From Erysipelothrix sp. (GTDB taxonomy: Bacteria > Bacillota_I > Bacilli_A > Erysipelotrichales > Erysipelotrichaceae), in contig DUUI01000006.1 in NCBI GenBank assembly GCA_012841625.1, forward strand, positions 1 through 52,795: a stretch of DNA of 52,795 nt. The letters are read 5' to 3'. The translations under genes were made by a program, and so were the position numbers. The notes below the pieces were generated by a model. The model was not told where the DNA came from and ran no database searches. It saw only the letters and a list, made by a program, of their open reading frames with translations. Of this stretch, positions 1 to 52,795 are shown in pieces; position 1 is the first letter of the stretch, and the number at the start of each line of letters is the position of its first letter.

Positions 1-206
1 ATATAAAAAGAATCTTTTTGTTGAACCTGTTCACTATAGAATTTAAGCTTTTGTAAATGATCCCCCTCAAATTTTCGAGTGTTTAATAAACCAATAGATG
101 TCCGATAATACTTTCTTAATTTATTATCTTGATATCTTTTGATAATAAAACTCACAACAAATACAATCGCTAAAACAATTAGTAACATTTGAATTTCAAA
201 AGGCAT
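1..206 (-). CDS. Membrane-anchored protein of unknown function, C-terminal part outside window
   Basis: An ATG at 206 preceded by a strong ribosome binding site (GAAGGAGACAATAA) opens a frame that runs off the left edge, leaving about 68 residues. It begins with one hydrophobic segment (about residues 7-23, LLIVLAIVFVVSFII) followed by a basic, charged region (KRYQDNKLRKYY), so it is probably a single-pass protein with a cytoplasmic C-terminal domain. No family is recognised. It lies about 40 bases downstream of yneF on the same strand and may be cotranscribed with it. Confidence 0.7.
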   Translation of the reverse strand, partial: MPFEIQMLLIVLAIVFVVSFIIKRYQDNKLRKYYRTSIGLLNTRKFEGDHLQKLKFYSEQVQQKDSFY

Positions 207-244
207 TTATTGTCTCCTTCATAAGAAAACGTCATAAAATGACG

Positions 245-448
245 TTACTTGTGTTGATTCATTGAATTCATGACTTGGCGAATTTGTTTCTCACTAGGTT
301 TACGACCCATTTGTAAGAACATAGCACGAATCATCTTTTCATTTACTGGTGGGTTTTCCTTAATTTGTTTCTCAAAGAAATAACGTGTTATAAAGAAACC
401 AGCAACTCCACCAACTAGTACTCCAACTAAAAACCATACCCATTCCAA
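245..448 (-). CDS. YneF family (UPF0154) small membrane protein
   Basis: Small protein with one N-terminal transmembrane segment (WFLVGVLVGGVAGFFITRYF) followed by the family-typical cytoplasmic tail containing ENPPVNEKMIRAMFLQMGRK and PSEKQIRQVMNSM. That combination is the signature of the Bacillota YneF/UPF0154 family, whose function is unknown. The frame is open upstream to GTG at 460, but the only good Shine-Dalgarno (AAGGTGGTGAG) lies inside that extension and is well placed for TTG at 448, giving a protein starting MEWVWF, close to the usual family start. The length is normal for the family. Confidence 0.85.
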   Translation of the reverse strand: MEWVWFLVGVLVGGVAGFFITRYFFEKQIKENPPVNEKMIRAMFLQMGRKPSEKQIRQVMNSMNQHK

Positions 449-499
449 ACTTCTCACCACCTTTTAATTGTTTATATTTTACCCTATTTTAAACCATAA

Positions 500-652
500 T
501 AAAAGCCAAAAGGGTGATATTATTCCCTGTGTGTACAGGTGGGCATCTTAGTTAGAACTTAGGATCCCTAATTGAATAGGTCTTCTACACTGCAATAACA
601 AATCAGATTCCCTTATATCAATGTGTTGGAAATATATGTGTCCCTCTTAGCT
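500..652 (-). ncRNA. Candidate structured small RNA, possibly 6S RNA (ssrS)
   Basis: A minus-strand extended -10 promoter (TGATATACT, -10 at 659-664) drives about 150 bases containing no ORF before yneF. The predicted RNA folds into one long rod. Its ends pair (AGGG with CCCT, then ATAT/ATAT and TTCC/GGAA); an unpaired region follows (AACACATTGATATAA on the 5' side, a small CCTGT/ACAGG hairpin on the 3' side); then an inner stem (GGGAATCT with AGATGCCC) and an apical hairpin (CCTA...TAGG). The closing stem runs into CCCTTTTGGCTTTT, a terminator-like end. Closing stem, central bubble and terminal stem are the 6S layout. I did not recognise conserved 6S sequence blocks with certainty, and the RNA is slightly short. 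Confidence 0.45.
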
Positions 653-658
653 AGTTTT

Positions 659-667
659 AGTATATCA
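659..667 (-). promoter_or_regulatory. Promoter of the candidate small RNA
   Basis: Minus-strand extended -10 element TG-A-TATACT (-10 hexamer at 659-664), predicting a start near 652. There is no good -35. It is back to back with the plus-strand promoter of the helicase gene at 685-690. Confidence 0.55.
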
Positions 668-681
668 TATTTTTATAGCTT

Positions 682-690
682 TGGTATAAT
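682..690 (+). promoter_or_regulatory. Promoter of the helicase-nuclease gene
   Basis: Extended -10 element TGG-TATAAT (hexamer 685-690). It is followed by a roughly 20-base leader carrying an AAGGAAAT ribosome binding site before the ATG at 716. Confidence 0.6.
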
Positions 691-715
691 GTAACAAAAG
701 ATAAGGAAATAATTT

Positions 716-3700
716 ATGGATCAAATTAGAAAACGAAGAATATTTTTAAACCAACTTAACCAGGATTTACAAATTGAATTTAATAGCAATTCAGTCCCCA
801 TGAATGCACATCAAATCGAAGAAATTGCCCGCTTAAACCCCGTTAAAATTTCTGATTTTCAAGCCATCAAAGGACTAGGTGCAAAATTTCAAGAAACCTA
901 TGGACAACTTATTATTGATCGCTTACAATCATTCAATTCACAATCCACCCAGCTAATTGATGATACGAGTATAAAAACAACCATAAGCGAATTAGAAAAG
1001 CGTTTAATCAACATATCAAAGCGAAATAGGCTCCTCTATGTAGCTAAGACATCACCCAAAACAAGTTATGACCTATCTCAATTAAATCAAGATGAACTCA
1101 CGGCTCTACTCTTTGATAATCAGAAGATAAAGCTCGTCGATCTAGAAGATGAAGACGCAAAAAATAAGTATAACTCACTCAATGACATACTAAAGAATGT
1201 TAATAAAGCTTATCGAGAAACAGGTAACTTCGATTTATATATCGCAACACCTTTTGTGATTGGTGAATTCATACAAGACCCATTTACAGTAAGAGCACCA
1301 CTCGCTTTATTTCCAATCAATTTGATAATCAATAATAAAACCATTATCGTTGAGGCTGATTCATCAAAAGATGTTCTCATTAATACAAACTTGATTATTG
1401 CCGCTCAGAAGTTTCTAAAGAGTAATCGTCCCCTCATTCCAATGAATTTAGAAGAAGTCACAAAAGAGACTTTCCTTCTCGATTTATTAGAAGCCTATAA
1501 GCTACAAGGCCTACAAATTCAAAACACAAATGAAGAACTAAAAGCATTTGAACCTAAAACAATTGAATCTTTTAAACAATTAAAGCCTGGATTATTTGAA
1601 GTAGAAAATGTCGCTCTTTTAGGATATTTCCCAATTTTATCAACCTCAATCCAAAGAGATTATGTTTCAATCAATCAGTTGGACTCGTTTCCACCACATG
1701 TCTTAACACTCTTAGAAACTATCAGTGAAGTGCATGACGAGGATGAAGAAGTAGTAGAATTAGACGAAGTTAAATTTAACGAAGAGCACCTCGCCTATAT
1801 CAATCCTTTAAATACATCCCAAGAACAAGCACAACTACAAATTAAAAAAGGACAACATTTAGTTATTCAAGGTCCTCCAGGCACTGGTAAATCCCAAACC
1901 ATTAGCAATGTTATCGCACAATCAGTCTATGATAATAAGAATGTATTAATGGTTTCCGAAAAGAAAGCAGCCATAGATGTAGTTTATTCACGCTTATCTC
2001 ATTTAAATCAATATGCACTGATACTTGATAACATTAATGATAAAAAGAATTTTTATGCTCAATGTGAACAACTCTTTGTAGACAATAACGCTCAAAGTGA
2101 AATCATCGACTTAAACAAACAAAATACAGCAATGAATGAACTCATAGAAGATGCATCAAAACTTAAAGACTATTTAACCTCACCATTAATTGATGATCTA
2201 ACGCTGCTCGATTTATATCCAATTACTCATAAAATTGACTACACTCAAGAAGAGATTTTTAAAGAATATGACCAACTAAAGAAAATGGTAGATCCTAAAC
2301 ATTTTAGTAGTTATAAGACTCTAAAAGACTTAGATTTAACGAATTTTAATGATCAAGTAGCCTACTTAACACTTACAAAATCTATTCCTAATTTAAAAGA
2401 TATTAATACATCCTTAAGTGATTATGATGTCATGACTCTCAAATCTGCATACCCAGAGATTAAGAAACAAGTCGCATCATTTAAAGAGTCCGGATTTGTC
2501 TTTAAATTATTTAATAAGAGTAAAGTAGACTCAACTTTAGAACCTCTGAGAAAACTATTACCATCTGTCACAATTGAGACTCTAGACTCCATCGACACAC
2601 TTCTAAATAACTATCCACAAATTAGCAAACCAGTTGAACTAACACTTAGTCCTGAACTATTAACTTTAATAGATCAGATGATGAAGACATTTAATGAGGA
2701 TGAGAAAAGCTCATTAAATCGATTGATTAATTTTATTGGCTTTGAACTTATCCAAGACTATGAAAATAAACACCGTGATATAGCTGATCTTGTAGATTCA
2801 TTCCCACAACTAATTAATTCATTTAATGCATCTGCTGACGAAAAATCAAATTTACTCCAACAAACTTTAGCACAGAAACTTCACGAGAATCGTCTACAAC
2901 TTAAAGCAAGTAAGCGCTCATTAGAAATGCAACGAATTATCGAGCGAAAACGAAAATGGTCTATTAGTAAATTTGTTGACCGATTCTATGTTGAACTCTT
3001 TGACGGAATTAAGATTTGGTTACTAACACCCGATGTTGTCTCTGAAATCTTCCCATTAAAGCCAGATTTATTTGATGTCCTAATCTTTGATGAGGCCTCT
3101 CAACTATACATCGAAAAAGCAATTCCTTCTATTTTACGAAGTAAACAAGTAGTTATTGCTGGAGATTCTAAACAATTACGCCCATCCGCCTTTGGGGTTG
3201 GACGCTATGATTATGATGAAGAGATTGAGGATGATTTCATAGATGCAACCGCTGCCCTGGATGAGGAATCACTCTTAGATTTAGCACGATTTAAATTCTC
3301 TAACATGACCCTTAATTATCATTACCGTTCTTTATACGAAGAATTAATCGCCTTTAGTAATGCTGCTTTCTATAAGAATCAACTTATTGTATCGCCAAAC
3401 GCTCTACCAAGCATAACACCACCACTTAAGCGAATTAAGGTGGACGATGGCCAATGGATAAAACGATCTAATCAAGCTGAGTCAATTGCTGTTGTAAATC
3501 TGATTAAAGAAATCTCAGAAACAAGAGAAGACAATGAAACAATTGGGGTCATCACCTTTAATGCGACACAACGAGCACTCATTGAAAAAAACTTAGAAGA
3601 ACTCGCAGCTAGTGATAAGGCCTTTGGTGATTTCTATGCTCAAGAAAGCACAAGAGAAAAAGACAATCAGGACTTAAGCTTATTCGTTAAGAATATTGAA

Positions 3701-4339
3701 AATGTTCAAGGTGATGAGCGAGATATTATTATCTTCTCAATTACATATGCACAAGATGAAAATGGTAAAGTTCCATCATTCTTTGGATGGCTGTCTCAAC
3801 AAGGTGGAGAAAATAGACTAAATGTGGCAGTGACTCGAGCCAAGAAACAAATTTATGTCGTGACCTCAATTGAGCCGCATCAGCTACCGGTCACTAATTC
3901 GGCCTATCGCGGACCTAGTTTACTACAAGATTTTTTATCATATTCCAAGGCAGTCAGTGAACAGGATATGACAAACTTAACACATACCTTAAATCAATTA
4001 AGTCCCCTACCAACAAGTGCTACAGCTAAAAAAGAAATGCATCCACTTGTTAAAGAAGTGGCTAGCTTCTTGGATAAACAAGGCTATCAGACAAAGTATC
4101 AAGTCGGGATTGGTGCTTTTACAATTGAGTTAGCTGTTTATAAGGATGACTTATTAATAGCCGGTTTAGAGTTTGATCATTCAGTCTATTCTACAAACCT
4201 GAGTGATCGAGCACGTGACATTCATCAACCTAATTATCTTAAGGCTAGAGGTTGGAAAATTATTCGACTCTTTAGCTATCATGCATATCATCATAGACAA
4301 CAATTCTTTGAAGAATTATTATCAAAATTAGAGATGTAA
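716..4339 (+). CDS. HRDC-SF1 (Upf1/DNA2-like) helicase with C-terminal nuclease-like domain
   Basis: Protein of 1207 residues. Residues about 30-75 look like an HRDC fold (ISDFQAIKGLGAKFQETYG). A DUF4011-like segment (LEKRLINISKRNRLLYVAK) follows near residue 90. The helicase core has Walker A GPPGTGKSQT (near 387), Walker B LIFDEASQL (near 790), motif III AGDSKQLRPS, and late motifs NVQGDERDIIIFS and NVAVTRAKKQIYVV. The last 100 residues (HPLVKEVASFLDKQGYQTK..., ending ARGWKIIRLFSYHAY) resemble the DUF559/Vsr-like restriction-endonuclease fold that often ends such proteins. It likely unwinds and processes DNA or RNA. Homologues occur in both housekeeping and phage-defence settings, and no defence partner is seen here. 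It is monocistronic: a terminator overlaps its stop codon. Confidence 0.85.
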   Translation: MDQIRKRRIFLNQLNQDLQIEFNSNSVPMNAHQIEEIARLNPVKISDFQAIKGLGAKFQETYGQLIIDRLQSFNSQSTQLIDDTSIKTTISELEKRLINISKRNRLLYVAKTSPKTSYDLSQLNQDELTALLFDNQKIKLVDLEDEDAKNKYNSLNDILKNVNKAYRETGNFDLYIATPFVIGEFIQDPFTVRAPLALFPINLIINNKTIIVEADSSKDVLINTNLIIAAQKFLKSNRPLIPMNLEEVTKETFLLDLLEAYKLQGLQIQNTNEELKAFEPKTIESFKQLKPGLFEVENVALLGYFPILSTSIQRDYVSINQLDSFPPHVLTLLETISEVHDEDEEVVELDEVKFNEEHLAYINPLNTSQEQAQLQIKKGQHLVIQGPPGTGKSQTISNVIAQSVYDNKNVLMVSEKKAAIDVVYSRLSHLNQYALILDNINDKKNFYAQCEQLFVDNNAQSEIIDLNKQNTAMNELIEDASKLKDYLTSPLIDDLTLLDLYPITHKIDYTQEEIFKEYDQLKKMVDPKHFSSYKTLKDLDLTNFNDQVAYLTLTKSIPNLKDINTSLSDYDVMTLKSAYPEIKKQVASFKESGFVFKLFNKSKVDSTLEPLRKLLPSVTIETLDSIDTLLNNYPQISKPVELTLSPELLTLIDQMMKTFNEDEKSSLNRLINFIGFELIQDYENKHRDIADLVDSFPQLINSFNASADEKSNLLQQTLAQKLHENRLQLKASKRSLEMQRIIERKRKWSISKFVDRFYVELFDGIKIWLLTPDVVSEIFPLKPDLFDVLIFDEASQLYIEKAIPSILRSKQVVIAGDSKQLRPSAFGVGRYDYDEEIEDDFIDATAALDEESLLDLARFKFSNMTLNYHYRSLYEELIAFSNAAFYKNQLIVSPNALPSITPPLKRIKVDDGQWIKRSNQAESIAVVNLIKEISETREDNETIGVITFNATQRALIEKNLEELAASDKAFGDFYAQESTREKDNQDLSLFVKNIENVQGDERDIIIFSITYAQDENGKVPSFFGWLSQQGGENRLNVAVTRAKKQIYVVTSIEPHQLPVTNSAYRGPSLLQDFLSYSKAVSEQDMTNLTHTLNQLSPLPTSATAKKEMHPLVKEVASFLDKQGYQTKYQVGIGAFTIELAVYKDDLLIAGLEFDHSVYSTNLSDRARDIHQPNYLKARGWKIIRLFSYHAYHHRQQFFEELLSKLEM

Positions 4340-4358
4340 ATAACCCATCTCTTTTTTT
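4330..4358 (+). terminator. Intrinsic terminator of the helicase gene
   Basis: Inverted repeat AGAGATG / CATCTCT followed by seven T. The 5' arm is inside the last codons of the helicase gene, so the stop codon lies in the hairpin loop. Confidence 0.8.
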
Positions 4359-4359
4359 G

Positions 4360-4368
4360 TGTTAAACT
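4360..4368 (+). promoter_or_regulatory. Promoter of the ABC exporter operon, predicted leaderless
   Basis: Extended -10 TG-T-TAAACT (hexamer 4363-4368) ends exactly 6 nt before the ATG at 4375, so the predicted transcription start is the A of the start codon. No Shine-Dalgarno precedes this ATG. The element begins in the T-tract of the preceding terminator. Confidence 0.55.
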
Positions 4369-4374
4369 ATTGCT

Positions 4375-6036
4375 ATGACATTAAAGCAACTACTATTAAG
4401 TCGAAAATCCGGCTTTATTAAATACATTATTGGAAGCTTTATTCCAATTATAAACAATTTAGCGATGACCTTTATTTTCGCTTTTTTGATTGGTGTTCTT
4501 CAAGACATCTCCCAATTACCTCAAACTTTATTACTTTCAGCATTAATTGCTGTAGGTAGCATTATTCTTCAAATCATTTCACGGTTTTTAAGAATTGGTT
4601 ATATGCGTGATATTTTGATGGATATACGAATGATGGCATTTAAGAAGATTATGAATAAATCCTATCAACAATTTGCCATAAATAGTAAGGATACCTATCT
4701 ATCACACCTAGTAAATGATATTAATTTATTTGAACAAGATTTCTTCTTATCATTACTAAATGTAATAGTCAGTGTTGGAACCTATATAGTCTCAGTCACC
4801 TTACTTCTTATTTTAGACCCACTAATTGCTGGTTTAACACTTTTAGTCTCTTTGTTGATGTTAGTCATTACTCGCTTTTTCGAGCCTAAAGTGATTGCTT
4901 TAAAACAAAAAGTATCAACAGCTAATGAAGATTTCTCAATCTATTCAGCCAATGCTTTGTCTGGTCTTGAAATTTTAAAACTAAATCAAGTTGAGGATAA
5001 ATTCTTTGGTCTATTTCAACAAAAGGTTAGAACAATTGAAAACTTCAAACAACGATTTAATTTACTCTCTGAAACACAGCGGGTTGGTTTAGAAAATATA
5101 GGATTTATATTTACAATTGGTATATCTATCTTGGTTTCAACACGCTTAGCCACTGGTCAAACACTGACTCAAGTAGCGCTAATGATTCAAATTGTTAACT
5201 CTGTTATCTGGAATCTAGCATTTGTTTTTCCGCTTATGAATCGAATGAAGGCAAGCGAATCTATTTACAGTAAGATAACAACACTTGATGACATTGATCA
5301 AAGTCATCAAGGAACTCAGCCTTTTGTTTTAAATGATTCAATCACAGTTAATAATGTATCATTTGCCTATCAAGATGATTTAGAGCGAGATATTCTTAAG
5401 AATGTTAACCTAAAATTAGAAAAAGGTAAAAAATACTTACTAAAAGGTGCCTCAGGAGCTGGTAAAACAACTTTCTTACAATTATTATCAAAAGTCTTTC
5501 TACCAACTAATGGATCAATTACTTTAGATGATACTAATTTTAATGAGATTTCTGTGAACAGTTTTAATGAACATGTAGCCTTTATTTATCAATCGGTCTT
5601 TCTTTTTAATGATTCTATTAGAAATAACATTACTCTATTTGATGAGACTATCTGTGAAGATAAACTAAATGAAGCAGTTCTAAAAGCCGGTTTAACAGAG
5701 TTCATAAATAAATTACCTGAAGGCTTGGATACAATCTTAGAAGAGAATGGTAAAAATATTTCTGGAGGGGAAAGACAACGAATTAGTATTGCTAGAGCAT
5801 TAATTAAAGAAGCTGATATTTTATTTGTTGATGAAGCAACATCTTCCCTTGATTCTGCTCTTGGTGAATCAATCGAAAAAACACTATTAGACCTAGACCA
5901 AATGGTTATAGCAATTAGTCATCGTACTTATGAAGGTGTAACCTATCAATATGATGGAGTTATTTCAATTAATAACCAACAAGCCTATTTCTATGACACC
6001 AAAGAATACTTTGAGTTAGGAGGTATTACACAATGA
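4375..6036 (+). CDS. ABC exporter half-transporter, subunit 1
   Basis: 553 residues with the type IV exporter layout: an N-terminal six-helix membrane domain (about 1-290) and a C-terminal nucleotide-binding domain. The latter has Walker A GASGAGKTTFL, signature ISGGERQR, Walker B ILFVDEATSSLD with the catalytic Glu, and switch His in AISHRTYE. It overlaps the next half-transporter by 4 bases (ATGA), so the two almost certainly form a heterodimer. The substrate cannot be read from sequence; peptides, lipids and drugs are all possible. No accessory protein, peptidase domain or small peptide gene accompanies the pair. The start codon lacks a ribosome binding site and appears to be leaderless. 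Confidence 0.9.
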   Translation: MTLKQLLLSRKSGFIKYIIGSFIPIINNLAMTFIFAFLIGVLQDISQLPQTLLLSALIAVGSIILQIISRFLRIGYMRDILMDIRMMAFKKIMNKSYQQFAINSKDTYLSHLVNDINLFEQDFFLSLLNVIVSVGTYIVSVTLLLILDPLIAGLTLLVSLLMLVITRFFEPKVIALKQKVSTANEDFSIYSANALSGLEILKLNQVEDKFFGLFQQKVRTIENFKQRFNLLSETQRVGLENIGFIFTIGISILVSTRLATGQTLTQVALMIQIVNSVIWNLAFVFPLMNRMKASESIYSKITTLDDIDQSHQGTQPFVLNDSITVNNVSFAYQDDLERDILKNVNLKLEKGKKYLLKGASGAGKTTFLQLLSKVFLPTNGSITLDDTNFNEISVNSFNEHVAFIYQSVFLFNDSIRNNITLFDETICEDKLNEAVLKAGLTEFINKLPEGLDTILEENGKNISGGERQRISIARALIKEADILFVDEATSSLDSALGESIEKTLLDLDQMVIAISHRTYEGVTYQYDGVISINNQQAYFYDTKEYFELGGITQ

Positions 6037-7661
6037 AAAAGACATTGTATAAATCCCTTCCCTACTTGCTCTTAGCAGCCTTAATTGGACTCATTGGCTC
6101 ACTTTTTCAAAGTGCCATGTCATTAATGATGATGGATGTCATTGACTTAGCTCTAGCAGGAGAAGTCAGTCAGCTAACTAGTGCAGCTAAAGGACTGTTC
6201 TTGTTTTTATTCTTATCAATTCCTATTAATGTCATAAAAGTCTTAACAAGAACTCAATACACTAAGAAAACGATGTTAAACTTAAAGTCTTATTATTTAA
6301 GTAAACTTTTTGATAAAGATATTAATGAGTTTCAAGAAGAAAACAATGGCCGTTACTTGTCCAATTTAACCAATGATATGGAAAGCATTGAACAAAAATA
6401 TACTTTGTCAATTCTTGATTTGGTCTTAGGCGTCATTGATTTTCTTGTAGCATTATTACTATTAGCCTATATTCAAAAAACTTTAGTCATAATTGCGATT
6501 GCGGTTGGCGTTGTTATTGGTGGTTTGTCTGTCTTTTCTGGGAAACCTTTACAGAAACCAGAGGGTGAAAAATCTAAGCGACTCACAAAATACACTGAGT
6601 ATATTAAAGAAATACTAGGAGCTTTTGCGATTATTAAAAATAACAATCTAGAACAACGAATTACAACAAACTTTAAGGACTATTCAAACTCAGTTCAACA
6701 AAAAAACTATGACATCGACAAGAAATTTACTTATATCAATGCGATTCAACAACTCTTTATGTTTGCTTTAATGATTGGTGGACTTGCATATGTTATCTAT
6801 CTTGCGGCTTCTGAGTCATTTATCTCAGCCGGAGGTCTAATCCTAGTCTTTAACAATTTTGGACGCGTTGTTGGCCCAATCTTCCAATTAACAGAAATTA
6901 CTCCAAAAATTGCCTCAGTCAATTTACTATTTAAAGAAATGGATGATATCTTAGAAAATAAGAGCACATATCGCGAAACTCTATCTCTTTCAAATCTTAC
7001 AGAAGGCATCATATTTACTGATGTTGCTTATGATTATGGTGAAAACCTTGTTTTCGAGAATGCGAACATCACTTTTGAAGTTGGTAAGAAATATTTAATT
7101 ATTGGACCAAGTGGTCAAGGGAAATCTACTTTACTGAAACTATTAAGAAAATACTTTGCGCCAACGAATGGTCAAATCTTAATTGATAATCAAAACTTCG
7201 TTGAAACAAAGAAACTTGATGTTTTTTCACAACTCGCAAATATTGAACAACAGGTCTTCTTATTTGAGGATACGCTGAAGAACAACATCACTCTGTACAA
7301 AGATTATACCCAACAAGAAATACTTGATGCTATCAATAAAGGAGGCCTAACCAATGTTGTTAATGAATTTAGTGATGGATTAGATCACATGATTCTAGAC
7401 AATGGTAAGAATGTCTCAGGGGGCCAGAAAGCTCGAATTGCGATTGCTAGAGGATTAATTACTAAGGCACGCATTATCCTTCTAGATGAAGCTTTTGCAT
7501 CGCTAGATGAAACGGTTGCCAAACAAATTGAACAAACACTTCTGTCACTGGATAATGTCATGGTCATCAATGTGAGCCATGTTGTCTTTAAGGATAGTAT
7601 GGCTCAATATGATAAAGTATATGTCGTTAACAATCAACAAATACTTCCATTAGAGGTCTAA
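6033..7661 (+). CDS. ABC exporter half-transporter, subunit 2
   Basis: 542 residues, with a membrane domain of about 290 residues followed by a nucleotide-binding domain. The motifs are Walker A GPSGQGKSTLL, signature VSGGQKARIAIARGL, Walker B IILLDEAFASLDE and switch His in NVSHVVF. Both subunits keep the catalytic glutamate after Walker B, so neither ATP site is obviously degenerate, unlike many heterodimeric exporters. It is translationally coupled to subunit 1 through the ATGA overlap. A bidirectional terminator follows at once and separates it from the convergent catabolic operon. The substrate is unknown. Confidence 0.9.
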   Translation: MKKTLYKSLPYLLLAALIGLIGSLFQSAMSLMMMDVIDLALAGEVSQLTSAAKGLFLFLFLSIPINVIKVLTRTQYTKKTMLNLKSYYLSKLFDKDINEFQEENNGRYLSNLTNDMESIEQKYTLSILDLVLGVIDFLVALLLLAYIQKTLVIIAIAVGVVIGGLSVFSGKPLQKPEGEKSKRLTKYTEYIKEILGAFAIIKNNNLEQRITTNFKDYSNSVQQKNYDIDKKFTYINAIQQLFMFALMIGGLAYVIYLAASESFISAGGLILVFNNFGRVVGPIFQLTEITPKIASVNLLFKEMDDILENKSTYRETLSLSNLTEGIIFTDVAYDYGENLVFENANITFEVGKKYLIIGPSGQGKSTLLKLLRKYFAPTNGQILIDNQNFVETKKLDVFSQLANIEQQVFLFEDTLKNNITLYKDYTQQEILDAINKGGLTNVVNEFSDGLDHMILDNGKNVSGGQKARIAIARGLITKARIILLDEAFASLDETVAKQIEQTLLSLDNVMVINVSHVVFKDSMAQYDKVYVVNNQQILPLEV

Positions 7662-7663
7662 AA

Positions 7664-7694
7664 AAAGAATCATTCGCTTGAATGATTCTTTTTA
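7664..7694. terminator. Bidirectional intrinsic terminator
   Basis: Twelve-base perfect arms AAAGAATCATTC / GAATGATTCTTT around a GCTT loop, with A-tract and T-tract on either side. It can end both the ABC operon (plus) and the TctA-like operon (minus). Confidence 0.85.
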
Positions 7695-7707
7695 TTTAAA
7701 TCAATTA

Positions 7708-9084
7708 TTACAGGAAATTAGCAAGCGCTAAGATATTGGTTACAATGAACCCTGATGCATAGTATGCCATAAACTGAACACCTGTATGTACATCAAACAG
7801 GTTGTGTAAAATACCAGCGAAAAGTCCGATTACTAATGTAACAACAATACCGACGATTCCTGCTTCATAGAATGCAAGCATGAAGATTAGGCCTAAGAAT
7901 GTTCCAATTAGAGCTTCATGAGAAATGTACTTAAACATCATTTCTGTCCATGAACGTGCTTTACGAATTGCGATAGGATACGCAAACAATGACCCTGCTA
8001 ATATTCCAAAGATACCAAATACGACATAATGCCATGGATCTAAATAACTTGAAATATTATGAATCACTGGATCTACAGTAAAGCGTGGAGGAGCATTAAA
8101 TAATGGTGCCGCAGGTCCTAAAGCAACTGGGCTTAAAGGTAAACCAAATGCTAATAGTGGGATAATTAAGCCACCAATATATGTAGCATTGGAAACTGCG
8201 TCCTGAACTGATAATGTAGATGTAATCTTTTCATATAGTTCTTTAGTGCGTCCAGCAACAATTTCACCTAGTAATACAATCATACCAACTGGTGAGAATA
8301 AGAAGGCTGCTGTCGCAATACCAGCATTACCAACCGATGTTTTGCGTTGTTTCTTTGTTAATAAACTAAATGGGTTTGGGAAATAAGGTAATTTCTTAGA
8401 AGGCTCAGGAGCCAACCAAACACTTTTTTCTGTGTCACGTCGTTGAGAATCTCTTAATTTTGGAATTAAGACATTAAATAACTCTGAAATCATTGGTCCA
8501 ATCGTGATTCCCATAAAAATCGAAATGAATAAAGTATGACCAACTGATTCAATAGCTAAACGTTGCATACCTTGGATTAAGAATGAGACTGGAATTAAAG
8601 CAATTACAGCTCCCCATTTGGCTTTTGACATATAAGCAATTAAGATGGCACCTAATGTAAAGACAAGGCCGACATAAGGTTGAATATAATCACCCAGTGG
8701 TGCCAGTACATAAGCCACAACAATTGCTAATGGAACTGCTATTAGACCACCTACGACTGATCCTGCAGCAAGTTTGCGCATTGAAATATGTGGGATTCCT
8801 AACTGTTTTGCTAAGGATGTGTATGCAACCATCGGAACACCTGTCGTACTTCCTGGTAGTGCAGACATCGCAGTAGGAATTGTGTGCGCTATTTGAATGG
8901 CTTGCATAATTGAAATAAACCAAGCAAATAAGGCAATTGGTTCGACTCCAAGTAAAACTAGAATAAGCGTTAAAGGAGCCATGGTAGCTGTTTCATCAGT
9001 ACCCGGGATTACCCCAATGAGTGTAAAAATAAAACTACCAGCAACTGCTAAGACTACCGATTGTAAAATAATATTAAAGGTCAT
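7708..9084 (-). CDS. TctA-like carboxylate transporter, large membrane subunit
   Basis: 458 residues, almost entirely hydrophobic with about ten or more transmembrane segments. The N-terminal GVIPGTDETATMAPL and the later SALPGSTTGVPM correspond to the paired PG motifs of TctA, the large permease of tripartite tricarboxylate transporters. The sequence is divergent (AHTIPTAMSALPG where TctA usually has a GGSIxAILLNxPG-type stretch) and slightly short. It is the last gene of the HMG-CoA reductase operon, 2 bases after its small partner. No TctC-type solute-binding protein is present in the window. By context it imports the operon's substrate, perhaps mevalonate, 3-hydroxy-3-methylglutarate or a similar branched carboxylate; this is inference. 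Confidence 0.75.
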   Translation of the reverse strand: MTFNIILQSVVLAVAGSFIFTLIGVIPGTDETATMAPLTLILVLLGVEPIALFAWFISIMQAIQIAHTIPTAMSALPGSTTGVPMVAYTSLAKQLGIPHISMRKLAAGSVVGGLIAVPLAIVVAYVLAPLGDYIQPYVGLVFTLGAILIAYMSKAKWGAVIALIPVSFLIQGMQRLAIESVGHTLFISIFMGITIGPMISELFNVLIPKLRDSQRRDTEKSVWLAPEPSKKLPYFPNPFSLLTKKQRKTSVGNAGIATAAFLFSPVGMIVLLGEIVAGRTKELYEKITSTLSVQDAVSNATYIGGLIIPLLAFGLPLSPVALGPAAPLFNAPPRFTVDPVIHNISSYLDPWHYVVFGIFGILAGSLFAYPIAIRKARSWTEMMFKYISHEALIGTFLGLIFMLAFYEAGIVGIVVTLVIGLFAGILHNLFDVHTGVQFMAYYASGFIVTNILALANFL

Positions 9085-9086
9085 GG

Positions 9087-9566
9087 TTACTCCTCAATCT
9101 TTGAGCCACTTTGGGCTTTTTCTTTATATTCTGGTTTGTAGTTCTTGGAATCTTCTGGAATAAGTGCTAGTAAAGAATACATATGTAGATCTTCTAATTC
9201 AGCAATAATCTCAGGATCAACCACAGCAAGTGCTGCGGCTTCTTCTTCAACTGTCATTCCGGCTGTTCTTAAGACTTCTTCAACACTATCAGATTGAAGT
9301 TCTCCTTCAAAATTACGTTTTGGTTTAAATAAACGCGCATTTAAAACTCCTGATAAAATACAACCTGCCATCCCTACAAGTAATGCATAACCATCAGCCA
9401 TTCCTGCATCAAGACCTTCCATACCATGGAAAATATATTGTCCGACAAAGAAAAATGTCATGGTAAAAATAACGCCTAATAGACAAGCTAAAAGAAGTTC
9501 TTTTAAGGCAACTGTATCCCCCCACACTTCAGTCAAGTGCTTTGGTGCTCTTTCTTTCTGTGACAT
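9087..9566 (-). CDS. Small membrane subunit of the TctA-like transporter (TctB position)
   Basis: 159 residues. Two hydrophobic helices (about 23-45, LLLACLLGVIFTMTFFFVGQYIF, and about 60-80) are followed by an acidic cytoplasmic tail of some 75 residues (VEEVLRTAGMTVEEEAAALA and onward). It occupies the place of TctB, but typical TctB proteins have about four helices and little soluble tail, so it is either a very divergent TctB or a different auxiliary subunit. It lies between HMG-CoA reductase and the TctA-like gene in the same operon. The assignment rests on context. Confidence 0.6.
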   Translation of the reverse strand: MSQKERAPKHLTEVWGDTVALKELLLACLLGVIFTMTFFFVGQYIFHGMEGLDAGMADGYALLVGMAGCILSGVLNARLFKPKRNFEGELQSDSVEEVLRTAGMTVEEEAAALAVVDPEIIAELEDLHMYSLLALIPEDSKNYKPEYKEKAQSGSKIEE

Positions 9567-9584
9567 ATTTTATATGTTCCTTTC

Positions 9585-10850
9585 TTATTTGTTCAATTTA
9601 CTTAAAATTTCTTTAGCATACTCAACATTGATCAGTTTTGCTTCTCTCATTTGCTTCACAACTTCATCAAGTTGTTCTAAAGTAGCCCCTGCTACAGTCG
9701 CAACATTACGAGCATGAAGTGACATATGACCACGCTGAATACCTTCAGTGGCAAGTGTCTTAACTGCTGCTAAGTTCTGAGCCAAGCCAACAGCCGCAAT
9801 GATTTGAGCTAATTCACTCGCTTTAGTGATATCAAGAATTTTAATTGCAACTTTAGCAATAGGATGGATCTTAGTAGCTCCCCCAACTAAACCAACTGCC
9901 ATTGGCAACTCAATCGTTCCTACTAAATTTCCTTTTTCGTTTTTCTCCCAAGTTGTTAGTGATGTATATTGTCCATTACGGGCTGCATATGCATGAGCGC
10001 CTGATTCAATAGCGCGAGTATCATTACCAGTAGCCAAGACTACAGGAATAACACCATTCATGATTCCTTTGTTATGAGTCGCTGCTCTAAATGGATCATT
10101 TTTTGCGAATGCATAAGCCAATAAAATCTTATCAACTGTCTCTTCACCACCTAAGACTTCTTTATCAACCTCAACATGTGCACGAGCCAGTCGATGAACC
10201 GCAAGGTTTGATAAAATTCTTAAGAATACTTGACCACCAGTTATTTCTTCTAGGAATGGCGCAACTGCTTCTGCCATTGTGTTAACTGCATTTGCTCCCA
10301 TTGCATCAAGAGTGTCAACCTTTAAGTGGGTAACAACCATTGTTCCTTTATCAGTTTCAACAAGTCTAACTTCTAAATCAGAGAAACCTCCGCCATGATT
10401 TACTAAGTATGGATCTTTTTCATTACAGATTTCTTTAATCTTCTCTTTTTGGCTTAGAATTGCTAGACGTGCACCATTTGGATCTTTAATTCCAACAAGT
10501 TGAACTTGAGCAATCATAATTGATCCAGTATAACTTGTTTTAAATCCTCCAAGTGAGCGAGCCATTTTAGCTGCATTACTAGCTGCCGCAACAACTGATG
10601 CTTCTTCTGTAACCATTGGTACAAGGACGTCCTTACCATTGATTACAAAGTTCACACCCACTGACAGTGGCAAACTGAAACGACCAATAACATTTTCAAT
10701 CATGTGGTCAGCTGTTTCAATTGGTAAATGGTTACTATCAGCAATGAGATTTAATTCTTCTTGAGTTAAATCTGCGAATTCACCAACTTTTTGTAGCCTT
10801 TCTTCAACAGATAATTTATAAAATCCAGAATAACTACTTGATTTCGACAT
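9585..10850 (-). CDS. mvaA: Class II (degradative-type) 3-hydroxy-3-methylglutaryl-CoA reductase
   Basis: 421 residues, full length for class II HMG-CoA reductases. The expected active-site residues are visible: Glu83 in TEEASVVAAASNAAK, Lys261 in THNKGIMNG, Asp277 in ATGNDTRAIESGAHAYAAR and His379 in GHMSLHARN. ENVIGRFSLPLSVGVNF and the cofactor motif DAMGANAVNTMAE are also intact. The enzyme interconverts mevalonate and HMG-CoA. Here it is flanked by a CoA-transferase, AtuA-family proteins and a transporter, and no mvaS or other isoprenoid gene is near, so an oxidative, mevalonate-consuming role is likelier than biosynthesis. A good ribosome binding site (AAAGGAGGAAGAAA) supports this start, which overlaps the upstream gene by 17 bases. 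Confidence 0.93.
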   Translation of the reverse strand: MSKSSSYSGFYKLSVEERLQKVGEFADLTQEELNLIADSNHLPIETADHMIENVIGRFSLPLSVGVNFVINGKDVLVPMVTEEASVVAAASNAAKMARSLGGFKTSYTGSIMIAQVQLVGIKDPNGARLAILSQKEKIKEICNEKDPYLVNHGGGFSDLEVRLVETDKGTMVVTHLKVDTLDAMGANAVNTMAEAVAPFLEEITGGQVFLRILSNLAVHRLARAHVEVDKEVLGGEETVDKILLAYAFAKNDPFRAATHNKGIMNGVIPVVLATGNDTRAIESGAHAYAARNGQYTSLTTWEKNEKGNLVGTIELPMAVGLVGGATKIHPIAKVAIKILDITKASELAQIIAAVGLAQNLAAVKTLATEGIQRGHMSLHARNVATVAGATLEQLDEVVKQMREAKLINVEYAKEILSKLNK

Positions 10851-11190
10851 TTTCTTCCTCCTTTTCTTGTTCTTGTGGGTAATCTACGACTAAACGCATT
10901 AAGCCTGAAGCCATTGATTTTCCAAGTGTATCTTGTCTTAGTGATTGAGTCGCACCGCCTCCCAAGGCATGCTTCATCACAAAGTTGAAACCATTAAGAC
11001 TTGCTACTTCATAACGCTTGATATCCCCTTTTACCATGTCCCCAAAGTGTTCATGCACTCTTTGTACAGTCAGAACTTCTTTCAAGAAATCATAGTCTTT
11101 TGGATCACGAGCAAATACACAAATGTTACTTGTATCACCCTTATCTCCTGAACGAGCATGAGCAATATCTTTTAAATATACTTTAGCCAT
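10834..11190 (-). CDS. AtuA C-terminal-domain-like protein
   Basis: 118 residues with YLKDIAHARSGDKGDTSNICVFARDP near the N-terminus, the hallmark of the small domain found at the C-terminus of AtuA-family proteins or encoded as a separate gene beside them. GGGATQSLRQDTLGKSMASGLMRL is the second conserved block. It starts on the stop codon of the AtuA/DUF1446 gene (TAATG), so the two products probably act as one enzyme. The AtuA family is named from acyclic terpene utilisation in Pseudomonas, but its reaction is not established. A roughly 10-residue acidic tail (QEQEKEEENVE) is unremarkable. Confidence 0.85.
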   Translation of the reverse strand: MAKVYLKDIAHARSGDKGDTSNICVFARDPKDYDFLKEVLTVQRVHEHFGDMVKGDIKRYEVASLNGFNFVMKHALGGGATQSLRQDTLGKSMASGLMRLVVDYPQEQEKEEENVEIK

Positions 11191-12557
11191 TAGTTAACCT
11201 CCTCTACATGTTGTGTTAATTCAACATATTTACGGTGAATGAATGTTGGCCATAACGCAATAACTTCTGTTGGGCGTGATCTTCCACCAAAGAAACTTGA
11301 ACCAGGAGGACCATTAAGTTGTAATGGCGCAATTTCTGGAATAATCTTCTTAGCTTCATCAATACTTTGAGTTCTTAGCGCAATACGTAAGACCACTTCA
11401 TTTTGATTTTCAATCATTTCTTCTGATGTGTTACTAACATCAAGATGTAATGAATTTAAGCCAAGATAATCGATTTGTTTTTCTTGATATACAAGATTCT
11501 TCTTTTCCATTTTATTGAAAATAATCTCAGCAGCCTTTTGAGCTTTTTTAACAGCATCAGGCCAAGCAAATGCTAGATGAGTCACTACTTTGTAGCCTGC
11601 ATGATATCCAACACTAAGTTTCAAAGTATCAGGACGTGGTTTGCCCTTGATGTTTGCTACTTCGACGCGGTCTTTACCAACTTCTTTAAGAGTAACCTCA
11701 CTAATGTCAACCACAACATCTGGTGTTATGTAATTAGCTGGATCATGTACTTCATAAAGAATTTGTTCTTTTAAGGACTGTTCAGTGATCAGACCACCAC
11801 TTGTTTCTGTTTTAGTGATGAAAAACTTATCTTCAGTAATTTCAGCAATTGGGAAGCCAAGATTCTCCATGTTTTCAACATCTTGCCAACCATAATCATA
11901 GTTACCACCTGATGCTTGTCCACCACATTCAAGCATATGACCAACCATAATACCTTGTGCCAGTTTATCCCAATCAGTATTCTTATAGCCAAACTCATGG
12001 GCTAAAGGTGCTAAGAATAATGCTGAGTCAGTAGCTCTTCCTGTGATGATTACATCAACATCTAGTTTTAAACATGCTTCAATCGCTTCGTATCCATAAT
12101 ATGCATTGACATTAACAATGTCTTTAACAATTGGATGCATAGTTTCATCAGTATCAATGCTTCTGAATTCTTCTCCATCCAACATTAAGCCTTCTACTTT
12201 ATGATGAATGTCATCCCCTAAAACATATCCGATACGATAGTTTTTGATGCCTTGTTTTTTAATCACATCTTTTAGTGCATTGACACAGGCCAGTACATTC
12301 ATACCCCCTGCATTGGAAATAACAGTAATGTCTTTTTCTTTTGCTTCTTTTGCGATTTCACTCATAAGTGAAATAAAATCACGTGCATATCCAGCATTTG
12401 GATTCTTTAGCTTTTGTCTTTGCATGATTGACAAAGTAAGTTCTGCTAAATAATCACAGGCTAGATAATTAAGATTGCCGTCTTTGACTTGATTAATTGC
12501 GGCATCTGGGGAATCTCCCCAAAACCCTTGGCCGCCGCCTATTCGAATCGTTTTCAT
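11190..12557 (-). CDS. AtuA family (DUF1446) protein
   Basis: 455 residues matching the DUF1446/AtuA family. It begins with the conserved IRIGGGQGFWGDSPDAA and has YLACDYLAELTLSIM, VISNAGGMN, GRATDSALFLAPLAHEFGW-like (here GYKN), ECGGQASGGNY and, near the C-terminus, LNGPPGSSFFGGRSRPTEVIALWP. Family members are linked to breakdown of methyl-branched acyl-CoAs and terpenes but have no proven chemistry. Here it sits between a class III CoA-transferase and HMG-CoA reductase, so it probably acts on an HMG-like acyl-CoA or free acid. No HMG-CoA lyase is encoded nearby, which leaves open that this protein supplies the missing step; that is conjecture. Confidence 0.88.
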   Translation of the reverse strand: MKTIRIGGGQGFWGDSPDAAINQVKDGNLNYLACDYLAELTLSIMQRQKLKNPNAGYARDFISLMSEIAKEAKEKDITVISNAGGMNVLACVNALKDVIKKQGIKNYRIGYVLGDDIHHKVEGLMLDGEEFRSIDTDETMHPIVKDIVNVNAYYGYEAIEACLKLDVDVIITGRATDSALFLAPLAHEFGYKNTDWDKLAQGIMVGHMLECGGQASGGNYDYGWQDVENMENLGFPIAEITEDKFFITKTETSGGLITEQSLKEQILYEVHDPANYITPDVVVDISEVTLKEVGKDRVEVANIKGKPRPDTLKLSVGYHAGYKVVTHLAFAWPDAVKKAQKAAEIIFNKMEKKNLVYQEKQIDYLGLNSLHLDVSNTSEEMIENQNEVVLRIALRTQSIDEAKKIIPEIAPLQLNGPPGSSFFGGRSRPTEVIALWPTFIHRKYVELTQHVEEVN

Positions 12558-12566
12558 TTTTCCTCC

Positions 12567-13751
12567 TTAAACAACTTTCTTGTTTTTTAATTCTTGAATT
12601 TCTGTTTCATTAAACCCTAGATCAGCCAATACTTGATTGGTATCTTGGGATAATAGTGGTGCTGCCTTCTTAAACTGAACACCTCCCTTACTTAATTTAA
12701 TTGGATTACCATTCACTTTCATTTTTCCTATCACAGGATGCTCTAAATCAACAAACATCTCACGTGCTTTAACAAAATGTTGATCATTCACAATATCTTC
12801 TAGGGTATTAATCCGTGAACATGGTATTTTTGCATTCTCACACAATCTCATCACTTCATCACTAGAAGTATCCTTAAAATGTGTTTCAATTATTTCTTTT
12901 AAGATATGTTGGTTATCAACTCTTTTTTGATTATCACTAAATCGATCATCATTTATAAGCTCTGGCTTATTAAGGACTTCGGTTGCTAATATTTTAAATA
13001 ATTCATGATTACCACAAGCTATAATGAGATAGCCGTCTTTGGCTCTAAATGAATCATAAGGACTAATGGCTGCATACCGATTTCCAATTCGTGCTGGATT
13101 TTCTTGGCTTTCATGATAACGAGTAAAAGCATTCTCAAGACTTGATATCACACTATCAACAAGTGCCACATCAACATGTTGTCCTTCTCCTGTATTATGT
13201 CGATGATTAAGGGCCGCAAGAATTCCAATCGTAAGATTTAAACCTCCCAAAACATCCCCAATTGCATTTCCTGCACGAGTCGGTGGATTATCCTCCTGAC
13301 CCGTTAATGACATAAGTCCCCCCATCGCTTGAGCGATGATATCATAACCAGGTTTATATGCATAAGGACCTTCCTGTCCAAAACCAGACAGTGATGCATA
13401 AATAAGGCGCGGATTAATTTGGGACAATGTTTCATAATCAAATCCTAAAGACTTCATTACACCAGGCCGATAATTTTCTACCAAGACATCACATTCTTCG
13501 ATTAGCTTTAGGAAAATATCTTTCCCTTCATCACTTTTAAGATTAAGTGTCATACCATGTTTATTTCTGTTTAAATTCGCAAAATAAAGACTTTCACCTT
13601 CGCGATATGGGCCATAACTTCTAGCATCATCACCATGGTCAATTGTTTCAACTTTTAATACATGTGCTCCAAAATCAGCCAGAATCATGGTCGCATAAGG
13701 ACCTGAAACTACGCGTGAACAATCAATGATTTTAAGATTGCTAAGTGCCAT
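12567..13751 (-). CDS. Class III (CaiB/BaiF family) CoA-transferase
   Basis: 394 residues. It begins with the family-typical LSNLKIIDCSRVVSGPYATMILADFGAHVLKVE and contains NRNKHGMTLNLKSDEGK, VENYRPGVMKSLGFDYE and KPGYDIIAQAMGG. Asp137 in the last motif matches the catalytic aspartate that carries the acyl-enzyme in this family. The C-terminal GNPIKLS and LGFNETEIQELK are also typical. An upstream in-frame start at 13823 lies above the promoter, so ATG 13751 with TTGGAGGAAATA is chosen. It is first in the six-gene operon and likely activates the imported acid as a CoA thioester, probably using a recycled acyl-CoA donor. Confidence 0.9.
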   Translation of the reverse strand: MALSNLKIIDCSRVVSGPYATMILADFGAHVLKVETIDHGDDARSYGPYREGESLYFANLNRNKHGMTLNLKSDEGKDIFLKLIEECDVLVENYRPGVMKSLGFDYETLSQINPRLIYASLSGFGQEGPYAYKPGYDIIAQAMGGLMSLTGQEDNPPTRAGNAIGDVLGGLNLTIGILAALNHRHNTGEGQHVDVALVDSVISSLENAFTRYHESQENPARIGNRYAAISPYDSFRAKDGYLIIACGNHELFKILATEVLNKPELINDDRFSDNQKRVDNQHILKEIIETHFKDTSSDEVMRLCENAKIPCSRINTLEDIVNDQHFVKAREMFVDLEHPVIGKMKVNGNPIKLSKGGVQFKKAAPLLSQDTNQVLADLGFNETEIQELKNKKVV

Positions 13752-13761
13752 TATTTCCTCC

Positions 13762-13779
13762 AAGTACAACGTTCTACTT
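13762..13779. promoter_or_regulatory. Palindromic operator in the leader of the CoA-transferase operon (LacI-type)
   Basis: On the minus strand it reads AAGTAGAACGTTGTACTT: an 18-bp palindrome with a central CpG and only one mismatched symmetric pair. A CG-centred even palindrome is the usual operator shape for LacI-family repressors, and a LacI-family gene lies about 650 bases away. It falls between the -10 box (TATAAT, 13792-13797) and the ribosome binding site, so bound repressor would block elongation or initiation. Confidence 0.6.
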
Positions 13780-13791
13780 AAATAATACAAA

Positions 13792-13797
13792 ATTATA
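13792..13797 (-). promoter_or_regulatory. -10 box of the CoA-transferase/HMG-CoA reductase operon
   Basis: Perfect TATAAT on the minus strand, followed by a roughly 40-base leader containing the palindromic operator and a TTGGAGG ribosome binding site before ATG 13751. No convincing -35 was found. Confidence 0.5.
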
Positions 13798-13807
13798 GTA
13801 TCACAAG

Positions 13808-13830
13808 AAAAAAAGGCTTGCAAGCCTTTT
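13808..13830 (-). terminator. Intrinsic terminator of the GNAT gene
   Basis: Ten-base perfect palindrome arms AAAAGGCTTG / CAAGCCTTTT, with T residues continuing on the minus strand (CCTTTTTTTCTTG). It overlaps the GNAT stop codon and insulates the CoA-transferase operon. Confidence 0.75.
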
Positions 13831-14327
13831 TAAAACTTTTCTATTATGAATTGATAAACATAATCATCCATGAAATAATCTTCCCCTATGGGAATCCTAA
13901 CTTCATCGATTTTTCTAAAGCCACTCTTTTCATATGAGTTTATAGCAATTTGATTGTTCTTATTAACATTTAGAATAATTTTATCCTTGTTAAACTCCAG
14001 TGCTTTGTCTTTAATAAAAGCAAAAACTTTTTTTGAGTAACCACGATGACGTTGTTCTTTATAGAGATAAATCTTACTCAGATACAGATGATCTGGTTTT
14101 AAGATATAAGCCAAATATCCTATGATTTGATTTTCGACAACGATAAAGAAATAGGTTGTATTAGTATTGATAGATTCTTTCATTGTATTAATATCAAAGA
14201 ATGCATCAACCATATAGTCAATTTGATTTTTACTAAGGATGGATGAGTAATACTCACTAAATATATCTGTCGCTATTTGAGAACATTTTTTAATATCTTT
14301 TTCTTTTTCAACTTTTATATATTTCAA
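13830..14327 (-). CDS. GNAT family N-acetyltransferase
   Basis: 165 residues with the GNAT fold signature: a strand leading to ENQIIGYLAYILKPDHLYLSKIYL, then the acetyl-CoA-binding turn EQRHRGYSKKVFAFI (R/Q-x-x-G-x-G/S type), and LNVNKNNQIAINSYEKSGFRKI near the C-terminus. The substrate is unknown; protein N-termini, amines or amino sugars are common in this family. The start is TTG at 14327, preceded by GAAGGTG. It is transcribed divergently from the LacI regulator and is separated from the downstream operon by its own terminator, so it is probably unrelated to the catabolic pathway. Confidence 0.85.
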   Translation of the reverse strand: MKYIKVEKEKDIKKCSQIATDIFSEYYSSILSKNQIDYMVDAFFDINTMKESINTNTTYFFIVVENQIIGYLAYILKPDHLYLSKIYLYKEQRHRGYSKKVFAFIKDKALEFNKDKIILNVNKNNQIAINSYEKSGFRKIDEVRIPIGEDYFMDDYVYQFIIEKF

Positions 14328-14378
14328 TGTTTTACACCTTCATATTAAGCTATTATAAACTATTTTACTCTTAAAGAC

Positions 14379-14407
14379 TTGCGGTGTTCCTTATTTCTAC
14401 TTATACT
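14379..14407 (+). promoter_or_regulatory. Promoter of the LacI-family regulator
   Basis: -35 TTGCGG (14379-14384), 17-base spacer, -10 TATACT (14402-14407). A short leader with AAAGGAGGAAG precedes ATG 14429. Confidence 0.6.
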
Positions 14408-14428
14408 TAGGTTGAAAAGGAGGAAGTC

Positions 14429-15445
14429 ATGGCAACTATAAAGGAACTAGCAAAAAAAGCTGGGGTTTCCCCTTCAACTGCTTCAATTGTAGTTAACGGG
14501 AAGGCTAAACAGCGTAAAATTTCACCAAAAACAGTACAACGCGTCCTTGAAGTGGCTAAAGAGATTGGCTATACTCCTAATCTTTCAGCCCGAGTTTTAC
14601 GAGGCGCTGAATCAAACAGGTATCGTATTGCTTTATATATGACGACAGACTTTCGTTTAACGATGATGGTCCGATTCCTTAAAGGACTCCAAAATCACAT
14701 TCGAGATCAAAAAATTCCAGTTGAATTTGCTGTTATTACATATGAGAATGGCGAACTTCATGAAGTAGTAACCCCTTCGGTCCTTTTACAATACCATGGA
14801 ACTATTGTCTGTAACGCAAATCAGGAAGATTTAGACTATCTTGATAAGAATGACTTTTCGATTCCAATCGTTTTATATAATCGTTTCTTAGAAAAATATA
14901 GTACAGTCAATATTGACAACTATCGAATCGGTGAATTTGCAGCCAAGCATATTCTTCGTAATAAACGAGACAGGGTTCTTTTACTTGATCAAGAATCCCA
15001 TTTCCCAGGATTGGAGCATCGTATTCTTGGTTTTGAGGAATACCTAGAAAAGAATGGTATCCAGTTTAAGCAAATATTAACTAATAACAAGCATCAATCT
15101 GGCTACGATATTGTTCGTGACTTACATAAAACAGAAGGTCTTCCTGATTTTATTTTCTCACTCTCTGATACAGCCGCATTAGGAAGTATTCGTTATTTAT
15201 ATCAAAATAACATTAACGTCCCTCAGGATGTCGAGGTAATGGCCATTGGTACAATTGAAAGTGAGTTCCATGAAAGCTCAATCCTACCATTATCAACGAT
15301 TGACGTTCCCATCGATGAAATGGCTAAAGAATGTCTAAACTTAGTCATTCATCATTTAGAGGATCCATTCGCAAAACTTCAAACAATCCTTGTACCTGTT
15401 GAATTTCATCACCGTGAAACAACAACTAATAATGATTTCATTTAA
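14429..15445 (+). CDS. LacI/PurR family transcriptional regulator
   Basis: 338 residues. The N-terminal LacI helix-turn-helix is clear (ATIKELAKKAGVSPSTASIV) with the hinge-helix region LSARVLRG after it, followed by a periplasmic-binding-protein-like effector domain (HGTIVCNANQED, VNIDNYRIGEFAAKHIL, GFEEYLEKNGI, STIDVPIDEMAKECLNLV). It lies just upstream of, and divergent from, the CoA-transferase/HMG-CoA reductase operon, whose leader has a CpG-centred palindrome. The simplest reading is a substrate-released repressor of that operon. The effector is unknown; mevalonate, HMG or a related acid are candidates by context only. Confidence 0.9.
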   Translation: MATIKELAKKAGVSPSTASIVVNGKAKQRKISPKTVQRVLEVAKEIGYTPNLSARVLRGAESNRYRIALYMTTDFRLTMMVRFLKGLQNHIRDQKIPVEFAVITYENGELHEVVTPSVLLQYHGTIVCNANQEDLDYLDKNDFSIPIVLYNRFLEKYSTVNIDNYRIGEFAAKHILRNKRDRVLLLDQESHFPGLEHRILGFEEYLEKNGIQFKQILTNNKHQSGYDIVRDLHKTEGLPDFIFSLSDTAALGSIRYLYQNNINVPQDVEVMAIGTIESEFHESSILPLSTIDVPIDEMAKECLNLVIHHLEDPFAKLQTILVPVEFHHRETTTNNDFI

Positions 15446-15473
15446 AAATGACAAGCTAACTGTCATTTTTTTA
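15444..15473 (+). terminator. Intrinsic terminator of the LacI gene
   Basis: Arms AAAAATGACA / TGTCATTTTT around a 7-base loop, followed by more T, beginning at the stop codon. The remaining bases up to 15620 show no gene. Confidence 0.8.
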
Positions 15474-15622
15474 TTTGCTATTATTTCAACTTATCCATTG
15501 AATCATTTACTTCAATATTTTCATATATCATTGTTTTACTTACGCAATGCCCTAAGCAGTCCTGCTAACAATATAATCAATAATTTTCCTTTCAAAAATA
15601 TTACTTTTTCACCCCTTAATTC

Positions 15623-15631
15623 TGATATACT
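15623..15631 (+). promoter_or_regulatory. Promoter of the lipoprotein gene
   Basis: Extended -10 TG-A-TATACT (hexamer 15626-15631), followed by GAGGAGGGT before ATG 15653. Confidence 0.5.
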
Positions 15632-15652
15632 AACTTTGAGGAGGGTCTTAAA

Positions 15653-16279
15653 ATGAAGAAACTTTTACTCATTTTGATATTACTTGTCGGTTGTAGTTTT
15701 AAACAAGCAACTTATACTAGTACTGTACTTGTTTCTAATGAAAATCAGCTCTTGCTCTTTGATGATAACGAACTTGTTTCATTACCAGCTAATTTAGACT
15801 TTGAAGCAGGTGATCAAATAGTAATAACCTATGATGGTGCAATGATGGAAACTTATCCAGCCCAACCTGTTGATGTTACAAAATTAGAGAATAAGGGTAA
15901 AAATGAAACAATATTAAATTTTATCTTGCGATATCTAGAAACTCATCCTACGATTTCACAAGAAATCGAAGTATTAGGCATAGATCCTATTTATGCCCTT
16001 GACATCAAAGGCTTAACACAACCTCAGATTAATGCTTTAAGCTATGTTCTAGGATTTGAAAAAGAAATAATCCTGGCAACTTATGAAGAACTAAGTGACC
16101 AAGGCGAGATAATCGATATGGTATTTAACGATGGTTTATTGTTTCAGATATATATCGACGACTTAAACTTTGAAATTAATATCTATAAGTCAGGACTTGC
16201 TGCTATTTGGACCAAAGGATTCTTAGACTATAGTGATGGAATCTATCAAGAAACAATTACATTCAAATCAATTTCTTAA
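15653..16279 (+). CDS. Lipoprotein of unknown function
   Basis: 208 residues beginning MKKLLLILILLVGCSFKQ: a short signal peptide with an LVGC lipobox, so Cys14 should be lipidated and the protein anchored on the outer face of the membrane. The mature part is acidic and soluble, with a beta-rich start (VLVSNENQLLLFDDNELVSL) and a helical middle (NETILNFILRYLETHPTI). No family is recognised. It is a single-gene unit with a GAGGAGGGT ribosome binding site and a shared terminator against aspS. Confidence 0.75.
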   Translation: MKKLLLILILLVGCSFKQATYTSTVLVSNENQLLLFDDNELVSLPANLDFEAGDQIVITYDGAMMETYPAQPVDVTKLENKGKNETILNFILRYLETHPTISQEIEVLGIDPIYALDIKGLTQPQINALSYVLGFEKEIILATYEELSDQGEIIDMVFNDGLLFQIYIDDLNFEINIYKSGLAAIWTKGFLDYSDGIYQETITFKSIS

Positions 16280-16308
16280 AAAAACGACTAATCACATAGT
16301 CGTTTTTC
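16279..16308. terminator. Bidirectional terminator between the lipoprotein gene and aspS
   Basis: Eleven-base arms AAAAACGACTA / TAGTCGTTTTT around ATCACA. It serves the convergent lipoprotein and aspS-hisS units. Confidence 0.85.
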
Positions 16309-16318
16309 TTAGCTATTA

Positions 16319-18043
16319 TTAATCTTTCTTAATTTTTAAATGTAACTCATCCAGTTGTTTATCAGTGACTGGTGTTGGAGCATTTGTCAGTGGATCTCTA
16401 GCTGATGCATTCTTAGGAAATGCAATGACATCACGGATTGAATCAGAATGAGTTAAAACCATAGCAAGTCGATCTAATCCAAAAGCAATCCCTCCATGAG
16501 GCGGAGTTCCATAATCAAAGGCATCAATAAAGAAACCAAAACGATTTTTAATTTCCTCAGGTGTGAAACCAATTAACTCAAAGAATTTAGCCTGCATATC
16601 ACCATCATAGATTCTCATTGACCCACCTGCGACTTCAAAACCATTCAGAACTAAATCATAAGCATGAGCCAAAAGCTCAAGAGGCTTCTCATCCAGTTCT
16701 TTAATATCAGTGATTTGAGGACGCGTGAATGGATGATGACGAGCCACTAAATGACCTGTCTCAGGATCTTCTTCAAACATTGGGAAATCAACAATCCAAA
16801 CAAATTCAAATGCCTCCTTGTCTTCAATTAAATCATATTTGTCTCTAAAGTGAAGACGAAGTGCACCTAAAGCATTACACGCTGTTTCCCATTCATCCGC
16901 CACAATACTGATTAAATCATTGTCTTTTAAATTAAGAGTTGAAATTAGATTAGTCATTTCTTCATCGGATAAAAATTTAGCAGCTGGACCACTTAAAGTA
17001 CCCTCTTGATATTTAAGTGTCACTAAACCTTTCGCGCCATACTTCTTGACTAAATCAGTATAACCATCAATTTCACGACGAGTACTGTTGGCAGCATTCT
17101 CCATCACTAGACCTTTAATCGAGACATCCCCTTGGAACACTTTAAATTCAGATTCTTTAAAGATTTCATTTAAAGTGACTAATTGATGATTAAAACGTAA
17201 GTCTGGTTTATCGGTGCCATACTTATCTAACGCATCAAAGAATGTTAAGCGTTTAAATGGTGCCTCAAGCTCTCTATCTAAGACATTATTAAAGACACGA
17301 ATCATCATCTTTTCTAAATAGGTTTGAAACTCTTGTTCAGTTAAGAAGGATGCCTCAATATCAACTTGAGTAAAGTCTAGTTGTCTATCTGCTCTTAAGT
17401 CTTCATCCCTAAAACAACGGGCTATTTGATAATAACGCTCAAAACCAGAAATCATTAATAATTGTTTAAATATTTGAGGAGATTGAGCTAAAGCATAAAA
17501 CTCTCCCTCATGAACACGCGAAGGAACTAAGTACTCACGACTGCCCTCAGGTGTTGATTTTGTCAGCATTGGTGTTTCCACTTCAATAAAGCCTTCATCG
17601 TCAAGATAACGTCTCATTTCTTTCGTTATTTGAGCACGCTTAAATAAACGATCTTGCATGATTGGACGGCGTAAATCTAAGTAACGATACTTAAGTCTTG
17701 TTTCTTCCAAAGCATCTGTTTCATCTTGAATAAGTAGTGGTGTTTGTCTAGATTTATTAATTAACTCTAATTCTTCACCTATAACCTCAATCTCACCTGT
17801 TTTTAATTTAGGATTAGGATCTTTTCTTAATGTTACTTTACCTTTAACTGAAATTAAATATTCAGATTTTAAGTTATGGGCCTCCTCTTGATCAAAAACA
17901 ATTTGAGTAATCCCTGTTCTATCTCTTAAATCAATAAAGACAATTTTTCCAAAATCACGTCGTTTACTAACCCAACCAACTAATTGGACTTCTAGGTTTT
18001 CATGTTCTCTTCTTAATTCACCATTGGTATGTGTTCTCATCAT
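16319..18043 (-). CDS. aspS: Aspartyl-tRNA synthetase
   Basis: 574 residues, a bacterial-type class IIb synthetase charging tRNA-Asp. An N-terminal OB-fold anticodon-binding domain ([23 protein letters not shown]) is followed by the catalytic core. Motif 2 is [20 protein letters not shown], the bacterial GAD insertion follows, and motif 3 is [12 protein letters not shown]. The C-terminus ([17 protein letters not shown]) is conserved. It starts within the hisS stop (ATGA, 4-base overlap), so it is translationally coupled to hisS and controlled by the T-box leader. Its length is close to the usual 590. Confidence 0.97.
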
Positions 18044-19338
18044 ATTCCAATATCCTCCAAATCTTGTAATATATTACCAAATATCTCAAGTGCTAATACT
18101 TGTTCTAATTCATCTAAGCCAATAACTTGTTGTTCTTGGGTCTCAGTATTCTTTAATGTTATCTTGTTTTCCTTTAATTCATTCTCACCCAATATTAGAA
18201 TTACTTTAGCATTATAGCGATCAGCTGATTTAAATTGAGCCTTTAAGCTCCGATTAAGCACATCCATCTCAGCCGCAAATCCTTGGATACGAATATCATT
18301 AATAATCTTAACCATTGCTGATTGAGCCTCTTCACCCAATCCTATGCCATACACATCAATTGATTCTTCATCCAAAAGCTCAATGCCCTCATCTTCTAAA
18401 GTCAATAAGAATCTTTCAATCCCCATCCCAAAACCAACACTAGGAATATCAGGACCACCTAATTGTGAAACTAAGTGATCATAGTGACCTCCACCAAAGA
18501 GTGTATTTTGGGCTGCATCTAAATTATTAGGTTTAACCTCAAATACAGTATGTGTGTAGTAATCTAGGCCTCTCACTAAATGTTCATCAATTACATAGGA
18601 AACATTATTATCCGTCAGTAGTTGTTTAACTTTTTCAAAATATTCTTTCGCTTCATCTGTTAGATAATCACTCGTAATCGGTGCTGACTTAACACTTTCA
18701 TGCTCTGCATCAACTTTACAATCCAATATTCGTAGTGGATTTTGTTCATACCGTCTATGGCAATCAGTACATAGTTCATGTAAATGTGGTTTGAAATGTT
18801 CCTTAAGGGCTTCACGATAATTATGCCTTGATTGTTCATCACCTAAAGTATTGAGATAGATGGTGAAGTCACTCACTTCAAATTGGCGCAAGAAATCTAA
18901 TCCAATTAATATCGCCTCAACATCAACCAGTGGACTGCTTACACCTAACAACTCGACACCAAATTGGTGGTGAATACGAAATCGTCCCTTTTGTGGTCTA
19001 TCATAACGAAATACAGGACTAATGTAGAAATACTTTTGAAGAGGTTCTGGATTGTTATACAGTTTATTAGAAATATAAGCTCTAATTAAACCAGCAGTCC
19101 CCTCAGGCTTCAGCGTCATGCTGCGACCCCCATTATCCTTAAAAGTGTACATTTCTTTGTTTACAACATCACTCGAATCATTCTCCCGAGCAAAGACCTC
19201 AGTATGTTCAAACTCTGGCGTCCTCATTTCAGTTAATCCAAATTTTTTTGCGACATCTAAAATTGTTTGTTCAATAATCTGCCATTTTCTAGCTTCTTCC
19301 CCATAAATATCCTGGGTTCCTCGAGGGGCTTTAATCAT
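18040..19338 (-). CDS. hisS: Histidyl-tRNA synthetase
   Basis: 432 residues, a class II synthetase charging tRNA-His. It starts with [17 protein letters not shown]. Motif 2 region is [19 protein letters not shown], the histidine-binding loop is [13 protein letters not shown], motif 3 is [11 protein letters not shown], and a C-terminal anticodon-binding domain follows. The ATG at 19338 is preceded by a strong AAAGGAGGAAAAAAG site. It is first in the hisS-aspS operon behind a T-box terminator. Confidence 0.97.
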
Positions 19339-19344
19339 CTTTTT

Positions 19345-19552
19345 TCCTCCTTTAAATCATAAAAAAGGCGATACTAGGACGCTTTTAGCGTGGTACCACC
19401 TTGACTTTATACTCGACTTGCTTAACGCGCAACACACGTGATTGTTTAGATCATCCGACAAAGTGTCTTATCTCTCTAAAGGTCATGAGTTTTCACCAAG
19501 CACTCATTCTCTACAGACTACTTCAGATTCTTTTTCTCTGTCATTGGAATTC
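19345..19552 (-). ncRNA. T-box leader of hisS-aspS
   Basis: The minus-strand leader contains the T-box sequence AAGGTGGTACCACG (around 19389-19402) and a terminator formed by that strand with the distal GCGTCCTAGTATCGCC and a T6 tract (19361-19400). Stem I closes with GACAGAG (19536-19542) pairing CTTTGTC (19457-19463) and has a typical distal GGTGAAA stretch. In the 3' side of the specifier region the sequence GACAC (19463-19467) holds both GAC (Asp) and CAC (His). Uncharged tRNA binding would favour the antiterminator and raise hisS-aspS expression. Which triplet is read cannot be decided here; GAC is followed by A, as is usual after specifiers. Confidence 0.9.
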
Positions 19553-19558
19553 TTAATA

Positions 19559-19587
19559 AGTATACCAAATAACAGTACTTCTAGCAA
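19559..19587 (-). promoter_or_regulatory. Promoter of the hisS-aspS T-box operon
   Basis: -35 TTGCTA (19582-19587), 17-base spacer ending TGG, -10 TATACT (19559-19564). It predicts a start near 19552, just upstream of Stem I. Confidence 0.65.
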
Positions 19588-19606
19588 CTCAATCAATTAA
19601 CCAATC

Positions 19607-20407
19607 TTAATAACTTGCCTCAACAGCACCCTTATACTTTTCAGCAATGAATTCTCTAATCGCATCAGTTTGAAGCACATCAATTAATGCTTTCGTCTTT
19701 TCAGAGTCTTTGTCAGACTCTCTAACAGCTACAACATTCGCAAATGTTTCTGCACCAACTGAATCCTTACTCTCAAAAGCAACCACATCATCAGCAGTCA
19801 AACCATCTTGTAAAGCAAAGTTACCATTAATAACAGAGAACGCAACATCATCAATTGACTTCGCAAGTTGGGCAGCATCAAGCTCAATGATATCTAAGTT
19901 TAAAGGATTCTCAATAATATCAAGTTTAGTCGCATTTAACCCTGCCTCTTCATTAAGGGTAATAAGACCTTCTTGTTCTAATAAAGCTAAAGCACGAGCT
20001 TCATTTGTTGTATCATTAGGGACAGAGATTTTATCACCAGACTCTAATTCTGATAATTCGCTCTTAGACCCACGATAAATCCCAAATGGTTCATAGTGAA
20101 TCTTACCCACAGAAACATTGGTTAAGTTATGCTCTTCATTGAAAAATTCAAGATATGGACCGTGTTGGAAATAGTTAGCATCTAAGTCTTTAGCATCTAA
20201 AGCTAGATTTGGTTGTACATAATCTGTATACTCAACTATTTCTAGTTCATATCCTTTTTCTTTTAAGGCATCTCGAGCTTCTTCTAAAATTTCTGCATGC
20301 GGCACTATAGATGCCCCGACAACAATTTTATCTGGATCTGATGGTTCACTACCACATCCTATTAATATTAAACTTACTAATGCAATTGCTACAATTTTTC
20401 TAATCAT
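19607..20407 (-). CDS. metQ: Methionine ABC transporter substrate-binding lipoprotein
   Basis: 266 residues of the NlpA/MetQ family. A signal peptide with lipobox is followed by the mature protein (MIRKIVAIALVSLILIGCG, Cys18 lipidated). Family motifs are IVVGASIVPHAEILEEA, QPNLALDAKDLDANYFQH, GIYRGSKSELSEL, ISVPNDTTNEARALALLEQEGLITL and DVAFSVINGNFAL. It captures methionine outside the cell for MetNI. The frame extends upstream to 20473, but the ribosome binding site (AGAAGG) and signal-peptide logic favour the ATG at 20407. It is last gene of metNIQ. Confidence 0.93.
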   Translation of the reverse strand: MIRKIVAIALVSLILIGCGSEPSDPDKIVVGASIVPHAEILEEARDALKEKGYELEIVEYTDYVQPNLALDAKDLDANYFQHGPYLEFFNEEHNLTNVSVGKIHYEPFGIYRGSKSELSELESGDKISVPNDTTNEARALALLEQEGLITLNEEAGLNATKLDIIENPLNLDIIELDAAQLAKSIDDVAFSVINGNFALQDGLTADDVVAFESKDSVGAETFANVVAVRESDKDSEKTKALIDVLQTDAIREFIAEKYKGAVEASY

Positions 20408-20423
20408 TTTCTTTACCATCCTT

Positions 20424-21068
20424 CTATTTTTTATGATTAAGTCGTTGTGATAAACGATTGCCAATAAATTCAATAATTTGAACTAATACAACAAGTCCAA
20501 TAACAGCAATCAACATGATATCTTGACGTGGTCGATAATACCCATAAGATATCGCCAACATACCTAAACCTCCTGCGCCAGTAAACCCAGCCATCGCACC
20601 ATATCCAAGAATCGTCACCATTGCGACTGCCATGTTTTGAATCAACAATGGCCATGACTCTACTAAAATAACTTCTTTTAAGATTTGAAAAGGACTCGCT
20701 CCTAAAGACTGTGCCATTTCAATTAAGTTCTGATCAACTTCTGAAAAAACATTCTCAAACAGTCTTCCCACAAATGGAATAGCTGCTAATGCCAGCGGCA
20801 CAATCATCGCTTTAACACCAATTGATGAGCCTACTAATGAGCGTGTATAAGGCATTAATACGACCAACAAAATAACAAATGGAACTGAACGTATTAAATT
20901 TATAACAACATCCAAAATTCGATACAAGGTTAAGTTTTCCTTGAGCCCCCCTTTTTTAATAAACGTTAATAATACTCCCAACAAGCCACCGATAACAAAC
21001 GCAATTAAGCTGGACAACAAAGTCATGATAATCGTATTACCAGTTTCTTTTATAAAAACATCAATCAT
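20424..21068 (-). CDS. metI: Methionine ABC transporter permease
   Basis: 214 residues with five or so membrane helices, the normal size for MetI. The conserved coupling loop with its EAA-type motif (EMAQSLGASPFQILKEVILVESWP) and the C-terminal MAGFTGAGGLGMLAISYGYYRP are diagnostic. It forms the membrane channel with MetN ATPases and receives substrate from MetQ. Its start overlaps the metN stop by 4 bases (ATGA), and metQ follows after 16 bases. Confidence 0.95.
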   Translation of the reverse strand: MIDVFIKETGNTIIMTLLSSLIAFVIGGLLGVLLTFIKKGGLKENLTLYRILDVVINLIRSVPFVILLVVLMPYTRSLVGSSIGVKAMIVPLALAAIPFVGRLFENVFSEVDQNLIEMAQSLGASPFQILKEVILVESWPLLIQNMAVAMVTILGYGAMAGFTGAGGLGMLAISYGYYRPRQDIMLIAVIGLVVLVQIIEFIGNRLSQRLNHKK

Positions 21069-22039
21069 AATTTGCCCTCCACTTGATATGTAATATTTCG
21101 TCCATCTAAGAAATCTAATAGTTCTTGCGATAAACTAGGAACCTGAATTAACATTTGTCCATACACTAATTCTTCAACTTCTTGGGTATTAGCCCACAAG
21201 ATATTAACCGCTTGTTCAGTCTGCAACACAAGTTCAGAAATAATTGGTTCAAATGCGTTATATCCATCAAAGATCAGCCTCAACTGTGGTTTATCTTTGT
21301 TACTAAAGTCAGTTGTATCTTGAACAAATAAGAGTTCTTTAGTCTTAGGATGAGTAGGATGTGTAAAGATATCTTTCACCCGCCCTGTTTCAACCAATTT
21401 ACCATTATCTAAAACAGCCATTTTATGGCAAACTTGTTGAATAACCTTCATTTCATGAGTAATCATTACAATCGTCAAATTTAACTTCTTGTGTAAGTCT
21501 TTAAGTAAATCTAAAATTGATTGAGTACTTATTGGATCTAATGAAGATGTTGCCTCATCACATAAGAGAATATCCACATCATTAATTAGGGCTCTAGCAA
21601 TGGCCACTCTTTGTTTTTGTCCCCCGGATAATTGTGCTGGATATGCATCAGCTTTATCCTCTAATTGAACAAGCCTCAACATTTCTAACCCTTTTTCTTT
21701 TCTCTCTGCTTTACTAACCCCTTGAAGCTTTAAAGGCAAGGTGACATTATCTAGAACATCTTTTTGATTAATTAAGTTGAAATGCTGAAAAATCATACCA
21801 ATTGTCTGTCTTAATTTATTCAACTCTCTTTCTTTAAGTAAAGATAGAGATAAACCATTGACATCAACACGCCCTTCATCAGGTAAGATTAATCCATTAA
21901 TTAACCGAATAAGTGTCGATTTACCAGCTCCACTCATACCAATCACACCAAAGAAATCATTCTTTTTAATGGTAAGATTAATATTCTCTAAAGCAATAAC
22001 CTCATCAAAATGTTTACTCACATTATTAAACTCAATCAT
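21065..22039 (-). CDS. metN: Methionine ABC transporter ATP-binding protein
   Basis: 324 residues. The nucleotide-binding domain has Walker A GMSGAGKSTLIRL, signature LSGGQKQRVAIARAL, Walker B ILLCDEATSSLDP and switch His in MITHEMKVI. The last 80 residues form the regulatory NIL domain, which in known MetN proteins binds methionine and inhibits transport. It is first structural gene of metNIQ, with an AGAGGGGAG site, and lies just after an intrinsic terminator preceded by a Met-rich leader ORF. Expression is therefore probably set by attenuation as well as feedback on the protein. Confidence 0.95.
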   Translation of the reverse strand: MIEFNNVSKHFDEVIALENINLTIKKNDFFGVIGMSGAGKSTLIRLINGLILPDEGRVDVNGLSLSLLKERELNKLRQTIGMIFQHFNLINQKDVLDNVTLPLKLQGVSKAERKEKGLEMLRLVQLEDKADAYPAQLSGGQKQRVAIARALINDVDILLCDEATSSLDPISTQSILDLLKDLHKKLNLTIVMITHEMKVIQQVCHKMAVLDNGKLVETGRVKDIFTHPTHPKTKELLFVQDTTDFSNKDKPQLRLIFDGYNAFEPIISELVLQTEQAVNILWANTQEVEELVYGQMLIQVPSLSQELLDFLDGRNITYQVEGKL

Positions 22040-22059
22040 ACAAACTCCCCTCTAAAAAT

Positions 22060-22086
22060 AAAAAAACAGGAAGGAACACTTCCTGC
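22060..22086 (-). terminator. Attenuator-type terminator before metN
   Basis: On the minus strand GCAGGAAG (from 22086 to 22079), loop TGTTC, CTTCCTG (from 22073 to 22067), then seven T. It stands between the Met leader ORF and metN, so it must be read through for metNIQ to be expressed. Confidence 0.88.
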
Positions 22087-22115
22087 TTCAATAATATCAA
22101 CTAAAAAAGATGACG

Positions 22116-22184
22116 CTACCTACAAGAGATGTCCCCATGATTAATTGAATTACGCATCATCATCATAACTGAAGTTTTAAACAT
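22116..22184 (-). CDS. Methionine-rich leader peptide (putative attenuator of metNIQ)
   Basis: A 22-codon ORF starting MFKTSVMMMMRNSIN and ending in TAG at 22116-22118, with a good GAAAGGAGAACCCCA ribosome binding site. Codons 7-10 are four consecutive ATG. It lies between a consensus promoter and an intrinsic terminator ahead of the methionine transporter genes. The Met-codon segment GATGATGC (22154-22161) is complementary to GCGTCATC (22109-22116, one G-U), which begins at the leader stop codon. A ribosome finishing the ORF would cover that second segment, while one stalled at the Met run would free it. This is the layout of amino-acid leader-peptide attenuation. The peptide itself probably has no other function. 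Confidence 0.82.
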   Translation of the reverse strand: MFKTSVMMMMRNSINHGDISCR

Positions 22185-22212
22185 TGGGGTTCTCCTTTCG
22201 CTAACTGCAAGT

Positions 22213-22241
22213 ATCATAGCACCACCATTTTCATAAGTCAA
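22213..22241 (-). promoter_or_regulatory. Promoter of the metNIQ leader
   Basis: -35 TTGACT (22236-22241), 17-base spacer ending TGC, extended -10 TATGAT (22213-22218). It predicts a start near 22206 and a 5' leader of about 165 bases. No S-box or T-box sequence is present in that leader. Confidence 0.75.
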
Positions 22242-22261
22242 CAGAAACTTTCTGAAAATTC

Positions 22262-24445
22262 TTACAATTGTTTACGGCTAATATCAATCACTGAATCCAC
22301 TTTACGAATATTCGCCATCACAACTCTAAGCTCTTCAGAGTTTTTAACAGACACACGTAATGAAATAATAGAATGTATCTTATCCTCATCAATCTGAGCA
22401 TTGACATATGTAATACTCGCCTTAGATTGAGAAATAGCAGTAACAATATCCGTTAATAAAAACTGTCGATCATAGGCATTAATCGATAAAGCTGCTTCAT
22501 AAGTTCCTGTTTCAAATTCCTCATCCCACTCAACATCAATTAGACGAGAACGCTCATTTATAATATTTGGACAGTCCACACGATGAACCTTTACACCTTT
22601 ACCCTTAGTAATATAGCCAATAATCTCATCCCCTCTTACTGGTGAACAACATTGGGCAATACTAATCATCATCGTATCAACACCTTCAACCTTAATCCCA
22701 GATTTTGATACCTTACGACGAGGTGGTTCAGGTTGTCCAGTAAACAATCGACCAAATTCACTCAAAATATTACGCTTTGGATCAAGTTTCTCAAAGACTC
22801 TCTGTAATGATAGTGACTTAACACCAATCGCATTCATAAAGTCATCATAGTTTCGTAAACTAAACTGATTGTACAGTGGTTCAAGTTTACTACGAACAAA
22901 GTATTCTTTTTCATCAAGATTACGTTTCTTCAATTCTTCTTTAAACATTTGTTCGCCCTTCGTAATATTTACTTGACGTGACTCTTGTTCTTTCTTTAAG
23001 AAGAAGTTTTTAATTTTAGAACGAGCTCGATTCGTTTTAACAAATTTCAACCAGTCCTCAGAAGGACCTGATGATGTTTTAGATGTCCTAATCTGAACCA
23101 CATCACCCGTCTTAAGAATTGTGTTTAATGGAACTAAAGTCCCATTAACAATACTACCAATGGCTGAGTCACCTACCTCGGTATGAATTCTATACGCAAA
23201 ATCAATCGGTGTGGCGCCATTAGGTAAATCAATAACTCGTCCATTTGGACTCATCACATATACATTCGCCTCAAAAACATCCTTTTGAAGAGTTTCCATA
23301 TAGGTTGTTGCGTCTTCATTATCCAAGACTTCAAGATCTCTAAACCATGCCAGTCTTTCTTCAATTTCACGCTGATTCTCCATGGCTGAAGATTCGCCCT
23401 CTTTATATCGCCAATGCGCCGCAACCCCTCGCTCAGCAATTTGATCCATTCGTTCAGTTCGAATTTGTATTTCAAAGATATGGCCATCATCACCCACAAT
23501 TGTTGTATGCAGTGATTGATACATGTTCATTTTAGGAACCGCAATATAATCCTTGAGACGTCCTGGTATTGGGCGGTATTGAGCATGTATATGTCCTAGT
23601 ATTTCATAACAAGACACTTCATCTTCAGTAATAATTCGAATTGCTAGTAAGTCTAAGATTTCGTCAAAGCGTTTGTTTTTTGTAACCATCTTTTTATGAA
23701 TCGAATATAAATGTTTAGAACGACCAAAAACTCGATGTGGGATTGAGTTCTTAATTAATAAGGCTGAAATATGATCAATCATTGACGCAACTTGAGCATC
23801 ACGTTGAGTTTTGCGCATTTCAATTTTTTGAGCAATATCATAATATTCTCTTTGATCTAAATAATAAAATGATAAGTCTTCAAGCTCATTCTTAATCTCA
23901 CTAATCCCTAATCGATGCGCAATCGGAGCATACACTGATAAAGTCTCATTTGCAATTTTCTTTTGTTTATATTCAGGCTGAAACTTAAGTGTTCGCATAT
24001 TGTGCAGTCTATCAACAAGTTTAATATAAATAACTCGAATATCGTGTGCCATCGCAATTAATATCTTGCGATGATTTTCTGCTAAGTATTCTTTTTCATC
24101 TTTAAATTTAATATTACCAATTTTCGTCACAGACTCAACTAAGCCTGTTACTTCTTCGCCAAATTCAGCACTTAATTCTTCAGGTGATACATCACAGTCT
24201 TCGATTACATCATGTAAAAGACCCGCTATGATTGTTACTGGCGAAACATGAAGCGTGCTTAAAATATAAGCAACATTCACTAAATGAGTAAAATAAAGTT
24301 CACCTGATTTTCTTAATTGCCCTGCATGTTTTTCTTCAGAGTATTGAATGGCTTTCTCTATTTTATTTAAATCGTCCTCGTTAAAAATATAGGTTCTCAC
24401 CTGTTCTTGTAAATCATCAAGAGTAATGTTTTCTTTCTTGGCCAT
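22262..24445 (-). CDS. relA: Bifunctional (p)ppGpp synthetase/hydrolase
   Basis: 727 residues, the full-length Rel enzyme of Bacillota. An N-terminal HD hydrolase domain has the HD pair and catalytic ED (AGLLHDVIEDCDV); the synthetase domain follows (AVPKMNMYQSLHTTIVG, FEIQIRTERMDQIAERGVAAHW). Then come the TGS domain (VYVMSPNGRVIDLPNGATPIDFAYRIH), a conserved Cys-containing region (QCCSPVRGDEIIGYITKGKGVKVHR) and the C-terminal ACT domain. Both the synthesis and the hydrolysis regions look intact. It is last in the recJ-apt-relA operon, the common Bacillota order, with an AAGGAGGTGATTGA site. Confidence 0.96.
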   Translation of the reverse strand: MAKKENITLDDLQEQVRTYIFNEDDLNKIEKAIQYSEEKHAGQLRKSGELYFTHLVNVAYILSTLHVSPVTIIAGLLHDVIEDCDVSPEELSAEFGEEVTGLVESVTKIGNIKFKDEKEYLAENHRKILIAMAHDIRVIYIKLVDRLHNMRTLKFQPEYKQKKIANETLSVYAPIAHRLGISEIKNELEDLSFYYLDQREYYDIAQKIEMRKTQRDAQVASMIDHISALLIKNSIPHRVFGRSKHLYSIHKKMVTKNKRFDEILDLLAIRIITEDEVSCYEILGHIHAQYRPIPGRLKDYIAVPKMNMYQSLHTTIVGDDGHIFEIQIRTERMDQIAERGVAAHWRYKEGESSAMENQREIEERLAWFRDLEVLDNEDATTYMETLQKDVFEANVYVMSPNGRVIDLPNGATPIDFAYRIHTEVGDSAIGSIVNGTLVPLNTILKTGDVVQIRTSKTSSGPSEDWLKFVKTNRARSKIKNFFLKKEQESRQVNITKGEQMFKEELKKRNLDEKEYFVRSKLEPLYNQFSLRNYDDFMNAIGVKSLSLQRVFEKLDPKRNILSEFGRLFTGQPEPPRRKVSKSGIKVEGVDTMMISIAQCCSPVRGDEIIGYITKGKGVKVHRVDCPNIINERSRLIDVEWDEEFETGTYEAALSINAYDRQFLLTDIVTAISQSKASITYVNAQIDEDKIHSIISLRVSVKNSEELRVVMANIRKVDSVIDISRKQL

Positions 24446-24478
24446 TCAATCACCTCCTTATATGCAAGAAAACGAAGC

Positions 24479-25006
24479 TTAGGCTTCGTCTTCAGTGTAA
24501 CTCATTAATGACAAAACCTTTTGGTTCTGTAAATAATCACGACCATGTAGATCACTTAGCTCAATTAGGAATGCACATCCTACAACTTCTCCACCAATTT
24601 CTTCAATAAGCTTAATAGTTGCATCAACAGTTCCTCCTGTTGCTAACAAGTCATCAATAATTAAACACTTTTGACCAGGCTTGATAGCATCAGAGTGAAT
24701 ATGTAACTCATTGTGTCCATATTCTAACTCATATTTAAATGATACTGTTTCACGTGGTAATTTTCCAGGTTTTCTTACTGGGACAAACCCTATTTTTAAT
24801 TCTGCTGCGACTGGGCATCCAAAGATAAACCCTCTGGATTCAGGACCAACAACAATCTCTGCTCCTACTTCTTTAGCGAAGTCAGTCATTTCTTTACAAG
24901 CGAAGGCAAATGCTTCGCCATTCCCCATTAATGGAGTAATATCTCTAAAATTTACTCCCTTAATTGGGTAGTCTTGGATAGTAGCTATGTAATCTTTTAA
25001 ATTCAT
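24479..25006 (-). CDS. apt: Adenine phosphoribosyltransferase
   Basis: 175 residues, normal APRT size. It converts adenine and PRPP to AMP for purine salvage. The PRPP-binding motif [16 protein letters not shown], the N-terminal [15 protein letters not shown] and the [10 protein letters not shown] block are intact. A start five codons upstream exists, but AAAGGAAACGAC places the ribosome binding site for ATG 25006 (MNLKDYI). It lies between recJ and relA in the same operon, as in many Bacillota. Confidence 0.96.
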
Positions 25007-25034
25007 GTCGTTTCCTTTCATAAATACCCTGTCA

Positions 25035-26582
25035 TTATATCACAAATAGTGCTTCAGCAATCATACTTAACTGACCTCTATTATTAATTTGTAATGACCC
25101 AATCACACCTAAATGCATATTTTCATCCTCAATTTTAATGTCTTTTTTAAAATATAAAACTTCTCTCAAATCACCCACTGGCAAAATATTTAATAAATAT
25201 CCAGCCTGACCTAAAGTTTTAACACCAATCACAATCACTTCTATATAGAGAGGATAAGGTTTAAAGCCTTGCCCAAAAGGTTCATATTTTAAAAGCTCTT
25301 CATAAGCGCTTAGTGTTATCTCATCATGTTCAACAACTGTGACATCATAAGTTAGTTCATCAATCTTTACAGACACCATCGCTTCTTGAACTTCTCTTTT
25401 AAATGAAACTAAATCAGATTCAAGCAAAGACAAAGCACAGGCTGATTGATGACCCCCAAAGGTTAAGAAGTATCGTTCTTCAAACTGTTTTAAAAACCCA
25501 TACACATTAAACCCAGATGCTCGCACACTACCCTTTAAAGTCTGAGAACCACTTAAAACTAATGCAGGTTTCTGTGTATTGCTCGCAATTTGACCAGCTG
25601 TTATCCCTACAATTCCGGGATGAAAATCAGGATGATGAACAATTTGAAATAAATCAGAATCATTGATAACATCTAAAGCTAAATGAGTTTGGTTTTGACT
25701 CAAGTTCTTTCTTTGTTGATTGATATTCTTTAACTGTTCACTAAAAGAGCGAATTGTTATAGGATCAGTAGACAACAAATATTTAACGATTGTATTTACA
25801 TTACCCATATCTGCCAGTCTGCCTAAAGCGTTAAAAACAGGCACTATCTGAAAAGCAACCGTACTTGCATCCCACACATCAACAGGACGATTTAAAAGTG
25901 ATTCTATACTAGGATAGTGATTGGTGTTTAATAGTTTAATGCCCTCTTTAACAATGGCTCTATTTTGATGTCTTAAATCCATCACATCACCAATCGTGGC
26001 GATGGCCGCAAGTACTGTATCATACTCATCAACCTTATCACCTATTAGAGTATGAACTAAGCCTGCTGAACACATCCCTTTAAAGTGTTCATCCATCACA
26101 TCTGGATGGACAAGTAAATCACATACAACAGGTTCTGGTATTTGGTGATGATCGATCACAATTAATGTTAGTCCTTGTTCTTTACAGTAAGAGTGAACTT
26201 CTGTGTTAATAACACCATTATCCAATAAAATAATTGTGTCATATCCCTTCTTATGAGCAGCAACAACTGTTTCAAGTCGAGTTCCATATCCTTCACTTAA
26301 ACGATTAGGAATATAATAGCCGACCTCTAATCCAAGATTTTCAATATAACGAACCAGTAAGGTTGTACTTAAAATTCCATCAGCATCATAATCTCCACAG
26401 ACCATTACCTTGCGATTAAGGGCTTCTTTTAAGTTAAATTGTGTTGAGATTCTTAATTGAGGATTTAATAATTCAATTAGTTCATTTTCATCTTTAACTA
26501 ATGGTGATAAAAAAGCACTCACCAATTTAGGAGTGTGCGATAGAAACGAATGCTCTTGATGCTTGTGTTTAATTAATTTCAT
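25035..26582 (-). CDS. recJ: Single-stranded-DNA-specific exonuclease RecJ
   Basis: 515 residues of the DHH phosphoesterase superfamily. Metal-binding motifs are [17 protein letters not shown] and [10 protein letters not shown], with DGVMDLRH-type (here [12 protein letters not shown]) and the DHHA1 part [18 protein letters not shown] and [13 protein letters not shown]. RecJ degrades 5'-ended single strands in recombination and repair. It is shorter than B. subtilis RecJ (about 786 residues), lacking most of the extra C-terminal domain, although an OB-like region remains. It overlaps the preceding small gene by 14 bases. Confidence 0.92.
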
Positions 26583-26823
26583 ATGCGAAATTTAGACTTG
26601 GAACATCATTAAGCTGCATAAATGCTAAGATTAATTCTTGATTATTTATTGAAAAAATATTATCAACTGCACAAGACAGAGAAAGAGGTCGATTGTTTTG
26701 CCAAAGGACTTCGTTAAAAACCTCCATCATCAGTGATAAATCACATTTAATGGAGTGTTCTTGTTCAAACTGTATTGCTCTAAGGACTAAAGCTAATTGA
26801 ATTTCTGGATCAGTGATTGCCAT
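26569..26823 (-). CDS. Small protein of unknown function upstream of recJ
   Basis: 84 residues, soluble and mostly helical (DPEIQLALVLRAIQFEQEHS, then NQELILAFMQLNDVP). No family is recognised. It is probably first gene of the recJ-apt-relA operon because it overlaps recJ by 14 bases. The ATG has no ribosome binding site, and an extended -10 (TGATACAAT) ends 9 bases before it, so its transcript may be leaderless or nearly so. Overlap with recJ and reading-frame integrity support its being real. Confidence 0.65.
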   Translation of the reverse strand: MAITDPEIQLALVLRAIQFEQEHSIKCDLSLMMEVFNEVLWQNNRPLSLSCAVDNIFSINNQELILAFMQLNDVPSLNFAYEIN

Positions 26824-26832
26824 AATGTAAAC

Positions 26833-26841
26833 ATTGTATCA
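26833..26841 (-). promoter_or_regulatory. Promoter of the recJ-apt-relA operon, nearly leaderless
   Basis: Extended -10 TGA-TACAAT on the minus strand (hexamer 26833-26838). Only 9 bases separate it from the ATG at 26823, predicting a leader of about 0-4 nt. Confidence 0.45.
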
Positions 26842-26851
26842 TAAAAGCATT

Positions 26852-27427
26852 CTATTCCAAACACATTTCAATCTCTTTGAGTTGATTAGGCTGTGAAAAG
26901 CGAGTCACCATCACCTTTTGAAAATTTTCAAATGGATGAAGTGCATAATACACAACATCTTTTACATAAATAAAACTATTAGAATGTTCAATGCTATCAG
27001 CATCAACAATTATTGATTGTACCATTGTATCAAGGGTATTAGGTAATGACAGCAGTACTTGAGGTTCTTTAAGAACATCTAAGACTTCTCTAAGTTCAAT
27101 CATTAATGACAGATAGTCTGTTAACTCAGCTTCTTTAAACTTCATTTTAGGTTGACTTAACTCAATTGATTTATTCATACTTTCTCTGAAAAGATCAATT
27201 AATTCTTCTTCAGTGTCAACATTAAATTCATCTTTAACTTCTTTGTATTGAAAAAAGAACTTACCTAAATCGATCATCAACTGTTGTGTTATTTGAGCTG
27301 ACGGTAATATAAGACCATTGGAAAAACGACTTAAATAAGAAGGATCTACGCCAACAGCTTTTGACAAAACCCTCAGTTTTGTGTATGTGATTGTTATTGA
27401 TTTTTTCAACATTGTATGAAATTGCAT
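26852..27427 (-). CDS. Helix-turn-helix (XRE-like) DNA-binding protein
   Basis: 191 residues. The N-terminal region (about 10-45) reads TYTKLRVLSKAVGVDPSYLS then RFSNGLILPS, a lambda-repressor/XRE-type helix-turn-helix. The rest is acidic and helical (residues 70-191) and matches no family I know; it could be a dimerisation or ligand domain. The promoter region contains a 25-base palindrome with half-sites ACATACACA that covers the -35 position, and one more half-site copy lies inside the gene. Autoregulation is likely. It follows murD and precedes the recJ operon, but no functional link is evident. Confidence 0.75.
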   Translation of the reverse strand: MQFHTMLKKSITITYTKLRVLSKAVGVDPSYLSRFSNGLILPSAQITQQLMIDLGKFFFQYKEVKDEFNVDTEEELIDLFRESMNKSIELSQPKMKFKEAELTDYLSLMIELREVLDVLKEPQVLLSLPNTLDTMVQSIIVDADSIEHSNSFIYVKDVVYYALHPFENFQKVMVTRFSQPNQLKEIEMCLE

Positions 27428-27443
27428 GTAATTACCTCACATA

Positions 27444-27482
27444 ATTATAATAAAATAAAACATACACATTTTGTGTATGTTT
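27444..27482 (-). promoter_or_regulatory. Promoter and palindromic operator of the HTH gene
   Basis: Perfect 11-base inverted repeat AAACATACACA (27458-27468) and TGTGTATGTTT (27472-27482), 3 bases apart. TATAAT lies at 27444-27449 on the minus strand, so the repeat spans the expected -35. A half-site copy TTTTGTGTATGT is at 27377-27388 inside the coding region. Confidence 0.65.
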
Positions 27483-27514
27483 GGTTGACTTTTGTTGTTA
27501 ACAATTTTATACAA

Positions 27515-28792
27515 TTATGTTATTAATTCCTTGAATCTATGTCCTCTTTGTTCATAATTATCAAATTGATCATATGAAGCACAGGCCGGTGAAAATAAAA
27601 CTACATCCCCTTTTGCTGGACTAAGTTTCTGTATAACTTCATCCAATGTCTCAGAAACAATCGCTTCATTAAACAGTTTCTTAATTTTAGCTTTTGTTTG
27701 TCCAAAGGCATGAATTGATTTACATTTATCTTGATACGATTTTAAAACGTCAAAGCTAATCTGTTTATCATATCCACCTAAAATCAAGTGGATATTATTA
27801 TGAGAAAATGCCCTTAAAGCAACTTCAGTCGCTTCTGGATTGGTTGCTTTTGAATCATTAAAATAACTAACGCCTTCTTTTTCTAAAACAAATTCTAGGC
27901 GATGTTCAACTCCTTTAAAACTACTGACTCTTTTCTGTATTTGAGAAACAGGGATGCCCAAGACATAAGCCATACTAGCAGCAATCATCGCATTAAAGAT
28001 ATTATGCGTGCCAACAACTTTCAAATCTCTAATCTTAAATAGTTCTACTTCATTAAAATATACAATGCCCTTATCAATATGAATCTCTTTGTCATAAGCA
28101 AGGGATGCTTCAATTACTGACGCATTTAAATTCTTAATCCTTTTATTTAATTGTATATCATCAGTATTAAGAATAAATGTATCTTCTTTACTCATGTTCT
28201 TATAGACATTTAGCTTCGTATTATAATACCCATTGACATCATAATATCGGTCCAAATGGTCAGGAGACAAGTTAAGAATGGTTGCTACTTTAGGCTTAAA
28301 GGTCTTAATCCCTTCTAGTTGAAAACTACTAAGTTCTAAAGCGACAATTTTGTTTTCATAATTTAAAACGACCTCAGAAAGTGGAATTCCAATATTTCCA
28401 GCTGAGACAATCATAGGACTTCCGATATGCTCTAAGAATTTAGTGACAGTTGTTTTTCCATTTGAGCCAGTTATTGCGACAAATGTTAAATCTTGTGCAT
28501 ATTCATACGCTATTTCAATGTCTGAATACATAAAATACTTTTGACTAAGCTTATCAACCAGTGGATGTGTATGAGGTAATCCAGGACTTTTAATGACTCG
28601 CTTATACTCGATTTCTGCTAAGTCCAATTTTAATCCACGACTATACAAAATACATAGCGGATATTGATTAAATTCTTCAGGTAGTTTTGATAGTTTATCA
28701 TCCGCAATTAAAACAGCTTCTCCTTTTTCTAAGAGGAGCTTGGCAATCGATAAGCCGGATTTTCCGGCCCCTAAAACTAAGTTAAGTTGCAT
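27515..28792 (-). CDS. murD: UDP-N-acetylmuramoylalanine--D-glutamate ligase
   Basis: 425 residues. It adds D-Glu to UDP-MurNAc-L-Ala in the cytoplasm. The N-terminal Rossmann segment is LVLGAGKSGLSIAKLLLEKG, the ATP loop is AITGSNGKTTVTKFLEH, and the central-domain motif is NLSPDHLDR. The C-terminal domain has YFNDSKATNPEATEVAL and LFSPACASYDQFDNYEQRG. All are expected for MurD. It starts 2 bases after mraY in the dcw operon. The usual downstream genes murG, ftsW, ftsQ, ftsA and ftsZ do not follow. Confidence 0.96.
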   Translation of the reverse strand: MQLNLVLGAGKSGLSIAKLLLEKGEAVLIADDKLSKLPEEFNQYPLCILYSRGLKLDLAEIEYKRVIKSPGLPHTHPLVDKLSQKYFMYSDIEIAYEYAQDLTFVAITGSNGKTTVTKFLEHIGSPMIVSAGNIGIPLSEVVLNYENKIVALELSSFQLEGIKTFKPKVATILNLSPDHLDRYYDVNGYYNTKLNVYKNMSKEDTFILNTDDIQLNKRIKNLNASVIEASLAYDKEIHIDKGIVYFNEVELFKIRDLKVVGTHNIFNAMIAASMAYVLGIPVSQIQKRVSSFKGVEHRLEFVLEKEGVSYFNDSKATNPEATEVALRAFSHNNIHLILGGYDKQISFDVLKSYQDKCKSIHAFGQTKAKIKKLFNEAIVSETLDEVIQKLSPAKGDVVLFSPACASYDQFDNYEQRGHRFKELIT

Positions 28793-28793
28793 A

Positions 28794-29750
28794 TTAACCT
28801 CCTATAAAGATGGCTAAGAGGGCTCCGATTAGTCCAATCACATAAAATATTAAAACAGTTTTCTCTTCACTAACACCTTTGATAGTGAATGAATAATGAA
28901 TTGGTGTATATGGGAAGACTTTTCTTTTTAAGAGCTTGACACTACTAATCTGAATAATTACGGAAAGCGTTTCGATAACAAACACAATCCCGATTAGAAT
29001 TAATAAGAGTTCATTCTTTAAGACAAGTGCTGTTGCCGCAAATAAGCCACCCAGTGCTAATGAGCCGACATCTCCCATCATAATCTGAGCTGGTTTCTTA
29101 TTGTAGTATAGATAGCCTAATAAGGCTCCCATCAGCGAAATAAGAAGATGCGTTAGTTCAATATAACCTTGATTATGTGCGAAATAAGCAAATGGTGCTA
29201 AAGCAATAATTGATGTGCCTGATGACAGGCCATCCATACCATCTGTTAAATTGACTGCATTGGATGCCCCAACAAACATGAATAATACTAACACAATATA
29301 CAATATGCCTAAATTGACTGGATTAGCAATAAAAGGAATTTTAATCGTTGGATCAATGAAGCTTCGTGCTAAGAGATAAAATATAATGACAATTAATGTT
29401 TGATAAAATAATTTTTCTTTTGAGCTTAAGCCATGATTTTTACCTGATTTAATAATCTTATAATCATCAACAAAGCCGATAATGCCATATCCAATGAAAG
29501 TTAAAGCAACCATCCAATAAGCAATGTTGGTTGGATCAGTTATTAAAACAAAACCATAGGAAACAACCAGAGAAACTAAAATAAAGATAACACCACCCAT
29601 CGTAGGAGTGACGGGTTTATCTTGGAATTCTTTAAGTGAATATTCACTGACGGATTGATTTAATGAAAGTGCTCTAAATCGTGGTAAAAGGATTTTGTAA
29701 AGTCCTAAAGTTAACATCAGTGAGAGTAAAAAATTGAATATATATAACAT
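28794..29750 (-). CDS. mraY: Phospho-N-acetylmuramoyl-pentapeptide transferase
   Basis: 318 residues with about ten membrane helices. It transfers phospho-MurNAc-pentapeptide to undecaprenyl phosphate, making lipid I. Visible motifs are TPTMGGVIF, the catalytic DD in GFVDDYKIIKSG, NAVNLTDGMDGLSSG and MGDVGSLALGG. The frame is open to 29840, inside pbpB, but ATG 29750 follows AAGGGGACAACT and gives the usual N-terminus. It lies between pbpB and murD in the dcw operon. Confidence 0.96.
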   Translation of the reverse strand: MLYIFNFLLSLMLTLGLYKILLPRFRALSLNQSVSEYSLKEFQDKPVTPTMGGVIFILVSLVVSYGFVLITDPTNIAYWMVALTFIGYGIIGFVDDYKIIKSGKNHGLSSKEKLFYQTLIVIIFYLLARSFIDPTIKIPFIANPVNLGILYIVLVLFMFVGASNAVNLTDGMDGLSSGTSIIALAPFAYFAHNQGYIELTHLLISLMGALLGYLYYNKKPAQIMMGDVGSLALGGLFAATALVLKNELLLILIGIVFVIETLSVIIQISSVKLLKRKVFPYTPIHYSFTIKGVSEEKTVLIFYVIGLIGALLAIFIGG

Positions 29751-29760
29751 AGTTGTCCCC

Positions 29761-31911
29761 TTATTTAAGTGATACACTAATTTTTGTTTGTGAATTAATT
29801 GCTGCTCCAATAGGAATTGATTGTTCAATAACTTTCCCACTACCTGTGGATGTTACTTCAATCCCTGTTAAGGACCAGAAATTGGTAATATCTTTGAGAG
29901 CCCAGTCCGTCATATCTGGCATAAGCCAATTATCTGGGGAAGTAAGAACGAATAACTTTTGGTTGGAGAGTATTTCTTGATTTGAGAGTGGAAGCTGCGA
30001 AATTACTTGAGGACCCTCTCCAATCCGAATGACTTCAAAACCAGTATTTGCGACTGCTTGTCTGGCGTAGTCAATGGAATGATTAATTAAATGAGGAACC
30101 TCAGAAACCTTTAACTCATTAAGTTCGATTGGGTTATCTGATTGAGTCAAGTCATACTTTAAACTGAGAGCCTTCATTAATGAATTAATTCCTGTTTTGG
30201 TATCTTCATAGTTATTAGCATAAGTACCACTATACCCAAAATACACTAATATTTGTGGATCATCATACGGTAAACCTAACACTACTGAGAAAACATAGTT
30301 ATCTGGGTCATACTTTCCATCAATAACCATTTGAGCTGTTCCAGTTTTACCGATAACTTTTGATTCCTCTAGATCATACGCCTTACAGAATCCATCATCA
30401 TCTTCAACACATTGCCGCATTAAATCTACAACTTTATCAGCTGATTGCCCAGAAATCGGATTTCCAACAACTTGAGTTTGACCTTGATACGTTATTTGAT
30501 TGGTTGAAGTATCCACAATATGATCAATAAAATATGGTTTGACCATTGTCCCTTCATTAACGATTGCTGAATAGCCTTGTAACATTTGAGTTGGATTTAC
30601 TGTGATACCCTGTCCAAATGTCGTGTTTATTTTTTCAATAGGATAATCATATTGAATGCTTCCTTTTGATGAAGTCATTCTATCTGTTTCAATAACTTGG
30701 TTAAACTTAAATGCTTCCATATATTCTAACCAGGTATCTTCACCCATTTTTTCTAAAAGTAAGGTTGTAGCAACATTACTCGACCATTTAAAGCCATTAT
30801 CAAATGGTGTGGAGCCAAAGGTGACACCCCCCGCATTTTGAATTCGACCAAATTCAGTTGGTTCATATGATCTAAAGAATTCGCCTGTGTTAGTATTGAT
30901 ACCAATATGATAGGTATCTGAATTAAATAGCTCTTCGCCATTATAATTATTAGAATCGATTGCTGCCGCATATGTAAATGCTTTAAAGGTTGAACCAGGC
31001 TCAAACTGAGTATCAAAATTATAGTTTGAGTATAAAGTCCCCTCAACTTCAGGGTCAAACTTAGGATCTTGGGCCATTCCAACAATCTTCCCTGTCTCTG
31101 CTTCCATCACCATACCAAAGAAGTTTTCTGCTTTAGTTTCTTCCTTAGTGACTCTGATTGCCATTTCAAGTTGTTCTTGAATGCCCTGATCTAATGTTAA
31201 ATAGATGTCTTTACCATTAATGGCTGGTGTTTCTTGAATTGTTCGATCATCAATAATATATCCTTGTGACGTTTGTTGTAAAATACGAGTCCCATTGGTT
31301 CCAACAAGTTCATCATCAAATGCTTGTTCAATACCCATCTTTCCGCTTGATTTCAGTGTGTCTTGATCATAGCGTGCAATCCCAATTAAATTACTTGAGA
31401 AAAGTCCAAGTGGATAGCTTCGATCAAATGAAGTATAAAATTCCAAACCAGGTAAATCCAAATTATCAATTGCTTCTTTGGTTGATAAGCTTAATCGTCT
31501 AGAATAATCACCAAATTGAACTTGATAAAGGTCATCGACATTCATTCTTGCAAACATCTCTTGAGGATCCATCCCGATTAATGGCGCAACTTTATCAGCT
31601 GTGAGTCTTTTGTCTAAGACATAGGCTGGCGTTTGGTCATTATTGTATCTTTCTCCTAAGATAACAATTAAGTCATAGGTTTGAGAATCTTGAGCAATAA
31701 TGGCTCCTGAGCTATCTAAGATACGCCCTCTTCTGGATGATAATTGTTCTGTTGAGATATGAATACTTTCAGCTTGGGGTTTAATGTTGGTTCCTGTGTA
31801 TAAGTGATACCCAGTGACTGAAATGACAAAAACATTAGACACTAAAATGACTAATGTTATTAGAAATAATATAAGTAAAACTGTGAATTTAATACTCTGT
31901 TTTTTTATCAT
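29761..31911 (-). CDS. pbpB: Class B penicillin-binding protein (PBP2B/FtsI type) with PASTA domains
   Basis: 716 residues. One N-terminal membrane helix (about 9-33) is followed by the dimerisation region with RRGRILDSSG, then the transpeptidase domain: SxxK serine Ser307 in PGSTFK, SxN at 377-379 in KWSSNVA, and KTG at 522-524 in IGKTGTAQ. Two PASTA-like repeats finish the protein (about 595-716). This is the septal crosslinking enzyme expected between ftsL and mraY. Its catalytic motifs are complete. Confidence 0.95.
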   Translation of the reverse strand: MIKKQSIKFTVLLILFLITLVILVSNVFVISVTGYHLYTGTNIKPQAESIHISTEQLSSRRGRILDSSGAIIAQDSQTYDLIVILGERYNNDQTPAYVLDKRLTADKVAPLIGMDPQEMFARMNVDDLYQVQFGDYSRRLSLSTKEAIDNLDLPGLEFYTSFDRSYPLGLFSSNLIGIARYDQDTLKSSGKMGIEQAFDDELVGTNGTRILQQTSQGYIIDDRTIQETPAINGKDIYLTLDQGIQEQLEMAIRVTKEETKAENFFGMVMEAETGKIVGMAQDPKFDPEVEGTLYSNYNFDTQFEPGSTFKAFTYAAAIDSNNYNGEELFNSDTYHIGINTNTGEFFRSYEPTEFGRIQNAGGVTFGSTPFDNGFKWSSNVATTLLLEKMGEDTWLEYMEAFKFNQVIETDRMTSSKGSIQYDYPIEKINTTFGQGITVNPTQMLQGYSAIVNEGTMVKPYFIDHIVDTSTNQITYQGQTQVVGNPISGQSADKVVDLMRQCVEDDDGFCKAYDLEESKVIGKTGTAQMVIDGKYDPDNYVFSVVLGLPYDDPQILVYFGYSGTYANNYEDTKTGINSLMKALSLKYDLTQSDNPIELNELKVSEVPHLINHSIDYARQAVANTGFEVIRIGEGPQVISQLPLSNQEILSNQKLFVLTSPDNWLMPDMTDWALKDITNFWSLTGIEVTSTGSGKVIEQSIPIGAAINSQTKISVSLK

Positions 31912-31915
31912 AATA

Positions 31916-32218
31916 TTACGGTTGGATTCGAATTGAGACGACGTTATTTTGTTGGTTAGTTAAACCAGCCTCCTTAGCAATCTCCGCTATATTATCATAA
32001 GTAGCTAGTTCTTGTATATCAATAGACAAGCTTTCATTAACAACTCTTGCTTCAGATATTTTTGCATCAACTTCCTGAATTGCGATATTTAAATTAACAT
32101 TATTGGTTCTCACAAAAACATTTGAATAGATAAATCCAAAGAATGAAAAGATAAACAGTAAGACAATTATCGAATTGTAGTTGAATCTTCTTTTTGCTGC
32201 TTTTTTATATTTTGCCAT
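31916..32218 (-). CDS. ftsL: Cell-division protein FtsL-like
   Basis: 100 residues: a basic cytoplasmic N-terminus (KYKKAAKRRFNYN), one membrane helix (IIVLLFIFSFFGFIYSNVFV) and an extracellular segment with coiled-coil character (about 45-85, VDAKISEARVVNESLSIDIQELA). That topology, size and location between rsmH and pbpB identify FtsL, which links PBP2B to the divisome. Sequence identity in this family is low, so the call leans on position and topology. Confidence 0.88.
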   Translation of the reverse strand: MAKYKKAAKRRFNYNSIIVLLFIFSFFGFIYSNVFVRTNNVNLNIAIQEVDAKISEARVVNESLSIDIQELATYDNIAEIAKEAGLTNQQNNVVSIRIQP

Positions 32219-32222
32219 GGAT

Positions 32223-33119
32223 TTATCCCTTTCTACTGAGTATCCTCATTTTGGCGCTATGGGCGCGATAGTTATCTTCAAGCTCACTCTCTGAAACATT
32301 AATTAATGTACTTCGATAGTTCACTTTTATTTCTTCTAAAATTGGTAAGCGCCGATCTGTTTTAGGTGGCTTACTCAATGAATTAAAGTAATTCTTTACA
32401 ATACGATCTTCTAAACTATGAAAAGTAATAACAACTAGGTGACCACCAACTTTTAATAATTCACTCGCAACCTCTAATGCTTTTTCTAAAGATTCTAATT
32501 CTTTATTAACTTCAATTCGAAGCGCTTGAAATGTTTTCTTTGCTGGATGGCCTTTTTTTCTTAGCTCTGAAGCTGGTAATGATGATTTAATAATCTCTAC
32601 TAACTCAAAGGTTGTTGTGATAGGTCTATTTTTAAAAATGTTTTTAACAATTCGTTTTGAGAACCGCTCTTCTCCATATTTAAACAGTATCTCTACTAGT
32701 TCTTCTTCACCATAATCATTGACAACTTCATAGGCAGATAAGGCTTGTTCTTGATTCATTCTCATATCGAGACGACTTTCAAATCGATAACTAAAGCCTC
32801 TGCTAGCTTCATCAAATTGGGGTGATGAGACCCCCAGATCCATCAAAATACCATCAACAGGTGTTGTGACATAGTCACCCATCTTAGCAAAGTTATCATG
32901 GATGAATGTTACTTTATCAAGATAATCATTAAGAACTAGTTTGCTTTCTTTGATTGCCTGTAAATCTAAATCAAAACAAAATAGATGACCATTCTCTAGT
33001 TGTTCTAGGATTGAAAGCGAGTGCCCTCCTCGTCCCAATGTAGCATCAATGTAGATGCCATCAGGATTAATTTGGAGGGCTTCTATCGCTTCATTTTTTA
33101 GAACACTAGTGTGGCTCAC
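32223..33119 (-). CDS. rsmH: 16S rRNA (cytosine1402-N4)-methyltransferase
   Basis: 298 residues. It starts HTSVLKNEAIEAL and has the SAM-binding motif YIDATLGRGGHSLSIL, GILMDLGVSSPQFDEASRGF, FQALRIEVNKEL and VVITFHSLEDRIVKNYF, all diagnostic of RsmH (MraW). It methylates N4 of C1402 in 16S rRNA. The start is GTG, overlapping the mraZ stop (GTGA), as is usual for this pair. Confidence 0.97.
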   Translation of the reverse strand: MSHTSVLKNEAIEALQINPDGIYIDATLGRGGHSLSILEQLENGHLFCFDLDLQAIKESKLVLNDYLDKVTFIHDNFAKMGDYVTTPVDGILMDLGVSSPQFDEASRGFSYRFESRLDMRMNQEQALSAYEVVNDYGEEELVEILFKYGEERFSKRIVKNIFKNRPITTTFELVEIIKSSLPASELRKKGHPAKKTFQALRIEVNKELESLEKALEVASELLKVGGHLVVITFHSLEDRIVKNYFNSLSKPPKTDRRLPILEEIKVNYRSTLINVSESELEDNYRAHSAKMRILSRKG

Positions 33120-33547
33120 ACCAAGAACTCCGTCAAGCTCTCAGCGATGTCATCAATCTTGGAAGAAGCATCTTCGTAGTAGTTCTCCCATAATTCTTTG
33201 TCCCAAAGCTGAACATGATCATATTGCCCTACGATGACACAATTCTTTTTGAGTTGTGCTGCTTCAACCAATGGAGCAGGAATTAGGATACGACCTTGAG
33301 CATCTACTTCACACTCACTCGCTTTCCCAAGTGTATGGGCAACATATTGACGAGCACGAGCATTTGTTTTTGGTAATTTCATTAATTGACTCGCAATCTC
33401 TTCAAATTGTTCTGTCGTATAAATGAGTAGATTTTTATCCAGGCCAGCCGTTACGATCATTTTAACGCCAAGCTCTTCACGTAATTTAACAGGGACAATT
33501 ATTCTGCCCTTTGCATCTAAATTGTGCTGATACTCTCCTATGAACAT
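33116..33547 (-). CDS. mraZ: Transcriptional regulator MraZ
   Basis: 143 residues, the same length as in B. subtilis, with two AbrB-like SpoVT/MraZ folds each carrying the DxxxR motif (DAKGR near residue 11, DAQGR near 83). It binds repeated boxes at its own promoter and represses the dcw operon in characterised species. A GTG at 33562 is in frame, but MFIGEYQHN at ATG 33547 is the family start, and the GTG lies inside the operator repeats. It is first gene of the dcw operon. Confidence 0.97.
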   Translation of the reverse strand: MFIGEYQHNLDAKGRIIVPVKLREELGVKMIVTAGLDKNLLIYTTEQFEEIASQLMKLPKTNARARQYVAHTLGKASECEVDAQGRILIPAPLVEAAQLKKNCVIVGQYDHVQLWDKELWENYYEDASSKIDDIAESLTEFLV

Positions 33548-33558
33548 AAATGACTCAC

Positions 33559-33599
33559 CCACTTTCTACCACTTAAACCCACTTTGTACCACCATTATA
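33559..33599 (-). promoter_or_regulatory. dcw promoter -10 and MraZ operator (four 10-bp-spaced boxes)
   Basis: On the minus strand an extended -10 TG-T-TATAAT (hexamer 33594-33599) is followed by four GTGG units at exactly 10-base spacing (complement CCAC at 33589, 33579, 33569 and 33559), most preceded by AAA or TAA. Tandem TGGG/AAAGTG-type boxes with 10-bp period are the known MraZ operator form in E. coli and mollicutes. They overlap the transcription start and the leader, so MraZ should repress its own operon. Confidence 0.85.
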
Positions 33600-33611
33600 A
33601 CAAATCAAAAG

Positions 33612-33650
33612 AAAAAGTGTAGGTATTTAACACTTTTTCCTACACTTTTT
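33612..33650 (-). terminator. Inverted repeat upstream of mraZ (murB terminator, possibly extra MraZ boxes)
   Basis: Twelve-base perfect arms AAAAAGTGTAGG / CCTACACTTTTT, with a further AAAAAGTG copy between them. On the minus strand it is followed by CTTTTGATTTG, a weak T-tract. It can end the murJ-murB unit. The AAAGTGT motif also matches mollicute MraZ boxes, so a regulatory role is possible. Confidence 0.5.
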
Positions 33651-33716
33651 TTTAATATTTTTTATTTTTCGCTTCAATCAAGAAAAATGAATTGATTATG
33701 GCACTAATAATTTCTG

Positions 33717-34595
33717 TTAAATAACTCGCCATTCAAGTTCAATATCAACATCAAACTTCTCTTTGACTCGCTTTTTACATTCAGCAATAACCATTTGAAC
33801 TTCAGCCACTTTCGCATTCCCACGATTCACAATGAATCCTGGATGTTTCTGTGAAACTTGGGCATCCCCTATTTGAAACCCTCTAAGACCAACTTCATCA
33901 AATAGTTTCCAAATAAAGAGCCAATCTCCATTCTTATCCTTTGGACGTTTAAAGGTTGAACCACCATTTGGATATTGACGTGGTTGTTTAACATAGCGTT
34001 CTCTGCGATATTCTAGCATTAGATCTAGAATTTCCATATATTCACCTGGTTCAATCTTAAGTCCGATTGAAAGAACGATGACATTCATATCATTTAACTT
34101 TGAGTGACGGTATCTAAAGAAGTCTGCATCCGGAATAATTGTTTTTGTTTGAAGTGTGTCTTTATCAAATACTTCAATCCATTTAACATATTGTCCAATT
34201 GTATATTGCCATTGGCCAGCATTCATCATTAAGGCTCCACCTAATGTTCCTGGAATATCTTCACAGAAGGCATACCCATCAATTGAGTTTTCACATGTAA
34301 ACCAAGCCAATTTATTCATCGTAACTCCATTTTGGACATATAAAATATTGTCTGTAATTTCAATTTTATCAACCATTGTTGTTACCATGAAAACTGTATT
34401 TGAGTCATAATTGGATTGGCTGAAAATCATATTCGAGCCATTTCCTATGACGACAATTCTTTTGTCATGAAAATCCCTAAGAGCTGCAACCATACCTTTT
34501 TTGGTAATAGGTAAGACAATCGTATCAGCTATGACATCCAATCTGAATGTATGAAATCGTTGAAGTGAATGATTTCTTAAAACAAAATATTCCAT
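33717..34595 (-). CDS. murB: UDP-N-acetylenolpyruvoylglucosamine reductase
   Basis: 292 residues. It reduces UDP-GlcNAc-enolpyruvate to UDP-MurNAc with NADPH and FAD. FAD-domain motifs are VIGNGSNMIF and DIPGTLGGALMMNAGQW. The C-terminal active-site motifs are QYPNGGSTFKRP and GFQIGDAQVSQKHPGFIVN. It is separated from the rest of the dcw genes by the mraZ promoter and lies 14 bases after the HEPN-CBS gene, downstream of murJ. An AAGGAGAAAAAGGA site precedes the ATG. Confidence 0.95.
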   Translation of the reverse strand: MEYFVLRNHSLQRFHTFRLDVIADTIVLPITKKGMVAALRDFHDKRIVVIGNGSNMIFSQSNYDSNTVFMVTTMVDKIEITDNILYVQNGVTMNKLAWFTCENSIDGYAFCEDIPGTLGGALMMNAGQWQYTIGQYVKWIEVFDKDTLQTKTIIPDADFFRYRHSKLNDMNVIVLSIGLKIEPGEYMEILDLMLEYRRERYVKQPRQYPNGGSTFKRPKDKNGDWLFIWKLFDEVGLRGFQIGDAQVSQKHPGFIVNRGNAKVAEVQMVIAECKKRVKEKFDVDIELEWRVI

Positions 34596-34608
34596 TCCTT
34601 TTTCTCCT

Positions 34609-35325
34609 TTAGTTATGCGTAATTTTACTTAATAAGCGCGGAATATCGCGACTTGTAAGAATGCCAATTGGGCCTTTTTTAAGAGACTCATCATTTAGAA
34701 CTATAATGGCTGATAAAATTTTCCCTCTTTGTTGATAATTAGCAAATTCTTCGACCACTGATAAAACTTCATTCGTATCATGAATCAGAATATAATCAGC
34801 CTTCTTTACGGAGTTAAAAATATCTTTGACTTTAACTCCCTCTAAATCTATAATTTTTCCTTCGATATGATCTAACATATAAGCCATAATCATCTGGTTG
34901 GTTAATACACCTTGCACCATCACACCACTTAGTATCGGAAGCTGTGGGTATCCTTTTCTTGTCATGAGTGACAAAGTGTCTAATAATGAATCATCTAATT
35001 GACAAGTAATAAGTTTATCAAATTTGATATCTTCAATGAGTGGTGGATGCATCAAGATTAGAGCAATTTGCTCTATCTCTTTGACAACTTCATCATGAGG
35101 TTGGGCGATAATTTCATTTTGTCCAGCTCGATCATGCACAATCGCATTTCTTAACTGAGAATATTCGAGTAAATCATCTCGGTATTGTTTAATGAGACTA
35201 TGGTTTTTTGAGTATCTATGAACATAATTGGAAAAGCTTGAGGTCTTTGTGCTTTTGTTCCAGCTCTTAAATACTGTTTCAATCTGACTAAATGCGTTTA
35301 AAAATCGTTGTGCATTATTTTCCAT
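34609..35325 (-). CDS. HEPN-like domain fused to a CBS-domain pair
   Basis: 238 residues. The N-terminal 95 residues are helical and contain LLEYSQLRNAIVHDRAG, in which R59-N60-x3-H64 matches the RNxxxH motif of HEPN domains, many of which are ribonucleases. Residues about 100-238 form two CBS repeats (LITCQLDDSLLDTLSLMTRK, then VKDIFNSVKKADYILIHDTN and IGILTSRDIPRLL) that usually bind adenine nucleotides. It is cotranscribed with murJ (3-base gap) and murB. An adenylate-sensing regulator or RNase is a reasonable guess. No antitoxin partner is adjacent, so a toxin-antitoxin role is not supported. Confidence 0.75.
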   Translation of the reverse strand: MENNAQRFLNAFSQIETVFKSWNKSTKTSSFSNYVHRYSKNHSLIKQYRDDLLEYSQLRNAIVHDRAGQNEIIAQPHDEVVKEIEQIALILMHPPLIEDIKFDKLITCQLDDSLLDTLSLMTRKGYPQLPILSGVMVQGVLTNQMIMAYMLDHIEGKIIDLEGVKVKDIFNSVKKADYILIHDTNEVLSVVEEFANYQQRGKILSAIIVLNDESLKKGPIGILTSRDIPRLLSKITHN

Positions 35326-35328
35326 TTG

Positions 35329-36843
35329 TTAGTACCCTTTAATACGTCTTCTGAGGCCATCAATTAAGTCATCAAAGGTTTCAATATGTAACACTAAGAC
35401 AGCCATTAAGTAAACGCCTATGGCAACTAGAATAGTAATAAGTAAGAACATTGTATTACTTAGTCTAGGCTGTAATATAAATCTGCAAAGAAGCACAACC
35501 AGAACCATGACTCCATTTGCGATTAATACTTTAACAAATTGTTTACCAAACTTCTTAAATGGGAACGTCTTAAACAATTTCTTTAAGAAGAAAAACTCCA
35601 CCAAAACACCTGCCGTAAATGCGATAGTCATGGCCAGGGTAATTCCTGGTAAACCAATAAATTGAGTTAAGACCAGTCCTAAAACAATCTGGATTGCTAT
35701 AATTGTTAGAGATAATATCATTGGTGTTCTTGTATCTTGATAAGAGTAGAAAACACGAACATTTAAGTTATGCAGTGAAATCGCAATAATCCCAAAGGCA
35801 TAAGCGAATAATATCGGTGTCAGAGCAACAGCATCAGCCTCAGTGAACTCACCTCGTAAGAACACAAACCTAACAATTGGATTAGCTAATAGCATAATCC
35901 CAAAGGCACTTGGGACGATAAATAACATTTCTGAAATAAATGCCTCTCCATATTCTCTTTTGGCTTTTTCATATTGTTTTAGAGAAATGGCCTTAGAAAG
36001 AGATGGATACATAACCGTAATAATGGCCAAACCAAAAATCCCTTCAACCATCCCACCGATTCTTGTGGCATGGTTAATTAAAGTTAAGCCACCTCTTGTT
36101 GACGAGGCTAATGCATTATTTACTAAGCTTCCAAGAGTACCAGCTGCTGCACCAATAATTAATGGCAGAGCTAAGACTAACATTCGTCTCATATGTGGAT
36201 CTTTTAAATTAAAGATAGGTTTATATCGAAAACCTTTAGAATAGGCATACCCTAAAATAAGAACAGCTTGTGATATATAAGCTAATACAATTCCATATGG
36301 AAGAATAGCAATATTGAATGCTTGAGTTAAGTAAATAACTAAAATGATTACAATATTTAATGGGAAACCCATTAAAGCTGGAACCAAAAACGAATGTCTG
36401 ACATGTAAAAAACCGGTTAATAATTGAATGATAACCGCAAACAAAATAGTAAAACTGGTTACTTTAACAAAAGGAACTAAGTAGACTAATACTTCAGCAT
36501 CTGCGATTGGTAATAATATTGAAATTGAGGACTCTGTAAAGAAGAATAAAATTGATACAAATATTACACCAATCACCAACATTACGTTGATTGTATTGTT
36601 AAGGAAGCTGGTTGCGCTATTTGTTCCTTCTTCATTTTCAATTCTTGTGAACATTGGTATGAGCCCAGTCGAAAATGCAGCTAATATCATGCTAAAAACT
36701 TGAGTAGGTAAACTGAACGAATATACAAATGCATCAGAGACTGCACCAACTCCTAAAACCGCAACGAGTATTGCTTCTCTGGCAAATCCTAATAATTTTG
36801 ATATGACCGATGCGACCATAATTAATAATGAAGCTTTTTTCAT
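35329..36843 (-). CDS. murJ: Lipid II flippase MurJ
   Basis: 504 residues, about 14 membrane helices, MviN/MurJ family of the MOP superfamily. The start ASLLIMVASVISKLLGFARE is the family N-terminus. GAVSDAFVYSFSLP, ALPLIIGAAAGTLGSLVNN and RVFYSYQDTRTPM are conserved blocks. It moves lipid II across the membrane for wall synthesis. It is first in a murJ, HEPN-CBS, murB unit, with an AAGGAGT site. Confidence 0.94.
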   Translation of the reverse strand: MKKASLLIMVASVISKLLGFAREAILVAVLGVGAVSDAFVYSFSLPTQVFSMILAAFSTGLIPMFTRIENEEGTNSATSFLNNTINVMLVIGVIFVSILFFFTESSISILLPIADAEVLVYLVPFVKVTSFTILFAVIIQLLTGFLHVRHSFLVPALMGFPLNIVIILVIYLTQAFNIAILPYGIVLAYISQAVLILGYAYSKGFRYKPIFNLKDPHMRRMLVLALPLIIGAAAGTLGSLVNNALASSTRGGLTLINHATRIGGMVEGIFGLAIITVMYPSLSKAISLKQYEKAKREYGEAFISEMLFIVPSAFGIMLLANPIVRFVFLRGEFTEADAVALTPILFAYAFGIIAISLHNLNVRVFYSYQDTRTPMILSLTIIAIQIVLGLVLTQFIGLPGITLAMTIAFTAGVLVEFFFLKKLFKTFPFKKFGKQFVKVLIANGVMVLVVLLCRFILQPRLSNTMFLLITILVAIGVYLMAVLVLHIETFDDLIDGLRRRIKGY

Positions 36844-36866
36844 ATTGACTCCTTAAACCGTAGTAC

Positions 36867-36875
36867 AGTATAACA
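36867..36875 (-). promoter_or_regulatory. Promoter of the murJ operon
   Basis: Extended -10 TG-T-TATACT (hexamer 36867-36872), directly after the T-tract of the upstream hairpin. A short leader with AAGGAGT leads to ATG 36843. Confidence 0.55.
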
Positions 36876-36904
36876 AAAAAAACATAAATAAGCACATTTA
36901 TGTT
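36874..36904 (-). terminator. Terminator after pepD
   Basis: Eight-base arms ACATAAAT / ATTTATGT, loop GTGCTT, followed by a run of T on the minus strand. A TATAAT sequence lies just upstream of the hairpin, but no gene would be served by it. Confidence 0.7.
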
Positions 36905-36970
36905 TTCTATTATATCATGCATCCTAAAATATCGATAATTTTTCCTGTAAATACCGTAATTGAAAATTAG

Positions 36971-38389
36971 TTAGTTTCTTAAATTCTCCAACAAATTGAC
37001 CAGTAATTGATACGTTCTTTTAAACGATCCAATATCCAGTCTTTCTTGAGGTGTATGAATATCATGCATAATTGGACCAAAGGCAACAATATCTAAGTCT
37101 GGCAGTTTGCCTTTAAAGATACCCAGTTCCAAGCCACCATGAGTCGCTTCAAGCTGCATGTCTGTGTTGTAAAGCTCTTTATATGTTTCTAATAATGTTT
37201 CTCTTAAGCGTGAATTTGGATCATAGTCCCACCCTGGATATCCATCGGTTAACTCAACCTCGGCTCCAAATGCATCACAAGCAATCTTAATCGCATTCCT
37301 AGTTTTATTCATCAAATATGGTTGTGGTGAACGAATACTTAATGCAATGTTAATTGCGTTTTCTTCTGTTCTTATGGTTCCAATATTACAACTAGATAAA
37401 GTTAGACCCTCAATCACAAATGATTTATGGAAATACCCATAAGGCATTAAATACCATAAATTAGCAATTCGATTGTTTTGATCATAACCCAATGTATATG
37501 TATCTTTTTGTTCATGAGCAATTTCTAAATAAAAACCAGAGTCTGATATTAAATAAACAGTCTTAAGTTTCTCTTCTAATAATTTAAGTTCTTCTAAAAC
37601 AGCTTGAACTTGATCAGACTTAACGCCTAAGATTAACTCAGCTTCCCTAGGGATAGCGTTTTCTTTAAGTCCTCCATCAATTAAGTGAAGCGCAACTTCA
37701 TACTCTTGTAATAAATTGTAAAACAACTCACCCGCAATCTTGATTGCGTTGCCACGCTCTTGATCAATGTCTTGGCCTGAGTGGCCCCCCTTTAAGCCTT
37801 TAACTTTAACTGTGATTCGATTCTTATACGTCTTTTCATAACGAATTGGAAAAGTTACATAAGCACGCGAGCCACCAGTACTTGAAATCGTAGTTTGATG
37901 CTCGCCACTACTATCAAGACCAATAAGTCTTCTTCCCTTTAGTGAACTTACATCTAACTCAACAGCACCGATTAAGCCTACCTCTTCTTGAACAGTAAAA
38001 ACACATTCCAGCGGTGGATGCTTTAATGAAGTATCATCCAGAATTGCCAGCATATATGCAACGGCAACACCATCGTCTGCTCCTAAGGTTGTATTATCGG
38101 CTGATAACCAACCATCTTCTTCAATTAATGTTAATGGATCAGTTTCAAAATTATGATCACTGTCTTTGTTCTTTTCAGCAACCATATCAGTATGGCCTTG
38201 AAGAATAACAGGTGCAGCTTCTTGGTAATCCTCACTGGCTGGTTTTTTGATAATCACATTATTTAGTTCATCTCTTATTACTTCTAAGTTTCTTGTGCTA
38301 GCAAAATCAACTAAATAATCAGCAATCTTTTCTTCTTGAAATGATGCTCTTGGTATTTTACTAATTTGTTTGAAAAATTCTAAAATCAT
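36971..38389 (-). CDS. pepD: Aminoacyl-histidine dipeptidase (Xaa-His dipeptidase, M20C)
   Basis: 472 residues, the normal PepD size. Metal-site motifs are VILQGHTDMVAEKNKDS and TTLGADDGVAVAYMLA, with the catalytic Glu in FTVQEEVGLIGA and a late LEATHGGLELGIF. The dimerisation domain lies between. It hydrolyses dipeptides such as carnosine in the cytoplasm. It is a single gene with its own promoter (TATAAT 38414-38419) and GAGGGAGATT site, and is not obviously linked to its neighbours. Confidence 0.93.
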   Translation of the reverse strand: MILEFFKQISKIPRASFQEEKIADYLVDFASTRNLEVIRDELNNVIIKKPASEDYQEAAPVILQGHTDMVAEKNKDSDHNFETDPLTLIEEDGWLSADNTTLGADDGVAVAYMLAILDDTSLKHPPLECVFTVQEEVGLIGAVELDVSSLKGRRLIGLDSSGEHQTTISSTGGSRAYVTFPIRYEKTYKNRITVKVKGLKGGHSGQDIDQERGNAIKIAGELFYNLLQEYEVALHLIDGGLKENAIPREAELILGVKSDQVQAVLEELKLLEEKLKTVYLISDSGFYLEIAHEQKDTYTLGYDQNNRIANLWYLMPYGYFHKSFVIEGLTLSSCNIGTIRTEENAINIALSIRSPQPYLMNKTRNAIKIACDAFGAEVELTDGYPGWDYDPNSRLRETLLETYKELYNTDMQLEATHGGLELGIFKGKLPDLDIVAFGPIMHDIHTPQERLDIGSFKRTYQLLVNLLENLRN

Positions 38390-38413
38390 AATCTCCCTCT
38401 CTCATACCTTTCT

Positions 38414-38419
38414 ATTATA
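38414..38419 (-). promoter_or_regulatory. -10 box of pepD
   Basis: TATAAT on the minus strand, just after the terminator of the LCP gene. A roughly 18-base leader with GAGGGAG follows. Confidence 0.5.
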
Positions 38420-38431
38420 CACCTAATTAGA

Positions 38432-38459
38432 ATAAAAAGAACAACCATGAGGTTGTTCT
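38432..38459 (-). terminator. Terminator of the LCP gene
   Basis: Nine-base arms AGAACAACC / GGTTGTTCT around a 4-base loop, followed on the minus strand by TTTTATT. It begins at the LCP stop codon. Confidence 0.8.
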
Positions 38460-39858
38460 ATTTCATTGAGTTAATCTTATCTCTAGCTGTTTGAACATCT
38501 GTTTCATTTGGATAAATAATACTTAGGTTCTGATCTGGGTATAAGTAAGTCGTACTCATACCGCCCTCACCTGTTATAGCCAATGTTTCAAAGTTCCATG
38601 AAGGATTCTTTTCAAGTTGTAATTGAAGCAGTGCAGACAATCCATCTGAGCCAAAGTCTGTATCAACTGAAGTGTTGAATTGACTAATTAAGCCTTCAAT
38701 ATTCCATGGACTGATTGATGTCACTATCTTTGAGAATGTCGCTTTAATAACTTCTTGTTGGTGAATTCCCCTAGTTATATCTCCCCCAGGAACATTCTTT
38801 CTTTCTCTAGAGAATACTAGTGCTTGTTGTGAGTTTAATGTATTAATACCTTCATTAAACCAAGTTCCATCATATGCTTGGAAACTATAATGTGAATACA
38901 CATCAATTGATCCAACGACATCTAAAATATTAATAACAGATGTGAAGTTGACTCTGGCGTAATAGTTGATTGTAACACCTAAGTAATTTTCAAGTGAATT
39001 AACAGTACAATCGACACCCCGAATTCCTGAGTGCGTTAATTTATCATAATAATCATCAAAACAACTAATTGGAATAAATGAGTCCCTAGGAATTGACGTT
39101 GTTAAGATTTCATGAGTCGTTGGATTGACTGTCATTAATATATTAACATCAGATCTTGAAATTGTTGTCACTGGTCCATCCGTATCAATACCACTAATTA
39201 AAACAGTAAAGCCCTCAGTTGATGTATTAACTTCCTTGGTAGTACTGACTTTAACAACTTCATGATCAATGAGTTCTAAGACTCTAGTTCTTTCATTGAA
39301 ATCTGGAATAACTTCAACAATAGTTGAACGTGTGGCTTCATTCAGTAATAAGACTTCTACTTGATAATTAATCAAATCACTTGCTGCTCTAATATCGTCC
39401 CCTAGTTCTGTTTCAGAACCCATGGACACTTTTGTTCTAATATTTGCGAGTGATTCATCAGTGACTGAAGTACTGTATCCAAAACTTGCGCCAATCGTAT
39501 CATCAAGCGTTTGAAATGGTGAATCTTGCATAACAACAAGCGATGTTGTTTCAATAGATTTACCTCTATCAGTCACCAGCCTGTTTAATGAAAACTGCAT
39601 ATAAGCTTGTGCAAATGCTAAGAGTAAAACTAAAACGATGGCGATGACTTTGCCCCATCGATTTCTTAATAATAAGCCAACAGCCGTAATTAGGACTACT
39701 CCTAAGAATGCGCCAATGGACCATGTGGTTGGGATACTTATATTATAAAATTCAGCAAGCGCATATAAGACTGCACTTACAATTAAAATAATGTCATAAG
39801 TTAATAGATTAACTGGTTTCTTCAGTTTTTTGTTGTTCAAAGTTGACCGACTCATCAC
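38458..39858 (-). CDS. LytR-CpsA-Psr (LCP) family cell-wall polymer ligase
   Basis: 466 residues. Three or four membrane helices occupy the first 95 residues, then comes an extracellular LCP domain (about 215-400). The domain has FTVLISGIDTDG, SRSDVNILMTVNPTTHEILT, TSIPRDSFI, FSRERKNVPGGDITRGIHQQ and a late ISIIYP segment. These Arg and Asp residues bind the polyprenyl pyrophosphate head group in characterised LCPs, which attach wall polymers to peptidoglycan. The gene starts 50 bases inside the end of the Big2 gene, with AAAAGAGGTCTCGTG before the ATG, so the two are coupled. Confidence 0.92.
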   Translation of the reverse strand: MMSRSTLNNKKLKKPVNLLTYDIILIVSAVLYALAEFYNISIPTTWSIGAFLGVVLITAVGLLLRNRWGKVIAIVLVLLLAFAQAYMQFSLNRLVTDRGKSIETTSLVVMQDSPFQTLDDTIGASFGYSTSVTDESLANIRTKVSMGSETELGDDIRAASDLINYQVEVLLLNEATRSTIVEVIPDFNERTRVLELIDHEVVKVSTTKEVNTSTEGFTVLISGIDTDGPVTTISRSDVNILMTVNPTTHEILTTSIPRDSFIPISCFDDYYDKLTHSGIRGVDCTVNSLENYLGVTINYYARVNFTSVINILDVVGSIDVYSHYSFQAYDGTWFNEGINTLNSQQALVFSRERKNVPGGDITRGIHQQEVIKATFSKIVTSISPWNIEGLISQFNTSVDTDFGSDGLSALLQLQLEKNPSWNFETLAITGEGGMSTTYLYPDQNLSIIYPNETDVQTARDKINSMK

Positions 39859-41857
39859 GAGACCTCTTTTCTACTTCAAATTCTATCTCTTGTTCATTAT
39901 ACCGTTTTATTACAAAAAAACTAGTCAATAAAGCGATAAAACCAAAGATGATAAATAAAAACATAACTAATCTACTTTCAAGTTCTTGATCAGTTAAATA
40001 ATAAAAGTTATTTTCAATTGAAGACAATGTCAGAACATTATCCTCTGTAACATCCAGTGGCGTAGCACTGACTAGTCTTAAACTTTCTTGAAATTCTTGA
40101 TAGATTCGATACTCTTCATTAAGATCTAGTTTTGAGTTTACAATAAGCTTATCAATTCGACTTAAACTAATAGGGACTTCCATTTCAATAAGATGACCAT
40201 TGTAGTTTCCAAAATGGCTCTCAATTAAACTCGCTCTTGGAAATAAGTTTTGTCGAACTTGCGTGAAATTAAACAATTGATAATTAAACAGCCTTTGACT
40301 ATTAGAATCAATCACCGTCAGATTAATATCTTTATTTAAGTATTCATCATTTAATTGAAGCCCTGCGACTTGTAAAGTCTGTTCATAATAAGCTGTATTA
40401 TCCAATACTACGGTCACATCATTTTGGCCAATTCGATTGATTCGATTCACATAAGGGATTTCTAAAATATGGTCATTAAGATTGTCAACACCTCGTAAAT
40501 CAAAGCTAACAATTTGATTGCTGTTGAGTGATCCAAAAATAACTTTCTGACCTGATTCATCTTCAGCAGGAACAACCGTCACATCTAAATTAGTTGTAAA
40601 TTCCCCATGCTGTATAAAGATTACTACTGAACCCTGATTAATGGCTGTAATATTACCATATTCATCAACTTCAACAACATCTTCGTCACTTGAGCGATAA
40701 GTAAGGTTTAATTCACTTGATGAGTTACTAGGTTTAGGCTGAACTCTGACATGGAAACGCTGACCTTGTTGTAAACTAATCCGGCTAGGACTTACTGTAA
40801 TGCCTGTTAATGGGACATCAACAAATACAATGATGTCTTTTTCAATCTCATTTATCTTAGCAGTGACAACCGCCTCCCCCGGACTAATGCCAAATAATCG
40901 GCCATTGTTAACTCTGACGATACTAGGTCTTGATGATAACCAAGTGATTGGTGTATTGGAATAAGCCTCAGGCTTAATTTTATAATCAACTGATAATTCC
41001 TCACCAACTGCGACTCTAATTACTTCCTCACTAAATTCAATGTCTTCAATATTCGAAATGACTTCAACAATGGTTTTATAATCTTTATTGTTGACTTTGG
41101 CTGTAATCGTTGCGGTTCCGTTGTCGATTCCATAGACAACCCCTCTTGAATCAACCGTTGCGATGTTTTCATTGCTTGAAGACCATTCAATTGTTTTATC
41201 TATATTAGGTGCAAATAAACTTGTTCGATACAAAATATTGACACTACTGTCTACATTTAATGTTTGTCTAGGTTCTAAATAAGCAAAGTCAGGTCGATCG
41301 ATGATTTCAACTTCTTTTGTGGCTGTTTGATTTAAATAGGATGCCGTAATTGTGACATTTCCAATTTTATGACCCACAATATCACCTGATTCATTAATAC
41401 TCGCAATGGTTGTATCACTACTTACATAAGTTGCATCAAATCCATCTAAGGTTGCTGCTGGCTGAAAGACAAGCTCAGGTTTATGTGTCTCATATATGTC
41501 AAGCTGAATATCCTTGGTTTTAAATACCATTGAATCGAATAGTTGGACTTGGATATTGAAACGATAAGAACCTTCATAAATACCTGTTAAATACACACTT
41601 CCATAATTAAGACCTGTTATAACCCACCTATTGCTTGAGCGTTTAATTTCCAATAATTCATCATTAGAATTTATCCATTCTATTTCTGCTTCATCTATCT
41701 CTTGGTCGACTTCAAAAACGAGAGTTTTTTCTTCTCCCTTTTTTAAATGGATTTGGTTCGCTTCATATTCAACAACACTTACATCTACTGCATAGATTGG
41801 ATTAATTATTGAGAATAAGAAGAGAACGCTTAAAAGTAAACTAAACGTTTTTCTCAT
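39809..41857 (-). CDS. Membrane-anchored surface protein with bacterial Ig-like (Big2) domains
   Basis: 682 residues. A signal peptide (RKTFSLLLSVLFLFSIINPIYA) opens the protein. Several Big2-type repeats follow between about 100 and 430, recognisable by their WSSSNENIATVDSRGVVYGI, TYRSSDEDVVEVDEYGNITA and YVSSDTTIASINESGDIVGH core phrases. A non-repetitive region of 200 residues comes next, and a membrane helix (about 632-655, LVMFLFIIFGFIALLTSFFV) leads to a charged cytoplasmic tail. It probably acts as an adhesion or wall-binding protein. It is transcribed with the LCP ligase. The ATG lacks a ribosome binding site and appears leaderless. Confidence 0.85.
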   Translation of the reverse strand: MRKTFSLLLSVLFLFSIINPIYAVDVSVVEYEANQIHLKKGEEKTLVFEVDQEIDEAEIEWINSNDELLEIKRSSNRWVITGLNYGSVYLTGIYEGSYRFNIQVQLFDSMVFKTKDIQLDIYETHKPELVFQPAATLDGFDATYVSSDTTIASINESGDIVGHKIGNVTITASYLNQTATKEVEIIDRPDFAYLEPRQTLNVDSSVNILYRTSLFAPNIDKTIEWSSSNENIATVDSRGVVYGIDNGTATITAKVNNKDYKTIVEVISNIEDIEFSEEVIRVAVGEELSVDYKIKPEAYSNTPITWLSSRPSIVRVNNGRLFGISPGEAVVTAKINEIEKDIIVFVDVPLTGITVSPSRISLQQGQRFHVRVQPKPSNSSSELNLTYRSSDEDVVEVDEYGNITAINQGSVVIFIQHGEFTTNLDVTVVPAEDESGQKVIFGSLNSNQIVSFDLRGVDNLNDHILEIPYVNRINRIGQNDVTVVLDNTAYYEQTLQVAGLQLNDEYLNKDINLTVIDSNSQRLFNYQLFNFTQVRQNLFPRASLIESHFGNYNGHLIEMEVPISLSRIDKLIVNSKLDLNEEYRIYQEFQESLRLVSATPLDVTEDNVLTLSSIENNFYYLTDQELESRLVMFLFIIFGFIALLTSFFVIKRYNEQEIEFEVEKRSRDESVNFEQQKTEETS

Positions 41858-41863
41858 AGACTT

Positions 41864-41891
41864 ATTTTAACATAGCTAACACTTGATTCAA
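41864..41891 (-). promoter_or_regulatory. Promoter of the Big2-LCP operon, predicted leaderless
   Basis: -35 TTGAAT (41886-41891), 16-base spacer, extended -10 TG-T-TAAAAT (hexamer 41864-41869). Exactly 6 bases separate the -10 from ATG 41857, so the start codon is the expected +1. Confidence 0.6.
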
Positions 41892-41919
41892 TTACTTTCA
41901 ATCAACTAATATAGATGCA

Positions 41920-43476
41920 TTAAAATTGTTCAGAGATTGTTTTACCCTGCATATGCAGAATTAAATAATCTGGACCACCTGCTTTTGAATCAGTTCCAGA
42001 CATATTGAATCCACCAAAAGGTTGATATCCAACAATAGCACCTGTGCATTTACGATTCAAGTATAAGTTTCCACAATGGAAATCTTCCCTAGCCTTTTCA
42101 AGATGTTCTCTATTTCTAGAAATAACCGCACCGGTTAATCCATATTCAGTATTATTAGCAACATCAAGTGCCTCATCAAAATCTTTAACCTTAGTTACTG
42201 CTAAGACTGGACCAAAAATCTCTTCTTGCATTAAACGAGCATCTGGAGCTACATCAACATAAACAGTTGGGTTGATAAAGTAGCCTTTTGAATCATCAGC
42301 CGTTCCACCGATTAGTAATCGCCCTTCTTTTTCACCTACTTCAAAATATGAAGTGATTTTCTTAAACGCATTGACATCATTAACCGGCCCTACATCCGTC
42401 ATACGATCATTTGAATCGCCAACAATTAATTGCTCAGTTAGTGTTTTAATTTTACCAACAACTTCATCATAAACATCTTGATGAATAATAGCTCTTGAAC
42501 AAGCACTACATTTTTGACCACTAAAACCAAAAGCAGAGCCAACAATTGATTCAGCTGCTAAGTCCAAGTCTGCATCATTATCTACGATAATGGCATCCTT
42601 GCCACCCATTTCAGCAATGACACGTTTGAGCCAGATTTGTCCTTTTTGAACTTTGGCTGCTTTTTCATAGATTTGAACACCGACTTCTTTTGATCCTGTA
42701 AATGAAACAAAGCGTGTTTGTGGATGATTGACTAGATAATCCCCAACCTCTGATCCTTTCCCTGGAACAAAGCCTAAGACACCATCAGGTAAGCCTGCTT
42801 CTTCTAATACTTCAACGAATTTATAAGCAATGACTTGGGTTGTACTGGCTGGTTTAATTAAGACTGTATTACCACTGACGATGGCAGCAGTTGTCATTCC
42901 TGCAAGTATTGCGAGTGGAAAATTCCATGGCGCAATAATAATTCCAACACCTAGTGGGATGTAACGATATTCATTTCTTTCAAGATTTCGTCGACTTAAT
43001 ACTTTATCGTCAATAGTTTGTAGTTCTAGAATCTGTCTTCCATAATATTCTAAAAAATCAATCGCTTCAGCAATGTCTGCATCCGCTTCAATCCATGGCT
43101 TTCCTGCCTCAATTGTTAATAGAGCATTAAATTCAAAGCGACGCTTCCGAATAATCCCAGCAGCTTTAAATAAGACATCAGCTCTTACTTTAGGGTCAGT
43201 TTTAGACCATGTTTTAAAAGTTTCTAAAGCGACTTCCATTGCTTTATCAGCATGTTCAATACTGGCTTGAGAAATCGTGCCTACCACTTGTTTGTGATTA
43301 CTAGGGTTGAGTGATGTATACACCTTCTCTGTTTTAACTCTTTTACCATCAATGACTAAATCGTAGTCTTTTCCTAGATAAGAATTTACTAATGCTAATC
43401 CTTGTTGATATGCTTTAACATCATTCTCATCTTGATATGTTTTGACTGGTTCTGTTTGATAACTATAAATTGCCAT
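41920..43476 (-). CDS. rocA: 1-pyrroline-5-carboxylate dehydrogenase
   Basis: 518 residues, an aldehyde dehydrogenase of the RocA type that oxidises glutamate semialdehyde (from P5C) to glutamate with NAD. Motifs are [19 protein letters not shown], the catalytic Glu in [15 protein letters not shown] and the catalytic Cys in [12 protein letters not shown]. The N-terminal 40 residues and [22 protein letters not shown] are typical of RocA rather than generic ALDH. It is last gene of the proline dehydrogenase operon, 12 bases after the flavoprotein subunit, which fits conversion of proline to glutamate. Confidence 0.95.
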
Positions 43477-43487
43477 ATGTTTCCTCC

Positions 43488-44627
43488 TTATACAACAAAT
43501 TGTTCTACAATTATTTCTTGGTTATTCTTAAATCGTTCTAATGATAATGTTTCAACAGTCATCGTTGTTTCTTTTTCTAGTATTATCTCACTCATCAGCT
43601 TTCCAACAATAGGAGCTAACATAAACCCATGACCACTAAAGCCACAAGCGACATAATAATTTTCAACTGGTGTCTTGCCAATGATGGGTTGACGATCAGG
43701 TGACATATTGTAACTACCAGCCCATGTTCTAACAACTCTTAATTCTCCCACTTTGGGTAATAAATCCATTACTGTTTGACTCATCTTTCGAGTAAAGCTA
43801 CGACTAGAGCTAATATCATGGCTTGGTTTAATGCCGATTTCAGAACGCCCCATAACAAATGGACCATGTGGGACTTGTTGAATATAAATATTCTTATTAA
43901 AGGACATAACCATAGGTCCTTGAAACCTCTCAATGGGTTCGGTTGCTAGAATCTCATGTTTTTCTGAATAAATTGGTAAATCAATTCCAACCATCTGTCC
44001 GACTTCTTTTGAGTATCCCCCAGCTGCATTAATCACTTTAGAGGCTAAATATTTATTCTTGGTAGTTGTGACTATAAAGCCTTCAGTAACACTCTGGATT
44101 GATAATACTTCTTCATGAAAGCTATAAGTAACTCCTAATCGCTTACCGGCCAAATAAAATGCTTCACTTGTTTTAAATGGATTTAGATGACCATCAGATT
44201 GATTGAAGGTAGCCCCTAAAAAATTATCAGGATTTAGATGTGGGACTATGTCTAGTGCTTCTTGAACACTTAAATAGCGTGTTTCTATACCTAATTCATT
44301 CTGAAGTTTAACATTCTTCTTAAACTTAGTAACTTCATCATCAGTGGTGGCAACGATTAAGTATCCTTCCTGTTTAAGCTCTAGGTCTTCATAGTCTAAG
44401 ACTTTATGAGCTTTTTCAAAAAACTTCATACTCCACTGAGTTAATAAACAGTTTTGTTTAGTTGCCCATTGTTGTCTCACACCGGCTCCACATCGGCCGG
44501 TAGCGCCACTCGCAAAATAACCTTTATCTATCACTAAGACATCTTGAGTGTTTTCTAATCCTAAGTGATACGCAATACTGAGTCCACTTATACCGGCCCC
44601 AATAATTAAAATATTTTTCTTAATCAT
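43488..44627 (-). CDS. FAD-dependent amine dehydrogenase subunit (proline dehydrogenase beta/HcnC-like)
   Basis: 379 residues of the D-amino-acid oxidase (DAO) superfamily. The FAD dinucleotide-binding loop is [17 protein letters not shown], followed by [20 protein letters not shown]; the C-terminal FAD motif is [21 protein letters not shown]. HcnC/LhpB-like and Thermococcus proline dehydrogenase beta subunits share this layout. It likely oxidises L-proline, D- or L-hydroxyproline or a similar secondary amine, and passes electrons to the NAD/FAD and Fe-S subunits encoded just upstream. The adjacent P5C dehydrogenase favours proline. Confidence 0.88.
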
Positions 44628-44895
44628 TTGATTCTTCCCCTAATTCTTTTAGTGGTACACCTAGAATAAAGGGTCTTACTTTATGACCATCTACTTCTTC
44701 AATTGGTTGACCTGTAAACTTAGCAATCTCTTGTCTGATAAGATGAACACAGGTGCTTCCTTGACATGGTCCCATTCCGACTCTGAGTAATCGTTTTAAA
44801 TCTTCAAAGGTTGTAAATCCCTCCTCTAGATAAGCATGGATTTGTTCTAAAGTCACATCTTCACAGCGACAAATAATTATATCTTTCTTATTCAT
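44620..44895 (-). CDS. BFD-like [2Fe-2S] protein
   Basis: 91 residues with four Cys in the bacterioferritin-associated-ferredoxin-like pattern CRC near the N-terminus (IIICRCEDVTLEQIHAY) and CxxxxC after the helix pair (VGMGPCQGSTC). This domain normally closes the C-terminal end of HcnB-type dehydrogenase subunits but here is a separate gene. It overlaps both neighbours by 8 bases. The frame is open to 44973, but ATG 44895 begins the conserved domain. It likely carries electrons within the dehydrogenase complex. Confidence 0.88.
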   Translation of the reverse strand: MNKKDIIICRCEDVTLEQIHAYLEEGFTTFEDLKRLLRVGMGPCQGSTCVHLIRQEIAKFTGQPIEEVDGHKVRPFILGVPLKELGEESND

Positions 44896-45343
44896 AGAGG
44901 ATTCCTCCAAAATCATAGAGATATTGTTTATCGCATTGAACAGTGACAAGTGTGCGCAGCTCAGTTTTAACAACTTTAGTTATGACGCCATCTCCAATAA
45001 CCTCACCAGTTCGATTAACGATTTTACATACATCATTGTCTGGTAATGCTAATTCATATGGAATCGTAAATAGTAATGACTCATTCTCCTCTTTAACGAG
45101 CATGATGGCAAGCCCTGGACAGACGCCTACACAGATTCCACATCCAACACATTTCGATTCAATTAATAGTGGTAGATTATTAATGTTCTGACCAATTTCT
45201 ATGGCATCAAATGGACAATAAAACTCACAAGGATTACATGGAATCTCTTGATAACATTCAATGACTGCTTTAAAGGATGAGAGATCAAGAGGAAAGACAG
45301 ATTTTACCAATTCTTTTGGGGCAACTCCTGTTTTACTTAACAT
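44888..45343 (-). CDS. 4Fe-4S ferredoxin-type subunit of the dehydrogenase complex
   Basis: 151 residues. One complete 4Fe-4S motif, CVGCGICVGVCPG, is visible; a second Cys group, CNPCEFYCP with a Cys a few residues upstream, may hold another cluster in a slightly different pattern. A beta-rich C-terminal part of 70 residues (GEVIGDGVITKVVKTELRTL) follows. It corresponds to the ferredoxin-like gamma subunit of archaeal-type proline dehydrogenases. ATG 45343 has a GGAGGTGCAT site; the GTG four codons upstream has none. It overlaps both adjacent genes. Confidence 0.87.
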   Translation of the reverse strand: MLSKTGVAPKELVKSVFPLDLSSFKAVIECYQEIPCNPCEFYCPFDAIEIGQNINNLPLLIESKCVGCGICVGVCPGLAIMLVKEENESLLFTIPYELALPDNDVCKIVNRTGEVIGDGVITKVVKTELRTLVTVQCDKQYLYDFGGILYE

Positions 45344-46394
45344 ATGCACCTCCACTTAATTTAGACAAGCCAATTGTTGTTTTATGACCAAATGGTCCAG
45401 CTCTTAATTCATTTAATTGAGATTCATAACTTTCTAACAATTCAGTTTGGATGCTTCTTCCAAATGACTTAGCAACATGCAGACCACAAATAGCTCCCTC
45501 CATCATCGCTGATGAGGCTTCTTCAATGCCTGCTGCATCACCACAAACGTATAAACCTTTAACTGTACTTTCATATGACTCCGTAGTAATAACGACATCA
45601 CCACCTAATTCTCTAACATATTTAAACTCAGCATCCACCATACTTGCTAGTTGGATAGATGGTGATAATCCAACTGCGATACAACAAGTATCACAATCAA
45701 TAATTTCTGAGCTTTGATCTTTTAAATTGATAATTTCGACACTTTCAACAAACTCTGAACCATTAGCTTTAGTGATTGTTGAGTTCATCATAAATGGAAC
45801 ACCTAAGCGTCTTAGTTTAGATGCATGAACCAGATATCCGCCAATTGAATCAGATGCTTCAACAATCGCCTTTACTTTGACACCTGCCTGGATTAATTGA
45901 TAACTGACAATTAAGCCAATATTACCTGACCCAATCATAACAACTTCCTGACCTGGCAGTACACCATGGACATTCATTAACGTTTGAATGGCTCCTGCTC
46001 CCATCACCCCTGGTAAATCATTGTTTTCAAATGCTAGAAACTTCTCAGATGCACCGGTTGCTAGAATAATTCTTTCAGCAAATATATCATGATATCCTTC
46101 ATCATTATAAACACCTAATAAATGGTCATCATAAAGAGCGACAACATGCGTTGATAACATAAGCTCTAGTTTAGGATGATCTTTAATATCTTTGACTAAA
46201 TTATTAGCAATCTCAAAGCCTCGATATTTTGCGTATTGGTCTTTTGAACCAAAGAATTTATGAGTTTGTTTGACCAATTGTCCACCTAAATAATTAAAGT
46301 GGTCAATCAATAAAACTGGTACATCATTATCTAGTAAGGATTTGGCTGCCATTAAACCAGCTGGACCTCCTCCTACAATGACGACCCTTTTCAT
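45333..46394 (-). CDS. FAD/NAD-binding oxidoreductase subunit (HcnB/proline dehydrogenase alpha-like)
   Basis: 353 residues of the pyridine nucleotide-disulfide reductase fold. The FAD loop is VVIVGGGPAGLMAAKSLLD with YLGGQLVKQTHKFFGS; the NAD loop is VVMIGSGNIGLIVSYQLIQAG; the C-terminal FAD motif is GLYVCGDAAGIEEASSAM. This equals the N-terminal part of HcnB or sarcosine-oxidase alpha-type proteins, without the fused [2Fe-2S] or BFD parts, which are separate genes here. It probably moves electrons from the flavoprotein subunit to NAD or another acceptor. It overlaps the neighbouring genes by 4 and 11 bases. Confidence 0.9.
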   Translation of the reverse strand: MKRVVIVGGGPAGLMAAKSLLDNDVPVLLIDHFNYLGGQLVKQTHKFFGSKDQYAKYRGFEIANNLVKDIKDHPKLELMLSTHVVALYDDHLLGVYNDEGYHDIFAERIILATGASEKFLAFENNDLPGVMGAGAIQTLMNVHGVLPGQEVVMIGSGNIGLIVSYQLIQAGVKVKAIVEASDSIGGYLVHASKLRRLGVPFMMNSTITKANGSEFVESVEIINLKDQSSEIIDCDTCCIAVGLSPSIQLASMVDAEFKYVRELGGDVVITTESYESTVKGLYVCGDAAGIEEASSAMMEGAICGLHVAKSFGRSIQTELLESYESQLNELRAGPFGHKTTIGLSKLSGGAYVK

Positions 46395-46696
46395 TTGAGT
46401 TCACCTTTATTTCTTTGAATATATACTTTCATACCAGGTTTTAGTGCTGTCAAACATGTTCTTACATTTGGTTGCCCATCGACTTCCATATTACATGATG
46501 CACAATTTCCTATGGCACAGTAAAAACCTCTTGGACGATGATACTTGATACTATAGCCAAATGTCTTGACACCATTATCTATTAGTGCGCTCGCAATACT
46601 ATCCCCTTGATAACCAATAACCTCTTCTCCCTCAAACTCAAAAGATATTTCTTGTTTGTCTTCAAACTTAAGAATGGGATGATTCTTAACTCGCAT
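46391..46696 (-). CDS. [2Fe-2S] subunit (HcnA-like) of the dehydrogenase complex
   Basis: 101 residues with the sarcosine-oxidase-alpha/HcnA plant-type ferredoxin fold: VIGYQGDSIASALIDNGVKT, then SIKYHRPRGFYCAIGNCASC and NVRTC, giving CxxxxCxxC...C ligands. The frame is open to 46732, but that region contains the promoter, and ATG 46696 has an AGAGAGGAATTGCTT site. It is first gene of the six-gene proline catabolic operon. Confidence 0.9.
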   Translation of the reverse strand: MRVKNHPILKFEDKQEISFEFEGEEVIGYQGDSIASALIDNGVKTFGYSIKYHRPRGFYCAIGNCASCNMEVDGQPNVRTCLTALKPGMKVYIQRNKGELK

Positions 46697-46722
46697 AAGC
46701 AATTCCTCTCTTACTAGAAGTA

Positions 46723-46731
46723 ATGATATCA
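46723..46731 (-). promoter_or_regulatory. Probable promoter of the proline dehydrogenase operon
   Basis: Extended -10 TG-A-TATCAT on the minus strand (hexamer 46723-46728), with no clear -35. It leads to a leader with AGAGAGGAA before ATG 46696. Confidence 0.4.
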
Positions 46732-46808
46732 TATTTCACCCTTCTTTGATAAGAGTTTCATGAATGCTGAAAGTTTTTTACACTTGGTTTTTGTTGAATT
46801 ATTGCAAT

Positions 46809-46832
46809 AAAAAAGATAGATTTCCATCTACC
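46809..46832 (-). terminator. Terminator of yceD-rpmF
   Basis: Minus-strand GGTAGAT / ATCTATC (7 bp, one G-U) around a short GGAA loop, followed by a run of T. It starts 9 bases after rpmF. Confidence 0.75.
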
Positions 46833-46840
46833 TTGTTTAC

Positions 46841-46999
46841 TTATTTAGCTCTGAATTCTCCCGCATCACTTATTGGGCGGTGTGGACGATGATATTCACC
46901 GGTCTTTTCATCCTTAACTAATGTGATTTTTGCTAGTTTGTAATGAGTACGACGTTTGTTCTTTCTTGCCTTACTCGTTCTTCTTTTTGGAACTGCCAT
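46841..46999 (-). CDS. rpmF: 50S ribosomal protein L32
   Basis: 52 residues: [20 protein letters not shown] starts exactly like L32, a structural protein of the large ribosomal subunit. The zinc-ribbon cysteines (CxxC...CxxC) of the common form are absent, so this is a zinc-independent (C-minus) type. The ATG follows GGAGGTGAACACAC. It lies 16 bases after yceD, the standard bacterial arrangement. Confidence 0.95.
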
Positions 47000-47015
47000 G
47001 TGTGTTCACCTCCGT

Positions 47016-47528
47016 TTATTCTTCTACTTTGAACTCTCTTAATTTGGCCAGTCTAGGATCAAGCGGTTTTTCTTGGGCTTGAAACTCAGCCTCACTAAGA
47101 ATTTCCCAGCCGTCCCCTTTAGGGTACTCTTTTATTCCAGGCTTTACAATATAAAGTGGAACTTCAAATAAAATCGATTGAAAGATGAAAGGTGCTAAAT
47201 CTAATACATCACCATCAACTTCAATCATGTCATCATCTTGACTTACCGAAACAAACGAGTAAACTTCATCTAAGTTTGCTTCAAACTCGTAGTCAACATC
47301 TTCATTGGTGATACTACAGGCGACAACCATTGTGCCTGTCGCATGAGTAGTAACGATGACTGTATCAAGTTGCTGATCATAATTAATCACACCTGAAACT
47401 GTAACATCTTTTAATTCTCTCAATGAAGAATGATTTTTTTGAAACTGGGACAAATCATAAGTAATTTCTTCTTCAAAATGTATCGGGACATTTGCCTGTT
47501 GGATTAAGTCCTTACGATAAAACTTCAT
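47016..47528 (-). CDS. YceD/DUF177 family protein
   Basis: 170 residues of the DUF177 (YceD) family, found just upstream of rpmF in most bacteria and implicated in 23S rRNA or large-subunit biogenesis. Motifs include a central TGTMVVACSITNEDVDYEF and the acidic late DDDMIEVDGDVLDLAPFIFQSI. The frame extends to 47588, but a consensus promoter lies inside that extension, so ATG 47528 (GGGTGTTAAT site) is the start. Confidence 0.9.
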   Translation of the reverse strand: MKFYRKDLIQQANVPIHFEEEITYDLSQFQKNHSSLRELKDVTVSGVINYDQQLDTVIVTTHATGTMVVACSITNEDVDYEFEANLDEVYSFVSVSQDDDMIEVDGDVLDLAPFIFQSILFEVPLYIVKPGIKEYPKGDGWEILSEAEFQAQEKPLDPRLAKLREFKVEE

Positions 47529-47555
47529 ATTAACACCCTGTTTCTTAACGTGACT

Positions 47556-47584
47556 ATTATAAGGAAAGTCACCTACTTTGTCAA
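47556..47584 (-). promoter_or_regulatory. Consensus promoter of yceD-rpmF
   Basis: Perfect TTGACA (47579-47584), 17-base spacer and perfect TATAAT (47556-47561) on the minus strand. It is the strongest match in the window, as expected for a ribosomal-protein operon. Confidence 0.85.
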
Positions 47585-47588
47585 TCAT

Positions 47589-47889
47589 TGTCCACTATTT
47601 GATTGTATCAAACAAGTCGTAATTTAACAAAGATATAAAAATGTTAGCTCAAATAGGGATCAAGGACTTAAAAATCATATAAACTTTACTTAATTTACTT
47701 TGGTTTTTTCTCTTGAAGTAACATGGTTTTCTTTATGTTTCGCGTTAAACTTGCTTAAATAATCAAAATAATTTTAATATAGGCGAAATTAGTGGCTTTT
47801 TTGAAAATATTTTTTAATGAACCTATTGTGATTAGTTGATATAAAGCAACAAATCAGTTCATTTATTGACAAAATGCTAATTTTTAATG
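47589..47889. other. Intergenic region without recognised gene
   Basis: About 300 AT-rich bases between the yceD promoter and the tetR promoter. Only trivial ORFs (for example an 11-codon frame near 47734) are present. I see no tRNA, riboswitch motif or strong hairpin with a T-tract. Confidence 0.6.
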
Positions 47890-47918
47890 TTGTTTGTTAA
47901 GACATTTTCTACTATAAT
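47890..47918 (+). promoter_or_regulatory. Promoter of the TetR gene, predicted leaderless
   Basis: -35 TTGTTT (47890-47895), 17-base spacer, perfect -10 TATAAT (47913-47918). Exactly 6 bases separate it from ATG 47925. No ribosome binding site is present. Confidence 0.65.
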
Positions 47919-47924
47919 GATACC

Positions 47925-48518
47925 ATGAATAAAAACGATTTACGCGCACAGCGTACCTTTCACAAGATTAACAAGAACTTTAGATTACTGATGGGAAAAA
48001 TTGGTTATCGCAAACTTAATGTTGCAATGATAACTGACAAAGCCAAAATGAATAGATCAACATTTTATTCTCATTTTCGGGATAAAAGAAATCTCTATGA
48101 ATATCATTTAGGATTGATTGTTGACTCATTTGATTTTCGAAATTATGATGAATTTGTCGGAAAAAAAGAAATGGAGGAAGAACGATTAAACAATCTGACT
48201 TACTTATTCGAAGAGTCTTTGGTCCAAATTCAAAATGACAAAGATTTTGTTCTGGCTATGATTGATGTAGAAGATGTTCATAAAATGACAAAAGCATATA
48301 TGAACATGGCCCATGTAGCTGATGACAAAATTGTCATTGAAACAAGAAATGGAACACAAGAGGTTCCAACAAGTTTAATTATAAATTATGCTTTAGGTGT
48401 GCTTGTCTTTACTCTTAGATGGTGGTTAAATGATTCATCAAACCACTCGGTTAAAGATGTCGCAGACATATTAGCAACCAGCTTTATTAATATCCCGCTA
48501 AAAAGTTCAAAGTTATAA
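47925..48518 (+). CDS. TetR family transcriptional regulator
   Basis: 197 residues. The N-terminal TetR helix-turn-helix is clear: KLNVAMITDKAKMNRSTFYS then HFRDKRNLYEYHL. The C-terminal ligand domain ends with a tryptophan-rich segment (ALGVLVFTLRWWLNDSSNHS) followed by VKDVADILATSF, as in the TetR_C_8-type group. It is convergent with gdhA. Its target is unknown; 396 AT-rich bases separate its start codon from that of yceD. It appears to be translated from a leaderless mRNA. Confidence 0.9.
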   Translation: MNKNDLRAQRTFHKINKNFRLLMGKIGYRKLNVAMITDKAKMNRSTFYSHFRDKRNLYEYHLGLIVDSFDFRNYDEFVGKKEMEEERLNNLTYLFEESLVQIQNDKDFVLAMIDVEDVHKMTKAYMNMAHVADDKIVIETRNGTQEVPTSLIINYALGVLVFTLRWWLNDSSNHSVKDVADILATSFINIPLKSSKL

Positions 48519-48520
48519 AA

Positions 48521-48558
48521 TAACACCTGAGATTATAAGTTAATCCCAGGTGTTTTTA
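48521..48558. terminator. Bidirectional terminator between tetR and gdhA
   Basis: Long arms ACACCTG-A-GATTA / TAATC-C-CAGGTGT (12 pairs, one mismatch) with a T-rich right flank and A-rich left flank. Confidence 0.8.
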
Positions 48559-48564
48559 TTTGAT

Positions 48565-49857
48565 TTAGAACCCTTGTTGATTCATTGCATCAACAACTTT
48601 TTTAAACCCAGCAATATTTGCTCCTAAGACAAAGTTTCTAGGCTGATTATATTCTTTAGCTGTTTTGCTGATTGTATTATATATATTTTCCATAATATTT
48701 CTCAGATGACGATCTACCTCATGAGCAAACCATGGCATAAAGGAAGAATTCTGTGACATTTCCATTAATGAAACAGAGACACCCCCAGCATTTGCTGCTT
48801 TACCTGGCAAGTATAAAATATCACTCGCTAAAACTAAGTCCTGCGCTTCATTGGTTAAAGGCATATTTGCTCCCTCAGCCATAAATTGACACCCATTATC
48901 CAGTAATGTTCTAACATCACTTTCATCTGCCTCATTTTGTGTCGCACAGAATAGGAAGATATCACATTTTTGCTGATAAATTTGTTTGTTATCAGGGTAA
49001 TATTTAGCATGAGGATATACAGTTACATAGTCAGAAATATCTCCATCCTCTTCATAGGCTATTTTTTTAAGCAGTGGAATATCTAAACCGACCTCATCAA
49101 GTAATGTACCACTCACATTACTAATCCCTACAACTTTAGCTCCAAGTTGGGCTGCTTTCTCAGCTGCATGCATACCTACATTACCAGCTCCAGAAACTAG
49201 CACCTCTTTTTCACTGATTGATTCATTAAAATCATCCATTGCGTATTCTAAAATATATAGTAAACCATACCCTGTCGCTTCAGGTCTTAGTATTGAACCA
49301 CCAGAACTCAAAGGCTTTCCGGTCAGGACACCATTACTTAAACCAGTTAAACGTTTATATTGACCCAGCATAAATCCAACTTCACGCTGGCCAACCCCGA
49401 TATCGCCAGCTGGGACATCCATATTAGGGCCTAAGTACTTCGAAAGCTCAATCATATAAGCCTGACAAAAACGCATAATCTCAGCCACACTTTTTCCTTT
49501 TGGATCAAAGTCTGAGCCACCCTTTCCGCCACCCATAGGAAGACCGGTTAATGCATTCTTGAATATTTGTTCATAAGCCAAAAATTTCATAATACTTAAA
49601 TTTACGGTTGGATGGAAACGAATTCCACCCTTATAAGGACCAATCGAATTATTAAACTGAACACGATATCCCGTATTCACTTGAAGTTTGTTATTATCAT
49701 CCATCCACGTCACCTTAAAAATAATAGAGCGATCAGGAACTTTTAATCGTTCAACTATACCACTCTCTACAATTTCTGGATGTTGGTCTAAATAAGGCTG
49801 TATGCTCTTTTCAATCTCTTCGACTGCTTGTTGAAATTCTGGTTCGTACTTACTCAT
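48565..49857 (-). CDS. gdhA: Glutamate dehydrogenase (NADP-type family)
   Basis: 430 residues. It interconverts glutamate and 2-oxoglutarate plus ammonia. Substrate-site motifs are GYRVQFNNSIGPYKGGIRFH and the catalytic-Lys segment LTGLPMGGGKGGSDFDPKGK, with VPAGDIGVGQREVGFM. The Rossmann motif is VSGAGNVGMHAAEKA, and FMAEGANMPLT and LPGKAANAGGVSVS complete the family pattern. It resembles the hexameric GdhA group that is often NADP-linked; cofactor choice is not certain. It lies 9 bases after the hydrolase-like gene. With the proline operon it could feed proline carbon to 2-oxoglutarate. Confidence 0.95.
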   Translation of the reverse strand: MSKYEPEFQQAVEEIEKSIQPYLDQHPEIVESGIVERLKVPDRSIIFKVTWMDDNNKLQVNTGYRVQFNNSIGPYKGGIRFHPTVNLSIMKFLAYEQIFKNALTGLPMGGGKGGSDFDPKGKSVAEIMRFCQAYMIELSKYLGPNMDVPAGDIGVGQREVGFMLGQYKRLTGLSNGVLTGKPLSSGGSILRPEATGYGLLYILEYAMDDFNESISEKEVLVSGAGNVGMHAAEKAAQLGAKVVGISNVSGTLLDEVGLDIPLLKKIAYEEDGDISDYVTVYPHAKYYPDNKQIYQQKCDIFLFCATQNEADESDVRTLLDNGCQFMAEGANMPLTNEAQDLVLASDILYLPGKAANAGGVSVSLMEMSQNSSFMPWFAHEVDRHLRNIMENIYNTISKTAKEYNQPRNFVLGANIAGFKKVVDAMNQQGF

Positions 49858-49865
49858 ATGTCCTC

Positions 49866-50771
49866 CTAATAAAATTTACTCACGATATTTTCAAGTAATT
49901 GATAAAGATGGATAGACTGATGAAGTTCTTTTAAAACATCATGTTTTAAGCCATCAAAAATTGACAAAGTTGTTTGATTATAACCAGCTTTAATAAACTG
50001 CCTCTTTAAAGCCACCAAATCACGTCCATAATGAGTCAATGGATCATCTTTGCCCCCTATTATTGTAACATTTATTTCTGTGTTCGATGCATTCAAATCC
50101 AGTGATTCACTCGAAATCATTACCTGTAGCGCATCCCTTATCGCACGCTGCGTTAATGAATACCCACAAAAAGGATCTGAAACATATTTAGACACAATTT
50201 TCTTGTCATGTGATAAAAAACTATATCGCTCTTGTTCGTTATTTGAGTTAAACGCAACCCCCATCCATGAGTTTAAAGCTCTTTTCTTAAGTTGAGGCTT
50301 ACGATAAGTCAGTGCATTTAAGACAGCATGACGCACTTTACTCATTTTTGGTAAACTCAAAGGATTAACTAGAATTAATTGTTCAAACTGATTAGGATTA
50401 TAATCAAAAACTAGTTTAGCCAAATGAGCACCAAAACCATGTCCCATCAATAAGTATGGGACATCACCAAAACGATTCTTGATATAGCCTAAAACCTCAA
50501 GTGCATCATTTATTAATAAATTTGAGCCATGATCATCTCCAAAGTGGCCTTTCTTATCATTGATTAGTGATTGATGGTGACCTCTTAAGTCATATGTCAC
50601 AAAAGCAAGGTGACGATCATTAAAAAATGATGCTAAATCCTCATATCTAAACCTGTTCTCATTGACATCATGGATAAATAAAACAACCCCATTTACATTG
50701 GTTGACTCATAACTTGTGCCATATAAAATTGGACTATGTATACTCTCTCTTAGCTCAAAATGATGTTCCAT
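49866..50771 (-). CDS. Alpha/beta-hydrolase-fold protein lacking the nucleophile serine
   Basis: 301 residues of the lysophospholipase/Hydrolase_4 type. GVVLFIHDVNENRFRYEDLA equals the usual HGxxxHxxRY region, but with HD in place of HG. The nucleophile elbow reads LLMGHGFGAHLA, with Gly112 (GGT at 50436-50438) where GHSxG has serine. The acid (IIGGKDDPLTH) and the histidine (FDGLKHDVLKEL) are kept. It is either a pseudoenzyme or uses other chemistry. It is first in an operon with gdhA, with a leaderless promoter. Confidence 0.85.
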   Translation of the reverse strand: MEHHFELRESIHSPILYGTSYESTNVNGVVLFIHDVNENRFRYEDLASFFNDRHLAFVTYDLRGHHQSLINDKKGHFGDDHGSNLLINDALEVLGYIKNRFGDVPYLLMGHGFGAHLAKLVFDYNPNQFEQLILVNPLSLPKMSKVRHAVLNALTYRKPQLKKRALNSWMGVAFNSNNEQERYSFLSHDKKIVSKYVSDPFCGYSLTQRAIRDALQVMISSESLDLNASNTEINVTIIGGKDDPLTHYGRDLVALKRQFIKAGYNQTTLSIFDGLKHDVLKELHQSIHLYQLLENIVSKFY

Positions 50772-50777
50772 GCTTTA

Positions 50778-50806
50778 AGTTTAATAAGAGACACCTAAAT
50801 AGTCAA
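50778..50806 (-). promoter_or_regulatory. Promoter of the hydrolase-gdhA operon, predicted leaderless
   Basis: -35 TTGACT (50801-50806), 17-base spacer, -10 TAAACT (50778-50783) on the minus strand. Exactly 6 bases separate it from ATG 50771. No Shine-Dalgarno is present. Confidence 0.65.
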
Positions 50807-50850
50807 GGTTAGAATCAATTATATTCAAAATATTAATAGTTAGTCACATG

Positions 50851-50859
50851 TGGTAGAAT
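50851..50859 (+). promoter_or_regulatory. Promoter of tmcAL, predicted leaderless
   Basis: Extended -10 TG-G-TAGAAT (hexamer 50854-50859), exactly 6 bases before ATG 50866. It is divergent from the equally leaderless hydrolase-gdhA promoter. Confidence 0.6.
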
Positions 50860-50865
50860 AATAAT

Positions 50866-51927
50866 ATGAAAACAACAGGAATCATCATTGAATATAACCC
50901 AATGCATTTGGGACATAAGCACCACATCCAAGAAACTAAGAAGCTCACCAATTGTGACTTAGTAATTGGTGTGATGTCACCTAATTTTGTCCAAAGAGGC
51001 CAACCCGCTTTAATCTCAAAGTTTAAACGAACCCAAGCCGCTCTTGAAAATGGGGTTGATATTGTGTGTGAGTTACCAACTTTTTATGCACTCCAATCAG
51101 CTCAGTTTTTTGGTTCTAAAGCAGTTGAGATTTTAGACATGATGAATGTCGATTCAATTGTCTTTGGCTCAGAGACCAACGATTTAGATGCACTAAAGGA
51201 ATATGCCCAATTACCAATTAATATTGACAAAGTTAAAGAACGACTCGATCAAGGCTATTCCTACCCAGCTGCTTTACAAGTTGATGAGTATCAACTTTAT
51301 CCCAATGATATCCTGGGTATCAGCTATCTTAGAGCTATTGAAAAAACAACCATAACACCGCTTAGTATTAAGCGAACCAATTCATACTTTGAAAATATTC
51401 ATGGGGAATTTTATTCAGCACATGATATTAGACACCATTTAGATGATGAGCGATATACAAAACAATCACTCGCTGATTTATCAGAAAGAGTCGATTATAA
51501 TAGTATGTTTAAATTGCTGCAGTATAAACTTATATCAAGTTCAAGTGAACACTTATCTGAAATTTTCTTAGTTACTGAAGGTATTCAAAACTTATTAAAA
51601 GAAAAGATTTTAATTTCATCCAATTATGAGGAATTTCTAGATCTTTGTACCTCAAAAAGATATTCTAAATCACGTATAAGTCGAATATGTATGCATATCT
51701 TATTAGAGACAAAAGCCTATGATGTAGAAAACTATAAAGTACGAATATTAGGTGCTAAAAATCATGCCCTTCCATATTTAAAAGACTTAAATGTAGGCAC
51801 AAGGGTCTCAGACTTTGATCGTGCTCAAATTCAGCCAGAAATTAATGCAACTGAGATATATTCATTAATTAGTACAGAAAAAAATCTCCCACAGCAGGAG
51901 ATTTCAAAACTCATTCTTATTCCATAG
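50866..51927 (+). CDS. tmcAL: tRNA(Met) cytidine acetate ligase (TmcAL/YlbM family)
   Basis: 353 residues. It begins TTGIIIEYNPMHLGHKHHI, the nucleotidyltransferase HxGH motif of this family, with VIGVMSPNFVQRGQPALISK and VDSIVFGSETND. In B. subtilis TmcAL makes N4-acetylcytidine at the wobble position of elongator tRNA-Met using acetate and ATP. It is shorter than the Bacillus protein (about 415 residues), mainly in the C-terminal half. Its end overlaps the convergent small gene by 11 bases. Confidence 0.9.
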   Translation: MKTTGIIIEYNPMHLGHKHHIQETKKLTNCDLVIGVMSPNFVQRGQPALISKFKRTQAALENGVDIVCELPTFYALQSAQFFGSKAVEILDMMNVDSIVFGSETNDLDALKEYAQLPINIDKVKERLDQGYSYPAALQVDEYQLYPNDILGISYLRAIEKTTITPLSIKRTNSYFENIHGEFYSAHDIRHHLDDERYTKQSLADLSERVDYNSMFKLLQYKLISSSSEHLSEIFLVTEGIQNLLKEKILISSNYEEFLDLCTSKRYSKSRISRICMHILLETKAYDVENYKVRILGAKNHALPYLKDLNVGTRVSDFDRAQIQPEINATEIYSLISTEKNLPQQEISKLILIP

Positions 51928-52117
51928 AATCCATACTCTGTTTGATAGACTCCAAAGTTTCATCACGAACACTTAAGCTCGCTTTTTCAATTTGTTTCTC
52001 AAACACATTTATTGCTCTTAGATACACTTTAAAGAAAGCTTTAGGACTCGGCTTGGACTCCTTAAAGTAAACCGCACAATAAGCTAATGCGACCTCATGT
52101 AGATCCTGCTCATCCAT
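51917..52117 (-). CDS. Small acidic helical protein of unknown function
   Basis: 66 residues, soluble and helical (DEQDLHEVALAYCAVYFKES then SPKAFFKVYLRAINVFEKQI). No family is recognised. A strong AAAGGAGAACATCT site precedes the ATG. It is third in a unit after yebC and another small gene, and its 3' end overlaps tmcAL by 11 bases. Confidence 0.65.
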   Translation of the reverse strand: MDEQDLHEVALAYCAVYFKESKPSPKAFFKVYLRAINVFEKQIEKASLSVRDETLESIKQSMDSME

Positions 52118-52134
52118 AGATGTTCTCCTTTCTT

Positions 52135-52368
52135 TTACTTAATCGTATAAAACAACCATTCTTCATCTGCTATTTCGCATGCCGCAAAACTATAATATTC
52201 ATCGTCAATTGACACTTGATAGAGACCAAAGCTATAGGTCTTTTTTAAATTGTTATCATATAGCTCAATATCTTGACCTAAATACAACCAATCTAATTCA
52301 CAAATCATCTGACCAAATAAAATAGCATCAGTGCTTTTGGCATGGGTTGTAAATGTATATTTATTCAA
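52135..52368 (-). CDS. Small protein of unknown function
   Basis: 77 residues, mostly beta-like with many aromatic residues (LDWLYLGQDIELYDNNLKKT then YQVSIDDEYYSFAACEIADE). No signal peptide or membrane helix and no known family. The only start in frame is TTG at 52368, overlapping the yebC stop by 8 bases, so translation probably depends on coupling. It is between yebC and another small gene. Confidence 0.6.
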   Translation of the reverse strand: MNKYTFTTHAKSTDAILFGQMICELDWLYLGQDIELYDNNLKKTYSFGLYQVSIDDEYYSFAACEIADEEWLFYTIK

Positions 52369-52795
52369 GATTACTCACATTATGGTACACATTTTGAACA
52401 TCATCAACATCTTCCAGCATTTCAATAAAACGTTTGAAAACCTCAACATCTTCTTGTTGCGTTAGTTCAACTGTGTCATGAGGCAACATTGTTATCTCAA
52501 CCACCTTATATTCATACTCTTCACCGACAACCGTATCCAAAACAGCACGAGCGTCATGGAATTGATCAAAAGGAACTTGGAGTTCAATTAATCCATCCTC
52601 AGATTCAATCTCTAAAACATCAACATTGTTCTCTAACAATATTTCTAAAATGTGTTCTTCATCGTCATACTCAAAAACAAAGAAACCACATTGATCATAC
52701 GCAAAGCTGACCGAACCATTGACTCCCATTTTATAATGAGCCCGATTAAAACAGGTTCTCACATCGCTTAATGAGCGATTCGCATTATCCGTCAA
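52361..52795 (-). CDS. yebC: YebC/PmpR/TACO1 family protein, C-terminal part
   Basis: The C-terminal 144 residues; the 5' end lies outside the window. TDNANRSLSDVRTCFNRAHY and MGVNGSVSFAYDQCGFFVF are the conserved YebC middle region, and VVEITMLPHDTVELT with LEDVDDVQNVYHNV is the standard C-terminus. Members are described as DNA-binding regulators and, more recently, as factors easing translation at difficult stretches such as proline runs. Confidence 0.93.
   Translation of the reverse strand: MTDNANRSLSDVRTCFNRAHYKMGVNGSVSFAYDQCGFFVFEYDDEEHILEILLENNVDVLEIESEDGLIELQVPFDQFHDARAVLDTVVGEEYEYKVVEITMLPHDTVELTQQEDVEVFKRFIEMLEDVDDVQNVYHNVSNLE

Follow-up and report, generated by a model that had tools for sequence, protein, structure and literature searches.

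Known systems and the position of this locus

Attenuation of transcription through translation of a leader peptide is classically known for Trp, His, Leu, Ile, Val, Phe and Thr. To our knowledge methionine is absent from this list, a gap that may reflect the additional role of Met-tRNA in initiating every peptide. The T-box is a structured RNA that binds tRNA directly, without an ORF, so that uncharged tRNA controls transcription termination. Leader-peptide attenuators have also been described in Bacillota, namely the His leader peptides before hisS and hisZ in bacilli, which stand where other species use T-boxes (PMC2965389), and the leucine-rich ilv attenuator reported for branched-chain synthesis in Staphylococcus aureus (PMC5794164). 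For methionine itself, a full-text literature search that covered subscription journals little returned only a weak, terminator-less proposal and one suggestion. The proposal is metL of Streptomyces lividans, a Met-containing leader peptide of 29 residues encoded ahead of metNIQ. It has two separate Met codons in its interior, a leaderless start and no recognisable terminator; termination was called unclear by the authors, and an antiterminator was not described (PMC8079986). The suggestion concerns a candidate uORF of fthC in Streptococcus, for which a Met response via the initiator tRNA was put forward, acting by attenuation of translation through the initiation rate, with no Met run described (PMC11109978). 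A Met-specific leader attenuator with an identified antiterminator was not found in Bacillota in the same search.

The locus studied here lies in a stretch of 52,795 nucleotides from Erysipelothrix sp. (contig DUUI01000006.1), which is referred to as the window. Its metNIQ operon is preceded by a leader that we interpret, at a probability of roughly 0.86, as a ribosome-mediated transcription attenuator that would sense charged Met-tRNA and control metNIQ. Like the trp, his and leu attenuators of Proteobacteria, this putative device has a leader ORF with a codon run for the sensed amino acid, an antiterminator and a terminator that exclude each other, and a protector that forms in the absence of translation; unlike them, it would sense Met, its target is an importer and its host belongs to Bacillota, its antiterminator strand is located within the ORF close to the stop, and the protector also holds the leader Shine-Dalgarno (SD) sequence. 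With the hisS/hisZ leaders and the ilv leader, it would share the status of a Bacillota leader-peptide attenuator, a likeness by description, and it differs from them in amino acid and genes. Streptomyces metL is likewise a Met-containing leader before metNIQ, whereas the window adds a four-Met run, an SD, a terminator and an antiterminator; the fthC uORF resembles it in the proposed Met response, but is translational. The Met T-boxes before metN in the same family serve the same gene through termination control, but they act without an ORF, and none precedes the window metN. A Met leader-peptide attenuator would be of a known mechanistic kind, and it appears, as far as the searched papers show, to be new in amino acid and lineage.

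Organization of the leader and its operon

All elements of the leader lie on the minus strand and were read directly from the sequence, where promoter, 22-codon ORF with ATG at codons 7-10, TAG, terminator and metNIQ were found exactly as the first-pass annotation had placed them. The promoter is of the sigma-A type (TTGACT, 17 nt, TATGAT, with an extended -10 TG; 22213-22241) and matches at 10/12 positions; the promoter scan of the region gave 3 promoter-like matches against 2.2 in shuffles, such that this match alone is not significant, and similar boxes can be read in the corresponding position in front of the leaders of four relatives (G001, G049, G005 and G064). The leader ORF (MFKTSVMMMMRNSINHGDISCR; 22116-22184) is preceded by the SD AGGAG (22192-22196), begins with ATG at 22184 and runs for 22 codons to the TAG at 22118-22116. 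Its four consecutive Met codons, 7-10 (22155-22166), constitute the proposed stall site and sensor, the run specifying the same amino acid that the downstream genes handle. When the intergenic region was shuffled 20,000 times with its dinucleotides preserved, no shuffle contained an SD-preceded ORF of 12-40 codons with four consecutive internal Met codons, and one contained such an ORF with three. Between the leader ORF and metN sits an intrinsic terminator with an 11-bp stem, a 5-nt loop and a U tract (22063-22089), the single terminator-like site of the region, where 0.1 would be expected.

The operon downstream encodes a metNIQ methionine ABC transporter on the minus strand: metN (21065-22039, ATG at 22039), an ABC ATPase with a C-terminal NIL domain; metI, the permease (20424-21068); and metQ, the lipoprotein (19607-20416, start approximate). 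All three assignments scored above the Pfam cut-offs, and the top NCBIfam matches were MetN, MetI and MetQ, respectively, yet all of these fell under the curated cut-offs. A T-box leader of 72.8 bits, under the Rfam cut-off, was observed farther along the minus strand before hisS-aspS (19553-19372), with GGTGGTACCACG readable.

Conservation of the Met-run leader

The first-pass annotation had proposed a comparison of leaders upstream of metN in relatives, and in this comparison the Met-run ORF recurred in six further genomes, four of the same family and two of another family of the class. The seven leader-bearing metN genes represent five genera and two families, and share the order of an SD-preceded leader with a Met run, an intrinsic terminator and metN; the Mets and the architecture are retained across the seven, while most other residues differ. 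In the congener G001, the leader (MKLNRTMMMMRMFNKQWGLLVG) again has 22 codons with Met at 7-10, followed by TAGCGTCATC, a terminator and metN, the MetN being 57% identical to that of the window. Reading of the regions upstream of other family metN genes gave the leaders of G049 (MVKSVMMMMSNNTKQWVLAASNSTTH) and G005 (MRNAVNFKMMMRMLGSRTLL), and a covariance model of three leaders strongly matched a further one directly 5' of metN in G064 (MKQMAMMMMWNSLNHEVLDAS; E 5e-6), which on inspection had the architecture and pairing anticipated. In the other family, the leader of G621 (MASFSVNKMMVMMMMCMMMNRAFSIS), with nine internal Mets before metN, was the fourth-ranked row of a class-wide sequence model; it is to be noted that this match was low-scoring and stood among many chance matches, its architecture and pairing fitting expectation once inspected. 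Its congener G445 has a leader with eight internal Mets upstream of metN (MNKYSLKSVRMMDMMMHMMMCSFSVVHK). Two side observations concern the relatives: a KQW-L stretch is common to the G001 and G049 peptides and is encoded where the antiterminator strand would form (L082, L111), and the G001 metN has an in-frame TAA within its Walker A motif (GAGK*TLIR; L082, around 1540), which is either a sequencing error or a sign of a damaged gene.

The wider searches delimit this distribution. The window genome (G000; 1.37 Mb, 85 contigs) belongs to a family of at least 60 genera, and across 273 family genomes the pattern ATGATGCG..GCGTCATC was found in metN leaders only in the window and G001, the rest looking like chance. 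The signal of an SD-ATG-Met3 pattern was swamped by ordinary genes in 316 genomes, and the class-wide model, run over 395 genomes, gave mostly chance matches, G621 being the only other metN leader among the matches fetched. In the family of G621, leaders were found in two of seven genomes, and a third MetN-like match in the order shows a T-box-like sequence by eye. No comparable leader was found at the 80 loci of the closest MetN relatives elsewhere.

A predicted antiterminator within the leader ORF

The first-pass annotation had sought the antiterminator after the stop codon, in the segment comprising GCGTCATC and CUUUU. The sequestering strand is instead provided by the last part of the ORF itself, downstream of the Met codons and ahead of the TAG: GGGGACAUCUCUUGU (22122-22136, minus strand) pairs at 14 of 15 positions with GCAGGAAGUGUUCCU (22072-22086, minus strand), which comprises most of the terminator 5' arm, the loop and the first bases of the 3' arm. 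The pairing of CUUUU with GGAAG is ruled out as the antiterminator, a much longer pairing being present (22136-22122 with 22086-22072). Covarying stems, another check proposed earlier, are indeed present: the G001 helix has 13 of 14 pairs and the same single C.A mismatch as the window, with four pairs changed on both sides. Corresponding helices were found in G049 (11/13 pairs, register shifted by one) and in G005 (10 bp without a mismatch); the ORF 3' part of G064 pairs with its terminator arm over about ten bases, and in G621 twelve bases just after the stop pair with the arm.

The ORF 3' part of each leader was tested against its own terminator arm by comparing duplex energy with that of dinucleotide shuffles of the ORF part. 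A first version gave p values of 0.0012, 0.0050, 0.0016 and 0.0002 for four leaders, and a uniform rule gave 0.0017, 0.0102, 0.0197, 0.0019 and 0.0045 for five; when the segment was extended 15 nt beyond the stop, p was 0.002-0.017 in six of the seven. The uniform test gave no significant antiterminator in G445 (p 0.53). A hairpin further downstream in this genome, UUAAUUGUUUUAAU with AUUGAAAUCAGUUGG, may be its antiterminator (L318). Each leader's own arm, when compared with the arms of the other leaders, ranked first in 4/4 rows of an earlier table of four leaders, and first in three and second in four of seven rows under the uniform definition. Fisher combination of the pairing p values gives about 1e-7, a figure that overstates the evidence, since the leaders are related, making the p values non-independent, and the segments were chosen after inspecting the folds.

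The first-pass annotation had also noted a pairing of the Met codons with a segment that starts at the stop codon. This pairing exists, GATGATGC (22161-22154) forming 8 bp, including one G-U, with GCGTCATC (22116-22109), and it is identical in the window and G001, but it is weak in G049 and only partial in G005, because of which we regard the stem as accessory at most. The segment itself (GCGUCAUC; 22109-22116, minus strand), the partner of Met codons 22161-22154, falls within the apical portion of the antiterminator hairpin; it is unchanged in G001, and its Met-codon pairing is not retained in G049.

Ribosome position and the predicted choice of fold

Alternative folds had likewise been suggested as a check, and their outcome was divided: equilibrium folding of the full window leader gave the terminator every time, and the antiterminator appeared only when folding was restricted to the RNA 3' of a stalled ribosome or to transcripts that end in the terminator loop. 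For the energetics, the ribosome was assumed to cover at most 12 nt downstream of the first base of the A-site codon. With a stall at the last Met, the antiterminator was more stable than the terminator in the window (-22.3 vs -19.4 kcal/mol), G049 (-22.9 vs -20.0), G064 (-24.9 vs -22.9) and G005 (-32.8 vs -18.1), and the two were nearly equal in G001 (-21.3 vs -21.5); in the stalled states of G621 the terminator fold was slightly more stable. With a stall at the first Met, the terminator of the window was ahead by 2.7 kcal/mol (-25.0 vs -22.3), and antitermination must therefore be kinetic or use the later Met codons. With the ribosome at the stop, each of the five leaders folded had its antiterminator strand either under the ribosome or 5' of it. 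By sequence and folding, the antiterminator thus excludes the terminator and depends on the position of the ribosome, with the exception that G445 had no significant pairing.

On ribosome-free RNA, the terminator fold is the more stable one in the window (-40.4 vs -31.9), as also in G001, G049 and G064, because the ORF 3' part pairs with the SD region, which would act as a protector. In the window the protector 5' strand is the leader SD region, AGGAGA/CCCCA (22185-22196, minus strand), and the 3' strand (22124-22137, minus strand) overlaps the antiterminator 5' strand; the pairing has an energy of -15.5 kcal/mol and a mononucleotide-shuffle p of 0.0065, with corresponding p values of 0.0020 in G001 and 0.0055 in G049. 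The same test fails in G005 (p 0.20). Ribosome-free RNA of this leader favours the antiterminator by default, the reverse of the other leaders tested, and the G005 MetN also branches apart (L117). The protector interleaves with the Met-codon/GCGTCATC stem, and the idea may be entertained that the two form a pseudoknot in the ribosome-free state.

Taken as an attenuator, the leader would operate as follows. When Met is ample, the ribosome would reach the TAG and cover most of the ORF 3' end (22136-22122), the terminator would form, and transcription would end near 22060. Under a shortage of Met-tRNA, the ribosome would stall within the Met run and leave the ORF 3' end free to pair with the nascent terminator 5' arm, and transcription would proceed into metNIQ. 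On a leader without a ribosome, the protector would hold the ORF segment, so that no antiterminator forms and termination is the default. The elements, their conservation and their mutually exclusive pairings can be read in the sequences themselves; we infer the stalling of the ribosome, the direction of regulation and the charging of Met-tRNA as the signal. Of the trp/his-type attenuation that the first-pass annotation had envisaged, ribosome-mediated sensing at the Met codons gains strong support from the conservation and the covarying antiterminators in relatives, while the location it gave for the antiterminator does not hold.

Any stall upstream of the ORF 3' end would yield identical folding results, and the leader ORF could accordingly stall without sensing Met, through generally slow translation or ribosome-polymerase coupling; nonetheless, Met runs recur before methionine-importer genes in seven genomes, which makes this alternative very unlikely.

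T-boxes, riboswitches and the MetN lineage

The expectation of the first-pass annotation that Bacillota would usually employ T-boxes or SAM riboswitches for such genes agrees with the family at large, since most of its other metN genes carry T-boxes. T-box matches above the Rfam cut-off precede several of these genes, or metQ upstream of them; of 93 further metN regions, about 61 by a count made by eye have the T-box sequence motif upstream, and the specifier, readable in ten examples, is ATG in the context GAANATGG. The window genome has 11 T-box (RF00230) matches, none of them at metN, where no Rfam match for a Stem I, specifier loop or T-box motif was found. Weak S-box-like sequences, below cut-off, lie just before the gene read as metK in the window genome (L299, 28.8 bits) and in G001 (L298, 35.2 bits). 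When 38 MetN proteins were placed in a tree, six of the seven encoded behind a Met-run leader clustered (96/88), and the cluster also took in one MetN for which the upstream contig is missing; G005 MetN adjoins this cluster without firm support, and the T-box-associated MetNs, with a few others, form a separate part of the tree. The leader therefore belongs mostly to one MetN lineage, and is not a replacement of the T-box on the same gene.

Small pseudoknotted SAM riboswitches exist, and the SD/ORF stem and the Met-codon/post-stop stem do interleave in a pseudoknot-like manner, such that the leader might be a riboswitch for SAM or Met, with the two stems as an H-type pseudoknot and the ORF incidental. 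This reading is highly improbable: no aptamer model of the S-box or other Rfam SAM classes matched the leader, no Rfam family reached its cut-off there and the best low-threshold matches were unrelated, and the Met-codon stem is weak in G049 and partial in G005, whereas all seven leaders retain the SD, the in-frame run of Met codons and the stop. A function of the peptide as a small protein, or a chance origin of the arrangement, is hardly credible, for although repeat slippage could produce four Met in a row and G001 and G049 have the KQW-L stretch in common, the non-Met residues are mostly not conserved, the RNA pairings survive base changes, the leader is present in relatives, and the shuffles never produced such an ORF.

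Biological meaning

A more specific reading, which we hold only tentatively and consider rather doubtful, is that the attenuator represents a Met-specific class of Bacillota in which the antiterminator strand is held by the leader SD until a ribosome loads, with a two-phase response. Such a response would be expected because the start of translation also consumes Met-tRNA; if this holds, the operon would be on at moderate Met shortage, through stalling at the Met run, and off once initiation fails. The conflict between initiator and elongator Met-tRNA becomes directly testable in this leader. Overall, a Met-run leader that is conserved and has covarying antiterminators would close the Met gap among attenuators, and would place leader-peptide control alongside the T-boxes that serve other metN genes of the same family.
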